Of a stretch of DNA of 48,683 bases, positions 1 through 48,683 are shown piece after piece. Origin of the DNA: Rhodospirillales bacterium (GTDB lineage Bacteria; Pseudomonadota; Alphaproteobacteria; Acetobacterales; Acetobacteraceae); NCBI GenBank assembly GCA_025351925.1, contig JANXVC010000337.1, positions 1 through 48,683 of the forward strand, written 5' to 3'. The translations under genes were made by a program, and so were the position numbers. Position 1 is the stretch's first letter. Every line of letters begins with the position of its first letter. The notes beneath the pieces are model-generated. The model had not been told where the DNA came from and did not search any database. It worked only from the letters and a program-made list of their open reading frames with translations.

Positions 1-973
1 CCCCAGCGGCTCCGGGAAGTCGGTGGCACTTCGGGTCATCGCCGGGTTCGAGACGCCCGACGCCGGCGATGTCCGGGCCGACGGCGGGTCGGTGCTCGGG
101 CTGGCGCCGCACCGGCGCGGGATCGGCTTCGTGTTCCAGTCCTTCGCGCTGTTTCCGCATCTCAGCGTCGCCGATAACGTCGCCTTCGGCCTGCGCCACC
201 GCGACCAGGGCGCCGTCACCAACGCAGCCGAGGTCGGCCACCGCGTCGCGGCCGCCCTGGCGCTCGTTGGGCTGGAAGACCTGGGCGCCCGCCTGCCGTC
301 GGAAATCTCCGGCGGGCAGAAACAGCGCGTGGCCTTCGCGCGCACGCTGATCGCCGAACCGCGCATCGTGCTGCTCGACGAGCCGCTCGGCGCGCTCGAC
401 GCTCGGTTGCGCGAGCGCATGATGGTCGAGCTGCGCCGCCTGCATGAACGCTCCGGCGCGACTTTTTTGCACGTCACCGGCAACGAGCAGGAGGCACTGG
501 CGATGGGCACCCGCGTCGCGGTGCTTGGGCAGGGCCGCATCGCCCAAATCGACGCGCCAGACCGCCTGATCGACGCGCCGGCGACGGCGGACGTGGCGCG
601 GCTGTTAAACTGCTACAACGTGCTGGCCGGAGCGGTCAGGCGCGGATCGTTCGGAGCTGACGGTATGTCGCTGCCGCTGGCGGCCGCATCAAGCGAGGGA
701 CCCGCCGCCTACTGCATCCGCTCCGACCACATCGGCATCGCCGACCCGGCGACGCAGCCAGCGCCGGGCCGGGTCCGCATCGACGCGCGTTTCCTCGCCA
801 GCGAGTATTCCGGCGCCCGCCTTACCGGCCTGTTCGCGGTGCAGCCAGGGCGTCCGTTCGAGGTCGAATACTACCTCGGCCACCGCGCCCCGCCGTCCTT
901 CGAACGCGACCAGCGCTACGCCCTGGAATGGCCGGCCAGCTCCGCCCTGCTGTTCGCGGGTCTTCAGGCGTGA
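1..973 (+). CDS. ABC transporter ATP-binding protein, PotA-like (5' end outside window)
   Basis: The open frame runs in from the left edge. The codons before the first GTG (23) already encode the Walker A motif (PSGSGKS), so the true start lies upstream. Also visible are the Q-loop ([10 protein letters not shown]), signature (ISGGQKQR), Walker B (IVLLDEP) and a C-terminal TOBE-like region. This is the nucleotide-binding subunit of a spermidine/putrescine/iron-type importer that powers the two permeases directly downstream. The switch region is odd: where the family has VTHDQEEAL this protein has VTGNEQEAL, with a Gly codon at 479-481 replacing the H-loop His, and the following ADR is GTR. A second, canonical ATPase sits at 5508. 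The stop overlaps the GTG of the next gene (GTGA). The family is clear; the substrate is unknown. Confidence 0.93.
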
Positions 974-1887
974 GCGCCGCGCCGCAAAGTCTCCCCGGCA
1001 ATGAGGCCCTGTTCGCGACGCATCCCCCACCCCGCGCCCGCCGCCGCGACTGGGTCACCGCGGCGCTGCTGGCTCCCGGCGTAATCTGGATGACGCTGTT
1101 CCTCGTCGCCCCGCTGCTGATGATGCTATACGTCAGCTTCTGGACCCAGACCACCTTCGCCATCAAGCCAGTGCTGACGCTCAGCAGTTGGAAGTTTTTC
1201 TTCTCGAGCGCCACCTACCTCGACGCGTTGTGGACGACGCTCCGCATCTGGCTGATCACCCTCGCGGCCACGCTGGCGATCGGCTACCCCGTGGCGCTGT
1301 ACATCGGCCTGTTCGTGCGCAACAAGACGATCCAGACCATCCTGCTCGTCGCCTGCGTCGTGCCGTTTTGGACCTCGTTCCTGATCCGCGTCGTCGCCTG
1401 GCGCCCGATGCTGGGGACCGAGGGCGCGGTCAACATCCTGCTCGCCCGCCTGCATTTGATCGACCATCCCATCAGCGTCCTGCTGTTCACCGAGCTCAGC
1501 GTCATCATCGGCATGACGCAGATCTACGTCGTGTTCATGGTCGGCCCTATCGCCTTCATGCTGTCCCGCGTCGAGCCGAGCCTGATTGAGGCGGCGCGCG
1601 ACCTCGGTGCCGGCTGGGCGCGCATCCTGCGCACCGTGATCCTGCCGCTCAGCCTGCCCGGCGTCGTGGTCGGCGCGATCTTCGTGTCCGTCATGGTGCT
1701 CGGCGAGTTCGCAACCCCGGCGGCGCTGTCCGGCCGCAAGGTCAACCTGCTGGGCAACATCATCGTAACGCAAGTCGGCTCGTTGAAATGGGCGTTCGCC
1801 GCGGTGATCGGCGTCGTGCTGACGCTTATCATGGCCGTCGTCGTCGCTGGGCTGCTGCGCTTCGTCGATCTGCGGCGAGAGCTGTAA
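970..1887 (+). CDS. ABC transporter permease, PotB-like
   Basis: Inner-membrane permease of about 305 residues. The GTG at 970 overlaps the stop of the upstream ATPase (GTGA) and is preferred over the in-frame ATG at 928, which lies inside that gene. After a short Arg-rich N-terminus there are about six hydrophobic segments. The cytoplasmic EAA loop is intact ([20 protein letters not shown], starting near 1588) and is the contact for the ATPase. The protein ends with LRRDLRREL-like basic residues, typical of this family. Its stop overlaps the next start (TAATG), showing translational coupling with the second permease. It belongs to the BPD_transp_1 superfamily of polyamine/iron/sulfonate importers; the substrate cannot be told from sequence. 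Confidence 0.93.
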
Positions 1888-2729
1888 TGCAGAGCCCGCT
1901 CCGCTGGCCGCTGCTGGCCTTCATGGTGCTGTTCCTCATCTTCCTGTATGCACCGCTTGGCGTGCTTGGCGTGCTCAGCTTCCAGTCGGGGCCGGAGGGC
2001 GGGCCGCAATTCCCCATCGTCGAATGGTCCACCTACTGGTATCGCCATCTGTTCGGCCAGGTGCCCCCGACCCGCGTCGCGCCGCTGCCGATCGGGCCGT
2101 CGCTGCTGCGCTCGCTGGCATTGGCCGGCATGACGATGGTGACCTCGACCGTGCTCGGCGTGCTCGCGGCCCAGGCGTTCCGCCGCCGCTTCCGCTTCTC
2201 CGGCGCAGTGTTTTACCTCATCGTGCTCGGCATGATCGTGCCCGGCGTGCTGGTCGGCCTGGGCATCGCGCTGCTCGCCAACGCGCTGGGGTTGGAACGC
2301 GCCTGGTGGGGCACCTCGTTTGTCGCGCACGTGCTCTACACGTTCCCCTTCGCCTTTCTCGTCATGCTGGCGATCTTCAACCGGTTCGACCGTTCGGTTG
2401 AGGAGGCCGCCTGGAGCCTCGGCGTCACGCCGCTCCGCACTTTCCGCACCATCACCCTGCCGCTGATTTTCCCCGGCGTGCTCAGCGCCATGCTGTTCGC
2501 CTTCACCCTCAGCTACGACGAGTTCTCCCGCACGCTGTTCACCACCGGCGGCGCGCAGACCCTGCCGCTGACCATCTACGGGACCTTCGCCGTCGAGATC
2601 CATCCCAACATCTTCGCCTTCGGCGTGCTGACGACGCTGTTCTCCTTCAGCCTGCTGACGGTTTACGGCATCCTGATGACGCTCAGCGTGCGCCGGGGCC
2701 GGCGCGTGGCGATGCAGGAGGGCATCTGA
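1887..2729 (+). CDS. ABC transporter permease, PotC-like
   Basis: Second permease of the first ABC set, 280 residues. The ATG at 1887 shares a base with the stop of the preceding permease; the longer reading from 1788 would overlap that gene. The protein opens with a membrane anchor (PLLAFMVLFLIFLYAPLGV) and carries the EAA loop (VEEAAWSLGVTPLRTFRTI) followed by LPLIFPGVLSA. A motif typical of PotC is the SYDEF stretch after the loop. It is expected to pair with the permease at 970 as a heterodimeric channel. The stop codon directly abuts the ATG of the downstream SDR gene, so transport and oxidoreductase genes are in one transcript. Confidence 0.93.
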   Translation: MQSPLRWPLLAFMVLFLIFLYAPLGVLGVLSFQSGPEGGPQFPIVEWSTYWYRHLFGQVPPTRVAPLPIGPSLLRSLALAGMTMVTSTVLGVLAAQAFRRRFRFSGAVFYLIVLGMIVPGVLVGLGIALLANALGLERAWWGTSFVAHVLYTFPFAFLVMLAIFNRFDRSVEEAAWSLGVTPLRTFRTITLPLIFPGVLSAMLFAFTLSYDEFSRTLFTTGGAQTLPLTIYGTFAVEIHPNIFAFGVLTTLFSFSLLTVYGILMTLSVRRGRRVAMQEGI

Positions 2730-3473
2730 ATGCGTGAGCTTGCCGAGCACAACGCGGTCATCACCGGCGCAGCAAGCGGCATCGGTCGGGCGATTGCGGC
2801 GCTTCTCGCCGGCGCCGGCGCGCAGGTGCTGATCGCCGACCTCGACGGCGCGCGGGCCGATGAGGCGGCGCACATGCTGCGTCAGTCCGGCGGCCGGGTC
2901 GCGGCTGTTGCCACGGACGTTTCGGACCCTGCGGACGTCGAGGCGATGTTTGCCACGGCCGAGCGGTCAGGATCGGTCACGCTGCTGGTCAATAACGCCG
3001 GCCATGTCCACCAATCGCCATTCGAGGCGCTGGAGATCGCCGACTTCGACCGCATGATCGCCGTGCATTTGCGCGGCAACTTCCTTTGCGCCCGACGCGC
3101 CCTCCCGCCCATGCTGGCGGCCAATGAAGGCGTCATCGTCAACATCGCCTCGCAGCTCGGGCAGATCGGCGGCGTCCAGCTCGCGCACTACGCCGCCGCC
3201 AAGGCCGGGATCATCGGCATGACCAAGTCGCTGGCGCGCGAGGTGAGCGGGCGCGGCGTGCGGGTGAACGCCGTGGCGCCGGGTCCGATCGACACCGAGC
3301 TCGTGCAGAACCTGTCGCCGGAGTGGCGCCGCGCCAAGCTCGCCGAGCTGCCGCTGGGCCGGTTCGGCACGCCGGAGGACGTTGCGGAGACGGTCGCCTT
3401 CCTCGCCTCGCCGGCTGCGCGGATCTATGTCGGCCAGACGCTCGGGCCGAATTCGGGAGACGTCATGCTGTGA
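2730..3473 (+). CDS. SDR-family oxidoreductase (first of a pair)
   Basis: Classical short-chain dehydrogenase/reductase of 247 residues, a soluble cytoplasmic NAD(P)-dependent enzyme. The Rossmann motif TGAASGIG is near residue 12, NNAG near residue 89, and the catalytic Ser and YxxxK lie in NIASQLG and HYAAAK. DLDG after the second strand suggests NAD preference (inference). The C-terminus has the GQTL...NSG pattern common to FabG-like SDRs. The ATG follows the permease stop with no gap, and the stop overlaps the GTG of a second SDR. Being inside an importer operon suggests it oxidises or reduces an imported alcohol, sugar acid or ring-derived intermediate; the substrate is not predictable. 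Confidence 0.93.
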   Translation: MRELAEHNAVITGAASGIGRAIAALLAGAGAQVLIADLDGARADEAAHMLRQSGGRVAAVATDVSDPADVEAMFATAERSGSVTLLVNNAGHVHQSPFEALEIADFDRMIAVHLRGNFLCARRALPPMLAANEGVIVNIASQLGQIGGVQLAHYAAAKAGIIGMTKSLAREVSGRGVRVNAVAPGPIDTELVQNLSPEWRRAKLAELPLGRFGTPEDVAETVAFLASPAARIYVGQTLGPNSGDVML

Positions 3474-4231
3474 GCAAACCCCCAAGCGTGCTGATCACCG
3501 GCGCCGGCATCGGCATCGGCCGCGCTACCGCGCACGCCTTCGCCCGCGCCGGCTATGCGGTGATGGTCACCGACGTGCTGGAGAACGAAGGCCGCGCTGT
3601 GGTTGCTTCCATCAAGGCATCGGGCGGCACTGCGGATTTCCGCACCGTCGATGTCACCAGCACCGCGGCGGTGGACCAGACGGTCGCCGACGCGGAGGCC
3701 ATCCACGGCCGGCTCGACTGCGTGGTCGCCAATGCCGGCATCGCCCACCGCGTGCCGCTGGATCAGATGTCCGACGCGAAATGGGACGAGACCATGGACA
3801 TCGACCTGAAGGGCGTCATGCGCGTGGTGCGCGCGGCGGCGCCGGGCATGGCGCGGCACGGCGTGGGCGCCGTTGTCGCGCTGTCCTCCATCATGGGCGT
3901 CGCCTATGGCTGGAGCGAGCATGCGCACTACTCGGCGGCGAAGGCCGGCGTGGTCGGGCTGGTGCGCGGCCTGGCGGTGGAGCTCGCATCCGGCGGCATC
4001 CGGGTCAACGGCATCGCCCCCGGCTACATCCGCACGGCGCAGGCACTGTCGCGCGAGCACTCGCTGGGTCCCGAGGGATTGGAGCAGGCTGCGTCGTTCA
4101 TCCCGATGGGCCGGGTCGGCGAGCCGGAGGACGTGGCCGACGTGGCGCTATTCCTCGCCTCCGGCGCCGCGCGCTACATTACCGGGCAGGTCATCGTGGT
4201 CGATGGCGGGCTGCTCGTTGGACGCTATTGA
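3470..4231 (+). CDS. SDR-family oxidoreductase (second of a pair)
   Basis: Second classical SDR, 253 residues from the GTG at 3470, which overlaps the stop of the preceding SDR (GTGA). The longer frame from 3323 would lie within that gene. Motifs are TGAGIGIG (cofactor), VANAG in place of the usual NNAG, a catalytic Ser in LSSIMG, YSAAK (Tyr/Lys pair) and the C-terminal GQVIVVDGG. It is clearly divergent from its neighbour, so this is a pair of different enzymes rather than a recent duplication. A 34-bp gap separates it from the Tat-exported binding protein downstream. Substrate unknown. Confidence 0.93.
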   Translation: MSKPPSVLITGAGIGIGRATAHAFARAGYAVMVTDVLENEGRAVVASIKASGGTADFRTVDVTSTAAVDQTVADAEAIHGRLDCVVANAGIAHRVPLDQMSDAKWDETMDIDLKGVMRVVRAAAPGMARHGVGAVVALSSIMGVAYGWSEHAHYSAAKAGVVGLVRGLAVELASGGIRVNGIAPGYIRTAQALSREHSLGPEGLEQAASFIPMGRVGEPEDVADVALFLASGAARYITGQVIVVDGGLLVGRY

Positions 4232-4265
4232 AGCTGCATTTTCCTCGACCTGAAGGATCGATTGC

Positions 4266-5492
4266 ATGAGCGCATTTTCACGCCGAGATTTCACCCGGGC
4301 CGGCGCCGCCACTGCCGCGTTGGCGCTCGGGGGCGGCACGCCGTTCCTCGCCTCCGGACGCGCCTGGGCGCAGGCGAAGTCGCTGGGCAGCGAGCAGTTG
4401 CGCACCATTGGCCTGTCCGTGACGGTGCAGGACCGCATTCTGGCCGAATTCAAGCAAGCCTCCAAGGTCGGCGGCACCAGCGGCAGCGCCGCGACCTTCC
4501 CGGACGCGCAGACCAAGATCCTCTCGGGATCGACCGATTTCGACTGCTGGGAGGCGATCGGCGAGCGGCTGCCGGCGGTGGTGCAAACCAACCGGATCAC
4601 GCCGATCCCGGTGGGTGCGATGAAGAACTGGACCTCGATCCGCGACACCTTCACCAAGCCCGATCCGAAATGGCCGGCCAGCGCGCAGATCGTCGGCCAG
4701 ATCTGGAAGGACCCCGGCCAGACGCAGCTTTGGCTGGTGCCAACGGTCTATAATTATGATTCCGTCGGCTATAACCCGGACGTGGTCAGCGCCGAGGAGG
4801 CGAATAGCTGGACCGCGATCTTCGACCGGAAGTGGCGCGGCCGGTCAGGCATCAACACCGATCCGCTGATCGCCATTGGCCAGGCGATCATGGCGATGAA
4901 CTCGCTCGGCTTGTCGGCGGTGACGAACCCCGGCAATCCGAGCGAGGCCGAGATCAACGAGGCGACGAAGTTCCTAATCTCGAAGAAAAAGGACGGCCAG
5001 TTCCGCGCCCTGTGGAACGATTTCGGCGAGCTGGTGAATCTGCTCGCGTCCGGCGAGATGGTGGTGTGCGACGCCTGGCAGCCGGCGGTCATGGCGGTAA
5101 AGGCGCAAGGCCACGCCTGCAAATATGCGGTGCCGAAGGAGGGCTACCGCGCCTGGTCGATCGGCGTCACCTCGATCACCGGCACGCCCAATCCGGAGGC
5201 GGTTGTCGCCTACGCCGACTATTGGCTCTCGGGTCAGCCCGGCATCACCGTCTCGGAACAGGGCTACTACTCGCCGACGACGACGATCAAGGAAGTGATG
5301 CCGGCGGCCAAGTATGCCTTCTGGTACGAGGGCAAGCCATGGTCCGGCCCGGCCGAGCGCGGCATCAAGGAGGGCGACCTGCGCGACGGCGGCTCGCTCG
5401 CGGAACGCGCGGCGCACGTCGCCTATTGGCACCAGTGGCCGGACGCCTATGACCACCTGACGCAGCGCTGGGACGAGTTCCTGAACGCCTGA
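4266..5492 (+). CDS. ABC transporter substrate-binding protein, Tat-exported, PotD-like
   Basis: Periplasmic solute-binding protein of 408 residues. The N-terminus carries a twin-arginine motif (SRRDFTR), an Ala/Gly-rich hydrophobic stretch and a cleavage-like site after SGRAWAQA, so it should be exported folded through Tat. The mature part resembles family 1/8 extracellular binding proteins of the polyamine/iron type (NYDSVGYNPD, then CDAWQPAV and ISVTSITGTPNPEA-like segments). GAAGGATC lies before the ATG. It sits between the two SDRs and an ATPase and is presumably the receptor for the permeases at 970 and 1887. The ligand is not deducible from sequence. Confidence 0.9.
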   Translation: MSAFSRRDFTRAGAATAALALGGGTPFLASGRAWAQAKSLGSEQLRTIGLSVTVQDRILAEFKQASKVGGTSGSAATFPDAQTKILSGSTDFDCWEAIGERLPAVVQTNRITPIPVGAMKNWTSIRDTFTKPDPKWPASAQIVGQIWKDPGQTQLWLVPTVYNYDSVGYNPDVVSAEEANSWTAIFDRKWRGRSGINTDPLIAIGQAIMAMNSLGLSAVTNPGNPSEAEINEATKFLISKKKDGQFRALWNDFGELVNLLASGEMVVCDAWQPAVMAVKAQGHACKYAVPKEGYRAWSIGVTSITGTPNPEAVVAYADYWLSGQPGITVSEQGYYSPTTTIKEVMPAAKYAFWYEGKPWSGPAERGIKEGDLRDGGSLAERAAHVAYWHQWPDAYDHLTQRWDEFLNA

Positions 5493-5507
5493 GCCGGGGC
5501 CGCCGCG

Positions 5508-6599
5508 TTGCGGTACGACCTGGAGCTGGTGAAGCTCGGCAAGACGTTCCCGAACGGCACGCCGGCGGTGGCCGAGTTCGACCTGCAGGTGCAAAAGGGC
5601 GAGTTCGTGTCGTTCGTCGGCCCGTCCGGCTGCGGCAAGACCACGACGTTGCGCATGATCGCCGGCTTCGAGGCGGTCAGCATCGGCGACATCCTGATCC
5701 AGGGCCGCAACGTCGGCGACATGCCGCCGGAGCGGCGCCCAACCTCGACCATCTTCCAGAATTTCGCCCTGTTCCCGCATATGACGGTGCGGCAGAACAT
5801 TGAATACGGCCTGCGGGTGAAGCGGCTGCGTGGCGCAGAACGCAGCCGCCGGGTTGCCGGGATCATGGAGCGGCTGGGACTGGGCCCGATCGCCGACGAA
5901 CGCACGACGGCGCTTTCGGGCGGCCAAAGACAGCGCGTGGCGCTGGCGCGCGGGCTGGTGGTGGAGCCGGATATTTTGCTGTTGGACGAGCCGCTCGGCG
6001 CGCTGGACGCCAACCTGCGCAAGTCGGTCCAGCACGAGCTGAAGCTGCTGCAGCGCAATGTCGGGATCACCTTCGTCTTCGTGACCCACGCGCAGTCCGA
6101 GGCGCTGACGCTATCCGACCGCATCGTCGTGATGAACCGCGGCCGGGCCGAGCAGGTCAGCACGCCGCATGAGCTCTACACGCGGCCGCAAAGCGCCTTC
6201 GTGGCACGCTTCATCGGCCGCAATATCATTCTCGATGGCCGGATGCTCGGCTGCGCGGACGGCATCGCCACCGTCGAAACGCCATCGGGCGTCCTACGCG
6301 GCAGGGTCAACGGTCCAACGCCATCACCGGGCGCGCCGGCAGTGCTGTCAATTCCGTCTGAGGCGGTAGATGTCGTGGACGCAGCGCAGGCGCCCATAGA
6401 CGCCGACCGGCTGGTCGGGCGCTTGGCAAGCCGTCTGCTGATCGGCACGGCCGTGCAGCTCGGCATCACGTTGGGCGACGGCCAGGAGGCTACGGTGGAA
6501 AGCCACGCCAGCCGCTATGCGCCAGGCTGGGCGCCGGAATCGGTGGCGCTGGTCTGGGACCCGGCCGATGCGACTGTCCTGGCCGCGCCGACGCCATAA
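5508..6599 (+). CDS. ABC transporter ATP-binding protein, PotA-like (canonical)
   Basis: Nucleotide-binding subunit of 363 residues with a full motif set: Walker A GPSGCGKT (38-45), Q-loop IFQNFALFPHM, signature LSGGQ (136-140), Walker B ILLLDE (156-161) and H-loop His194 (FVTHAQSEAL). A TOBE-like C-terminal region follows. TTG at 5508 is the most upstream start that fits after the binding-protein stop; the ribosome site is weak, and GTG at 5529 is an alternative. It is the second ATPase near the first permease pair, and unlike the one at the left edge it has all catalytic residues, so the two may work as a heterodimer. A 23-bp gap leads to hyuA. Confidence 0.9.
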   Translation: MRYDLELVKLGKTFPNGTPAVAEFDLQVQKGEFVSFVGPSGCGKTTTLRMIAGFEAVSIGDILIQGRNVGDMPPERRPTSTIFQNFALFPHMTVRQNIEYGLRVKRLRGAERSRRVAGIMERLGLGPIADERTTALSGGQRQRVALARGLVVEPDILLLDEPLGALDANLRKSVQHELKLLQRNVGITFVFVTHAQSEALTLSDRIVVMNRGRAEQVSTPHELYTRPQSAFVARFIGRNIILDGRMLGCADGIATVETPSGVLRGRVNGPTPSPGAPAVLSIPSEAVDVVDAAQAPIDADRLVGRLASRLLIGTAVQLGITLGDGQEATVESHASRYAPGWAPESVALVWDPADATVLAAPTP

Positions 6600-6622
6600 G
6601 CCACTTGCAATAAGGAAAAAAC

Positions 6623-8752
6623 ATGCCGGAGACGATGGTGCGGACGGGGCAACGGGGGCAAGTGCGGGTGGGCGTCGATGTCGGGGGATCGTTCACCGAC
6701 TTCGTGCTGGACGACCACCGCGGCGGCGGTCAGCGCGTCGTGGTGCACAAGGTGCCGAGCACGCCGCATGACCAGTCGATCGCCGTCGTGGAGGGGGTGC
6801 TCGGGCTGTGCCGCCGGGCCGACGTGGCGCCGTCCGACATCAACGTGCTGTTCCACGGCACCACGGTCGCCACCAACATGGTGATCGAACGCAAGGGCGC
6901 CGAAGTCGGGATGATCACCACACGCGGCTTCCGCGACATCCTGCACATGGCCCGGCACAAGCGCCCGCATAACTTCTCCCTGCAGTTCGACGTGCCGTGG
7001 CAGAGCGCGCCGCTGATCAAGCGCCGCAACCGGCTGGTGGTGAGCGAGCGCATCCTGCCGCCGGACGGCCGCATCGAGACGCCACTCGATGAGGCGGCGG
7101 TACGGGCGGCGGCGGAGCTGTTCCGCAAGCGCGGCCTGGACGCGGTGGTGATCGCCTTCCTGTTCTCGTTCCTGAACGACGTGCATGAGCGGCGCGCCCG
7201 CGATATTGTCTGTGAGGTGATGCCGGACGCCTACGTCTGCACCTCGTCCGAGGTCGTGAACGCGATCCGCGAATACGAACGCTTCTCCACCGTCGCGATG
7301 AACGCCTATATCGGCCCGCACACCTCGGCCTACCTGCGTCAGCTCGAGGGCCGGCTGCGCGGGGCCGGCATCGACGCGCCGGTGCGGATCATGCAGTCCA
7401 ACGGCGGCATCGCCACCGTGGCGAACTCCATCGCGCGCCCAGTGGGCCTGCTGCTGTCGGGACCAGCCGGCGGCGTGATCGGCGGGCGCGCGACAGGCGA
7501 GGCCTGCGCGGTCGCCAATGTCATCACCATCGACATCGGCGGCACGTCTGCCGACATCAGCGTGATCCGCGACGGCCAGCTCACCATCAAGAACCCGCGC
7601 GACACCCAAGTGGCGCTGCTGCCGGTGCTGGTGCCGATGCTGGACATCGACGCGATCGGCGCGGGCGGCGGCTCGATCGCCTATCTGGACGCCGGCGGCG
7701 CCTTCCGCGTCGGGCCGCGCTCGGCGGGGGCGGCGCCGGGTCCCGCGTGCTACGGCCGCGGCGGGACGGAGCCGACGGTGACGGACGCCCAGGTCGTGCT
7801 CGGCCGGCTCGACCCTGACCGCTTCCTGGGCGGCGATCTGCAGATCGACTCGGAGCTGGCGCGGCGTGCCATCGAGACGCATCTGGCGGTGCCGCTCGGC
7901 CTGTCGGTCACGGATGCGGCGCTAGGCGTGCTGCGCATCATCAATCACACGATGGCGCTGGCGATCAACGCCAACTCGGTCGCCAAAGGCATCGACCCCC
8001 GCGGTTTCACCCTCATGGCGTTCGGCGGCGCCGGGCCGCTGCACGGCGTGGCGCTGGGCGAGCTGATCTCGGCGCGCGACGTCATCTCGCCGCTGCACCC
8101 CGGCATCACGGCCGCCATCGGCCTGCTGGTGACCGAATTGCAGTACGAATACACCCGGTCGGTGCTGATCGTGCTGAGCACAGCTGGCGCGGCCGAGCTG
8201 GCGCGGCTGGAGGCAGCCTTCACCGAGCTCGCCGCCGAGGGAGCCGCACAGCTCGACAGCGACGGCATTCCAATGGACCAGCGCAGCTATCAGCGCATCA
8301 TGGAGTGCCGCTACGTCGGCCAGGGTTTTGAATTACGGGCGCGGGTCCCGGACGGGCCGATCGACGCCGAGTGCCTGCAGGCGGTGATCCGCGACCTCTA
8401 TGACGTGCACAAGCAAGTCTATGGCCACGCCTTTGACGACCAGGCCGTGGAGGCGGTGACGCTGCGGCTGATCGCCCGCGGCGCCACGGAGTCGCTCAGC
8501 CTGCCCGCCCTCGCCCATGGCGGTCGCGGCGACCCGGCCGACGCGCTGATGTACACACGCGACACCGTGTTCGACGACGGCCGGGCGCTGCCGACCCCGC
8601 GTTATGGCCGCGACCGCCTGCTGGCTGAGGACACCGTGAGCGGCCCGGCCGTCATCACGCAGCACAACAGCACGACCATCGTCCCGCCCGGCTATGTCGC
8701 CCGAGTGCTCTCGCACGGCGACATCGTGATCGCGAAGGAGGCCCGCACATGA
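6623..8752 (+). CDS. hyuA: Hydantoinase/oxoprolinase subunit A (N-methylhydantoinase A type)
   Basis: Protein of 709 residues, cytoplasmic. It has the N-terminal Hydant_A_N ATPase-like fold (VGVDVGGSFTDFVL near residue 16, then GTTVATNMVIERKGA) and the Hydantoinase_A core (TIDIGGTSADISVIRDG; GAGGGSIAYLD; PGPACYGRGG). In this family the A subunit binds ATP and the A/B complex couples ATP hydrolysis to opening of a cyclic amide such as N-methylhydantoin, hydantoin or 5-oxoproline, or carboxylates a ketone in the acetone/acetophenone carboxylase branch. AAGGAAAAA lies just before the ATG. The stop overlaps the hyuB start (ATGA). The neighbouring hydroxyisourate hydrolase fusion favours a ring-opening role, which is inference. 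Confidence 0.92.
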   Translation: MPETMVRTGQRGQVRVGVDVGGSFTDFVLDDHRGGGQRVVVHKVPSTPHDQSIAVVEGVLGLCRRADVAPSDINVLFHGTTVATNMVIERKGAEVGMITTRGFRDILHMARHKRPHNFSLQFDVPWQSAPLIKRRNRLVVSERILPPDGRIETPLDEAAVRAAAELFRKRGLDAVVIAFLFSFLNDVHERRARDIVCEVMPDAYVCTSSEVVNAIREYERFSTVAMNAYIGPHTSAYLRQLEGRLRGAGIDAPVRIMQSNGGIATVANSIARPVGLLLSGPAGGVIGGRATGEACAVANVITIDIGGTSADISVIRDGQLTIKNPRDTQVALLPVLVPMLDIDAIGAGGGSIAYLDAGGAFRVGPRSAGAAPGPACYGRGGTEPTVTDAQVVLGRLDPDRFLGGDLQIDSELARRAIETHLAVPLGLSVTDAALGVLRIINHTMALAINANSVAKGIDPRGFTLMAFGGAGPLHGVALGELISARDVISPLHPGITAAIGLLVTELQYEYTRSVLIVLSTAGAAELARLEAAFTELAAEGAAQLDSDGIPMDQRSYQRIMECRYVGQGFELRARVPDGPIDAECLQAVIRDLYDVHKQVYGHAFDDQAVEAVTLRLIARGATESLSLPALAHGGRGDPADALMYTRDTVFDDGRALPTPRYGRDRLLAEDTVSGPAVITQHNSTTIVPPGYVARVLSHGDIVIAKEART

Positions 8753-10533
8753 CCGAAACTGTCGATCCCATCAGCCTGCAGGTCATCGGCGGCGCGCTGC
8801 ACGCCATCGCCGAGCAGATGGGCACCGTGCTGTATCGCATGTCGTACTCCTCGATCATCCGCGAGAGCCAGGACCTCGGCGCCGGCCTGTTCGACCGCGA
8901 CTTCAATACCCTGGCCGAGAGCGATTCCACGCCGATGCATATCGGCTCGCTGCCGGGCTATTTGCGCGGCATCGAGAAGTCGGTGCCGCTCGATGACTGG
9001 AAGCCCGGCGATCTCGTGATCCACAACCATCCGTATTTCGGCGCCAGCCACTCGCCGGACATCGCCATCGTCATGCCGGTGTTCCACGAGGGCGCGCTGG
9101 TGGGTTTTTCCGCCAACACCGCGCACCACGTCGATATCGGCGCCGCCACCCCCGGCCTCATCATCGACGTGCCCGACATGTACGCCGAGGGCATGCTGTT
9201 CAACGGGCTGAAATTGTATGAGGAGGGACGTCGCAACGAGGCGCTGTGGCGCTACATCCAGGGCAACACGCGGGTGCCGGGCCTGGTGATGGGCGACCTT
9301 GCGGCGCAGATCGCCTCGGCGGAGCTCGGCGTGCGGCGCTTCCAGGAGCTGCTGACCACCTACGGGACCGAGACGGTGATGCAGGCGACGCGCCAGCTCA
9401 TGGACTACTCCGAGGCCATGCTGCGGCGCGAGCTGGCCAAAATTCCGGACGGCGAGTACGTGGCCGAGGGCTTCATGGACGACGATGGCCGCAACCGCGG
9501 GCAGCACCTGCCGGTGAAGGTGACGGTGCGCATCACCGGCGACAGCGTCGAGGTGGACCTGACCGGCTCCTCGGCCCAGGTGCCCACCGCGTTCAACGTG
9601 CCATTCGAGGGCTCGACCAAGGTCGCCTGCTTCTTCGCCTTCCGCGCCTTGTTGCTCGACACCTACACCAACCCCGACCCGGTGCCCGCCAATGAGGGCT
9701 CGTTCCGCCCGGTGAAGGTCACGGCCCCGCGCGGCTCCATCTACAACCCGATCGCCCCAGCGGCGGCGGAGGCGCGGTTCACCCAGATCCAGCGGGTCGT
9801 TGACCTCATCATCAAGGCGCTGGCCCCGGTGCTGCCGGACCGCTGCACCGCCGGCAACGCCGCCACGCTGTCGTTCGCGGCCTATTCCGGCGTGCGCCGG
9901 TCCGGCGACTATTGGGTGTTCCTCGAGGTGAACGAAGCGGCGATGGGCGGACGCCCGGCCTCCGACGGGCCGGACACGGTCGAGGAGCTGATGCGCAACA
10001 CCCGCAACAACCCGCTCGAGGACCTCGGCATGCACCTGCCGCTGATCTGCGACCGCTACGAGATGCGGGACGACGTGTTTCCCGGTGCCGGCAAGTTCCG
10101 CGGCGGCATGGGTGTCGTGAAGTCGCAGCGCTTCCTCGAGCCCGGCTCCATCACCCACGAGGCCGACCGCCATCACGACCGCCCCTGGGGCATCTTCGGC
10201 GGACAGGAGGGCCATGGCGGCAAGGTGGAGATCCACAATGCGCGCAACCCGGCTGCGGTGACCCAGCACCCGGCCAAGTTCTCCGGCCTGCTGACGGCGG
10301 CGGGCGACGTGATGAGCTATTTGTCGCCGTGCGGCGGCGGCTACGGCGACCCGCTGGAGCGCGACCCGGGCAAGGTGCTCGACGACATCCTGGACGACTA
10401 CATCACCCCGGAACATGCCGCCGATGCCTACGGCGTTGTGGTCATGGCGGTGGATGATGGCTACGGCTGGGCGCTGGACCCTGCGGCAACCACCGCCTTG
10501 CGCGCGGAGGTCCGTAGCCGGGCATCGACGTAG
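8749..10533 (+). CDS. hyuB: Hydantoinase/oxoprolinase subunit B (N-methylhydantoinase B type)
   Basis: Protein of 594 residues, the usual length of the B subunit. Hydantoinase_B signatures are RMSYSSIIRESQDLGAGLFD near residue 27, GDLVIHNHPYFGASHSPD and NTAHHVDIGAATPG (family metal/active-site region). The Gly-rich end GGGYGDPLERDP is typical of complete members. ATG at 8749 overlaps the hyuA stop, so A and B are probably made in equal amounts as a complex. A 38-bp gap leads to the second ABC ATPase. The pair belongs to the ATP-dependent HyuA/HyuB family; the exact substrate (hydantoin, N-methylhydantoin, oxoproline, allantoin-like) is not decided by sequence. Confidence 0.92.
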   Translation: MTETVDPISLQVIGGALHAIAEQMGTVLYRMSYSSIIRESQDLGAGLFDRDFNTLAESDSTPMHIGSLPGYLRGIEKSVPLDDWKPGDLVIHNHPYFGASHSPDIAIVMPVFHEGALVGFSANTAHHVDIGAATPGLIIDVPDMYAEGMLFNGLKLYEEGRRNEALWRYIQGNTRVPGLVMGDLAAQIASAELGVRRFQELLTTYGTETVMQATRQLMDYSEAMLRRELAKIPDGEYVAEGFMDDDGRNRGQHLPVKVTVRITGDSVEVDLTGSSAQVPTAFNVPFEGSTKVACFFAFRALLLDTYTNPDPVPANEGSFRPVKVTAPRGSIYNPIAPAAAEARFTQIQRVVDLIIKALAPVLPDRCTAGNAATLSFAAYSGVRRSGDYWVFLEVNEAAMGGRPASDGPDTVEELMRNTRNNPLEDLGMHLPLICDRYEMRDDVFPGAGKFRGGMGVVKSQRFLEPGSITHEADRHHDRPWGIFGGQEGHGGKVEIHNARNPAAVTQHPAKFSGLLTAAGDVMSYLSPCGGGYGDPLERDPGKVLDDILDDYITPEHAADAYGVVVMAVDDGYGWALDPAATTALRAEVRSRAST

Positions 10534-10571
10534 GGCGTCACGCTGGCACGTGGCTTGCTGCAATCGGCGCA

Positions 10572-11636
10572 ATGAACGCGCTCATACAAGCCGGGCAGGC
10601 CTTGCTGCTGGACCGCATCACCCACCGCTACGCCGGGCACACAACGGTGGACGCCGTCACGCTGGACATCGAAGGCGGAGAGCTGATTGCGCTGCTCGGC
10701 CCCTCCGGCTGCGGCAAGACGACCCTGGTGCGCATCATGGCTGGACTGGTGCGGCAAACCGCCGGGCGGGTCATGGTGGCAGGGCGGCCGATCGACGCGC
10801 TGCCGCCCAACCGCCGCCCAGTCGGCATCGTGTTCCAGAGCTACGCGCTGTTTCCGCACATGAGCGTCGCCGACAACGTCGCCTATGGCCTGGCAGCCCG
10901 CGGCACTGCCCGCGCGGCCCAGCGGACCGGGGCCGCGCGGATGCTGGAGCTGGTGCAGCTTGGGCACCTCGCGGACCGTCTGCCGCGCGCGCTGTCCGGC
11001 GGGCAGCAGCAGCGGGTGGCGCTGGCCCGGGCGCTGGCGGTGCAGCCGGCGATCCTGCTGCTGGACGAGCCGTTCGCCGCACTCGACAAGAATCTGCGCC
11101 TCGACATGCAGATCGAGATCAAACGCATCCAGCGCCTGGCCGGGACCACGACCATCCTAGTCACGCACGACCAAGAGGAGGCGCTGTCGATGGCCGACCG
11201 CGTCGCCGTGCTGTCCGCCGGCCGGCTGGAGCAGTTCGCGCCGCCGACCGAGGTGTACGACCAGCCCGCCAGCCTGTTCGTCAACAGCTTCGTCGGCCAG
11301 GTCAACCGGCTGCAGGGCACGCTCGCGGAGGACGGCGCGGTTCGGCTGGACGCTGGCGGCATAATTTCGGTCCGCACGGCTGCGCTGCCGCCGGGCAGTC
11401 GTGTGACGGTGTGCCTGCGTCCAGAGCATCTGCGGTTCGCCGCAGACTGCATCCCCGCGACGCTGGAGCTCGCCTTGCCGCTCGGGCCGACCGTGGTGCA
11501 CGAGGTGCGCTTCGGCGACGGCAGCACCGCCAAGATCACCGAACCGCGGGAGGCCGGGGCCGCGCCGCGCCAGCCCGGCACGCAGGTCCACGTCGCCACC
11601 GCCGGCCCCGGGATGGCCTCCGCATTCGCTGCATGA
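10572..11636 (+). CDS. ABC transporter ATP-binding protein, PotA-like (second set)
   Basis: Nucleotide-binding subunit of 354 residues with complete motifs: Walker A GPSGCGKT (43-50), Q-loop VFQSYALFPHMS, LSGGQ (141-145), Walker B ILLLDE (161-166) and H-loop His199 in VTHDQEEAL. A TOBE domain fills the C-terminal third. It opens a second Pot-type transporter set followed by a binding protein and a single permease. The reading frame that crosses it from about 10415 is only an upstream extension of the next gene. Its stop overlaps an ATG (11633) in the next gene's frame, though that gene more likely starts at 11648. Confidence 0.92.
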   Translation: MNALIQAGQALLLDRITHRYAGHTTVDAVTLDIEGGELIALLGPSGCGKTTLVRIMAGLVRQTAGRVMVAGRPIDALPPNRRPVGIVFQSYALFPHMSVADNVAYGLAARGTARAAQRTGAARMLELVQLGHLADRLPRALSGGQQQRVALARALAVQPAILLLDEPFAALDKNLRLDMQIEIKRIQRLAGTTTILVTHDQEEALSMADRVAVLSAGRLEQFAPPTEVYDQPASLFVNSFVGQVNRLQGTLAEDGAVRLDAGGIISVRTAALPPGSRVTVCLRPEHLRFAADCIPATLELALPLGPTVVHEVRFGDGSTAKITEPREAGAAPRQPGTQVHVATAGPGMASAFAA

Positions 11637-11647
11637 AGGAACGCCCC

Positions 11648-12691
11648 ATGCTGAACCGTCGCGGCCTGATGACCACCGCACTGACCATTGGCGCGATGCA
11701 CGCCTTCCCCGGGCTCACCTGGGCACAGGCGCGCCCGCTGGTGTTCGCGACCTCTACCGGCAGTTGGGAGGAGGCGCACAAGGCCGTCTTGGTTCCAGCC
11801 TTCCGCCGCGTGACCAACAATGCGTCGATCGTGCTGGACCCCATGCTGTCGGTGGACCAGATCGCCAAGGTCTCGGCCGCGCGCGCCAGTCCGCCGATCG
11901 ACGTCATGCTGCATGATCCCGGCCCGGGGTTGCAGGCCATCGCCGCTGGCCTCGTCGAGCCCTACCCCGTCGAGCGCAGCGCCCACTACAAGGACCTGAT
12001 CCCCGTAGCCCAGGAGCCGATGGGCCCGGCTGCGTTCTTCCAGGTCGTTGGGCTCACCTACAACCCGGAGACGGTGAAGACGCCGCCAACCAGCTGGGCC
12101 GACCTATGGGACCCGGTTTATAAGAACCGCGTCGGCATCACCAACCTCGCCAGCACGCTCGGCACCGGTTTTCTGGTGGAGGTCGCGCGGATGCATGGCG
12201 GGTCCGAGAGCAACGTGGAGCCGGGCTTTGCCGCGCTGCAGAAGCTGAAGCTGAACCTTTCTGCCGTCGCCGCCAATCCCGGCGCGCTGGCGGCGCTGTA
12301 TCAGCAGGGCCAGGTCGATATCTCGCCGGGCAACTACAACGCGATCCAAATCCTGAAGGCGCAGGGCGTGCCGGTGGAGTTCGTGGCGCCGAAGGAGAGC
12401 GCCATCGCCTTCCGCACGACGATGCACATCACCAAGAACTCGTCCAACGCGGAGCTGGCGTTTAAGCTGATCGAGGCCGCCCTGTCGCCGGAGGTGCAGG
12501 GGGCGTTGATAACCTCGCCCTATTTCGTCGTGCCGACCAACACCCGGGTCAAGCTCGCCGGAGAGGTCGCGAAGACCCTGGTCGCCGACCAGGATGCAAT
12601 GCGCAGCCGCTTCGTGTTCCAGGACTGGGTCAAGATCAACGAGCAGCGGGCGTCCTGGCTGGAGCGGTTCAACCGGGAGATGCGGGCGTGA
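11648..12691 (+). CDS. ABC transporter substrate-binding protein, Tat-exported, PotD-like
   Basis: Periplasmic binding protein of 347 residues. ATG at 11648 is chosen because AAGGAA lies 6-7 bases upstream and gives a compact Tat signal (NRRGLM, hydrophobic stretch, cleavage-like WAQA near residue 28). ATG at 11633 is the alternative and overlaps the ATPase stop. The mature part looks like the spermidine/putrescine-binding family (PPIDVMLHDPGPG, FFQVVGLTYNPE, PPTSWADLWDP). It is distinct from the binding protein at 4266, so the operon carries two receptors. Only 6 bp separate its stop from the next GTG. Ligand unknown. Confidence 0.9.
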   Translation: MLNRRGLMTTALTIGAMHAFPGLTWAQARPLVFATSTGSWEEAHKAVLVPAFRRVTNNASIVLDPMLSVDQIAKVSAARASPPIDVMLHDPGPGLQAIAAGLVEPYPVERSAHYKDLIPVAQEPMGPAAFFQVVGLTYNPETVKTPPTSWADLWDPVYKNRVGITNLASTLGTGFLVEVARMHGGSESNVEPGFAALQKLKLNLSAVAANPGALAALYQQGQVDISPGNYNAIQILKAQGVPVEFVAPKESAIAFRTTMHITKNSSNAELAFKLIEAALSPEVQGALITSPYFVVPTNTRVKLAGEVAKTLVADQDAMRSRFVFQDWVKINEQRASWLERFNREMRA

Positions 12692-12697
12692 CGACCG

Positions 12698-13816
12698 GTG
12701 GCTAGGGTGCTGCCCGACGCCGCGGGGTTCGATCCGCGGCTGGCCTGGCCGCTGGGGGCCTTCCTGGCCCTGCTGTTCGCGCTGCCGCTCGCGCTGCTGG
12801 CCGGGCTGAGCCTGCAGACGCCGGCCGGATTGGGCCTCAGCCAATACGCCAAGTTCCTCGGCGACGCGTTCAGCCTGGGCGTGCTGGGCGGCACCATGCG
12901 GCTGGGGGCGGAGGTCACGCTGGCCTGCCTGGTGCTGGGCCTGCCGCTGGCATGGCTGCACGCCCGGTCGTCGCCCACGATGCGCGGGCTGCTGATGCTC
13001 GTCGTGCTGCTGCCGCTGCTGACCAGCGTCGTCGTGCGCACCTTCGCCTGGATCGTGGTGCTGGGCCGCCAGGACATCGTGAACTCGGCGCTGCTGGGGA
13101 TGGGCGTCATCGATACGCCGCTGCGGCTGCTCTACACCGAGGGGGGCGTAGTCGCAGCGCTGACCCAGGTGCAGATGCCGCTGATGGTGCTGCAGCAGGC
13201 GCTGGCGCTGGGTGACATGCCGTTCGCCTCCGCGATGTCGGTCATCTTTCTAGTCGCGGTCCTGCTGGTGGTGCTGCTCGGCGTGGCGGGCGCGTTGGGC
13301 CTCGCGCGGTCGTGCCAGCTGTCGGCCCGGGCGCTGGACGGGCTGTTCATGGCGCCGCTGATCCTGCCGGCGCTGGCCTTCGGGCTGGCGGCGCTCATGC
13401 TGTTCAGCGCCGTCGGCCTGCCGGTGTCGCCGCTGACGCTGACCCTGGGCCACACGGTGGTCTGCGTGCCCTTCATGGTGCGCAACACCGTGGCGTCGCT
13501 GCAGCAGCTCGACCCCAGCCTGCTGGAGGGCTCGGCCACGCTGGGGGCGTCGCGATTCTACACGTTCCGCCGGGTCGTGCTACCGTTGGTGCGGCCCGGC
13601 ATCCTGGCGGGCGGGTTCATCTGCTTCATGGCCAGTTTCGACAACATCCCGGTCTCCCTGTTCCTCCGCGACGCCGCGACGGACATGCTGCCGATCCGCA
13701 TGTGGCAGGACCTGGACGTCACCATCGCGGCGCTCTCCGGCGTGCTGATCGTAGCGACGGTCGCGGCGATGCTGCTGATGGAGCGGCTAGCTGGGCTGTC
13801 CCGGCGGATCACATGA
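12698..13816 (+). CDS. Chimeric ABC permease: PotB-like N-terminus joined to PotC-like C-terminus
   Basis: Single permease frame of 372 residues, GTG start 6 bp after the binding-protein stop. Residues 1-164 follow a PotB-type permease up to TQVQMPLMVL. The next piece, QQALALGDMPFASAMS with its hydrophobic tail (166-193), matches the extreme C-terminus of PotB-type proteins, so about 75 residues holding the first EAA loop are absent. From about 194 (GVAGALGLARS) the sequence follows the last two-thirds of a PotC-type permease with one EAA loop (LLEGSATLGASRFYTFRRVV, 275-294). No other permease fits before the next gene at 13813. It could be a working fused permease, a homodimer-forming one, or a decayed pair kept in frame by two deletions. 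The stop overlaps the next ATG (ATGA). Confidence 0.82.
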   Translation: MARVLPDAAGFDPRLAWPLGAFLALLFALPLALLAGLSLQTPAGLGLSQYAKFLGDAFSLGVLGGTMRLGAEVTLACLVLGLPLAWLHARSSPTMRGLLMLVVLLPLLTSVVVRTFAWIVVLGRQDIVNSALLGMGVIDTPLRLLYTEGGVVAALTQVQMPLMVLQQALALGDMPFASAMSVIFLVAVLLVVLLGVAGALGLARSCQLSARALDGLFMAPLILPALAFGLAALMLFSAVGLPVSPLTLTLGHTVVCVPFMVRNTVASLQQLDPSLLEGSATLGASRFYTFRRVVLPLVRPGILAGGFICFMASFDNIPVSLFLRDAATDMLPIRMWQDLDVTIAALSGVLIVATVAAMLLMERLAGLSRRIT

Positions 13817-14691
13817 TCACGCTGGATACGCTGAACGCTGCTGACACCGCGGGCTTCGTGGCCGCACTGGGCGCGGTGTTCGAGGATGCGCCCTGGGTGG
13901 CCGAGCGCGCCGCCGCAGCCCGGCCGTTCCCCACCGTCACCGCCCTGCACGCCGCGATGTTCGCCGTCGTGCAGGGTGCCGCACCGGACGAGCAGGTCCG
14001 CTTCCTGGCCGGCCATCCCGACCTGGCCGGCGCTGCCGCACGCCGGCAGGCGATGGGCGCGTTCTCGACCAGCGAGCAGGCGGCACTGGGGCTGGACCGG
14101 CTGGATGACGCGCGATTCCCCGGGTTCGAGGCGATGAACCAGGAGTACCGCGCCCGCTTCGGCATTCCGTTCATCCTGTGTGTCCGCCGTCACACCCGCA
14201 CCTCCGTCCTGGCCTGCTTTGCCCAGCGTCTGCGAAGCGTGCCGGAGACCGAGCGTACGGCGGCATTGGAAGAAGTATTCCTGATCACCCGCCTGCGCAT
14301 CGCTGGCCTGGTGGAGGGGCCAGGAATGCCGCAGGTCGCCGGCCGGCTATCCACCCACGTGCTGAACACCGCCCTGGCCCGGCCCGCCGCCGGCGTCGAG
14401 GTGGAGCTGTTCGAGATCGACGAGGACGCGGCGGTGAAGCTTGCCCACGGGGTCACCAACTCCGACGGCCGGACCGACACGCCGCTGCTGCCAGCGGGAC
14501 CGCTGCGGATCGGCCAGTACGAGATGCGGTTCCGCGTCGGCGCCTATTTTGCCGGGCTTGGCCTGCCGGTGGCCGAGCCGCCCTTCTTCGACGTGATCCC
14601 TGTCCGCTTCGGCATCGCGGAGCCGGAGGCGCACTACCATGTGCCGCTGCTGGTCAGCCCGGGGACCTATACGACCTATCGCGGAAGCTGA
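13813..14691 (+). CDS. Fused OHCU decarboxylase - 5-hydroxyisourate hydrolase (allantoin synthase type)
   Basis: Bifunctional protein of 292 residues for the two steps after urate oxidation: hydrolysis of 5-hydroxyisourate to OHCU, then decarboxylation of OHCU to S-allantoin. Residues 1-165 are the UraD-like decarboxylase, with His68 in AGHPDLAG and FPGFEAMNQEYRARFGIPF. Residues about 175-292 are the transthyretin-like UraH hydrolase: His182 (LSTHVLN), Arg220 (SDGRTD), His276 and the terminal YRGS. The order decarboxylase-hydrolase is the one known in plant allantoin synthase. ATG at 13813 overlaps the permease stop; a longer reading from 13312 lies inside that gene. No urate oxidase, allantoinase or allantoicase is in the window. 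It ties the operon to purine/urate-ring breakdown. Confidence 0.93.
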   Translation: MITLDTLNAADTAGFVAALGAVFEDAPWVAERAAAARPFPTVTALHAAMFAVVQGAAPDEQVRFLAGHPDLAGAAARRQAMGAFSTSEQAALGLDRLDDARFPGFEAMNQEYRARFGIPFILCVRRHTRTSVLACFAQRLRSVPETERTAALEEVFLITRLRIAGLVEGPGMPQVAGRLSTHVLNTALARPAAGVEVELFEIDEDAAVKLAHGVTNSDGRTDTPLLPAGPLRIGQYEMRFRVGAYFAGLGLPVAEPPFFDVIPVRFGIAEPEAHYHVPLLVSPGTYTTYRGS

Positions 14692-14755
14692 TCCGGCCAT
14701 TGCGTCCCGAACGCTTCCTGACGAACAGTGGCCCCCTGCCCCGGAGCACTCAGCG

Positions 14756-15646
14756 ATGCCGCACGCCACCACCGAAGACCATGTGACGCTCTATTTTGAG
14801 GAGACCGGGTCCGGCACCCCGGTTATCTTCGTGCACGAGTTCGCCGGCGACCTGCGAAGCTGGGAGCCGCAGATGCGGCACTTCGGGCAGCACCGCCGCG
14901 CCATCGCCTACAACGCCCGCGGCTATCCGCCCTCCGCCGTGCCGGAAGACCCGGCGCACTACTCGCAAGGCCGCGCGGCCGACGACATCGCCGCTGTCCT
15001 CGACCACCTCGGGATCGAGCGCGCCCACATCGTCGGCCTGTCGATGGGCGGGTTCGCCACCCTGCATTTCGGCTTCCGCCACCCGCATCGCGCGTTGTCG
15101 CTGGTGGTAGGCGGCTGCGGCTATGGGGCCGAACCCGCGCAATCCGACCGATTCAAGGCTGAGGCCGCTACCATCGCCGAGACCCTAAAGCGCGACGGCA
15201 TGGCAGCGTTCGCCGCGCGTTATGCCTATGGCCCGACCCGCGTGCAGTTCGAGAACAAGAACCCGCGCGGCTTTGCCGAGTTCGGCCGGCATCTGGCCGA
15301 ACACAGCGCGCTCGGCTCCGCCAACACCCAGCTCGGCGTCCAGGGCGCCCGGCCCTCGCTCTATACGCTGCAGGAGCAGATGCGGGCGCTCACTGTCCCC
15401 ACGTTGGTGCTGACCGGCGACGAGGACTGGCCCTGTCTGCAACCGGCGCTGCTGATGAAGCAGACGATCCCATCCGCGGCGCTGTCGGTGATGCCCAACT
15501 GCGGCCACACCATCAATATCGAGGAACCCGACCAGTTCAATCACCTGGTCGGGCAGTTTCTGGCGCAGGTGGAGTGCGGGCGCTGGCCGATGCGGGACCC
15601 GCGCACGCTGGTGGCATCCATCACCGGGATGGCGCCGGGGCGATAA
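14756..15646 (+). CDS. Alpha/beta hydrolase
   Basis: Alpha/beta-fold hydrolase of 296 residues from ATG 14756 (MPHATTEDHVTLYFEETG), a normal N-terminus for the family; the in-frame ATG at 14639 would overlap the upstream gene. The nucleophile elbow is GLSMGG (Ser near residue 100), the oxyanion-loop region is FVHEFAG, an acid lies in LTGDEDWP, and the catalytic His is in NCGHTINIEEP. It resembles enol-lactonase/esterase-like members, without enough to name a substrate. It ends the + strand operon, 65 bp after the urate enzyme, and its end faces the convergent amidohydrolase. It could act on an ester, lactone or amide intermediate of the same pathway (inference). Confidence 0.88.
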   Translation: MPHATTEDHVTLYFEETGSGTPVIFVHEFAGDLRSWEPQMRHFGQHRRAIAYNARGYPPSAVPEDPAHYSQGRAADDIAAVLDHLGIERAHIVGLSMGGFATLHFGFRHPHRALSLVVGGCGYGAEPAQSDRFKAEAATIAETLKRDGMAAFAARYAYGPTRVQFENKNPRGFAEFGRHLAEHSALGSANTQLGVQGARPSLYTLQEQMRALTVPTLVLTGDEDWPCLQPALLMKQTIPSAALSVMPNCGHTINIEEPDQFNHLVGQFLAQVECGRWPMRDPRTLVASITGMAPGR

Positions 15647-15658
15647 AACCGCGGCAGA

Positions 15659-17089
15659 CTAAACCCCGCGGCTCATGGCCTCGATGGGCGGCTGCACATC
15701 CGCGGGCAGCGGGCTCACATAAGGGGTGACGCGGGTGCGCTCCTCGAGATCAGCCTTGGCACGCTCGATCAGCCCCGGGTCCTGCAGCGCGTCCAGCGCC
15801 GTCGCAGCCATCACCTTGGCAACGTGCACAAGACCCTTGTGCGCGGCCGGGCTCTTGCCCTGGGCGGTCAGCTGCCACGTGTGGAACGGCGTACCGACGG
15901 CGCAGGTGGCGCCGCGGGCCTGCACCGTCGGCACCACCCAGGACACGTCGCCCACGTCGGTGCTGCCGTTGCCGCCGCGGCCGCGGGCGCCGAACGGGAT
16001 GATGAAGTCGCATAGTGTGAGGCCAGGCTGCACCGGCACCCCGGCGCGGTGGAATGGAGCGGCGATGTCGGCGTCGGACAGCGTGGCGCGGATACGCTCG
16101 GCGTAGGCGCGGTCGGCGTCGTCGAACTCGGGCGGGCCGAGGCGCTGGAAGTTGTCGTGCATCGCCTGTTCCAGCGGCGTGTTGGCCATCAGGTTGCTGA
16201 CCGCGCTGACCACCTGGGTGCCGACCGTCGTCTCCGTCATCAGCGCGGCCCCGTCGGCGATCCTGCGCACCCGGACAACCAGGCCATTCAGCCCAACCAG
16301 GTCCGCGGCACGGATGAGATAGCGCACCTTGGCCCGCGCCTGCACGACGTTCGGCGCGATCCCGCCGGCGTCGAGGTAGGCGTAGTGCACGCGCGCGTCG
16401 TCCGGCATGTGCTCGCGCAGGTAGTTCACGCCGACGTTCATCAGCTCCACGGCATCCAGTGCGCTGCGGCCCAAATCCGGCGCGGCGGCGGCGTGGCTGG
16501 CGCGGCCGGTGAAGGTGAAGTCGATGCGCGTGTTGGCGAGGCTCACCGCCTCGTTCACGCCGGAGAACGACGCCGGGTGCCAGGAGATGGCGATATCGAC
16601 GTCGGCGAACGCGCCGGCCCGGACCATGAAGCCCTTCGCCGCGCCGCCCTCCTCGGCCGGGCAGCCATAGTAGCGCACGCGCCCCGCGATGCCGGATGTC
16701 GCCAGCCAATCCTTGACAGCGGCGGCGGCGAGTAGCGCGGCCGAGCCCAGCAGGTTGTGGCCGCAGCCATGGCCGACGCCGCCCTGCCCCTCGACCGGGC
16801 ACGGCTGGTCCAGGCCCGCCGCCTGACTCAGGCCCGGCAACGCGTCGTATTCGCCGAGGATGGCGATGACCGGGCCGTCCTCGCCGGCCTCCGCCATCAC
16901 GGCGGTCGGGATGCCTGCGAGATCGCGGGTGATGCGGAACCCCTCATGCTCCAGCATCGCCAGGTGCTCGGCGACCGAGCGGTGCTCGCCGTACGCGAGC
17001 TCCGGCATTCCCCAGACCCGGTCGGCGAGCGCGATGTAGTCCGCGCGTTTCTCGTCAACGATGTGCCAGATCTGTTCGGTGTTGCGCAT
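15659..17089 (-). CDS. M20-family amidohydrolase, AbgB-like
   Basis: Zinc-dependent peptidase/amidohydrolase of 476 residues. ATG at 17089 (MRNTEQIW) has AAAGGATAGG just upstream; the longer frame from 17152 starts inside the upstream gene. M20 metal motifs are GHGCGHNLLG and the PAEEGGAAKGF stretch, with the STDVGDVSWVVPT block near the C-terminus. The overall pattern is closest to the B subunit of p-aminobenzoyl-glutamate hydrolase. It follows the binding protein of a dipeptide-type ABC operon by 29 bp and is the last gene of that operon. This fits uptake and cytoplasmic cleavage of an N-acyl amino acid or similar amide. No AbgA partner is present, so the exact substrate is uncertain. Confidence 0.9.
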   Translation of the reverse strand: MRNTEQIWHIVDEKRADYIALADRVWGMPELAYGEHRSVAEHLAMLEHEGFRITRDLAGIPTAVMAEAGEDGPVIAILGEYDALPGLSQAAGLDQPCPVEGQGGVGHGCGHNLLGSAALLAAAAVKDWLATSGIAGRVRYYGCPAEEGGAAKGFMVRAGAFADVDIAISWHPASFSGVNEAVSLANTRIDFTFTGRASHAAAAPDLGRSALDAVELMNVGVNYLREHMPDDARVHYAYLDAGGIAPNVVQARAKVRYLIRAADLVGLNGLVVRVRRIADGAALMTETTVGTQVVSAVSNLMANTPLEQAMHDNFQRLGPPEFDDADRAYAERIRATLSDADIAAPFHRAGVPVQPGLTLCDFIIPFGARGRGGNGSTDVGDVSWVVPTVQARGATCAVGTPFHTWQLTAQGKSPAAHKGLVHVAKVMAATALDALQDPGLIERAKADLEERTRVTPYVSPLPADVQPPIEAMSRGV

Positions 17090-17118
17090 CGCCCTATCCT
17101 TTCCAGCAGTATCCAAAA

Positions 17119-18699
17119 CTACTTCACGGTCACGTAGCGCAACGGAAACCAATTATCCGCCATCTGCTGCAGCTCGACGTTGCTGCGATAAGCCCAGACG
17201 ACGGTCTGCTGATGCAACGGGATGAACGCCGCCTCGTCATGGATGATCTTGGAGGCGCGCTCGATCTGCTGCTGGCGCCGGGCCGCGTCGGTCTCGACGG
17301 CCATCTGGTCAAGCGTGTCGTCGAATTCCTTGTTCGACCAGCCGCCGTCGTTGAACACCCCGCGCACGCCGTTGCGGGTGCCCGCGAGGTTGAAGAAGCT
17401 GTTGAGCGCGTCGTAGGTGGTGGGCGTCCAGCCGAGCATGTAGAAGCTGGTGTTATAGCCCGGGTTGGAGATCTGCGCGAAGTACTGCAGCCGGGTCTGC
17501 GCGTTCAGCGTGATCTTCATGCCGATGCGGGCCAGCATGTTGGTGACCGCCTGGCAGATTGCCTCGTCATTGATATAGCGGTCGTTCGGGCAGTCAAGGG
17601 TGACGCCGAAGCCGTTCGGATACCCGGCCTCGGCCAGCAGCTTCTTGGCGGCGTCGGGATCGTACTTGTGCCGCACGTCGGATGCCTCGGTGTAGCCGTT
17701 GACGCCCGGACCATACATCAGGCCGGTCGGGTGGCTCTGGTTGCGCATGACCCGGCTCTGGATCGCCTTGGCGTCCACGGCCATGTTGAACGCCTGGCGC
17801 ACGCGGATGTCCTGGAACGGGTTCTTGCCCTTCACGTCCGATTTCAGCAGCTCCGGCCGGGACTGGTCGAAGCCAAAGAAGATCGTGCGCAGCTCCGGCC
17901 CGACCGCGAGCTTTAGGCCCTGGGTATGGCCGATCCGGTCCATGTCCTGCGGCGGCACGGTGTAGATCATATCGACATCGCCGGACAGCAGCGCGGCGAC
18001 GCGGGTGTTGGCCGACGAGATGACGTTGAACGTCACCTCGGTCAGGTTATGCTCGGGCTTGTCCCACCAGGCTGGGTTGTTGCGCAGTGTCGTGCGCCGG
18101 TCGGGCTCGCGGGTGCCCAGGATGAACGGGCCGGTGCCATTGGCGTTGCGGGTGGCGAAGTTCTCCTCCTTGACCTTGGTAAGGTCCGCCGGCTGGGTGG
18201 CATTATGCGCCTCGCACCATGCCTTCGACATGATGCCCCATTGGGTGAGCTCCTGCAGGAGGATCGGGTTGGGTGCCTTGGTGATGAAATCGACGGTCAG
18301 GTCATCGACCCGCTTCACTTCCTTCACGGTCGAGAAGTTGCTGTTGATCTGGCTGCCTGGGCCGGTCGCGCGCTGATAGCTGAACACGACGTCATCGGCG
18401 GTGAACGCCTCGCCGCCATGGAACTTGACGTCCGGCCGCAGGTGGAAGCGCCAGGTCAGTGGGTCCGGCTGTTCCCAGCTCATGGCCAGCGCCGGCTCGA
18501 CCTTGAGCTCGCGGTTACGGCGCACCAGCGGGTCGTAGATGTTCTGCGCGAACGACAGCAGGAAGGTCTCGTTTCGGGTGTAGGGATCCATCGAGTTGGC
18601 GTCACCGTCATTGGCCCAGCGGAATGTGGCAGCCGAGGCAGGCAGCGCCGCGCCGAGCCCCACGGAAAACAGAGACGCCGCCAAGACCGATCGCAGCAT
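17119..18699 (-). CDS. ABC transporter substrate-binding protein, family 5 (dipeptide/oligopeptide type)
   Basis: Periplasmic binding protein of 526 residues. ATG at 18699 (MLRSVLAASL) gives a clean Sec signal peptide ending ASAATF; the longer frame from 18792 has an unlikely Cys/Gly-rich leader. Family 5 features are LDPYTRNETF-like N-terminal text, YDPLVRRN, WRFHLRPDVKFHGGEAFTADD and LLAEAGYPNGF. It is placed after both ATPases, 60 bp downstream, with the amidohydrolase following. Ligands of this family range from peptides and nickel to glutathione and opines; the amidohydrolase partner suggests an amide conjugate (inference). Confidence 0.92.
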   Translation of the reverse strand: MLRSVLAASLFSVGLGAALPASAATFRWANDGDANSMDPYTRNETFLLSFAQNIYDPLVRRNRELKVEPALAMSWEQPDPLTWRFHLRPDVKFHGGEAFTADDVVFSYQRATGPGSQINSNFSTVKEVKRVDDLTVDFITKAPNPILLQELTQWGIMSKAWCEAHNATQPADLTKVKEENFATRNANGTGPFILGTREPDRRTTLRNNPAWWDKPEHNLTEVTFNVISSANTRVAALLSGDVDMIYTVPPQDMDRIGHTQGLKLAVGPELRTIFFGFDQSRPELLKSDVKGKNPFQDIRVRQAFNMAVDAKAIQSRVMRNQSHPTGLMYGPGVNGYTEASDVRHKYDPDAAKKLLAEAGYPNGFGVTLDCPNDRYINDEAICQAVTNMLARIGMKITLNAQTRLQYFAQISNPGYNTSFYMLGWTPTTYDALNSFFNLAGTRNGVRGVFNDGGWSNKEFDDTLDQMAVETDAARRQQQIERASKIIHDEAAFIPLHQQTVVWAYRSNVELQQMADNWFPLRYVTVK

Positions 18700-18758
18700 C
18701 TCTAAAACACCCCATTCATTATAGCAGTGACGATAGCAGACGCAGCCTTTGTCGCAAC

Positions 18759-19763
18759 TCACGCCCCCCGCCCCTCCTCCACCGCATGGCACGCCGCGAG
18801 CACGTCACCGTCCAGCGTGTGCCGAGGCACCTCCGCCCGGCAGCGCGCGTTGGCGAGTGGGCAGCGCGGGTGGAAGGTGCAGCCGCTCGGCGGGCTGATC
18901 GGGCTCGGCACCTCGCCGCCGATCGGCGCGCGGGCCCGGCTGTTCGTGCCGCCGGCCATGCCGATGTCCGGGATCGCGTCTAGCAGCAGCCGCGTGTAGG
19001 GGTGCCGAGGGTTACCAAAAATGCTCTCGCCGGGTCCGTATTCGACGATGCGGCCCAGGTACATGACGCCCAGCAAATTCGACATGTGGCGGACCACGGC
19101 CAGGTTGTGGCTGATGAACAGGTAGGTGATCTGCATGCGCTCCTGCAAATCGCGCATCAGGTTCAGAATTTGCGCCTGCACCGAGACATCCAGCGCGCTG
19201 GTCGGCTCGTCGCAGACCAGGAACTCCGGCTCGCTCGACAGCGCGCGGGCGATAGAAACGCGCTGGCGCTGACCGCCGCTGAACTCATGCGGATATTTTT
19301 CGCCGTCGCGCGGCGACAGGCCGACCTGGGTCAGCAGCTGCCCGACCCGGTCCTGTACGTCGCGGCCCTTCAGCAAACGAAAGGCGCGGATCGGCTCGGC
19401 GACGATGTCCGACACGCGCCAGCGTGGGTTCAGCGACGCGTACGGGTCCTGGAAAATCATGTTCGTGCGCCGCCGCAGCGCCGGCTGCGCCCGGGCGGCC
19501 GAGAGGTTCTGCCCCTCAAAGCGGATCTCGCCACCGCTCGGCGCATACAGACCGACAGCCAGGCGTCCGACGGTGCTCTTGCCGCAGCCGCTCTCGCCGA
19601 CCAGCGACAGCGTGCGGCCCAGCGTGACCGCGAACGAAACTGCATCGACCGCGCGGAGCACGCGCCGCCCCTCCCCCGCCAAGGTGCGCTGCAGCCAGGG
19701 CCGCGAGACGTCGAAAGTGCGTGTGACCTCGATGGCCTCAAGGATCGTCCGCGTTTCAGTCAT
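18759..19763 (-). CDS. Dipeptide-type ABC transporter ATP-binding protein (DppF/OppF-like)
   Basis: Nucleotide-binding subunit of 334 residues: Walker A GESGCGKS, Q-loop IFQDPYASLNPRW, signature FSGGQRQR, Walker B FLVCDEP and H-loop ISHNLAV. The C-terminal extension has the Cys cluster typical of peptide importers (CTFHPRCPLANARC, then a fourth Cys near the end), which in relatives holds an iron-sulfur cluster. ATG at 19763 overlaps the stop of the partner ATPase (ATGA). With that partner it should form the asymmetric ATPase dimer of the dipeptide-type importer. Confidence 0.93.
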   Translation of the reverse strand: MTETRTILEAIEVTRTFDVSRPWLQRTLAGEGRRVLRAVDAVSFAVTLGRTLSLVGESGCGKSTVGRLAVGLYAPSGGEIRFEGQNLSAARAQPALRRRTNMIFQDPYASLNPRWRVSDIVAEPIRAFRLLKGRDVQDRVGQLLTQVGLSPRDGEKYPHEFSGGQRQRVSIARALSSEPEFLVCDEPTSALDVSVQAQILNLMRDLQERMQITYLFISHNLAVVRHMSNLLGVMYLGRIVEYGPGESIFGNPRHPYTRLLLDAIPDIGMAGGTNSRARAPIGGEVPSPISPPSGCTFHPRCPLANARCRAEVPRHTLDGDVLAACHAVEEGRGA

Positions 19764-20716
19764 GCATACAGCCAGCAGGCCGCAGCGGTCTGCCGAGCCG
19801 GCATCAGCTCCGGCCGCTCATCACGGCAACGATCGAACGTCCGTGGGCAGCGCGGATTGAACGGGCAGCCCGGCGGCATCGCGTTCAGCCGCGGCATCGC
19901 GCCCTCGATCTGCCGCAGCCGCTCGACCCGTGCGTCCAGCACCGGGATGCTGCCCATCAGCCCCACGGTGTAGGGGTGCGACGGATGCCGCACGACCTCC
20001 GCCACGCCGCCTATCTCGACCACCCGGCCCGCATACATCACCGCGATCCGGTCCGCCGCCTCGGCGATCACGCCCATGTCGTGGGTGATCAGCATGACCG
20101 ACAGCCCTCGCTCCTGCGTCAGGCGCCGCAGCAGCGCGATCACCTGCGCCTGGATCGACACATCGAGCGCCGTCGTCGGCTCGTCGGCGATCACCAGCCG
20201 CGGCTCCGCGCACAGAGCGAGCGCGATCACCACACGCTGCCGCATGCCGCCGGAGAACTCGTGCGGGTAGGCGTCGATGCGCTGTTTGGCGGCGGGGATG
20301 CCGACATCCTCCAGCCAGCGGACGGCGCGCAGCCGTGCGTCGGCGTTGGACAGCGGCAAATGCGTCTGCATGGTCTCGATGAGCTGGCGGCCAACCGAGT
20401 ACAGCGGGTTCAGCGTGGTCAGCGGGTCCTGGAAGATGGCGCCAATCTGCTTGCCACGGATACGGCGCATCTTCTCATAGGGCAAGTCGTCGATGCGATG
20501 GCCCTGCAGCAAAACCTGGCCGCCGCCGATGCGGCCCGGCGGCTCCAGCAGGCCGATGATCGCGGCGCCGGTCAGGCTCTTGCCCGCGCCGCTCTCGCCG
20601 ACGACGCCGAGCACCTCGCCAGGCGCGATCGAGAACGAGACGTGGTCGAGCGCACGCAGCACGCCGCGCCGGGTCGGGAACTCGACGGTGAGATTTTCGA
20701 CGTCCAGCACATTCAT
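19760..20716 (-). CDS. Dipeptide-type ABC transporter ATP-binding protein (DppD/OppD-like)
   Basis: Nucleotide-binding subunit of 318 residues from ATG 20716 ([18 protein letters not shown]), which overlaps the upstream permease stop. Motifs: Walker [10 protein letters not shown]-loop [21 protein letters not shown], Walker B LVIADEP, H-loop ITHDMGV, and the C-terminal Cys motif [15 protein letters not shown] longer frame to 21607 is only an extension through the permease gene in another frame. Together with the ATPase at 18759 it drives the two permeases upstream. Confidence 0.93.
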
Positions 20717-21624
20717 CGCAATTTTGGATTCAGCGCATCGCGCAGCCAGTCGCCCAGCAGGTTGATCGACAGCACCAGCAGCACGAGGGTGAGGCCGGGG
20801 AAGATCGTCATCCACCATTCGCCGCTGAACAGGAAGTCGTTGCCGATGCGGATGAGCGTGCCGACCGAGGGCGAGGACGGCGGCAGCCCAACGCCTAAGA
20901 AAGAAAGCGTCGCCTCGGACAGGATCGCGAGGCCCAGGGTCAGCGTGCCGATGACGAACACCGGGCCGAGCACGTTGGGCAGGATATGCGTCAGCATGAT
21001 CCGGCCGGATGAGAGCCCGATGACCCGCGCCGCCATGACGTATTCGCGCCCGCGCTCCACGAGCGTTGAGCCGCGGACGGTGCGGGCGAATTGCGGCCAG
21101 AAGCTGATGCCGATGGAGAAGATCAGCACCTGGGTTTTCAGTCGCTCGTGCATTTCCTGCGGCAGCGCGGCGGTCACGACGCCATCGACGAGGAGGGCGA
21201 TCAGGATGGCGGGAAAGGTGAGCTGGATATCGGCGACGCGCATGAGCACCGCGTCCAGCACGCCGCCGGCATAGCCCGCGAGCAGCCCGACCGCGATGCC
21301 GGCCACAATCGCGAAGATCACCGAGGCCACGCCGATCACGAGGCTGATCCGCACGCCGTACATGATGCCGGACAGGATGTCCCGCCCTTGGTCGTCGGTG
21401 CCGAGCGGGAAGCTCCGCTGCCCCTCGGCGTCCCAGACCGGCGGGATGCGGCTGTCCATCAGGTTCAGCGACGCGAGGTCGAGCGGATTGTGCGGCGCGA
21501 TCCACGGCGCGAGGACAGCGCCCGCGAGGATAATAGCCAGCACGAGCGCCGCCATGAGCGCCACCGGCGAGCGGCGGAAGCTGTATGCGACGTCGCTGTC
21601 CAGCCACCGGGCAATTGCACTCAT
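20713..21624 (-). CDS. Dipeptide-type ABC transporter permease (DppC-like)
   Basis: Inner-membrane permease of 303 residues from ATG 21624. It has the OppC-type N-terminal region (FRRSPVALMAALVLAIILAG, then APWIAPHNP), the conserved FPLGTDDQGRDILSGIMYG, and the EAA-like loop REYVMAARVIGLSSGRIMLT followed by HILPNVLGP. The C-terminal SEATLSFLGVGLPP and NLLGDWLRDALNP are family hallmarks. Its start overlaps the stop of the DppB-like gene (TGATG) and its stop overlaps the next start, so the operon is translationally coupled. Confidence 0.94.
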   Translation of the reverse strand: MSAIARWLDSDVAYSFRRSPVALMAALVLAIILAGAVLAPWIAPHNPLDLASLNLMDSRIPPVWDAEGQRSFPLGTDDQGRDILSGIMYGVRISLVIGVASVIFAIVAGIAVGLLAGYAGGVLDAVLMRVADIQLTFPAILIALLVDGVVTAALPQEMHERLKTQVLIFSIGISFWPQFARTVRGSTLVERGREYVMAARVIGLSSGRIMLTHILPNVLGPVFVIGTLTLGLAILSEATLSFLGVGLPPSSPSVGTLIRIGNDFLFSGEWWMTIFPGLTLVLLVLSINLLGDWLRDALNPKLR

Positions 21625-22592
21625 CAACGAACCACCCGAAGGCGTGGATCGACGGCGTAGTACAGCAGGTCCACGACCAAATTGATCAGCACGAACAGCA
21701 CCGAGATCATCACCAGGTAGGCCGCCATCACCGGCACGTCCGCCACCTGCACCGACTGCACGAACAGCAGGCCCATGCCGGGCCACTGGAACACCGTCTC
21801 GGTCACGATCGAGAATGCGATGATGCCGCCGATCTGCAGCCCGGCGATGGTGATGACCGGCACCAGCGTGTTGCGCAGCGCGTGGCCGAAGTTGATCGCC
21901 CGGGTGCCGAGCCCGCGGGCACGGGCGAACTTGATGTAGTCGCTGCGAAGCACCTCCAGCATTTCGGCCCGCACCAGGCGCATGATGAGCGTCATCTGGA
22001 ACAAGCCGAGCGTGACCGCCGGCAGGATCAGCGCCTTGAGGCCGCCCGTCGTCAGGAACCCGGTGCTCCAATGCGGGAAGCGCACGACGTCGCCGCGGCC
22101 GAAGCTCGGCAGTACCTGCAGCCAGACGCTGAACACCAGGATCAGCAGGATGCCGATCAGGAACGTCGGCAGCGACACGCCGATCAGGCTGAAGATCATG
22201 AATACGCGGGAGGAAAAGGCGGTCCGGTAGATGCCGGTATAGACCCCCATCGGCACGCCGATCAGCAGCGCGAACACCGAGGCGGTGAGTGCGAGTTCGA
22301 GGGTCGCGGGCATGCGCTCGGCGAGCAGGTCGGTCACCGGACGGGCCAGGCGGTAGCTGATGCCGAACTCCCCGTGCAGCGCTGCCCACATGAACTTGGC
22401 GTACTGCACGAAGAACGGCTGGTCGAGGCCGAGCTGTTTCACCAGCGCGACCCGCTGCGCCTCGGTGTAGTCGGTGCCGAGCATGATGGTGACGGGATCG
22501 CCGACGAAGGCGAACATGGCGTAGGCGATCAATCCGACCACGAGCACGACCGGGACGGCCTGCAGGACGCGCGACACGATAAAGGCGAACAC
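21624..22592 (-). CDS. Dipeptide-type ABC transporter permease (DppB-like)
   Basis: First gene of the - strand peptide-type operon, about 322 residues. GTG at 22592 (FAFIVSRVLQAVPVVLVV) is preferred because GAGG lies about 8 bases upstream; GTG at 22601 adds three residues and is the alternative. It has the OppB-type N-terminal helix, VGDPVTIMLGTDYTEAQR, the FGISYRLARPV region, and the EAA-like loop SDYIKFARARGLGTRAINFG followed by HALRNTLVPVITI. The gene faces the divergent PhzF-like gene across about 240 bp holding two direct repeats that may be regulatory. Confidence 0.92.
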   Translation of the reverse strand: MFAFIVSRVLQAVPVVLVVGLIAYAMFAFVGDPVTIMLGTDYTEAQRVALVKQLGLDQPFFVQYAKFMWAALHGEFGISYRLARPVTDLLAERMPATLELALTASVFALLIGVPMGVYTGIYRTAFSSRVFMIFSLIGVSLPTFLIGILLILVFSVWLQVLPSFGRGDVVRFPHWSTGFLTTGGLKALILPAVTLGLFQMTLIMRLVRAEMLEVLRSDYIKFARARGLGTRAINFGHALRNTLVPVITIAGLQIGGIIAFSIVTETVFQWPGMGLLFVQSVQVADVPVMAAYLVMISVLFVLINLVVDLLYYAVDPRLRVVR

Positions 22593-22659
22593 TCGATGCA
22601 CCTCGACCCCGGCCGCGCCGGATGCGGGCCACGTGCAGCGTTAGAACGCTTGGGCGGAT

Positions 22660-22712
22660 GCGCCAAGGGGCTTTGATCGGCGCCGGACGCGCTAAGGAGG
22701 TTTGATCGGCGC
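22660..22712. repeat. Two 24-bp direct repeats in a divergent promoter region
   Basis: GCGCCAAGGGGCTTTGATCG plus GCGC-type ending (22660-22683) recurs as GCGCTAAGGAGGTTTGATCG plus the same ending (22689-22712). There are three mismatches in 24 and the period is 29 bp. The pair lies 70-120 bp upstream of the peptide-transporter operon start and 130-180 bp upstream of the PhzF-like gene. Spacing close to three helical turns would place a dimeric regulator on one DNA face. Regulatory function is inference. Confidence 0.5.
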
Positions 22713-22840
22713 GGCGTGCCGGGGCTGGCAACCAACTCCTACGCCGTCCGGCTTGCGCGCCGTTCCAGCATGGGAAATGCTCTCCGGAAACTTTCGCCCG
22801 TGTTACACGCCTCGCCACATACAAACACATAGAGAGATGC

Positions 22841-23770
22841 ATGCGCCGCCGTTTCGCGACCGTTGACGTGTTCACGACAACCCCGTTCGGCGGCAACCCG
22901 CTCGCCGTCGTGCTCGACGCCGCGGGCCTGTCCAGCGCACAGATGCAGGCCGTCGCGCGCGAATTCAACTATGTCGAGACCACCTTCGTGCTGCCGCCCA
23001 GGGACGCCGCCCACACCGCCCAGGTGCGCATCTTCACGCCCGACCGCGAGCTGCCCTTCGCCGGGCACCCGAACGTCGGCACCGCCTTCGTGCTGGCCCG
23101 CCGCGGCGAGGCGTTCGGCCGGACGCTGGGCGACCATATGGTGTTCGAGGAGGGAGCGGGCCTCGTGCCGGTCACGGTATTGCGCGACGGCGGCGAGGCG
23201 GTCGGCGCCGAGCTGACTGCACCCGCACCGTTCCAGCGCGGGCCGGCCGTGGAACCGGCGCTGGTGGCTGCGGCGGTGTTCCTCGGCAGCGACGACGTCG
23301 CGACAGGTGCGCATGACCCCATCGTCGCCTCGGTCGGCTTGCCGTTCCTGATTGCGGAGCTGGGAAGCCGGGAGGCGCTCCGCCGCATCGTGCCCGACGC
23401 TGCCGCACTGGCGGAGGTTTTCAGGCTCGCCCGCGTCACCGGCCTGCACCTCTACACCCGCGACACCGCGCCCGACGACGCACCAGGCGCAAAATGCGAC
23501 CTGAGTGCCCGCATGGTGTGCCGGATGCCGATGGTGATCGAGGACCCGGCGACCGGCAGCGCCAACTGCGCGCTCGTGGCGCTCTTGGCCCAGCTCGCGC
23601 CGCCGCCGGACGCGACCATCGAGCTCGCGATTGCGCAGGGCGTGGACATGGGCCGGCCCAGACTGCTGCAGGCCCGCGCCCGCAAGCGCGCGGGAACGAT
23701 CGAGGCCGTGCATGTCGGCGGACGCTGTGTCGAGATGATGGAGGGCAGCTTTTATTTGGCCGGGCAGTAA
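22841..23770 (+). CDS. PhzF-family isomerase/epimerase
   Basis: PhzF-fold protein of 309 residues. Family marks are FATVDVFTTTPFGGNPLAVV at the N-terminus, the catalytic Glu in FNYVETTFVLPP, PFAGHPNVGTAFVL, and the second-lobe signature DPATGSANCALVALL. The true PhzF isomerises a phenazine precursor, but most family members have unknown substrates, and no other phenazine genes are here. ATG at 22841 has GAGAG upstream. It is divergent from the peptide-type ABC operon and may share its control region. The cytoplasmic location is implied by lack of a signal peptide. Confidence 0.9.
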   Translation: MRRRFATVDVFTTTPFGGNPLAVVLDAAGLSSAQMQAVAREFNYVETTFVLPPRDAAHTAQVRIFTPDRELPFAGHPNVGTAFVLARRGEAFGRTLGDHMVFEEGAGLVPVTVLRDGGEAVGAELTAPAPFQRGPAVEPALVAAAVFLGSDDVATGAHDPIVASVGLPFLIAELGSREALRRIVPDAAALAEVFRLARVTGLHLYTRDTAPDDAPGAKCDLSARMVCRMPMVIEDPATGSANCALVALLAQLAPPPDATIELAIAQGVDMGRPRLLQARARKRAGTIEAVHVGGRCVEMMEGSFYLAGQ

Positions 23771-23942
23771 AGCCCATGGCGAGGCTCAGGCCTCAGCAAG
23801 TAAAGGTTCGTTCGTCGTGTGACGAAGCGCACAGCCGCCAGCTCCGGGCGGGCGTAGATCAGCAATCGCGACCGCGGCGCTAATCGGGACGGAGTTTCGT
23901 GGAGCGCCGAGGAGGCCGCGCTGCTGAACCAGGAGAAAAATC

Positions 23943-24326
23943 ATGAGCACGAAAAGTGTCCTGACCGTTCTGACGATCGCGCTGAGCCTGTCGGCCGGCT
24001 ACGCCTTTGCCGAGAGCGAGGGCAACGGCAACCCCTTCCCGTTCCAGGCTACCCCTCAGCTCACGGCTGGCCGAATGATCGTAACCGATGTCGGATCAGC
24101 AGCCTATCCAGCGCCGATGGGCAGCACGACCCAGCAGTCCGGCCTGGCGCAGCTCGCACCGGCAGCCGGCAGCGAGGCCTCCGTCCAGACACCGGGTTCG
24201 CTGCCGCACGGCTTCTCGGAGGGCAGCGTGATGTACACGCAGTCGCGCAGCGTGAACCGTTACCTGACCAATCGGCTGACGCCCGCGCGTTACCTGGAGG
24301 CCGGCGCCGGGCAACCAAGGAGCTGA
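23943..24326 (+). CDS. Small secreted protein of unknown function
   Basis: Protein of 127 residues with a clear Sec signal peptide (hydrophobic VLTVLTIALSLSAG, cleavage-like AFAES). AGGAG lies 7 bases before the ATG, supporting real translation. The mature part is low in charge and rich in Gly, Ala, Ser, Thr and Pro, with no Cys and no motif I recognise; it contains RSVNRYLTNRL near the end. It stands alone between the PhzF-like gene and the convergent dehydrogenase. Small periplasmic proteins of this look are common in Acetobacteraceae and similar groups; function unknown. Confidence 0.75.
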   Translation: MSTKSVLTVLTIALSLSAGYAFAESEGNGNPFPFQATPQLTAGRMIVTDVGSAAYPAPMGSTTQQSGLAQLAPAAGSEASVQTPGSLPHGFSEGSVMYTQSRSVNRYLTNRLTPARYLEAGAGQPRS

Positions 24327-24405
24327 AAACTTTGACCGTTCGGCGCGGCGGGGCCGACCCTACTTGCAACAGGGCCCGCTGCGACGATACGACGGCATCG
24401 GTGCG

Positions 24406-25392
24406 TTAGGTGCGCAGCCGGGTGGCACGCTCCGCGTTCACCGCACCCGGCGGCATGCGTCCCTGAGCCAGCTCCTCGACCTGCCGCACGGTGTCGAACG
24501 CCTGGTGCTCCGCCGCCTCGGGCGTCAGGCCGCCGATATGCGGGGTCGCGATCACGTCGGGGCGGCCGGCCAAGGCGGGGGTCGGCTGCTGGTCTGGCGC
24601 GCGGCCCACATCCATCGCTGCCCCGGCAAGGTGCCCGGTGTCGAGCGCTTGGCGCAGCGCCGTCTCGTCCACCAAGCCGCCGCGGGACAGGTTGATGAAG
24701 AACGCACCCCGCCGCATGCAGGCGAAAGCGGCGGCGTCCATCAGGTTCTCGGTCTCGGGCGTAGCCAGCGCGAGGCAGACCACGAAATCAGCCTCGCCTA
24801 GCAGCGTTGCAAGCGGCACCTGGCGCAGTGCGGCGTCTTCGACCTTGGCGTCGGGGTCAGCCACCAGCACGCGCATGCCCAGCGCCGCGGCAATCGGCGC
24901 AAGATTGCGGCCGATCATGCCATAGCCGATGATCCCGACCGTGGCGCCGGCGAGCTGACGCCCGGGCCGCGGCGAGGGGGTAATGCCGGCGCGGTAGTCC
25001 ACGACGGAGCGGGATACGCCGCGTGCCAAATCCACCATGAAGCCGACCGCAAGCTCTGTCACCGCCGCCACGAACCCCGGCGTCGCACGGGTCACCAGCA
25101 CGCCATGGCGCGACGCGGCGGCCACGTCGATCGTGCTGATGTCAACCGCGACCCGGCACACCGCCTTCAGGCCCGGCAACGCGGCGAACACGGGTTCGGC
25201 TACCGGCACCGTCCGGTCCGCCACGATGATGTCCGCGTCGCCCGCGGCGGCGATCAGCGCGGCCGGGTCGTCCAGCACGCGGCCGGAGGTGTTGAGCCGC
25301 ACGTCGCCGTGCCGCCGCAACTCGGCCAGGGCACGGTCGCCGTAGTAGTTCGCCAGCATATGCGGCGTGTGGGTCAGCAGGATGCGCATCAT
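24406..25392 (-). CDS. D-isomer-specific 2-hydroxyacid dehydrogenase
   Basis: NAD(P)-dependent dehydrogenase of 328 residues, cytoplasmic. It has the N-terminal catalytic-domain start, a Rossmann motif GIIGYGMIGRN with Asp in VADPD (NAD preference), the INLSRGGLVDE signature, and the catalytic His in TPHIGGLTPEA. It interconverts a 2-hydroxy acid and the 2-keto acid; the substrate is not evident (glycerate, phosphoglycerate and others are possible). The gene is divergent from a TRAP transporter across about 100 bp. TRAP systems often import such acids, so the two may serve one pathway (inference). ATG at 25389 is an equally good start. Confidence 0.92.
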   Translation of the reverse strand: MMRILLTHTPHMLANYYGDRALAELRRHGDVRLNTSGRVLDDPAALIAAAGDADIIVADRTVPVAEPVFAALPGLKAVCRVAVDISTIDVAAASRHGVLVTRATPGFVAAVTELAVGFMVDLARGVSRSVVDYRAGITPSPRPGRQLAGATVGIIGYGMIGRNLAPIAAALGMRVLVADPDAKVEDAALRQVPLATLLGEADFVVCLALATPETENLMDAAAFACMRRGAFFINLSRGGLVDETALRQALDTGHLAGAAMDVGRAPDQQPTPALAGRPDVIATPHIGGLTPEAAEHQAFDTVRQVEELAQGRMPPGAVNAERATRLRT

Positions 25393-25494
25393 GGAGGCAG
25401 CCTGGCAGACAACTCGGTTGATTGCACGCGGACCGCGCCCTAGGGTCGGACCACGAAACGATAACCGGCATCAACCGGACAAACTGGGAGCGAG
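25393..25494. promoter_or_regulatory. Divergent promoter region with a split inverted repeat
   Basis: The interval separates the 2-hydroxyacid dehydrogenase (-) from the TRAP operon (+), so both promoters must lie here. CGGTTGA (25415-25421) and its complement TCAACCG (25471-25477) form a 7-bp inverted repeat about 50 bp apart. A shared regulator or loop is possible; with arms this short, chance is also possible. Confidence 0.3.
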
Positions 25495-26520
25495 ATGATG
25501 GACGCTGGGAACATGACAACCCGCCGGGCGCTGTTGCGGACTGCCGGCGCGTTGGCTGCGGCACCCGCCATCATCGGCCGGGCCCAGGCGGCGCCGCTGC
25601 GGATGCGGCTGTCCAGCTCGCTGCCCAATGACCCGAAATATGCCAACGGCCGCACCTTCTCCGACCTGCTGCAAAAGGCGCTGGGCGAGAACGGCCTGGG
25701 CGAGCAGATCGCCATCCAGTTCTTCCCGGACAACCAGCTGGGCCAGGAGATCGACGTCATCAACTCGGTGAAGCTCGGCGTTATCGACATGATGGTGTCA
25801 GGCACGTCGATCTCCGCCAACCTCGTGCCGTTGGTGGGCGTGCTGGACCTCGGCTATTTGTTCCAAAGCTTCCCGCAGCAGACCCGGGCGATCGACGCCG
25901 GGGCGGGCAGGCCGATCGAGGATGCGCTGCTCAAGGGCGCCGGCATCCACGTGATCGCCTGGTCGTACAACTTCGGCGCCCGCAGCGTGCTGACGAAAAA
26001 GCCGGTGAGCACGCCGGAGGATTTGGCCGGCCTGAAGATACGCACCCTGCCTAATCCCGTGATCACCGAGTGCCTTCGCCTGATGGGCGCCGCCGCGACC
26101 CCGTTGGCGTTCGGCGAGATCTACACCGCGCTGCAGGCCGGCGTGCTGGACGGGCTGGAGCATGATCCGCCGACCATCCTGGCCAGCAAATTCTACGAGA
26201 CCGCCAAGTTCTACGCGCTGACCGAGCACATCTTCTCGCCGCTGGTGGCGTATTTCAGCGATGTCACCTTCAAGCGCATGGACCCGAAGCTGCGGGAGGG
26301 GTTCCTGGATGCCGCGAAGCGCGCCGCGGTGGCGCACCGGGCGCACGGGCTGGCGGCGGAGCAGGAGGCGCTCGGCGTGCTGAAGGCGAACGGCGTCACG
26401 GTGACCGCCTGCGACAAAGCAGCGTTCCGCACGCGGGTGCTGCCGCAGACCGAGACGTTCCTGCGCCGCATGCCGGACGCAAAGCCGGTGGTGGACCGCA
26501 TTCAGGACACTTCTGCCTAG
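25495..26520 (+). CDS. TRAP transporter substrate-binding protein, DctP-like, Tat signal
   Basis: Periplasmic receptor of 341 residues. The N-terminus has a twin-arginine motif (TTRRALLR), a hydrophobic stretch and a cleavage-like site after GRAQA. The DctP fold shows in FFPDNQLGQEIDVINSVKLG, MMVSGTSISA, AWSYNFGARS, PEDLAGLKIRTLPNPV (the Arg that binds a ligand carboxylate in this family) and FGEIYTALQAGVLDGLEHD. GGGAG precedes two adjacent ATGs (25495, 25498); the second is better spaced. The stop is followed within 2 bp by the fused membrane subunit. An organic-acid ligand is expected from the family. Confidence 0.92.
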   Translation: MMDAGNMTTRRALLRTAGALAAAPAIIGRAQAAPLRMRLSSSLPNDPKYANGRTFSDLLQKALGENGLGEQIAIQFFPDNQLGQEIDVINSVKLGVIDMMVSGTSISANLVPLVGVLDLGYLFQSFPQQTRAIDAGAGRPIEDALLKGAGIHVIAWSYNFGARSVLTKKPVSTPEDLAGLKIRTLPNPVITECLRLMGAAATPLAFGEIYTALQAGVLDGLEHDPPTILASKFYETAKFYALTEHIFSPLVAYFSDVTFKRMDPKLREGFLDAAKRAAVAHRAHGLAAEQEALGVLKANGVTVTACDKAAFRTRVLPQTETFLRRMPDAKPVVDRIQDTSA

Positions 26521-26521
26521 C

Positions 26522-28378
26522 GTGATGCCCTGGCCGGTGCCTGGCCTGCACCGCACCCTCGACCGCGTCATCGGCCCGATGCTGACCGCGGTCGATACGG
26601 TGGCCGCGATACTGCTGTTCCTGGACCTTCTCGTCGTATCGGCGTCCGTGCTGTCCCGCTACGCGCTGAACGCGCCGATCGAGTGGGCCGACGACGTGGC
26701 CCGGGAGCTGATGGTCGCTTCGAGCTTTTTCGGCGCGGCCGGGGCCATCGCGCGGGGCGAGAACGTCGGCGTGTCGTTCTTCGTCGATCGCCTCGACCCG
26801 GCGGCCCAGCGGGCAGCGGCGGCGGCCAGCAGCCTCGCCGTGGCCGTGACCGCCAGCGCCGTGGCGCTCTATGCGTTGCGGCTCGGGGCGCTCACCACAG
26901 GGCAGACCACCGGGTCGGGCCTGCCGCTGGAGTGGGGGTTCTACCCCATGGGCGCCGCCGGCGTGTGCATGGCGGTATTCAGTCTGCACCGGTTGATCGA
27001 GCTGCCGGCAAGCGCCGTCCTGGCGGGCGCTGCGGTCGCAGCCGGCGTCGGCGCGCTGCTGTTCGGCTGGGGCGCGCTGAGCGCCGAGCCGCCGGCCACG
27101 CTGATCATGCTTGTGGGCTTCCTCGTCTGCCTCGTGGGTGGCATGCCGATCGGCTTCGTGCTGGCGTTGTCGGCTTTGCTGTTCGTCTGGATCGAGGGCA
27201 CGCTGCCCGGCGTCATCTTCGCGCAGCAGCTCGCCCGCGGCATCGACAATTTCGTGCTGCTGGCCATCCCGTTCTTCATTCTGGTCGGCTACGTGATGGA
27301 GGCGAACGGCATGTCCGTCCGCATCATCGCGCTGCTGGAGCGCCTGGTCGGCCGGGTGCGCGGCGGGCTGAATGTCGTCATGGTGCTGGCGATGGTCGTG
27401 TTCTCCGGCATTTCGGGGTCGAAGATGGCGGACGTGGCCGCGGTCGGCTCCGTGCTGATCCCGGCGGCGCGGCGGTCGGGGCAGAATCCGGGGCATGCCG
27501 TGGCGCTGCTGGCCGCGTCCGCCGTGATGGCAGAGACCATCCCGCCCTGCATCAACCTGATCATCTTGGGCTTCGTCGCCAGCCTGTCGATCGGCGGGCT
27601 GTTCATGGCCGGGCTGGTGCCGGCGGCGCTGATGGCGGCGGCGTTGATCGGCGTCGCCGTGCTGTTCGGCAGCCGTACCGGCCGGCTGGAGTGGGACGCA
27701 ATCCCGCGACCGCCCCTGCGCACGCTATGGAGCGGCGCCGTCGTGGTCGTGGGCCTGCTGGTCATCATCTTCGGCGGTTTCCGCTCGGGCTTCGCGACGG
27801 CGACCGAGATTTCGGCCTTCGCAGCCGTATATGCGCTGGTGGTGGGAGGCATCGCCTTCCGGGAGCTGAGCCTGCGCAGCACGGCGCGCACCTTCGTCCA
27901 CGCGGCGACGCGGTCCGGGCTCGTGCTGTTCATCGTCGCGGCGGCACAGGCGGTGGCGTTTCTGCTGACCATCCAACAGATCCCGCACGCGCTCGCCGAG
28001 GCGATGATCGCGCTGTCGCGGGATCACGGCACCTGGATGTTCATGCTGCTCAGCATCGGCATCCTGATCGTCATGGGATCGATGCTGGAGGGCGCGGCGG
28101 CGCTCATCATCTTCGGGCCGCTTCTGGTGCCAGTGGCAGCGCAGCTCGGCATCGCGCCGCTGCATTACGGGGTGGTGCTGGTGATCGCGATGGGCATCGG
28201 CCTGTTCGCACCGCCGCTGGGGCTCGGGCTGTATGGCGCCTGCCTGATCGGCGGGGTGCCGATCGAGGTGACGGTCAAGCCGATGCTAGCCTATCTATCC
28301 CTGCTGCTCGCCTGCCTGCTGCTGATCGCATTCGTCCCGGCCCTCGCAATGTGGCTGCCGCATGCGATGGGGTACTAA
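26522..28378 (+). CDS. TRAP transporter fused small and large membrane subunits (DctQM)
   Basis: Membrane protein of 618 residues. Residues about 1-170 are the DctQ part with four hydrophobic segments (SRYALNAPIEWADDVAREL is the typical loop). Residues from about 190 are the DctM part (VGGMPIGFVLALSALLFVW, LLAIPFFILVGYVM, FSGISGSKMADVAAVGSVLI, APPLGLGLYGACLIGG). Such fusions are well known and form a cation-coupled importer with the DctP protein upstream. GTG at 26522 or ATG at 26525 is the start. The 3' side is a gene-poor 360-bp stretch without an obvious terminator. Confidence 0.93.
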   Translation: MMPWPVPGLHRTLDRVIGPMLTAVDTVAAILLFLDLLVVSASVLSRYALNAPIEWADDVARELMVASSFFGAAGAIARGENVGVSFFVDRLDPAAQRAAAAASSLAVAVTASAVALYALRLGALTTGQTTGSGLPLEWGFYPMGAAGVCMAVFSLHRLIELPASAVLAGAAVAAGVGALLFGWGALSAEPPATLIMLVGFLVCLVGGMPIGFVLALSALLFVWIEGTLPGVIFAQQLARGIDNFVLLAIPFFILVGYVMEANGMSVRIIALLERLVGRVRGGLNVVMVLAMVVFSGISGSKMADVAAVGSVLIPAARRSGQNPGHAVALLAASAVMAETIPPCINLIILGFVASLSIGGLFMAGLVPAALMAAALIGVAVLFGSRTGRLEWDAIPRPPLRTLWSGAVVVVGLLVIIFGGFRSGFATATEISAFAAVYALVVGGIAFRELSLRSTARTFVHAATRSGLVLFIVAAAQAVAFLLTIQQIPHALAEAMIALSRDHGTWMFMLLSIGILIVMGSMLEGAAALIIFGPLLVPVAAQLGIAPLHYGVVLVIAMGIGLFAPPLGLGLYGACLIGGVPIEVTVKPMLAYLSLLLACLLLIAFVPALAMWLPHAMGY

Positions 28379-28741
28379 GGAAGCGTATTAGGCGCTGTTA
28401 TTAACTGCGGCCCAGGTCGTGGCCCTGTGCCGCTGGAGTATAGCAAAGACAATGAAGTGCATTCCCTTGATAGTTTCTGGCAGGCGCAGCACGGCGCGCG
28501 AGGAGTGCTCGCACCAATTGGCACTTTCAGGCAAAAAAAATCAGGTAATGCGCAAAAAGCGCCCACTTATCGTCAGACACGTCAGACGGATGCAGCTTGC
28601 GAACAGTCGTGGCGCCTTAGACATGGGAACCCAACCGAACGCAGTCCATAACAGCGTCTGACATTGGCTACTAGAAAGTCGATTGTAATTGCGGCGCTGT
28701 CGTCCGGACTAAATATCACAATAAGGCGGGCATGGTTGCTT
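28379..28741. other. Gene-poor stretch, lower GC, short repeats
   Basis: About 360 bp between the TRAP gene and the Hsp70-like gene end. The base composition looks clearly less GC-rich than the neighbours. Short frames (28419-28661, 28427-28651) show no ribosome site or known motif. A 9-base unit (CGTCAGAC plus A or G) is repeated at 28571-28588, and its complement CGTCTGAC lies at 28655-28662, giving an 8-bp inverted repeat around a 66-base loop. A small hairpin GCGC-AAAAA-GCGC is near 28548-28562. It could be a gene remnant or an untranslated RNA; nothing is proved. Confidence 0.35.
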
Positions 28742-30004
28742 CTACTGCGACAGACGATCGCGCCCGATCAGCGCCAGGCCCTCGGCCACCGAGACAAACT
28801 CGCCGCCGCCGGATACCCGCTCTGTGCCGAAGCGCTGTTCGAATAGGCGGCGCACCGCCGGAACGAAGGCAGTACCGCCGGTCAGGAATACGCGGTCAAC
28901 GGCGTCAGCCGGGATGCCGGCCTGCAGCAGCGCGCGGTCCACGGCGGCGGAGAGCTGAAGCAGATCGGGCGCGATCCAGGCCTCGAACTCCGCGCGCTCG
29001 ATCACGGCTTCGATCGTGATCCCGGCGTGGTCGAACCGCAGCGTGGCGCGGTCGGCGTGCGACAGTTCGGCCTTCACCGCCGAGACCGTTTGGTATAGCT
29101 GGTAGCCCAGCTCCTCCTCGATCAGCCGGACGAGCTGACGCAGCTTGGCCGGCTCGGCGGCAGTGCGCGCGACGTCGTTGATCTCCCGCAGCATGCGCGG
29201 CGAGCGCATCAGCGACAGCCGGTGCCAGCGCGCGAAACCTGCGTAGTATTCGATCGGCACTGGCATGTCGGTGCCCATGATTTTATAGGTGCTGCCTTTG
29301 CCCAGCAACGGCGAGACCACGCGGTCGATGATGCGGAAGTCGAAGCTGTCGCCGGCGATGCCGACGCCCGTGGTGGCCAGCGCGGTGACGGGCCGGACTG
29401 CGCCGGGCTCAAAGCGCAGCAGCGAGAAGTCGCTGGTGCCGCCGCCGAAGTCGCCGATCAGCACGGTCGCGGGCCCGTCCAGCGTGCGGGTGAAGCGGTA
29501 GCCGGCGGCTTCGGGCTCAAACGCCACATCGACCTCGCCGAGGCCGGCCAGGCGATATGCGTCGCGCAGCCGTGCCTCGCCCAGCGCGTCGTCGGCCTGG
29601 TCGCCGGCGAACCGCACCGGGCGGCCGGCGACGATGCGGATGCCAGCGCGGTCCGTGCCGTCCAGCAGCGCCCGCAGGAACAGCGCCACCATCTGCTCCA
29701 GCGTGAACGGGCGGTTGTGCACCTGGGTGCGGGTGAAACTGCCCTGTGCCAGATAGGTCTTGAGCGACATGATCAGCCGACTGTCGCGGGGGTCGTCGAG
29801 GTAGGCCTCGATCGCCGCTGGCCCGGCCGCGTGCTGCAGCGTGCGGGCGCCGGGGCCGCCGGTCCAGAAGCACAGCACGGAGCGGAACACGTCCACTGCA
29901 TCGGCGCCGATGGCGAAACGCTGGGTGCGCACCTCGCCGTCCGCGCCAAGCACGGCGACCACGCTGTTGGTGGTGCCGAAGTCGATACCGATCAGGGGGG
30001 TCAT
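28742..30004 (-). CDS. Short Hsp70-family ATPase (YegD-like), no substrate-binding domain
   Basis: Actin/Hsp70-fold protein of 420 residues. ATG at 30004 (MTPLIGIDFGTTNSVV) puts the phosphate-1 loop at the N-terminus as in relatives; ATG at 30022 is an alternative. The phosphate-2 loop is VLIGDFGGGTSDFSL, the adenosine motif is FLTGGTAFVPAVRRLFEQRF. The protein stops right after the nucleotide-binding domain, so the peptide-binding and lid domains of DnaK are missing, as in YegD-type proteins whose role is poorly known. It is divergent from a GreA/GreB-like gene. Cytoplasmic ATP binding is likely; a chaperone role is not shown. Confidence 0.9.
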   Translation of the reverse strand: MTPLIGIDFGTTNSVVAVLGADGEVRTQRFAIGADAVDVFRSVLCFWTGGPGARTLQHAAGPAAIEAYLDDPRDSRLIMSLKTYLAQGSFTRTQVHNRPFTLEQMVALFLRALLDGTDRAGIRIVAGRPVRFAGDQADDALGEARLRDAYRLAGLGEVDVAFEPEAAGYRFTRTLDGPATVLIGDFGGGTSDFSLLRFEPGAVRPVTALATTGVGIAGDSFDFRIIDRVVSPLLGKGSTYKIMGTDMPVPIEYYAGFARWHRLSLMRSPRMLREINDVARTAAEPAKLRQLVRLIEEELGYQLYQTVSAVKAELSHADRATLRFDHAGITIEAVIERAEFEAWIAPDLLQLSAAVDRALLQAGIPADAVDRVFLTGGTAFVPAVRRLFEQRFGTERVSGGGEFVSVAEGLALIGRDRLSQ

Positions 30005-30113
30005 CGCAGCGGCATCCCGCATGCCTGGCCCTCCGCGTCAAGCGCTTTGGCGCATGGACAGGCTCTTTGCAACTGGGCTGAGCGGTTGTTAAATGGCGCG
30101 GGAGGGACCGACG

Positions 30114-30584
30114 ATGAGCAGAGCCTTCGTATCCGAAGCGGCGGCCGAGGCGAGCGCCGCCATCCGGCCGGAGCGCCCGGTCAGCGCGGCGCCGAACCTC
30201 GTGACCCCGCACGGGTTGGAGCTCATCGAGGCCCAGGTGACGCGGCTCCAGCGATTGCTGGACGGCAGCGCATCCGACGACCCGCAACGTGCGGCGGCGG
30301 CACGGGATCTGCGTTATTGGCGTAGCCGGCAAGCCTCCACCCAGGTGATCGCGCCCGCATCCGCCGAGCCGACGGAGGTTGCTTTTGGCACACGGGTGAA
30401 AATCCGCCGGGGCGGCGCCACGTTCACCTACCAGATCGTTGGCGAGGACGAGGCCGATCCGCCCAACGGGCTGCTGAGCTGGACGTCCCCGCTGGCTCGG
30501 TCGCTGATGGGTGCACAGCCCGGCGATGTCGTGGAGAGCGACGACCGACCGCCAGTGACGGTTGAGGCGGTTGAGCGCGGCTAG
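30114..30584 (+). CDS. GreA/GreB-family transcription factor-like protein
   Basis: Protein of 156 residues. ATG at 30114 follows GGGAGGGAC by a good distance; ATG at 30093 lacks a site. After a 30-residue Ala-rich leader comes a helical segment (TPHGLELIEAQVTRLQRLLD) and a helix with ARDLRYWRSRQAS. The FKBP-like C-terminal domain follows (FGTRVKIRRGG, FTYQIVGEDEADP, ISWTSPLARSLMG-like, GDVV). True GreA/GreB cleavage factors have GDxSENxEY at the coiled-coil tip; here that place reads SASDDPQRAA, so RNA-cleavage stimulation is doubtful. It probably binds RNA polymerase. It is followed after 13 bp by an MFS gene. Confidence 0.85.
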   Translation: MSRAFVSEAAAEASAAIRPERPVSAAPNLVTPHGLELIEAQVTRLQRLLDGSASDDPQRAAAARDLRYWRSRQASTQVIAPASAEPTEVAFGTRVKIRRGGATFTYQIVGEDEADPPNGLLSWTSPLARSLMGAQPGDVVESDDRPPVTVEAVERG

Positions 30585-30597
30585 AAGGCGTTTACCG

Positions 30598-31818
30598 GTG
30601 GGACGTTTGGCAGAGCCGGGCAGGACCGGCCTGCGCGCCATCCCGCGCGGGGTATGGATGCTGGGGTTGGTGAGCCTGTTCATGGACGCCTCGTCCGAGC
30701 TGGTGCACAGCCTGCTGCCGGTGTTCCTCGTCGGCACGCTGGGCGCCAGCGCCGCCGAGGTCGGCTTGATCGAGGGCGTGGCCGAGGCGACGGCGCTGGT
30801 GACCAAGGTGTTTTCCGGCGTGCTTAGCGATTGGTTCGGGCGTCGTAAGCTGCTGGCCGTCATCGGCTATGGCCTGGCGGCGCTGACCAAGCCGTTTTTT
30901 GCGCTGGCGGCCACGGTGGAGGCGGTGGTGCTCGCCCGCTTCATGGACCGCATCGGCAAGGGCATCCGCGGCGCGCCCCGGGACGCGCTGGTGGCCGACC
31001 TCGTGCCGCCGGAGATACGTGGCGCCGCCTTCGGCCTGCGGCAGTCGCTTGACACCATCGGCGCCGTGCTTGGCCCGCTGTTGGCGATCGCCGCCATGGC
31101 GCTGTTTGCCGGCGACATCCGCCTGGTGTTCTGGCTCGCCGTCCCGCCGGCCTTCGTCGCGGTCGCGCTGCTGGCGTTGGGCGTCGAGGAGCCTGCCGCC
31201 GTTAGAAACGCACGACCACCGCGCACGCCGATCCGCCGGGCGGAACTGAGGCAATTGACCCACGCCTATTGGATGGTGGTCGGACTAGGCGCCGTGCTGA
31301 CCTTGGCGCGTTTCAGCGAGGCCTTCCTGGTGCTGCGGGCTGCCGACACCGGACTGCCGAACACTCTGGTGCCGCTGGTGCTGGTGGTGATGAGCCTCGC
31401 CTATACGCTGAGCGCCTACCCCGCCGGCGCGCTGTCCGACCGCATGGACCGCACAGACCTGCTGGCGGTGGGCATGGCTGTGCTGATCGCCGCCGACGCA
31501 GTGCTGGCTTTGTCGGGCGGCATCGCTGCGACGCTCCTGGGTGTCGCGCTCTGGGGCCTGCACATGGGGTTCACCCAGGGCCTGCTCGCGGCGATGGTGG
31601 CCGATACCGCTCCGGAGCGCCTGCGCGGCACCGCATTCGGGCTGTTCAACCTGGTGGGCGGCGGCGCTCTATTGGTGGCCAGTGTCGTCGCGGGCGCGCT
31701 GTGGGACGCGGCGGGTCCGGCCGCGACGTTTTGGGCCGGGGCAGCATTTACCGCTGCAGCACTCAGCGGCCTCCTGGTGATGCGCCGAGGCCGGTGGTCT
31801 CAAATTCCTGATCCGTGA
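30598..31818 (+). CDS. MFS transporter
   Basis: Membrane protein of 406 residues with about 12 hydrophobic segments. GTG at 30598 is preferred since AAGGCG lies 8 bases upstream; ATG at 30562 lies inside the upstream gene. The MFS loop motif appears as SGVLSDWFGRRKLL between helices 2 and 3, with a second copy YPAGALSDRMDRTDLL in the other half. RFMDRIGKGIRGAPRDALVAD is a conserved block of one MFS subfamily of unknown substrate. It may export a small compound. The stop lies one base from the end of the convergent dmeF, leaving no room for a terminator. Confidence 0.9.
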   Translation: MGRLAEPGRTGLRAIPRGVWMLGLVSLFMDASSELVHSLLPVFLVGTLGASAAEVGLIEGVAEATALVTKVFSGVLSDWFGRRKLLAVIGYGLAALTKPFFALAATVEAVVLARFMDRIGKGIRGAPRDALVADLVPPEIRGAAFGLRQSLDTIGAVLGPLLAIAAMALFAGDIRLVFWLAVPPAFVAVALLALGVEEPAAVRNARPPRTPIRRAELRQLTHAYWMVVGLGAVLTLARFSEAFLVLRAADTGLPNTLVPLVLVVMSLAYTLSAYPAGALSDRMDRTDLLAVGMAVLIAADAVLALSGGIAATLLGVALWGLHMGFTQGLLAAMVADTAPERLRGTAFGLFNLVGGGALLVASVVAGALWDAAGPAATFWAGAAFTAAALSGLLVMRRGRWSQIPDP

Positions 31819-31819
31819 G

Positions 31820-33067
31820 CTACGCCCGATGCTCGACCTCAATGGTCACGTGGGACAGCGAGCGGAACCGGGCGAGGCGCTGCCGGTAGAACGCGGCTCC
31901 GCGGCTGCTGGTGGCCGTCGCGACCGCGACGATGGCGCCGAGGTGGCCCGGTCCCAGCCGCCAGACATGCAGGTCGGTCAGACGGTCGCCATCCCCCTCG
32001 ATGGCTGCGCGTACGCTCTCGGTCATCCGGCTGTCAGGGTTCATGTCGAGCAGGATGGCGCCGGTGTCGCGAACCAGGCCGTAGGCCCATGACGCGATGA
32101 CGCAGGCGCCGACGATGCCCGCCAGCGGATCCATCCAGAGCCAGCCGAACAGGCGCGCCAGCACCAGCCCCACGATGACAAGGACAGACACCGCAGCGTC
32201 GGCCATCACGTGAACAACCGCGGCGCGCATATTATTGTCGCGATGCGCTTTGCCGTGCGCGTGCTCGTGTTCCTCGAATTCCACGGTGTAGGCTATGCCG
32301 GCGACCTTTCCGGAGGCGGTGAAGGCGTGCGGCTCCGGGATGTCCTCGACCGATTCGAGGTAGGCGCCGCGGTCGGCCATCGCGAAGACCTGCCGCGCGC
32401 CGTATGGCCGGATGGTCTCCACCGTGACCGACGTTGGCGACACGGGTGACCCGTCCTCCCGTCGCAGGCGGAAGACGGGAGGCACTCCATCCTCAAACAC
32501 GCTGAGCACCAGCGCGCCATCAGCGGCTTGGATGCGGTGCTCCTCGTCATGCCCGTGCTCGCCATGTCCATGTTCGTGCCCATGGCCATGCCCATGGCCG
32601 CCGCCGAGCAGCCAGACCGAGCCGACATTCACCGCGAGTCCAAGGACCGCAATGGGGATGGCTTCGGCGAAGTGGATCGGCACCGGCGCGAACAGCCGAG
32701 ACAGCGACTCGTAGCCGATCAGCAGGGCAATCATCGCCAGGATGATCGCGGAGGTGAAGCCCGCGAGATCGCCCAGCTTGCCGGTGCCGAAGGTGAACCG
32801 CGCGTCATGCGCGTGGCGGCGCGAATAGCGGTAGGCCAGCGCCGCGAGCAGCAGCGCGCCGGCGTGCGTGGACATGTGCATGCCGTCCGCGACCAGGGCG
32901 ATGGAGCCGAACGCCAGGCCGCCGACGATCTCCAGCGCCATCATGGCGCCGCACAGCCAGATCACCGCCCAGGTCCGCCGCTCCGACGCGGCGTGCCCGT
33001 CGCCCAAGAACACATGGGAGTGCCCGGCGGATTGCTCGGCGTCACGCTGCTCAAGCGTTTGCAACAT
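31820..33067 (-). CDS. dmeF: Cation diffusion facilitator, DmeF-like Co/Ni exporter
   Basis: CDF-family divalent metal efflux protein of 415 residues in the inner membrane. It has six hydrophobic segments, with metal-site candidates ADGMHMSTHAGA in helix 2 and HVMAD (His286, Asp290) in helix 5. Between helices 4 and 5 is a long insert: a His-rich run (156-178, GHGHGHGHEHGHGEHGHDEE), an apparent beta-domain (about 184-266) and a second His cluster (267-275). This plan is that of DmeF, which exports cobalt and nickel. The cytoplasmic C-terminal domain ends in a ferredoxin-like fold (LTDLHVWRLGPGHLGAIV). It lies 11 bp after the dmeR repressor gene and should be under its control. Confidence 0.93.
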   Translation of the reverse strand: MLQTLEQRDAEQSAGHSHVFLGDGHAASERRTWAVIWLCGAMMALEIVGGLAFGSIALVADGMHMSTHAGALLLAALAYRYSRRHAHDARFTFGTGKLGDLAGFTSAIILAMIALLIGYESLSRLFAPVPIHFAEAIPIAVLGLAVNVGSVWLLGGGHGHGHGHEHGHGEHGHDEEHRIQAADGALVLSVFEDGVPPVFRLRREDGSPVSPTSVTVETIRPYGARQVFAMADRGAYLESVEDIPEPHAFTASGKVAGIAYTVEFEEHEHAHGKAHRDNNMRAAVVHVMADAAVSVLVIVGLVLARLFGWLWMDPLAGIVGACVIASWAYGLVRDTGAILLDMNPDSRMTESVRAAIEGDGDRLTDLHVWRLGPGHLGAIVAVATATSSRGAAFYRQRLARFRSLSHVTIEVEHRA

Positions 33068-33078
33068 CGTCGCGGTTC

Positions 33079-33354
33079 CTATTTCAGATAGCTGCGCACG
33101 ACGTCGAGCAGTTGCTCGACCGCGTCCGGTTTCAACGCGCCCGGATGCTGCTCCGCGTCCACGAGGTGGCTGCGCACGTGATCCTCGACAACCTCGGCCA
33201 TCAGGCCGGCCATCGCACCGCGGACGCCGGCGATGAGGTGCAGCACCTGCTCGCAGCCAGCCTCGTGTTCCACGGCGCGCTCGATGGCCTCGATCTGGCC
33301 CTTCATGCGCCGCACCCGGGCCAACAGTTTCTGCTTTTCGCGAACGGTGTGCAT
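33079..33354 (-). CDS. dmeR: RcnR/CsoR-family metal-sensing repressor, DmeR-like
   Basis: All-helical repressor of 91 residues, the full family length. The likely metal ligands follow the RcnR pattern: His2 (start MHTVREKQKLL), Cys34 (EAGCEQVL), His59 and His63 (EDHVRSHLV). That set points to nickel/cobalt rather than copper (CsoR) sensing; FrmR-like formaldehyde sensing is less likely because the partner is a metal exporter. It is the first gene of a two-gene operon with dmeF. A dyad with a G-tract lies 10-26 bp upstream of its ATG and is the probable operator. Confidence 0.92.
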   Translation of the reverse strand: MHTVREKQKLLARVRRMKGQIEAIERAVEHEAGCEQVLHLIAGVRGAMAGLMAEVVEDHVRSHLVDAEQHPGALKPDAVEQLLDVVRSYLK

Positions 33355-33363
33355 TGCAGAAGT

Positions 33364-33380
33364 ATAGGGGGCTAGCCTAT
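33364..33380. promoter_or_regulatory. Candidate DmeR operator (G-tract dyad)
   Basis: ATAGGGGGCTAGCCTAT: arms ATAGG and CCTAT enclose a centre that extends the G-run to five. RcnR and DmeR boxes are known for an A/T-flanked inverted repeat around a G/C tract, and this site sits directly upstream of dmeR on its 5' side. The position and form fit autoregulation of dmeRF; binding is inferred. Confidence 0.6.
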
Positions 33381-33461
33381 CGGGTTCAAGGAATGGTCAT
33401 GCCGAGGTGCGGACAGGCATTGATTTCACAACGGCGGCCCTGGCTCTATGCACGGGTGTGC

Positions 33462-34115
33462 ATGGAGGGTCCCTTGAGTAGATTTGCCGCAATATGCCTC
33501 AGCCTGTCATTCGCCTCGGCTGCGGCCGCACAAACTCCGGGACTGGACGCGGCGGCGCGCCGTTATCCGCCCTTCGTGATGGGCGGCAACGTTCGGCCTG
33601 CCGACGGCAAGCCGCCGTATGCCCGCGCCTGTCCAGCCGCCGGCGCTCGCGTCGAGCAACGCGGCGGCCCAGCGTTCGAATACCTTGGCGCCAGCCCCGC
33701 CAATCCCGAACTCTGCCGCATGCGCATCGGCACCGACGATGTCGAGGCCTGGCAGGCCATCTGGCTCACTGCATGGCCTGGCGCGGATGTGGCGCATACA
33801 GCGCTGCGGTCGGTGATCCAGGGGCGCACCGGCGTAGTCGTCGGCTTCGACGTGCGCATGATGCCGGGCGCGCAGTGGCACGACCTGATCCGCAACGAGG
33901 GCGTCGAGGACATCAGCCTGCTCGGCACGACCTACCACGCGGTTAAGCTTTCGCACTATCGGGAGGGTTTTGACGGTAATACCTACCGTTCCGTCTCGAC
34001 GGTGTGGAAGGACATCCCGACCGGGGTCATTCTGTATGCAACCTACAACCACATCGCGGGGCGGCCGGAGTTGGATGGTCCTTTGACCCCGACTGCGATC
34101 ATCAAGGCGCCATAA
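33462..34115 (+). CDS. Secreted protein of unknown function
   Basis: Protein of about 217 residues with a Sec signal peptide (RFAAICLSLSFASAAAAQT). ATG at 33462 and TTG at 33474 are both possible; GGAGGG at 33464-33469 favours the TTG. The mature part has two Cys (ARACPAAG, PELCRMRIG) that could form a disulfide, and patterns such as WQAIWLTAWPGAD and TYRSVSTVWKDIPTGVILYATYNH that suggest a beta-rich fold. I do not recognise the family. It is divergent from dmeR and converges on the decarboxylase gene. Confidence 0.72.
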   Translation: MEGPLSRFAAICLSLSFASAAAAQTPGLDAAARRYPPFVMGGNVRPADGKPPYARACPAAGARVEQRGGPAFEYLGASPANPELCRMRIGTDDVEAWQAIWLTAWPGADVAHTALRSVIQGRTGVVVGFDVRMMPGAQWHDLIRNEGVEDISLLGTTYHAVKLSHYREGFDGNTYRSVSTVWKDIPTGVILYATYNHIAGRPELDGPLTPTAIIKAP

Positions 34116-34127
34116 CCGGGTCCGGGC

Positions 34128-36437
34128 TCAAAACCCGAGCTCGTCAAGCGCCCGGTGCGCCGCGCGGCGCAGCGCCTGTTCGAGGACGGCGAGGAAGTTC
34201 CCGCCGTTCGTCTCGGTCGTCCAGGGATCCATCGTGGTCGAGATCAGGAAATCGACTCCGAGCTCCGCCGCCGGCCGCACGCCCAGGCGCGCGCAGAATG
34301 CGTTGACGAAGGCATGGCCATAGACCGCTGGGTCGAAGCGGGAGCTGGTGAGGATCAGGTCGAGGCCGCTCAGGTCCGCCCGAGGCTCGATCATGCTGCA
34401 TAGGGAAAACACGCGCTCGTTGAACAGGTTGGCCCGCGCAAGGTCGGTGTTCAGCCCGTCCGGCGTGCGGAAGTTCAGCGAGAAGGCAAGGATCACCTGG
34501 TCGGAGCCGAGCTGGCTGAACAGCTCCCGCGCCGCCGCGTCCTCGTTCAGCAGCCGGCTCAGGGCCGCGTTGTCCAGATCGACGAACCGCCGGATCAACG
34601 CCTGCTCGGCTGCCAGCTCCTCCGCCCGGCCGTGCGCCCGCTCGACCGGCGTGCGGTTGAACAGCGTGATGGTGAAACGTGGGTCGTCGAGGCTCCGCAG
34701 CCGGGCGAACAGGCGCTTCGAGGTCCAGATGCACTGGCCCAGGATCTTGCCGTAGCCGCTGCGGTCCGGCCGGATCACCCGGTGCGCCAGCCACACCGCC
34801 GCAGCCGCCGCGCCGGGTTTGCTGCCCTCGACGCCATAGACGCCGACCGTCGGCTCGGCCTGGCTGTGGAACACCACCGGCGCCCGCAGCGAGATCGCGT
34901 CGCGGATCGCCGCGTTGCGGTAGCACAATGCGCCGGCGGGGTAGGGAATGTAGCCGCCCTTGTGCGGATCAACCGTGATGCTGTCGGCCTGCCCGAGTGC
35001 CGCATATTGCTGCTGCACATACGCGCTCATCGCCTCGGTTGGAATCTGCTTGCGGCAGTCCGGCTCGTGCTCATCGCGCAGCATGGCGCGGAAATAGCCG
35101 CCCCAGGCCGCATCGGCGTGCACCGCGAAGTTGAAGCCCTGCGCGCGGTAGCGCTCCCTCAGCGCCAGCAGCCCGGCCAGCGGATCGACCGCACTCTCCT
35201 CCGTGCTGCCGATCACCGCGACGACCGTCAGCAGCGGGATGCGCCGGCGCAGCAGGATGTCGAGCGTCGTCTCCACGTGCTCCAGGTCGAGCCGGGCGTC
35301 ACGGTCCACCCGCTGCACCAGCAGCGCATTCTGCCCCATGCCCAGCAGGGTCGCGGCCTTGGGCCAGGAGTAGTGCCCGGTGGCTGGCGCCAGGAACACC
35401 GGCGCCTCCGGCACGTCCGGCATGAAGTTGCGGTAGAAGCCCATGAGCCCGGTGTTCTGCACCGCATAGGGCACCAGCGCCTGGGTCAGCGTCTCCGGAG
35501 CGATGCCCAGTGCGGCCAGCGCTGCCGGTAGGCCGGCCACCACGTCGATGTCGAGGTTCAGCAGCGTCCAGGTGTCGAGGTCGATCAGCCGTCCGGTGCC
35601 GCCGCCCCAAAGCGGGACCTCGACCGCCCGCGCCGCTGCAAGCGCCGGCGCCGCCCGGATTGCCGCGCGCAGCCCGACCGCGGCGAACTTCAGGTTCCGC
35701 GCCGCCCAAAGCGCCTCGATGTTCGCCACCGTGCCGCCGCTGGTGATGTGTCCCCACGGCACCACCTGACCCGGCGCTGGCGGCTGGCCGTCCGGCGGCA
35801 CGCTGTAGCCCAGCATGCGGCACAGATCGTTGCCGGCCTCGATTTCGAGGCGAGTGGTGACCGGGGACGCCTCGGCGGCGACGTTGTTCTGGTTATACAG
35901 CAACGCGGCGAACAGCCCGACGGTCGCCGGCATCGCCTGGTCCCACAGCATATGGCCCTGGTAGCGCATGCTGGCGAACGGCGCAGACATCTGCAGCTTT
36001 TCCAGCAGCTTCGCCGTCTCGGTGCGCAGGCGCTCGACCCCCTGCAGGAACTCGGGCGAGCGGCGAAGCGCCGGGGTGATGTGGGTCGGGTCCTCCGGGT
36101 GGAAGGCCCGGCGGAACTCGGCATGGCTGTCAATGGCGGCGCCGATCAGCTCACGCAGCAGCTCGAGGTTCTCCGCCTGCGGGCCGAGGAACCACGCCTC
36201 CGGGATGCCTGAACCGGCACCAGCGCCTTCAAGGCCGAGCGGCGCCCGCAGCTCCCGATCCCACGCCGCCCGGGCGTTCGCGCGGCGTTGGGCGAGCGGC
36301 GTCGGGGTCGCGGCCGCGGGCTGCTGGATGGGAAGGGTCAAGGCCTCGAAGCTCCTGAATGTGGTCGAAATGTCACGATTGGCACACTGCTCCACTGATA
36401 ACACGAAGCCGTGATGAGGCCTTGCTGGATCGGTCAT
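34128..36437 (-). CDS. Large PLP-dependent decarboxylase (group II amino-acid decarboxylase type)
   Basis: Enzyme of up to 769 residues with the fold of pyridoxal-phosphate decarboxylases. Seen are HITSGGTVANIEALWAARN (phosphate loop), HADAAWGGYF (Asp that holds the pyridine ring), and VDPHKGGYIPYPAG with the PLP-binding Lys near residue 493. The size exceeds ordinary glutamate or tyrosine decarboxylases (about 450-620), with extra sequence at both ends. The start is uncertain: ATG at 36437 lacks a ribosome site, and TTG at 36341 has AGGAG upstream and gives 737 residues. Glutamate, tyrosine or another amino acid could be the substrate. It is divergent from the PQQ dehydrogenase gene. Confidence 0.88.
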   Translation of the reverse strand: MTDPARPHHGFVLSVEQCANRDISTTFRSFEALTLPIQQPAAATPTPLAQRRANARAAWDRELRAPLGLEGAGAGSGIPEAWFLGPQAENLELLRELIGAAIDSHAEFRRAFHPEDPTHITPALRRSPEFLQGVERLRTETAKLLEKLQMSAPFASMRYQGHMLWDQAMPATVGLFAALLYNQNNVAAEASPVTTRLEIEAGNDLCRMLGYSVPPDGQPPAPGQVVPWGHITSGGTVANIEALWAARNLKFAAVGLRAAIRAAPALAAARAVEVPLWGGGTGRLIDLDTWTLLNLDIDVVAGLPAALAALGIAPETLTQALVPYAVQNTGLMGFYRNFMPDVPEAPVFLAPATGHYSWPKAATLLGMGQNALLVQRVDRDARLDLEHVETTLDILLRRRIPLLTVVAVIGSTEESAVDPLAGLLALRERYRAQGFNFAVHADAAWGGYFRAMLRDEHEPDCRKQIPTEAMSAYVQQQYAALGQADSITVDPHKGGYIPYPAGALCYRNAAIRDAISLRAPVVFHSQAEPTVGVYGVEGSKPGAAAAAVWLAHRVIRPDRSGYGKILGQCIWTSKRLFARLRSLDDPRFTITLFNRTPVERAHGRAEELAAEQALIRRFVDLDNAALSRLLNEDAAARELFSQLGSDQVILAFSLNFRTPDGLNTDLARANLFNERVFSLCSMIEPRADLSGLDLILTSSRFDPAVYGHAFVNAFCARLGVRPAAELGVDFLISTTMDPWTTETNGGNFLAVLEQALRRAAHRALDELGF

Positions 36438-36532
36438 CGTGTTCCGCGCACCTTGCGGCATCTGCGGACTGCCGTACTTAGTGGTTGGCGAGCCGGCTAT
36501 AAAGCCGCCGTGGTATTTAGAGGGAAACAGTC

Positions 36533-37795
36533 GTGAAGTTGAGAGCAGTCCTGCAATACACGAGTATCTTGGCGCCGGCGGCGTTGACATTAGGCTTGCT
36601 GAGCAGCCCAGCCCAGGCCGCCGATATGAAGAGTTACGACAGCAGCAAGCAGAGTTTCTGGCAGCATCCGCCGCCGGATTGGTTCCTGGGCGACGAGACG
36701 GCCGACATGAAGGGCCTCGCGCCGCCGTCCGGCCCCGCGACACCGACCCCGTTGGCCGAGCTGCAGGACAACCTGAAGAAGGTCAAGCTGCCGGCTGGCT
36801 TCAAGATCGAGGTCTATGCGTCCGGCCTGCCCGAGGCGCGGCAGATGGCATGGGGCGACAACGGCACGCTGTTCGTCGGCTCATACAACGCGACCAACGT
36901 CTATGCCGTAACGGATGTGGACGGCAAGCGCAGCGTCAAGACGATCCTGAAGGGCCTCAACATGCCGACGGGCCTCGCGGTCCGGGATGGCGCGTTGTAT
37001 GTGATCGCGATCGACAAGCTGCTGCGCTACGACAACGTCGAGGCGAACCTCGACCACATGCCGGCGCCGACCGTCGCCTATGACGACATGCCTCCCTACG
37101 TCGCGCATGGCTGGAAATATATCGTGACCGACAAGACCGGCAGCATGTACCTGCCGTTCGGCCCTCCGTTCAACGTCGGCATCCCGCCCACCAGCGTGTC
37201 GCAGGTCCGCCGCGTGGACCCGAAGACCGGCTTGGCTGAGATCATGGCCTTGGGCGTCCGCAACAGCGTCGGCGGCGACATCGACCCGCGCAGCGGCGAC
37301 TACTGGTTCACCGAGAACGCGCGCGACTGGATGAGCGACGATATCCCCAGCGACAAGCTGAACCACATCACCAAGATCGGCCAGCATTTCGGCTATCCGT
37401 ACTGCCACCAGGGCGACATGCCGGATCCGAAGTTCGCGCGCGGCCATACCTGCGATGAGTTCACGCCGCCGGTGGTCAAGCTCGGCGCGCACGTCGCTCC
37501 GCTGGGGATGAAGTTCTACACCGGGAGCCAATTCCCGGCCGAATACCAGAACAACATCTTCATCGCCGAGCATGGCTCCTGGAACCGTCATAAGTATCAG
37601 GGCGCGCGGATTGACCGCGTCGTCGTCGATGCCGACGGCAAGAATGCGCATCAGGAGGTGTTCGCCCAGGGCTGGCTGACCGGCGACCAAGATTACGCTG
37701 GCCGCCCAACGGACATTCTGCAGGCGAAGGACGGGTCGCTGCTGGTGGCCGATGACTGGGCCGGTGCGATCTATCGCATCAGCTACGCCAAGTAG
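36533..37795 (+). CDS. PQQ-dependent sugar dehydrogenase, sorbosone dehydrogenase-like
   Basis: Periplasmic quinoprotein of 420 residues. GTG at 36533 has AGAGGG upstream. A Sec signal ends near AQAADMK. The GSDH/SNDH beta-propeller shows in GFKIEVYASGLPEARQMAWG, GTLFVGSYNATNVYAV, NMPTGLAV, ENARDWMSDD, EHGSWNRH and GRPTDILQAKDGSLLVADDW. These enzymes oxidise aldoses or sorbosone in the periplasm and pass electrons to the respiratory chain; a dihaem cytochrome c gene follows after a strong terminator, a natural electron acceptor. A GGCT-ATAA-AGCC hairpin lies about 30 bp upstream of the start. Confidence 0.92.
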   Translation: MKLRAVLQYTSILAPAALTLGLLSSPAQAADMKSYDSSKQSFWQHPPPDWFLGDETADMKGLAPPSGPATPTPLAELQDNLKKVKLPAGFKIEVYASGLPEARQMAWGDNGTLFVGSYNATNVYAVTDVDGKRSVKTILKGLNMPTGLAVRDGALYVIAIDKLLRYDNVEANLDHMPAPTVAYDDMPPYVAHGWKYIVTDKTGSMYLPFGPPFNVGIPPTSVSQVRRVDPKTGLAEIMALGVRNSVGGDIDPRSGDYWFTENARDWMSDDIPSDKLNHITKIGQHFGYPYCHQGDMPDPKFARGHTCDEFTPPVVKLGAHVAPLGMKFYTGSQFPAEYQNNIFIAEHGSWNRHKYQGARIDRVVVDADGKNAHQEVFAQGWLTGDQDYAGRPTDILQAKDGSLLVADDWAGAIYRISYAK

Positions 37796-37825
37796 GCACC
37801 AGCGGCGCCAAGGAGTATGACGAAA

Positions 37826-37861
37826 CCGCCCGCCTCAGCGATGAGGCGGGCGGAGCTTTTT
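37826..37861 (+). terminator. Strong rho-independent terminator
   Basis: A perfect 12-bp stem (CCGCCCGCCTCA with TGAGGCGGGCGG) closes a GCGA loop and is followed three bases later by five T. It lies 31 bp after the sugar dehydrogenase stop and 21 bp before the cytochrome start, so the cytochrome must have its own transcript or depend on read-through. Confidence 0.92.
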
Positions 37862-37881
37862 GAACAGCTTTGGATGATCGA

Positions 37882-38481
37882 ATGCGAAAGATTTGGGCCT
37901 TAAACACGGCAGCTCTGCTTACCGTGGGATTTTGCCTGATGTCCGCGCCGGCATTGGCCGCCGACATCGCGGCCGGGCAGGCGCGGGCTGAGGCCTGCCA
38001 GGCCTGCCACGGCGCCCAGGGTATATCAGAGAACCCGGAGATCCCGTCGCTCGCCGGACAGCAGGATAAGTTCCTGCAATGGCAGCTCGTGTTCTTCAGG
38101 TCGGGCCGCCGCGCGAACGAGATCATGGGGCCGATGGCGGCCGATCTGACTGACGAGGACGTGCGCAACCTTGGCGCCTATTTCGCCTCGCTGCCTGCCG
38201 GACCGCCGCCCGCGTCGGAGGTTGACCCGGCGCTGCTTCAGGCGGGCGAGGTCCTGGCCGAGCAGCACCGTTGCGCCGCCTGCCACACCGATACGTTCGG
38301 CGGCAAGCAGGCTGCGCCGGCGATCGCGCATCAGCATCGGGACTACCTGGTCAAAGCGCTGGCCGACTACCGGTCCGGCGCCCGGCCCAGCACTGGCGTT
38401 GCCGCGATGACCGAGGCGGCATCGGGGCTGAGCGACAGCGACATCGCGGCGCTGGCGCAGTTCCTGGCGGCTTACCGATGA
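37882..38481 (+). CDS. Dihaem cytochrome c (c4-like), periplasmic
   Basis: Protein of 199 residues with a Sec signal (LNTAALLTVGFCLMSAPALAAD) and two haem c sites, CQACH and CAACH, one per domain of about 85 residues. Met ligands are available (IMGPMAADL in the first, GVAAMTEAASG in the second). The layout is that of cytochrome c4 or a duplicated class I cytochrome acting as electron shuttle to oxidase. ATG at 37882 is preferred over TTG at 37870. The stop overlaps the next start (ATGA), and a PQQ dehydrogenase lies just upstream across a terminator. Confidence 0.9.
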   Translation: MRKIWALNTAALLTVGFCLMSAPALAADIAAGQARAEACQACHGAQGISENPEIPSLAGQQDKFLQWQLVFFRSGRRANEIMGPMAADLTDEDVRNLGAYFASLPAGPPPASEVDPALLQAGEVLAEQHRCAACHTDTFGGKQAAPAIAHQHRDYLVKALADYRSGARPSTGVAAMTEAASGLSDSDIAALAQFLAAYR

Positions 38482-38948
38482 TCCGCACGGCGTTTACCGG
38501 CGTGTTGTTCCTGTTGCTGCAAGGTCCGGCGTTGGCTCAGTCCTCGCCGGGCGGCCCAGCGCTGGACCGTTCGGAGGCATTCGAGCGGGCGTTCGCGACG
38601 TCGGCCTACACATTCGACGCCTGTGGGGACCCGCTGGCCGGACGCATGTTCCGGCGTGCGTTGACGGAGCGGTTCGCCCATTGCCCATTCACCCCCGAGG
38701 CACGGTCGCGCTTCCAGCAGAATGCCCGGGGCCAACTGGCGAAGTCGCGGCAGATGGTGGAGAACCTGGTCGAGACCAATGGCGGTCTGCCTATGCGGCT
38801 CGATGGTATGTCGATGACCTGTCACGAGCAGCAGGCCAGCGACACCTATCGGCAGTTCCGTGAGCAGCTGGAGCAGTATTCGCATGGCGAGCTCACCGCC
38901 GAAGCGGTCATCGCGTCACCCTGTGATGCTTCCGACATAGCGCCTTAG
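38478..38948 (+). CDS. Secreted protein of unknown function, coupled to cytochrome c
   Basis: Protein of 156 residues with a Sec signal (FTGVLFLLLQGPALAQSS). ATG at 38478 overlaps the stop of the cytochrome c gene, so the two are translated together. The mature part is mostly helical by pattern and has four Cys (DACGDP, AHCPF, MTCHEQ, SPCDA), enough for two disulfides; only one is followed by His and there is no CXXCH, so it is not a haem c protein. RALTERFAHCPFTPEARSRF is a notable segment. I do not recognise the family. A role in assembly or partner binding for the cytochrome is a guess from position. Confidence 0.78.
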   Translation: MIRTAFTGVLFLLLQGPALAQSSPGGPALDRSEAFERAFATSAYTFDACGDPLAGRMFRRALTERFAHCPFTPEARSRFQQNARGQLAKSRQMVENLVETNGGLPMRLDGMSMTCHEQQASDTYRQFREQLEQYSHGELTAEAVIASPCDASDIAP

Positions 38949-38995
38949 GGCTGCGCACCTGCTGTTGAATCTCTGACCGGTCACCGGTGGCCGTG

Positions 38996-39760
38996 ATGCC
39001 ACGCCGCGAGACATCAACGGGGCTAGGAACAATCGTCGCCATCCGGCGATATCCCGTGAAATCGATGCAGGCGGAGCCGATGGACGCGGCGGCGTTGCAT
39101 TGGACGGGCCTGCACGGCGACCGGCAATACGCCTTCTGCAAGGTAGCTAGTACTTCGGACTTCCCATGGCTGACCGGCCGCGAGGTGCCCAGCCTTATGC
39201 AGTACGCTGCCCGCTATTCCAATCCCAGCGACCCCCGGCGCGCGCGGGTGCGCATCACCGCTCCGGACGGGACGACATTCGACGTCACCGACCCAGTCCT
39301 GGCCGAGTGCCTGGCCGATATTGCCAAGGCTCCGGTGCAGTTGTTGCGGCTCGGACGCGGGGCATTCGACGCCATGCCGCTCTCCGTTATTACCACCACG
39401 ACTGGGGAAGCCATCACCCAGGCGCACGGTAAGGCGGTTTCGCTCGATCGGTTCCGCGCCAACCTGGTGATTCGCCCGGATGACCCGGCTGTCACTGAGC
39501 GGAATTGGCTGGGCTGTGCCCTAGCGCTGGGCGACGCGCCAGCGCCGCCTATGCTGCGGCTGGACTGGCCGATTCCGCGCTGTGCCATGGTTGCGATCGA
39601 CCCTGTTACCGCCCTGCGCGATGCGGGGGTGCTACGCACCGTCGTTCAGCGTTTCCGCAACGAAGTCGGGGCGTATTGCTCCGTGCAGGCGCCGGGCATG
39701 ATCCGTGTCGGCGACCGGGTGCGCCTGATTGACGCCGGACTGCCGCATGTCGCCGGATGA
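38996..39760 (+). CDS. MOSC domain protein
   Basis: Protein of 254 residues with an N-terminal MOSC beta-barrel (IVAIRRYPVKSMQAEPM, HGDRQYAF) and a C-terminal MOSC domain (DRFRANLVI, with GCALALGDA and later CSVQAPGMIRVGDRVRL). The family is linked to molybdenum cofactor sulfuration and N-hydroxylated substrate reduction (YcbX/mARC type). The cofactor Cys of YcbX-like proteins could be the one in IPRCAMVAID, conserved by position. ATG at 38996 or GTG at 38987 may start it; neither has a clear ribosome site. No molybdenum genes are near. Confidence 0.87.
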   Translation: MPRRETSTGLGTIVAIRRYPVKSMQAEPMDAAALHWTGLHGDRQYAFCKVASTSDFPWLTGREVPSLMQYAARYSNPSDPRRARVRITAPDGTTFDVTDPVLAECLADIAKAPVQLLRLGRGAFDAMPLSVITTTTGEAITQAHGKAVSLDRFRANLVIRPDDPAVTERNWLGCALALGDAPAPPMLRLDWPIPRCAMVAIDPVTALRDAGVLRTVVQRFRNEVGAYCSVQAPGMIRVGDRVRLIDAGLPHVAG

Positions 39761-39876
39761 CGCTGGGCGGTACTGGCCGGCAAGAGGATGTTAACAATCG
39801 AGCCTTCTGGGCACTACGGTCTAGGTATTCGTACATGGAGCCAATGTATGATTATATACCGACGAGGCACAGCCTT

Positions 39877-39894
39877 TATAATAGCTGGCATAAT
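39877..39894 (+). promoter_or_regulatory. AT-rich promoter candidate with two -10-like boxes
   Basis: TATAAT (39877-39882) matches the -10 consensus and CATAAT follows at 39889-39894, in a short AT-rich interval before the beta-propeller gene at 39909. No convincing -35 box was seen at 17 bp. Such AT-rich text is unusual in this window. Confidence 0.35.
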
Positions 39895-39908
39895 AGACAG
39901 GCAGGCTC

Positions 39909-41381
39909 ATGTACCTTCGTGAATGGCTTAGGTATTTTGTTTTTACGACGGTCATCGCTGGCTTTGTCTCGCCGGTTGCGGCACACGCCGAGGATTGGGT
40001 TACCTTTGGCAAGACTGCGCAGCGCCAGGGTTACAACGGTCAAGAAACCAGTTTGAGCGAGCAGACCGTTCACGGACTGCATCAGCTTTGGCATTTTACC
40101 ATGAACGGTCCGATCCTGACCCAGCCATTGCTCGCGAGCGGGATCGCGGTGGATGACGGTACGGGAACCGGCAAAACGGTCCTGACCGATCTGGTCTATG
40201 TTGCCGACATGACCGGCCTTGTCGCCGCGTTCGACGCTGGCGGCAGCGGGATGGCCTGGAGCAGCCAACTCCCTGCCTTGCCGACGTTTTGCCCTGATTT
40301 TCCGACGGGAGTGGTTGGCATCATCGGGACCCCGACGATCGACAAGGCGCTCAATCGCATGTGGGTCGTGGCCGCCGACGGCAGCTTGTGGGCGCTTGCT
40401 CTGGACACCGGACTCCCGCTGCCCGGCTATCCCCTGCAGATCATCGACCCCGACAATGCGGATGGGCAGACGATCAACTATGGCGGCCTGAACTACTCCG
40501 ATGGCTCGCTGTATGTGCCGACGGGCGGTCAATGCGATGAGCCGCCTTACCACGGCCAGCTCATCAAGGTTGCCGTAGGAACGGCGGTGACCGCCGTGCC
40601 GCAGGTCGCCGCGCGCTGGTATCCGTCCGGTGCCGCGGGGCCGGATGGCGGCGGCATTTGGGGCTTCGGCGGCGTGTCGATCGAGGCGGACGGCTCCTAT
40701 CTCTATGCCGCCACCGGCAATGCGCTCGTGACGCCGGAGAATGCTGGTTACGCGGATCAGGTCATCAAGCTTGACACTAGCCTGCAGCCCGTTGCGGCCA
40801 ACGCACCATCGCTGATCGGCGCGGATTTGGACTTTGGCGCCACCCCACTGCTGTATCAGCCAACGGACTGCCCCGCACAGATGGTGGTAATGAACAAGTC
40901 CGGCGCGTTATTCCTTTTCAACCGGGCCTCCAGCGATATAACGGCGGGGCCATTGCAGCGCATCCAGGTCACCCGATCGGCTGAGAATGGCAACTTCATC
41001 GGCCTGCCTGCGTTCGACCCGGTTTCACAGCAGCTGTACTTGGGCAGTCCATGGGACGATGTTTCATGGCAATATTCACATGGGCTGCTTGCGTTCGGAG
41101 TGTCGAACGGCTGCGCGCTGACGCTGCAATGGCAGCAAACCATTGGTCTCGATGTGAGCCAATCACCAAACAACCCGATGATCCCGCCCGTAGTAGCCAA
41201 CGGCGTCGTATATTATTCGACCGGCGCCGCGAGCTCAGTCTTCGCTTACACTTCAAAAGGCAACTATCTTTGGGACAGCGGACAGCAGATCGTGGGTGGG
41301 ATCATCGCGGCGCCCACCGTCGTCAACGGCATGCTTCTCGTGGCCGACTACAGCGGCAATCTTACAGCGTTCGGTCCCTGA
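39909..41381 (+). CDS. Secreted PQQ-type beta-propeller protein
   Basis: Protein of 490 residues with a Sec signal (FVFTTVIAGFVSPVAAHAED). It shows repeated propeller-blade text: DLVYVADMTGLVAAFDA, NRMWVVAADGSLWALALD, NGVVYYSTGAASSVFAYT, NGMLLVADYSGNLTAF. This resembles outer-membrane-assembly (BamB) and quinoprotein dehydrogenase propellers, but no motif decides on PQQ binding, and the length is below that of methanol/alcohol dehydrogenases. Four or five Cys are present (FCPDFP, GQCDEPP, TDCPAQ, GCALT). It could be an enzyme or a binding protein in the periplasm. It has its own promoter region. Confidence 0.82.
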   Translation: MYLREWLRYFVFTTVIAGFVSPVAAHAEDWVTFGKTAQRQGYNGQETSLSEQTVHGLHQLWHFTMNGPILTQPLLASGIAVDDGTGTGKTVLTDLVYVADMTGLVAAFDAGGSGMAWSSQLPALPTFCPDFPTGVVGIIGTPTIDKALNRMWVVAADGSLWALALDTGLPLPGYPLQIIDPDNADGQTINYGGLNYSDGSLYVPTGGQCDEPPYHGQLIKVAVGTAVTAVPQVAARWYPSGAAGPDGGGIWGFGGVSIEADGSYLYAATGNALVTPENAGYADQVIKLDTSLQPVAANAPSLIGADLDFGATPLLYQPTDCPAQMVVMNKSGALFLFNRASSDITAGPLQRIQVTRSAENGNFIGLPAFDPVSQQLYLGSPWDDVSWQYSHGLLAFGVSNGCALTLQWQQTIGLDVSQSPNNPMIPPVVANGVVYYSTGAASSVFAYTSKGNYLWDSGQQIVGGIIAAPTVVNGMLLVADYSGNLTAFGP

Positions 41382-41457
41382 GCGCGGCGTGGTCTAATAG
41401 CCGGACCATCTGAATGATCATCCTTTTCGCAAATTGTTTCCTTAACAATAAATATCG

Positions 41458-41469
41458 CGTATTGATACG
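41458..41469. promoter_or_regulatory. Short perfect dyad upstream of the basic protein gene
   Basis: CGTAT-TG-ATACG lies 26 bp before the ATG at 41495 in an AT-rich 110-bp interval. It is short and could be chance; its place fits an operator or promoter-overlapping site. Confidence 0.25.
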
Positions 41470-41494
41470 TTTCACGTAACAAGAGAGATGCGAT

Positions 41495-42070
41495 ATGGCC
41501 CGTAGGCCGAACGCCGCTTCACCCGTCGGACTTCCGGTTTCACGCTTGGCAAAGAACGCCGCTGCCGAAAGCGAGGCGTCCGGCGGGATCCATAGAGGTC
41601 GCAAGGTGAAGGCGGCTGGTTCGACTAAGCCGTCCAAGGTTGTAAAGAGGAGCCCACAAGGTGCCGGGCCTACGAACGTGGTTGGATTGCACGGCGATGC
41701 CGCCGCGGCGCCCGCCCGAGAACGCCTCAGCCGCAAGCCGAAGGCGATGGATGAGACAATAAAGAGTTCTGCGCCCTCGCAACCGGCCAAGCCTGCCAAG
41801 ACACCGTCGAGTCGCAAGCCTCGTCACGCTGCGCCTATGGCCGAACCACCCACGGTTTCGCACACGACGGTCGCCGGACCGAGCTTGCAGGCGGCCGAGC
41901 CAACAGAGGTTTCAACGCCAGCGGTGCAATGGAACCGCGCAACCGACATGGTGCGGTTCGACTGGGCTGCGATCGAGAACACGGCGTCGCAAGGCGGTCC
42001 GAACCAAGGAATGGCTAAGCTGCTGATCGCGGCGCGCGCGCAGGGTGCAAACTCTCGGTGGCCGCTTTGA
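41495..42070 (+). CDS. Basic, disordered protein of unknown function
   Basis: Protein of 191 residues, start supported by AGAGAGATG-like purines upstream. Residues 1-140 are low in complexity and rich in Ala, Lys, Pro, Arg and Ser (AKPAKTPSSRKPRHAAP), likely disordered. The last 45 or so look folded and end in ATDMVRFDWAAIENTASQGG and NQGMAKLLIAARAQGANSRW. The composition resembles DNA- or RNA-binding tails, but no domain is recognised. It has no signal peptide. It may be a lineage-specific gene. Confidence 0.72.
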   Translation: MARRPNAASPVGLPVSRLAKNAAAESEASGGIHRGRKVKAAGSTKPSKVVKRSPQGAGPTNVVGLHGDAAAAPARERLSRKPKAMDETIKSSAPSQPAKPAKTPSSRKPRHAAPMAEPPTVSHTTVAGPSLQAAEPTEVSTPAVQWNRATDMVRFDWAAIENTASQGGPNQGMAKLLIAARAQGANSRWPL

Positions 42071-42221
42071 AACGTCATCTTCGAAGGGCTGGGGGGCGCT
42101 GAGGCGTTCGGGGCGGCGTCGTCCCGAATTTATGTAAGACTGCCTAACGCCGCGCGCCCGAGCGGCCTGCAGGGTGTAGAGCCGCCGCTAACGCCGATGT
42201 TCTTGTTGCGAGGGACGCGAG

Positions 42222-42245
42222 TGCATCAGCGCGATATCTGATGTA
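42222..42245. promoter_or_regulatory. Candidate TetR operator (inverted repeat)
   Basis: CATCAG (42224-42229) and CTGATG (42238-42243) flank an 8-bp centre, with a further T...A match outside one mismatch. The dyad ends 13-15 bp before the ATG of the TetR-family gene, the usual place for an autoregulated operator. Confidence 0.5.
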
Positions 42246-42257
42246 AGTGATCGACGC

Positions 42258-42896
42258 ATGGCATTAGACGATCAGGCAAACAGCCGGGAGCGATATCATC
42301 ACGGCAATCTTCGCGAGGCGCTGATCGAAGCGGCGCTTGCCATGATTGCCGAGCGTGGTTTGGCCGGGTTTGCAATCGCCGAGCTGGCGCGTGTCGTGGG
42401 CGTGAGTCCCGCTGCGCCATATCGCCATTTCCGTGATCGGAACGCCGTCATAGCCGAGGTCGCACGGCGAGGCTTCGAGTCGCTCGCGGCCGATCTGACG
42501 GCCGCCACTGCGGGGTGGCAAGCTGACCCATTGGGTGCGCTGGAGCGCGCTGCCCAGGCGCATGTTGCGTTCGCCGGGCGCGAGGCTGCGGTGTATGCCG
42601 CCATGTTCGACAGTGGATTTCCGTCCGGCGAGCATCCAGAACTGGTGGTCGCGCGCGACGCCGCCTTTGCCGTCCTGCGCCGCGCTGCCGACGCCGCCTG
42701 CGCCATGGGCCGCGCGCCCCGCCGACCGCCGCCGCTGATGGTAGCGCTCCATGTCTGGTCGTTGACCCATGGCATCGCGACGCTGTTCAAAGGTCACGAC
42801 GGTAAGAACCAGCTGATGATCCCCATGTCGGCGGAGGCATTGCTGGAGGCGGGGCTGCTCATTTACCTGCAATCGATCGGTCTGCCCGCCAGGTAA
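42258..42896 (+). CDS. TetR/AcrR-family transcriptional regulator
   Basis: Regulator of 212 residues. The N-terminal helix-turn-helix reads ALIEAALAMIAERGLAGFAI, then AELARVVGVSPAAPYRHFRD, a complete TetR DNA-binding domain (recognition helix near residues 47-57). The C-terminal part (VALHVWSLTHGIATLF) matches the WHG-type ligand domain found in a subgroup. It probably represses its own gene and one nearby. No efflux pump is next to it; the closest neighbours are the basic protein gene and a DUF2852-like gene, so its target is unclear. The ATG follows 13-15 bp after a dyad. Confidence 0.92.
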   Translation: MALDDQANSRERYHHGNLREALIEAALAMIAERGLAGFAIAELARVVGVSPAAPYRHFRDRNAVIAEVARRGFESLAADLTAATAGWQADPLGALERAAQAHVAFAGREAAVYAAMFDSGFPSGEHPELVVARDAAFAVLRRAADAACAMGRAPRRPPPLMVALHVWSLTHGIATLFKGHDGKNQLMIPMSAEALLEAGLLIYLQSIGLPAR

Positions 42897-43011
42897 GCGG
42901 GATTGCCAATCAGCTAGGACTGTGGAGTACACGGAAAGTTGATGTCTAGGCGATGGTACGATTGGGCAGTGAGAGAGTAAATGCCTCTCACATACAGAAG
43001 GTGAGGTTGCC

Positions 43012-43425
43012 GTGTTGCAAGCCAAATTAGACGAGTGGGGTAAGCCGGCTTGGCTATCGCTCCTGGTGCTCGCGTTTCTGGCGGGTTGGCCGCTCGGCCT
43101 TGCTGTCCTAGCCTATTTGGCCGGCAGCGGCCGGCTGCGGGCATGGCGCGCCGAAATGCCGGGGACTTGGTTCAATCTACGCGGCCCGCAGGATGGTCAG
43201 GCCTGGCAAGCGCGCGGGTTTGGGCCCCGCCGTGGTACTCCAAGCGGCAACCGCGCGTTCGACGAATATCGCAACGAGACGATGCGTCGTCTCGAGGAGG
43301 AGCAGCAGGAGTTCAAGGCGTTCCTGGACCGGCTGCGTCAGGCCCGCGATAAAGCCGAGTTCGACGAATTCATGGCCGAGCGCCGTCGTCGTTCGGACGC
43401 GCCTGAACAGCAAGCCAGCGCGTAA
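43012..43425 (+). CDS. DUF2852-like membrane protein
   Basis: Protein of 137 residues. GTG at 43012 has GAAGGTGAGG upstream. One or two hydrophobic segments near residues 14-40 (WLSLLVLAFLAGWPLGLAVL) are followed by a soluble part. The C-terminal block GNRAFDEYRNETMRRLEEEQ and FLDRLRQARDKAEFDEFMAE is the signature I associate with DUF2852 proteins of Alphaproteobacteria, and it forms a charged helix, perhaps a coiled coil. Function unknown. It stands alone. Confidence 0.85.
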   Translation: MLQAKLDEWGKPAWLSLLVLAFLAGWPLGLAVLAYLAGSGRLRAWRAEMPGTWFNLRGPQDGQAWQARGFGPRRGTPSGNRAFDEYRNETMRRLEEEQQEFKAFLDRLRQARDKAEFDEFMAERRRRSDAPEQQASA

Positions 43426-43757
43426 GGCGTCTAAACACCAGGTGATCGAGATCAATTTTCGTGACATTATCGACTCGTGCGGAGGAGAGAATTGGCTTTT
43501 CCGCACGGGTGGCTTTAAGAGATGCCGAGTCATATCTGCGCAGGGCTGAGACGCGCGCTTGGGTATCGTTAAATCGATCGATCCCTTCATGTGAACAATG
43601 TTACTCGCTAACGGAGGGCTCGAGTTTCTTGCCGATCCGTTTCGATCAGGACAAGTCTTAGCCCCGAATTTGATGTGATCGTCCGCGAAAGCTGACACGT
43701 ACTGTGGCTTTTTAGGCCCACGGTAATACGTGTTGGCTAGGTTTGGAGGAGATCACT
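43426..43757. other. 332-bp intergenic stretch with a hairpin
   Basis: No convincing gene. A frame at 43461-43661 (66 residues) has no ribosome site and no match known to me. The stretch includes the hairpin at 43695-43733 and ends with GGAGGAG, the ribosome site of the next gene. Its AT content is above the local average, as expected for a promoter region. Confidence 0.4.
43695..43733 (+). other. Long imperfect hairpin upstream of a secreted-protein gene
   Basis: ACACGTA (43695-43701) pairs with TACGTGT (43727-43733), and CTGTGG (43702-43707) with CCACGG (43718-43723) through one G-U pair; TAA is bulged. The loop is about 10 bases with five T. It lies 12 bp before the ribosome site at 43745-43751. 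With no T-run after the stem it is not a standard terminator; a leader structure or dyad operator is possible. Confidence 0.45.
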
Positions 43758-44273
43758 TTGAAGGCGTCGGCAAAAGTATCAATAACCGACTTGCGGCGGC
43801 ATTCGCCTGGTCTCGATCGTCATGCAAGCATCGTCGCACAGCCGGCCATCATACTTTCCGTCGCGCTGATTGGGGCGGTCGCCGCGTATAGTCCAGTTTG
43901 TGCTGCAGACATTGCGTCTGACGCCCCACTATCGTCTGACGCGCCTGTAAACCGCGCCGATCCGCGGTTGCCGGTTGGTGCTCCCGCCAGGATCGTCATT
44001 CGCTATTCCTTGGAGAACGCGGTCGCGCGGGCGCGGGCGACCGACCTCGCGCATGGCCTGAGCGAGCAGGGACTGGACATTGCCGACCTCGTCGCGTCAC
44101 CTGAACGAATTACCAACAGCACGGTCAGCTATTTTTACTTTGAAGATCGGCCCGGCGCCGAGATCGCAGCGCGCGGGCTTGGACCCGCATGGCGATCCGT
44201 TCAGCAACGTCTCCCTCTGCGCGAACCGTTCCCCCGACCCGGCGCGCTCGAACTCGCCGTGGCTGGGCCGTGA
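43758..44273 (+). CDS. Secreted or anchored protein with a LytR_C-like domain, function unknown
   Basis: Protein of 171 residues. TTG at 43758 is favoured because GGAGGAG (43745-43751) is 6 bases upstream. After about 25 residues comes a hydrophobic segment (PAIILSVALIGAVAAYSPVC) ending in an AADIAS-like cleavage site. The C-terminal 90 residues (RIVIRYSLENAVARARATDL, GLSEQGLDIADLV, STVSYFYFEDRPGAEIAARG) follow a beta-alpha-beta pattern like the LytR/CpsA C-terminal or SPOR-type domains that bind the cell wall. That likeness is by eye only. It precedes a Sel1-repeat secreted protein by about 150 bp. Confidence 0.65.
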   Translation: MKASAKVSITDLRRHSPGLDRHASIVAQPAIILSVALIGAVAAYSPVCAADIASDAPLSSDAPVNRADPRLPVGAPARIVIRYSLENAVARARATDLAHGLSEQGLDIADLVASPERITNSTVSYFYFEDRPGAEIAARGLGPAWRSVQQRLPLREPFPRPGALELAVAGP

Positions 44274-44421
44274 GAACGGATGTATTGAAAGAAATCAAGT
44301 GCTCGTATCATCTCCGGTTTGCGTTCTATTCACGGCATTGACTGTGCCAGGAGCCACTATGGGGCTCGCCAGAGAGCGAAACTACCGGGCTGAAACTAGC
44401 CGGCGATAGGACCAATGCATC

Positions 44422-45180
44422 GTGCGGTGGTTTGTTGCTCCGATCCTGATCGTGATGCTCGCTGGTGGCGCTCAGGCTGAAAGCCTGACGACGCGGGCTG
44501 AGGGCGGCGACCCGGTCGCCCAGTTTGAACTCGGGACGATGTATGACCTCGGGGATGGCAAGCCGCAGAATGCGCGGACGGCATTTAAGTGGTATCAGCA
44601 GGCCGCTGAAGCCGGGTTGCCGGACGCCGAGTTCAACGTCGCGGTCATGCTCGACAGTGGACGGGGCACGGCGCAAAACCTGGCTGCTGCGGCGGTTTGG
44701 TATGCACGCTCGGCAGCGCGAGGCAATCATCGTGCGCAGTACAATCTTGGGCTATTGTATGCTGCCGGCGAAGGTGTACCGCGTAATGCGGATCTCGCGA
44801 CATTCTGGTATCGCCAAGCTGCCGCTACGGTTCCAGTCGCGGAGCGCCGGCTTGCCGCATTGCGGGCCGGTGATCGCAAAGGGTCAACATCCGCTGCGGT
44901 ACTTGCCGTGCCGCGTGATCGGATAGTGACCGGGTCGGCGCCTATCGAGTTTGTTTGGACAGCGTCTGCCCAGCCAGAACTTGTCCATTTTCTTGTGGAG
45001 ATTCGCGCACTCGATGAGACAGGCTCGCGCGAAGTGTACTCCGAGTTCACCGATGGCTCAGCGATTGCTGCGCCCTTACGCGAGATACCAGGTAACTATG
45101 CTTGGCGGGTATTTACTTTGGCACGGATGGCTGCCCGGTATACGGCGAGCGACTGGGCACACTTCACTGTAGTGCAGTAA
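44422..45180 (+). CDS. Secreted Sel1-repeat (TPR-like) protein
   Basis: Protein of 252 residues, GTG start, with a Sec signal (VAPILIVMLAGGAQAES). Three Sel1-like repeats of 36 residues follow: DPVAQFELGTMYDLGDGKPQ, PDAEFNVAVMLDSGRGTAQN and HRAQYNLGLLYAAGEGVPRN, each continuing with AxxWYxxAA text. The C-terminal 90 residues (APIEFVWTASAQPELVHFLV, then GNYAWRVFTL) resemble a fibronectin/Ig-like beta domain. Sel1 repeats serve protein contacts at the cell surface. It may work with the wall-binding-type protein just upstream. A terminator follows. Confidence 0.88.
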   Translation: MRWFVAPILIVMLAGGAQAESLTTRAEGGDPVAQFELGTMYDLGDGKPQNARTAFKWYQQAAEAGLPDAEFNVAVMLDSGRGTAQNLAAAAVWYARSAARGNHRAQYNLGLLYAAGEGVPRNADLATFWYRQAAATVPVAERRLAALRAGDRKGSTSAAVLAVPRDRIVTGSAPIEFVWTASAQPELVHFLVEIRALDETGSREVYSEFTDGSAIAAPLREIPGNYAWRVFTLARMAARYTASDWAHFTVVQ

Positions 45181-45205
45181 TCCATTGGGCAATAATCAGT
45201 GAGAC

Positions 45206-45255
45206 GCCGCGGCAAACGACATGTTTGCTGCGGCGCCGTCGTCTAGAGCTTTTTT
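45206..45255 (+). terminator. Probable rho-independent terminator
   Basis: GCCGCGGCAAAC (45206-45217) and GTTTGCTGCGGC (45223-45234) pair over 12 bp with one G-U, around a GACAT loop. AGACG and CGTCT can extend the stem after a bulge. Six T follow at 45250-45255. It lies 25 bp after the Sel1 gene stop. Confidence 0.7.
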
Positions 45256-45349
45256 CAATCGAAGTGGATCGGAAAAGACCTCTAGCTATTTGTTGTATCG
45301 AGCAACTTTATCCAACCAAAAGAGCAGGTTGGTCGGATGTCGCTCTAAT

Positions 45350-45775
45350 CTACTGCTTGCCGTATTGATCGGCGATCCGGGCTTTGTCACGGTGACGGAC
45401 ATACGCGCCAGTCGCACAACCGGCGACGGCTCCGAGTAAGCCGCGGCCCGCGAGATGGCCGCCAGCAGCGCCCACTGCCCCATAGCGTAGGCAGCCGCCC
45501 CCTGGTTTTGGGACCTCACCATTCTGCTGCTGCTGATAGGTCTGCGAATAGCGTGGATCCTGCGGGCTGATCCGCCGCTGGTCCGGCATTGGCTGAATTT
45601 GATCGCCCTGGAAGGCAAAAGGATCAGCCGACGAGCCTTGCCCAGCAGTCGGTTGCGCGCCTCCCTGATTGTAGCTCGGTGACTTGGTGCCCTGCGCCCC
45701 GGCAACGCCAACGTTCAGGCAGAGGATAGTAAGCGACGTGAGAAACAGCTTTGATATCATAGTACGGTCTTTCAT
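45350..45775 (-). CDS. Secreted glycine-zipper protein
   Basis: Protein of 141 residues with a Sec signal (ISKLFLTSLTILCLNVGVAG); ATG at 45760 may be the true start. The middle is Gln, Pro and Ser rich and likely unfolded (QIQPMPDQRRISPQDPRYSQ). The C-terminal part has a glycine zipper (GAVGAAGGHLAGRGLLGAVA) followed by GCATGAYVRHRDK, as in small outer-membrane or 17-kDa-antigen-like proteins. A membrane-inserted role is likely; the exact function is unknown. It may form a small - strand group with the HPF-like gene upstream. Confidence 0.8.
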   Translation of the reverse strand: MKDRTMISKLFLTSLTILCLNVGVAGAQGTKSPSYNQGGAQPTAGQGSSADPFAFQGDQIQPMPDQRRISPQDPRYSQTYQQQQNGEVPKPGGGCLRYGAVGAAGGHLAGRGLLGAVAGCATGAYVRHRDKARIADQYGKQ

Positions 45776-45798
45776 AGCTGAGTAGAATGAACTTGGGT

Positions 45799-46122
45799 TT
45801 ATGCCTTGAGACCTTGTATCTGCCGCTCGGCGACGCGGAAAGCATCTCGTACGGCAGTGTAGGCGTCGGGATGTGAGCGATTATCCTTCTCGTGGTGCGG
45901 GTCATGGGAAATCGCGAGGTCCCGGCCGGGTAGTCCCAGCATAATACGGACGCTGACATGGCCATGCGGCTGGCTTTTGCCGCCGGACGCCTCGACCGTC
46001 ACTCGGCAAGACGTCAGGGTCTTGCAGTGCTGCTCCAGTCTATCGACGTGCGCGCGGATGTCCGCCTCCAGGGCAGCCGATCCCTGCAATCCATGAAAGG
46101 CAATCTCGAGCGGGCGATCCAT
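45799..46122 (-). CDS. HPF/RaiA-family ribosome-associated protein
   Basis: Protein of 107 residues. ATG at 46122 has AGAGG 6 bases upstream; ATG at 46137 is an alternative. The sequence follows the S30AE/HPF pattern: MDRPLEIAFHGLQGSAALEA, ADIRAHVDRLEQHCKTLTSC, a central strand (HGHVSVRIMLGLPGRDLAIS), then HPDAYTAVRDAFRVAERQIQ. Such proteins bind the decoding site of the small subunit and silence ribosomes in stationary phase. The single-domain form lacks the long C-terminal dimerisation part. It precedes the glycine-zipper gene by 23 bp. Confidence 0.82.
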   Translation of the reverse strand: MDRPLEIAFHGLQGSAALEADIRAHVDRLEQHCKTLTSCRVTVEASGGKSQPHGHVSVRIMLGLPGRDLAISHDPHHEKDNRSHPDAYTAVRDAFRVAERQIQGLKA

Positions 46123-46174
46123 ATGGGGCCTCTGCATGTCGTGGAAAGCAGCTAACGCCGCGGCAGCTGGAAGG

Positions 46175-46741
46175 TTACCGCGGTCGGACCGCGGCGATCC
46201 TTGGGTGGTGCGCCACAGTGGCGGGCAACTGGTGCAACGCCAACCCGGATTGGTTCCATACCTCTTGCAGCAATGGAGGGACCAAGGTGCCGGAACCCGC
46301 CCAGAACAGCAACAGCGCGACGACGAGCGGCTCAAAGGGCGAGCCGGTTCTACAGAGCGGCAATGCCCAGGTTCGGCGGAGCGGCCAGGCGAGCCGCAGC
46401 CCACCCGGAGTCAGCAGGTCTGCGGCGAGATGCGAGAGATAGCCGGCCGCCAAGGGATCCACGATCCATCTCGGCGCGCCGCCGCGCAGCAAGCCCCAGG
46501 TGCAGGCCGCTAGCGCCAGGGCCGAATGCGTCACTCCACGGTGCCCGAGGGCCGATGCGATGCCGGATGAAAACGGGCGCAGCCGCTGGCCGAGCCAAGA
46601 CTTCGGATGATCGATGTCAGGAAGCAGAGAGCCCAAGATAGCAAGGCTCAGGCACGCGGGGGTTGCGGCTGGAAGACCCAGGTGCGGAGCCACCACCAGC
46701 CAAGCCGCCACTCCAAGTGCTACGTGGGACCCCGCCATCAT
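46175..46741 (-). CDS. YdjM-like membrane-bound metal-dependent hydrolase
   Basis: Membrane protein of about 188 residues. ATG at 46741 (MMAGSHVALG) matches the usual family start; GTG at 46783 would add 14 residues. Family marks are GSHVALGVAAWL, GSLLPDIDHPKSWLGQRLRP, ALGHRGVTHS, AGYLSHLAADLLTPGG and RLAWPL; the His and Asp residues are the presumed metal site. YdjM of E. coli is an SOS-controlled inner-membrane protein of unclear activity; whether LexA controls this one is not visible. It is divergent from the surface-type repeat protein. Confidence 0.85.
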   Translation of the reverse strand: MMAGSHVALGVAAWLVVAPHLGLPAATPACLSLAILGSLLPDIDHPKSWLGQRLRPFSSGIASALGHRGVTHSALALAACTWGLLRGGAPRWIVDPLAAGYLSHLAADLLTPGGLRLAWPLRRTWALPLCRTGSPFEPLVVALLLFWAGSGTLVPPLLQEVWNQSGLALHQLPATVAHHPRIAAVRPR

Positions 46742-46811
46742 CGGCTTATGCGGCCTTCTTAAACTAAAGTCAGACACTTGCACCCGGAATACGCCGAAGG
46801 CAACCCGACAC

Positions 46812-46867
46812 GGTTAGACAAAAATCTAACCTAATCCCAGCGGCAAGCCTATTCGTTTTAACGAATA
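46812..46867. promoter_or_regulatory. Two perfect inverted repeats in a divergent promoter region
   Basis: GGTTAGA-CAAAAA-TCTAACC (46812-46831) and TATTCGTT-TT-AACGAATA (46850-46867) are perfect dyads of 7 and 8 bp arms. ATCTAAC recurs right after the second. They lie between the YdjM-like gene and the surface-type repeat protein. They may be operators, and the first could also form an RNA hairpin. Confidence 0.55.
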
Positions 46868-46941
46868 TCTAACTTGTTGAAGCTACTTTAGGTTGGGTTG
46901 CCAGCCGTAGGCATCGCCAAAATACCTGAGGTTGCGGATTG

Positions 46942-48567
46942 ATGACGGCGAAGACGTGGAACGGATCGGTCGGTGCGTTTGCATCCGGCGATAATTGGTT
47001 GCCGCAGGTTGCCCCGTTGTTTGGTGACACGGCCATCATCACGGCGGGTACGGTGGCCGCGGCAGGAGTGCTGCCGGGTTCCTTAGCGATCATTCTGAAC
47101 CCACCGGCCAACGCAAGCGCGAACCTGGTGCTGTCGGACGGGACGCTGCTGGCGTCCTCACGATTGGACATCAAGGGGCTCGCGACATTACGGCTGCGTG
47201 GCACCGTTATCAATCAGGGCGTGATCTCAGCGATTGGCAGCCCGGGTTTGGTGTCCATTCAGATTGGTGCGATGCAGGAGGGCGTCGCCGCCAATTTCAT
47301 CAACGCCGGGTCGATTGTGGTGAGCGACACGGCGGTTCAGATCGTGCCCGGCGGCAATTTGGGTGACCAACTGCAGAATGACGGCGTGATTTCGGTTCGC
47401 AGCTCGCGTGGCACGGCGCAGCTGGCCTACATAGCGGCAAGCATCATCGGCACGGGCACTGTGTTGCTGGGCGAGTCTGTCACGTTCGAGACTGCATCGG
47501 CGGTGGGCGCCGGGCAGAATTTCGTGTTTGAACACGGAAATGGCGGCGCCACGACGCTGCGGATGGGCGCTGGAACGCTGTTCCGTGGCGTGATCACTGG
47601 GTTCGGAACGGACGATACCATCCAAGTCACGAGCGGCAGATGGGACAAGGTCGCCTATGCGCCGACCGACGCAGACGGCGGTGTGTTGACGATGTCGCTG
47701 GGCGACGTCGTGGTGAAGGCAACGGTGTTCAAAGGGTCATACATGACCTCCAGCTTTCAGTTGCAGGAGTCGATCCCGTTCGGCAGCAGCCAGGCTGCTA
47801 CGACCATAACAATCAATGATCCGCTGTTCGACGCGGCCTTCTATCTTCGGCGCAACCCGGACGTGGTGGCGGCCAGGCTCGATGCCTACCAGCATTACAT
47901 GATCTATGGCTGGCAGGAGGGGCGCGACCCAAGCCTATTGTTCTCCGATAGCAAGTATCTGGCGGCGAACCCGGATGTGCAGGCGGCTGCGCTCAACCCC
48001 TTATATCACTACGAAACCTATGGTCGGGCGGAAGGACGCGCAGCATTTCCAGCTGATCGCGCGGTGGCAGCGGATCTGCTGATCGATCCCGGCTATTACG
48101 ATCCGCAACTCGGCGCGTCCCTCATTCCGGCTGGGATTGCTGGGCAGCAGCAGGCGGCCTGGAGCTATGGCACGACAGGCTGGCAGCAGGGGCTCAACCC
48201 GGACCCGCTGTTCGACACTAAGTATTACCTGACGCAGAACCCGGATGTCAGGGCGGCCGGTGTCGATCCGCTGAAGCACTATGAGCAGTATGGCTGGCAC
48301 GAGGGCCGCAATCCTAGTCTGCTATTTTCGAGCTACAAGTACTTGGCCGCGAACCTGGACGTGACGGCGGCCATGCTCAACCCGCTTTATCACTACCTAA
48401 CATACGGTCAAAACGAGGGGCGAACCGCATTTTTAGTTGGGAATGCAGCGGCGGCCGATCTGCTTGTCGATGCCGCTTTTTATGATAAGCAGCTTGGCGC
48501 GACCATCATCCCAACCGGTTTGGCAGCCCACCAACAAGCCGCCGCGGTTTCTGCTCAACCCGGGTAG
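46942..48567 (+). CDS. Surface-type repeat protein, 3' end apparently cut by an insertion sequence
   Basis: Protein of 541 residues from ATG 46942 (TTG at 46939 adjoins it). No signal peptide; the N-terminal 280 residues are Gly, Thr and Val rich and beta-helix-like (MTAKTWNGSVGAFASGDNWL, VINQGVISAIGS, FINAGSIVVSD), as in type I-secreted or autotransporter-like adhesins. From 47821 come repeats of the kind YLAANPDV...HYxxYGxxEGR. A 128-residue module (384 bp) at 47821-48204 recurs at 48205 on, with matching ADLLIDPGYYDPQLGASLIP and ADLLVDAAFYDKQLGATIIP. The second copy diverges at about 48543, and its last residues (VSAQPG) overlap the end of a transposase-like frame on the other strand. The protein probably lost its original C-terminus. 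Confidence 0.8.
   Translation: MTAKTWNGSVGAFASGDNWLPQVAPLFGDTAIITAGTVAAAGVLPGSLAIILNPPANASANLVLSDGTLLASSRLDIKGLATLRLRGTVINQGVISAIGSPGLVSIQIGAMQEGVAANFINAGSIVVSDTAVQIVPGGNLGDQLQNDGVISVRSSRGTAQLAYIAASIIGTGTVLLGESVTFETASAVGAGQNFVFEHGNGGATTLRMGAGTLFRGVITGFGTDDTIQVTSGRWDKVAYAPTDADGGVLTMSLGDVVVKATVFKGSYMTSSFQLQESIPFGSSQAATTITINDPLFDAAFYLRRNPDVVAARLDAYQHYMIYGWQEGRDPSLLFSDSKYLAANPDVQAAALNPLYHYETYGRAEGRAAFPADRAVAADLLIDPGYYDPQLGASLIPAGIAGQQQAAWSYGTTGWQQGLNPDPLFDTKYYLTQNPDVRAAGVDPLKHYEQYGWHEGRNPSLLFSSYKYLAANLDVTAAMLNPLYHYLTYGQNEGRTAFLVGNAAAADLLVDAAFYDKQLGATIIPTGLAAHQQAAAVSAQPG
47821..48546 (+). repeat. Tandem 384-bp protein-coding module, second copy incomplete
   Basis: Each module encodes two YLxxNPDVxAA...HYxxYGxxEGR units and one ADLLxDxxxYDxQLGAxxIP unit. 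Copy 1 is 47821-48204. Copy 2 begins at 48205 with the same PLFD text and ends about 40 bp short of the expected 48588. The repeats differ at many codons, so the duplication is not very recent. Confidence 0.75.
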
Positions 48568-48683
48568 GGAGTGGCCTGCCCGCGTAGGGTTTGCTGGATA
48601 GCCTGGTAGGCGCCCATGCCACGGCGTGCGGCGGTGCCGATGACGGAGCGCACGCCGGCGAACAGGTCAGCGCCCCACTTGGA
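48555..48683 (-). mobile_element. C-terminal end of a transposase, probably IS66-like (runs off right edge)
   Basis: Read on the - strand from the right edge to TGA at 48555-48557, 42 residues are open: SKWGADLFAGVRSVIGTAAR, then RGMGAYQAIQQTLRGQATPY and a terminal PG. The WGAxLxAxxRSVIxT pattern is typical of the C-terminus of IS66-type transposases. The frame is open across the edge, so the 5' part lies outside the window. The repeat-protein homology stops about 10 bp before this stop codon, which marks the probable element end. The IS family is a judgment by eye. Confidence 0.6.

Follow-up and report, generated by a model that had tools for sequence, protein, structure and literature searches.

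A probable deletion-scarred PotB/PotC permease remnant kept in one open frame upstream of a uraD/HIUase gene

The locus described here lies in a window of 48,683 nt, a term used for the whole stretch of DNA that was analyzed, and centers on a 372-aa open frame on the forward strand at 12698-13816, which begins with GTG, ends with TGA and contains no internal stop. The partner genes of an importer are encoded beside it in the same operon, namely a PotA-like ATPase (10572-11636, +) and a PotD/PhnS-like substrate-binding protein (SBP; 11648-12691, +), both of which are intact. Immediately downstream, an intact bifunctional OHCU decarboxylase (UraD)/5-hydroxyisourate hydrolase (HIUase) is encoded at 13813-14691 (+), with both domains above curated cut-offs, and its start shares an ATGA overlap at 13813-13816 (+) with the stop of the 372-aa frame. 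The two enzymes are fused in a product of 292 aa, and a version about 70% identical at the DNA level is found elsewhere in the G001 and G003 genomes. Upstream of the ATPase, a HyuB-like subunit gene (8749-10533, +) was recognized by homology; for the HyuA/HyuB-like pair at 6623-10533, the top scores were those of caprolactamase subunits, far under the curated cut-offs. The uraD/HIUase neighborhood offers a hint that the putative substrate of the importer belongs to purine/ureide catabolism. The window also carries a first transporter with an SBP of its own at 4266, ATPases at 23 and 5508, and permeases at 928-1887 and 1788-2729, in both of which Pfam detects a full-length BPD_transp_1 domain.

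The composition of the frame was established by alignment with relatives, and both of its halves are homologous to PotB and PotC of the E. coli PotABCD spermidine/putrescine importer (PDB 8y5f-8y5i). Residues 1-165 (12698-13192, +) derive from PotB and comprise the N-terminus, TM1-TM3 and most of TM4, with 73-77% identity to PotB of the closest intact relative over residues ~7-165 (the 73% figure refers to 163 sites). The next segment, QQALALGDMPFASAMSVIFLVAVLLVV (13194-13262, +), aligns with the end of the PotB loop P3 and TM6, such that residues 166 to ~190 correspond to the last PotB helix. The remainder (13272-13813, +) derives from PotC by alignment and Pfam, running from what remains of TM2 through TM6 to the C-terminus, and residues ~186/196-372 are 83-85% identical to PotC of the same relative from TM2 onward. 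In agreement with this order, PDB matches assign residues 46-165 to PotB and 187-357 to PotC. The initial annotation had read the frame as PotB to about residue 164, then the PotB C-terminus, then PotC, and the alignments bear this out. Its claim that a single EAA loop remains in 372 residues also holds, as the sole loop, E277-G301 (EGSATLGASRFYTFRRVVLPLVRPG; 13526-13600, +), is of PotC origin and a single BPD_transp_1 domain (PF00528) spans residues 204-360. Two complete cores with TM1-TM6 each are thus not found in this chain, since PotB TM5 with the coupling helix and PotC TM1 are absent, nor are two EAA loops, one per ATPase subunit.

Acidisphaera sp. L21 (locus L084, the same as on contig 67 of G009) was taken as the reference for the lesions, being the closest intact relative. 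Its operon reads ATPase-SBP-potB (278 aa)-potC (281 aa)-uraD/HIUase and carries no deletions; it has the same gene order and ATGA overlap as the window and differs by its two full permeases, and the ancestral operon of the window would have been ATPase-SBP-permB-permC. DNA identity between the two is 76% across the ATPase-SBP-potB stretch, and three gaps of 222, about 328 and 12 nt fall within 1.1 kb. At junction 1 (13187-13193, +), 222 nt of potB are missing and a 7-bp direct repeat, GTGCTGC, occurs in the reference at both edges of the lost segment (positions 5466 and 5688); this matches the break that had been proposed near 13187. At junction 2 (about 13260-13275, +, approximate breakpoint), about 328 nt are missing, which removes the PotB C-terminus, the PotC start, PotC TM1, the P1 loop and the beginning of TM2. 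The base-level position of this junction is ambiguous, since the helices joined there resemble each other and a close relative with an intact pair is lacking. At junction 3 (about 13712-13716, +), alignment and a CTGGA repeat locate the loss of 12 nt of potC, by which LEGK is gone from WQDLEGKLDV, a motif free of gaps in 15/15 aligned PotC relatives. The repeat in the reference is TGGA, or CTGGA if CTG served in the second copy. Direct repeats at the breakpoints are therefore seen in the intact orthologue for junctions 1 and 3. Since 328 mod 3 equals 1, exactly the offset that separates the potB and potC frames in the reference, all three joins lie in one open frame. The two in-frame deletions of the initial annotation were thus both confirmed, but the third had been missed.

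The lesions are absent from orthologues and confined to the permease gene. In fact, no window-only gaps were detected in the ATPase, SBP and uraD/HIUase genes in comparison with the reference and five to six further relatives, nor in the 3.9 kb downstream in comparison with three congeners, while one 5-nt gap was noted at the hyuA end relative to the congeneric species G002. Additionally, the start-to-start distance of the PotB-like and PotC-like pieces is 585 nt in the window and 840-1260 nt in 137/137 fetched loci carrying both, a set that includes some paralogues and a few duplicate loci, with 1106-1111 nt in most of the closest relatives. None of these 137 loci shares the collapse and the flanking genes lack window-only gaps, and the collapse is therefore not a matter of chance. 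A family search covered 398 genomes, among which 65 gave strong matches, including the window's own genome, and in none of the 64 others was the query covered by one frame. Normal pairs were found in the best 80 of 348 loci retrieved from 84,980 species genomes, and the single-chain architecture was absent also among 40 relatives. An ordinary conserved single-chain family, the finding that the initial annotation had set against its own reading, was thus sought in the family genomes and in those best 80 loci without being found. One fused frame, L023, did emerge, and its spacing is that of an ordinary full-length two-core permease. No intact copy exists elsewhere in the window's genome, where the best other match reaches 37% identity, and a literature search of titles and abstracts returned no account of a permease pair collapsed as at 12698-13816.

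Alignment with E. coli PotABC, whose structure is known, relates the lost parts to function. The segment missing at junction 1 aligns with E. coli PotB 168-241, that is, the coupling/EAA helix including K178, TM5 and the gate, whose residues are F222, Y223, D226 and K241 (PMC11414716). The gap at junction 3 aligns with the PotC scoop loop around K223 (PMC11414716). In comparison with E. coli PotB and PotC, the frame therefore has no equivalents of PotB 168-241, the PotB C-terminus, PotC TM1 and the scoop-loop tip, and it is a single frame. When the 372-aa chain alone was modeled with AlphaFold (AF2), a mean pLDDT of 71.4 and a pTM of 0.65 were obtained, with residues 135-173 below 50, whereas the intact PotC of the reference, used as a control with nearly the same alignment rows, reached 88.3 and 0.81. 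The PotC core at residues 180-310 was modeled with a confidence of 80-96, and the 310-372/TM6 region was poor relative to the control. The best matches of the model to PDB structures had TM-scores of 0.4-0.6 with rmsd values of 12-14 Å.

A further line of evidence comes from G002, in which the same hyuA-hyuB-...-uraD/HIUase cluster is found with 86-89% identity. On its contig C292, hyuA and hyuB are 88.8% identical to window positions 7523-10534, and hyuB runs straight into the terminal ~45 nt of the permease, after which uraD begins; this stretch is 86% identical to window positions 13766-13950. The ATPase, the binding protein and the rest of the permease have been deleted from this locus, in a 3.2-kb deletion whose left edge is the end of hyuB and which spans the region where the window's lesions sit. 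No close permease or ATPase copy was found elsewhere in the G002 assembly, which is 73% complete and in which the cluster contig measures 3.2 kb. From this loss it follows that the transporter is dispensable in the genus. The permease scar itself bears a further in-frame 9-nt deletion and forms, after the hyuB stop (L185, C292, reverse complement ~3010-3075), a 12-codon mini-ORF, MLLTERPSRRIA, which ends in ATGA with uraD; the -4 ATGA overlap is accordingly common to the window, the reference and, by sequence, the G002 scar. Termination-reinitiation coupling requires such overlaps, and in E. coli it can be achieved with just the final 15 nt of the gene upstream (PMC10666635). The mini-ORF is possibly a relic retained for translational coupling. 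Within window positions 1-14700, the hyu-transporter-uraD part occurs in G000 and G002 and not at the syntenic site in G001 and G003; in the latter two the block is absent beside the syntenic hydrolase gene at 14742, and the hydrolase/M20 region from there on is 86-87% identical. By gene content, the hyu-transporter-uraD block would therefore be accessory, with its boundary at around 14.7 kb.

Bacterial pseudogenes can arise by deletions between short direct repeats, and the frame shares with such cases its repeat junctions, a dispensable gene and further loss in a relative. These findings make it quite probable that the frame is a deletion-scarred remnant of an ordinary PotB/PotC-type pair from a PotABCD-like importer and that the transporter is non-functional. 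It appears to be a gene in the course of decay and not a novel permease type, given that almost the entire transporter is gone from the corresponding site in a sister species. Short direct repeats mark two or more of the three deletions (222, about 328 and 12 nt), which may have arisen by slipped mispairing. Transport would have been lost once PotB was deprived of its ATPase-coupling helix, TM5 and gate, and PotC of its TM1 and scoop-loop tip. Unlike in usual pseudogenes of this type, every lesion in the remnant keeps the frame, probably through coupling to the next gene. With frame-compatible lesions, ribosomes could still reach the ATGA overlap that starts uraD/HIUase, whereas frame-breaking deletions would uncouple this gene or act as polar mutations. 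Selection on uraD/HIUase, through translational coupling and avoidance of polarity, and not on the permease, may thus have held the frame open. In the window and G002 together, 4/4 internal permease deletions kept the frame, an outcome expected about 1 in 81 times if random, which constitutes a small-sample hint and not proof. As decay, the process is ordinary biology, but the locus provides a snapshot of an intermediate in one species together with near-complete loss in a congener. It also suggests a possible general rule, namely that a defunct gene which precedes a useful one and is coupled to it loses sequence only in steps that keep the frame, and such erosion would escape pseudogene callers that rely on frameshifts and stops.

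The retained codons show how old such a loss could be. With 20 window-unique versus 23 reference-unique residues, no acceleration relative to the flanking genes was observed, dN/dS of the retained permease was about 0.2-0.3, as for the ATPase and SBP, and a test for relaxed selection on the remaining permease codons detected none. This absence fits a pseudogene only if the loss was recent, and it somewhat lowers the claim that the frame is one. The codons that remain have not begun to drift, so the loss of the transporter, if real, must be recent relative to the split from Acidisphaera. Normal codon constraint is expected after a recent loss and also, equally, if the protein is still under selection, and frame preservation by all deletions could equally mean a still-useful protein. 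The lack of a premature stop and the intact ATPase and SBP likewise count against decay.

An unlikely explanation is an assembly or sequencing artefact, in which the reads of an intact pair were collapsed. The assembly is a draft of 547 contigs, two junctions carry GC-rich repeats of 5-7 bp and the retained codons look normally constrained, all of which would fit such a collapse. However, repeats of 5-7 bp are shorter than usual assembler overlaps, three separate joins, each compatible with the frame, would have to be explained, and the sequence around the locus seems to be of good quality, about 7 kb of neighboring coding sequence being free of window-only gaps. Moreover, the independent congeneric assembly of G002 shows a loss at the same locus.

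It is very unlikely that the chain is a working permease which forms homodimers in the manner of ModB or MetI and in which PotB TM1-3 extend a PotC core at its N-terminus. The ATPase and SBP are intact, substitutions are not accelerated and the PotC core is the confidently modeled part. From topology, PotB TM6 and PotC TM2 share one membrane direction, so that with a hybrid helix made of the two the PotC core could insert correctly, and the EAA loop would then face the cytoplasm. The third deletion, though, lies inside the otherwise gap-free PotC motif, residues 135-173 are predicted to be disordered, the TM6 region and PDB matches are poor, the architecture is absent from all relatives examined and the transporter was discarded in G002. 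The homodimeric type I importers ModB2C2 and MetN2I2 also have a single permease gene, but their cores are complete single ones, and FbpB-type fused permeases, of which L023 is probably one, carry two EAA loops within a chain of about 500-600 aa; against ModB, MetI and FbpB, the remnant is a scarred chimera of one damaged core and part of another. It is extremely unlikely that deletions between the paralogues replaced the heterodimer of the importer by the product of one gene, a newly formed and working homodimeric mini-permease in which PotB helices 1-3 replace PotC helix 1. The initial annotation had offered a working single-chain or homodimeric permease, a dead second transporter, or one that borrows permeases. 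Among these, the dead transporter is best supported, given the damage to essential anatomy, the poor fold relative to the control and the loss in G002, and the working permease gained neither positive support nor a relative of like architecture.

Least likely of all, the ATPase and SBP at 10572-12691 would now serve the intact pair at 928-2729 or another genomic pair, as ATPase sharing between importers is known elsewhere and both transporters lie in one cluster with PotB/PotC-like permease pairs, but the two permease sets are only ~29-31% identical, the first transporter has the SBP and ATPases of its own mentioned above, and G002 lost the ATPase and SBP along with the permease. The ATPase of that first transporter at 23-973 seems to lack the Walker A part through truncation at the contig start, which falls inside the gene, and not through damage to the gene. 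Near the other contig end, a long frame at 46939-48567 contains repeats around NPLYHYxTYGxxEGR and probably encodes a repetitive surface or secreted protein.

What the first reader, a model, noticed from the sequence alone, without database searches (positions are those of the whole stretch)
48500..48683. Surface-type protein truncated at the end of an insertion sequence
The second repeat module matches the first until about 48543. Ten bases later the - strand frame of a transposase C-terminus ends (TGA 48555-48557). The last residues VSAQPG therefore come from the element, not from the repeat protein. This would have removed further repeats or a secretion signal from the original protein.
Basis: partly seen in the sequence, partly recalled or inferred. 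Interest (0 to 1): 0.55.

Follow-up and report, generated by a model that had tools for sequence, protein, structure and literature searches.

The report
Adhesin-like repeat gene broken by IS
A common kind of jumping DNA element landed near the end of a bacterial gene for an adhesin-like repeat protein and cut off its last two repeats; the missing piece turns up on another contig, so the event is real but ordinary.

Summary
Window 48547-48683 is the transposase-3' end of a high-copy IS66-family element (ISBst12-type, one transposase gene), inserted into a repeat-protein gene. The last six residues (VSAQPG) are read from the element. The rest of the gene lies on contig C93 of the same genome: other IS end, the same 8-bp target duplication (CCGCCGCG), then 92 in-frame residues with two more 38-aa repeats and the normal C-terminus. 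The empty-site frame is 627 aa; orthologs in two congeners are 626 and 628 aa and lack the element. Gene order runs window -> C93 as in one of these congeners. Of 38 right and 30 left flanks held, 17 pairs match by exactly 8 bp, none at 5-7 or 9-11 bp. The N-terminal domain of the ortholog's predicted model resembles Candida Awp1/Awp3b beta-helix adhesin domains, so 'surface-type' is plausible; loss of a secretion signal is unproven. The contig probably stops here because the element is a collapsed repeat. Ordinary IS inactivation. Side observation: the 38-aa repeat, shared with glycosyltransferases, matched no Pfam or NCBIfam model where scanned.

The parts
46942..48567 (+). Truncated ORF of the repeat protein (541 aa; 535 native codons plus VSAQPG from the element). 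The start may also be read at TTG 46939; orthologs favour ATG.
   Evidence: orthologs begin MATK[TL]WNG
46942..47811 (+). N-terminal domain (about 290 aa), predicted right-handed beta-helix, like Candida Awp1/Awp3b A-regions
   Evidence: ortholog model, (Z 18.4 and 18.3 at rmsd 3.2 and 3.6 A, 244 and 250 residues aligned); no Pfam match in the window protein
47824..48048 (+). First pair of 38-aa repeat units
   Evidence: profile match; units at residues 296 and 334 counted from TTG 46939
48208..48432 (+). Second pair of 38-aa repeat units
   Evidence: profile match; units at residues 424 and 462 counted from TTG 46939
48433..48546 (+). Degenerate third unit of module 2, cut by the insertion after codon 535
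48539..48546 (+). Target-site duplication CCGCCGCG; second copy on contig C93 (L090 reverse complement 138-145)
48547..48683 (-). Transposase-3' end of the IS66-family element, cut by the contig end; outermost bases GTTTCTGCTCA are the terminal inverted repeat
48555..48683 (-). C-terminal 42 residues of the IS66-type transposase, stop TGA at 48557-48555

Best explanation
A copy of a high-copy IS66-family element (ISBst12-type: about 1.5 kb judged by sister copies, one transposase gene, imperfect inverted ends GTnTCTGCTCA, 8-bp target duplication) transposed into an adhesin-like repeat gene, with its transposase gene opposite to the gene. Shown: insertion after codon 535; the six-residue tail and stop supplied by the element; loss of 92 residues (two further 38-aa repeats and the conserved C-terminus); the remaining 3' fragment on contig C93; absence of the element from the same gene in two congeners. 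Inferred: the product is inactive or mislocalised, because it lacks the natural C-terminus. Inferred: the contig ends here because an assembler cannot pass a repeat of dozens of identical copies.
For: Element end at 40 exact places. Other end plus CCGCCGCG plus frame continuation on C93. 17 of 38 right flanks pair one-to-one with 17 of 30 left flanks by exactly 8 bp, none at 5, 6, 7, 9, 10 or 11 bp, and none at the eight shifts tried between 1 and 20 bases. Empty-site frame of 627 aa aligns with orthologs of 626 and 628 aa over all but the last residue at 61% identity. Collinear patches of window 42532-48546 and then C93 on congener contig G003:C232. IS66 DDE domain in sister copies, complete ones of 1489 bp (C397) and 1469 bp (congener G003:C109).
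Against: The interior of this exact copy is not assembled, so its length and the intactness of its transposase are inferred from sister copies. The join of window and C93 rests on duplication, frame and synteny, not on a read crossing the element. 21 of 38 right and 13 of 30 left flanks found no 8-bp partner (not every end was held), and the congener copy G003:C109 shows different 8-mers on its two sides (flanks printed). In congener G001 the gene order downstream of the ortholog is not that of C93 apart from short matches. No expression or phenotype data.
Confidence: 0.97

Rival explanations
1. The junction at 48546/48547 is an assembly chimera: the repeat gene is intact in the organism and its contig was joined wrongly to an IS end.
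For: The contig ends 137 bases into a repeat; all 29 loci listed end 116-140 bases into it, and such ends are prone to misjoins.
Against: A chimera would not give the same 8 bases on both sides, nor place the rest of the gene, in frame, beside the opposite IS end. The pairing recurs in this genome (17 pairs). No uninterrupted copy was among the 14 scored matches in the genome.
Confidence: 0.02
2. The gene ends naturally here and VSAQPG is its normal C-terminus, with the IS merely downstream.
For: The frame does stop within 21 bases of the junction.
Against: The two complete orthologs run on to 626 and 628 aa; the codons for the six residues lie wholly inside the repeated element.
Confidence: 0.005
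3. The insertion is selected or reversible (phase variation of a surface protein) and not a passive by-product of an IS burst.
For: A second family member, on contig C339, has a copy of the same element about 300 bp upstream of its start; [quoted passage not shown]
Against: Six family proteins searched against 73 IS-flank loci (both ends, some places twice) hit only these two insertions, and the comparison is post hoc; IS66 elements are not known to excise precisely (recalled); one genome only.
Confidence: 0.05

Closest known systems
ISDge4 of Deinococcus geothermalis (IS66 family, ISBst12 group; passages seen in PMC12898284)
   Same: Single transposase gene (449 aa there; open frames of 455-469 aa in sister copies here), imperfect ends GTGACTACTCAGCA / GTAACTGCTCAGCA against GTGTCTGCTCATCT / GTTTCTGCTCAACC here, 8-bp direct repeat, insertion inside a gene.
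   Different: Sequence not compared directly; there active transposition was observed under oxidative stress, here only its scars are seen, in dozens of copies.
[quoted passage not shown]
   Same: Same IS group affecting expression of a surface-protein gene.
   Different: Unrelated host and target protein; the paper itself was not read.
Awp1/Awp3b A-regions of Candida glabrata (passages seen in PMC8746771)
   Same: Predicted N-terminal fold of the target protein's ortholog; the paper reports that Awp1/Awp3 orthologs are mostly bacterial (9569 of 10290).
   Different: The fungal proteins are GPI-modified cell wall adhesins whose A-region also has an alpha-crystallin domain (not examined here); here the domain is followed by 38-aa repeats, and aligned identity is 13-18%.

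Membership tests
IS66 family, ISBst12 group | Transposase with the DDE_Tnp_IS66 domain | tested here: met
   PF03050 above cut-off in sister copies C397, C208, C362, whose transposase-end 137 bases are 88-89% identical to the window's; the window itself holds only the last 42 residues, so this is met by sister copies
IS66 family, ISBst12 group | Single ORF, no tnpA/tnpB (single ORF stated in PMC12898284; absence of tnpA/tnpB recalled) | tested here: met
   C397:1-1489 with a 469-aa transposase frame, congener copy of 1469 bp with a 464-aa frame. Interior of the exact window copy not assembled
IS66 family, ISBst12 group | 8-bp target-site duplication | tested here: met
   17 flank pairs at exactly 8 bp, the window/C93 pair among them; 21 right and 13 left flanks unpaired, and the congener copy on G003:C109 has no matching 8-mer
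IS66 family, ISBst12 group | Imperfect terminal inverted repeats like those of ISDge4 | tested here: met
   Left GTGTCTGCTCATCTC, right GTTTCTGCTCAACCC; compared by eye with ISDge4 ends quoted in PMC12898284
Awp1-like beta-helix adhesin | Right-handed beta-helix A-region | tested here: met
   Predicted model of ortholog L118: four Awp rows at Z 17.0-18.4 (best 3.2 A, 244 residues), best other row 12.8. Foldseek alone gave nothing at E<=0.001; mean pLDDT of the whole model 51.8, and the domain was not folded by itself
Awp1-like beta-helix adhesin | C-terminal alpha-crystallin domain of the A-region | not tested
   feature named in PMC8746771; not examined separately
Awp1-like beta-helix adhesin | Mediates adhesion / exposed on the cell surface | not testable with these tools
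   needs experiment
Type I (RTX) secreted protein | C-terminal secretion signal and dedicated ABC exporter | tested here: inconclusive
   No PrtD-type exporter above the NCBIfam cut-off in this genome (best 326.8 bits against 510.15); paralog C339 has an RTX match below cut-off (15.3 against 23 bits)

The most novel reading that the evidence does not exclude
A recent burst of this element is remodelling a paralogous family of beta-helix plus 38-aa-repeat surface proteins (one gene cut, one paralog with a copy about 300 bp upstream), and the 38-aa repeat is an unnamed helical module shared by glycosyltransferases and adhesin-like proteins, so that these surface proteins and the glycan machinery next to them (the downstream gene is a family 2 glycosyltransferase) work on the same polysaccharide.
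Probability: 0.08. Interest if true: 0.45.

Novelty: new member of a known kind. Interest (0 to 1): 0.13.

Why it matters
By itself it is routine IS inactivation of one gene. Two practical points follow. First, the truncated form of this gene should not be taken as its natural form. Second, exact 8-bp duplications allow contigs of such an IS-broken assembly to be joined in pairs without long reads (17 candidate joins here). The 38-aa repeat, found in 35 of 299 sampled genomes of the phylum and unmatched by Pfam or NCBIfam in the proteins scanned, may deserve a family of its own.

Tried and rejected
Looked for an uninterrupted second copy of the gene in the genome: none among 14 scored matches. 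Looked for Pfam domains in the window protein (none) and for Pfam and NCBIfam domains in L088, L093, L094 (none), L100 and L092 (weak matches). Looked for a solved relative by sequence: two weak matches (best 5nxk, E 0.011); none for the repeat. Folded the repeat region alone: mean pLDDT 42.9, too poor to search; it suggests short helices in each unit. Looked for a type I exporter of PrtD type: inconclusive. Rfam over 44000-48683: nothing at gathering score.

Papers: no paper in the held library contains NPDVAAAG, YGWREGR or NPDVAAA as a continuous string. The listings (10 of 17 shown; 8 of 30 shown) gave no title on this element in Acetobacteraceae; some searches were listings too. Passages were seen in PMC12898284, PMC8024623 and PMC8746771; no paper was read whole.

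Considered and dropped: chimera, natural C-terminus, phase variation (see rivals). The excess of insertions near this protein family (2) was not tested formally and is not claimed.

Full report
What was claimed. All of this is in the sequence: 48547-48567 reads VSAQPG-stop, and 48555-48557 is TGA on the minus strand.

The element. The exact 18-base end GTTTCTGCTCAACCCGGG occurs at 40 places; with up to three mismatches there are 64, against 12 for the pattern read backwards. In the 29 loci listed, of 30 held then, the flanks differ and the element starts at the base equivalent to 48547. Of 44 locus copies whose first 30 bases equal the window's (a requirement of the script; some places were fetched twice), 43 are identical over the length they share; the exception is L087 on C443, which carries two ends 46 bases apart. 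Copies 88-90% identical also exist in the genome. Complete sister copies are short (C397:1-1489; a congener copy of 1469 bp on G003:C109) and carry a transposase frame of 469 and 464 aa; PF03050 scores above its cut-off in C397, C208 and C362. A distant blastn against plasmids finds two Acidiphilium records, 82% over 61 bases, annotated as IS66 family transposase. The two ends of the element read inward GTGTCTGCTCATCTC and GTTTCTGCTCAACCC. Single gene, 8-bp duplication and end sequences match the ISBst12 group as described for ISDge4 in PMC12898284 (passages).

The missing half. Contig C93 ends in the opposite end of the same element. Outside it stand CCGCCGCG, the same eight bases that precede the element in the window (48539-48546), and then 92 codons in the right frame with two more repeats, ending HTAFAA-stop. 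Joining the flanks in a script, with the target counted once, gives a 627-aa frame that aligns, all but the last residue, with the orthologs in G003 (628 aa) and G001 (626 aa) at 61% identity, and with the contig-truncated ortholog in G002 (614 aa) at 64%. The junction follows codon 535 counted from ATG 46942. Gene order agrees with G003: patches of window 42532-48546 and then of C93 3403-346 lie collinear on G003:C232, where the next gene is a family 2 glycosyltransferase of 849 aa. In G001 the upstream order agrees but downstream of the gene only short matches to C93 were seen; in G002 the contig ends inside the gene.

Control for the duplication. The one reverse-complement match is what the self-complementary duplication AAATATTT would give (inference). 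Against this, 21 right and 13 left flanks stayed unpaired. Not every end was held: 30 of the 35 near-identical left ends in the capped list had loci, and ends of the diverged copies were not paired; some insertions may lack a duplication. The congener copy on G003:C109 has different 8-mers on its two sides (flanks printed). So the 8-bp duplication is a frequent mark of the element here, and the window/C93 pair is one clear case.

What was hit. The intact protein has an N-terminal domain of about 290 aa and a C-terminal array with a 128-aa period (unit, unit, degenerate unit), each full unit being 38 aa of the form YLxxNPDVxxAxxNPLxHYxxYGWxEGR. No Pfam model matches the window protein at E up to 1; no Pfam or NCBIfam model matches L088, L093 or L094 at E up to 0.1. 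The ortholog's model (mean pLDDT 51.8; ten-residue blocks 49-88 over residues 1-270) places the N-terminal domain with the A-regions of Candida glabrata Awp1 and Awp3b (Z 18.4, 3.2 A over 244 residues; Z 18.3, 3.6 A over 250 residues), ahead of the next unrelated rows at 12.8, which include a phage tailspike, the lyase RbmB and the Caulobacter S-layer protein RsaA; Foldseek alone gave no match at E 0.001 or better. PMC8746771 (passages) reports that most Awp1/Awp3 orthologs are bacterial and that the A-region joins a beta-helix to an alpha-crystallin fold; its authors found no glycan ligand on arrays. A surface or adhesive role is therefore reasonable but inferred.

Consequence. Shown: loss of two repeats and of the conserved C-terminus. 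Inferred: loss of function.

How recent and how unusual. Near-identical copies, one or two matches in each of the three congeners (14 candidates scored per genome) and orthologs without the element in two congeners point to a recent expansion in this lineage (inference). IS inactivation of a surface-protein gene is a well-known kind of event. Interest is low.

By-product. The 38-aa repeat profile finds 35 of 299 genomes sampled from the phylum. From 20 regions that I chose among the best matches, 25 open frames carried the repeat and 19 of them were scanned with Pfam: 8 have glycosyltransferase domains (one of these RgpF/WsaF), 1 a sub-threshold sulfotransferase match, 1 a nucleotidyltransferase, 1 AMP-binding and thioesterase domains, 1 RTX repeats and 7 nothing. 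This is not a random sample. That the repeat has no described family is limited to the libraries searched and one paper search by peptide words.

Source.

Noticed in passing
window 47824-48048 and 48208-48432; also L093, L094, L100, L153-L172: A 38-aa repeat (YLxxNPDVxxAxxNPLxHYxxYGWxEGR) with no Pfam or NCBIfam match of its own in the proteins scanned, found in 35 of 299 sampled genomes of the phylum and in 8 of 19 scanned proteins attached to glycosyltransferase domains.
   Followed up: partly
L092 (G000:C339) 1982-3418 and 3713: A paralog with the same N-terminal domain and a sub-threshold RTX match has a copy of the same IS about 300 bp upstream of its start; the 8-bp duplication AAATATTT pairs C339 with C96.
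   Followed up: partly
38 right flanks and 30 left flanks of the element in G000: Exact 8-bp duplications join 17 pairs of contig ends of this fragmented assembly across collapsed IS copies; only the window/C93 join was checked further.
   Followed up: partly
L097 (G000:C509) 1988-4896: A diverged IS66 copy appears split: its two ends lie about 2.9 kb apart and transposase matches lie in two pieces, as if another element had inserted into it.
   Followed up: no
G000:C443 79-96 and 125-142: Two identical IS ends in the same direction only 46 bases apart.
   Followed up: no
L100 (G000:C466) 1135-2937: A protein with the 38-aa repeats near its N-terminus and a below-cut-off glycosyltransferase group 1 match near its C-terminus.
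   Followed up: partly
L101 (G003:C109) 484-1952: A complete 1469-bp congener copy of the element whose two flanking 8-mers differ, so it has no visible target duplication.
   Followed up: no
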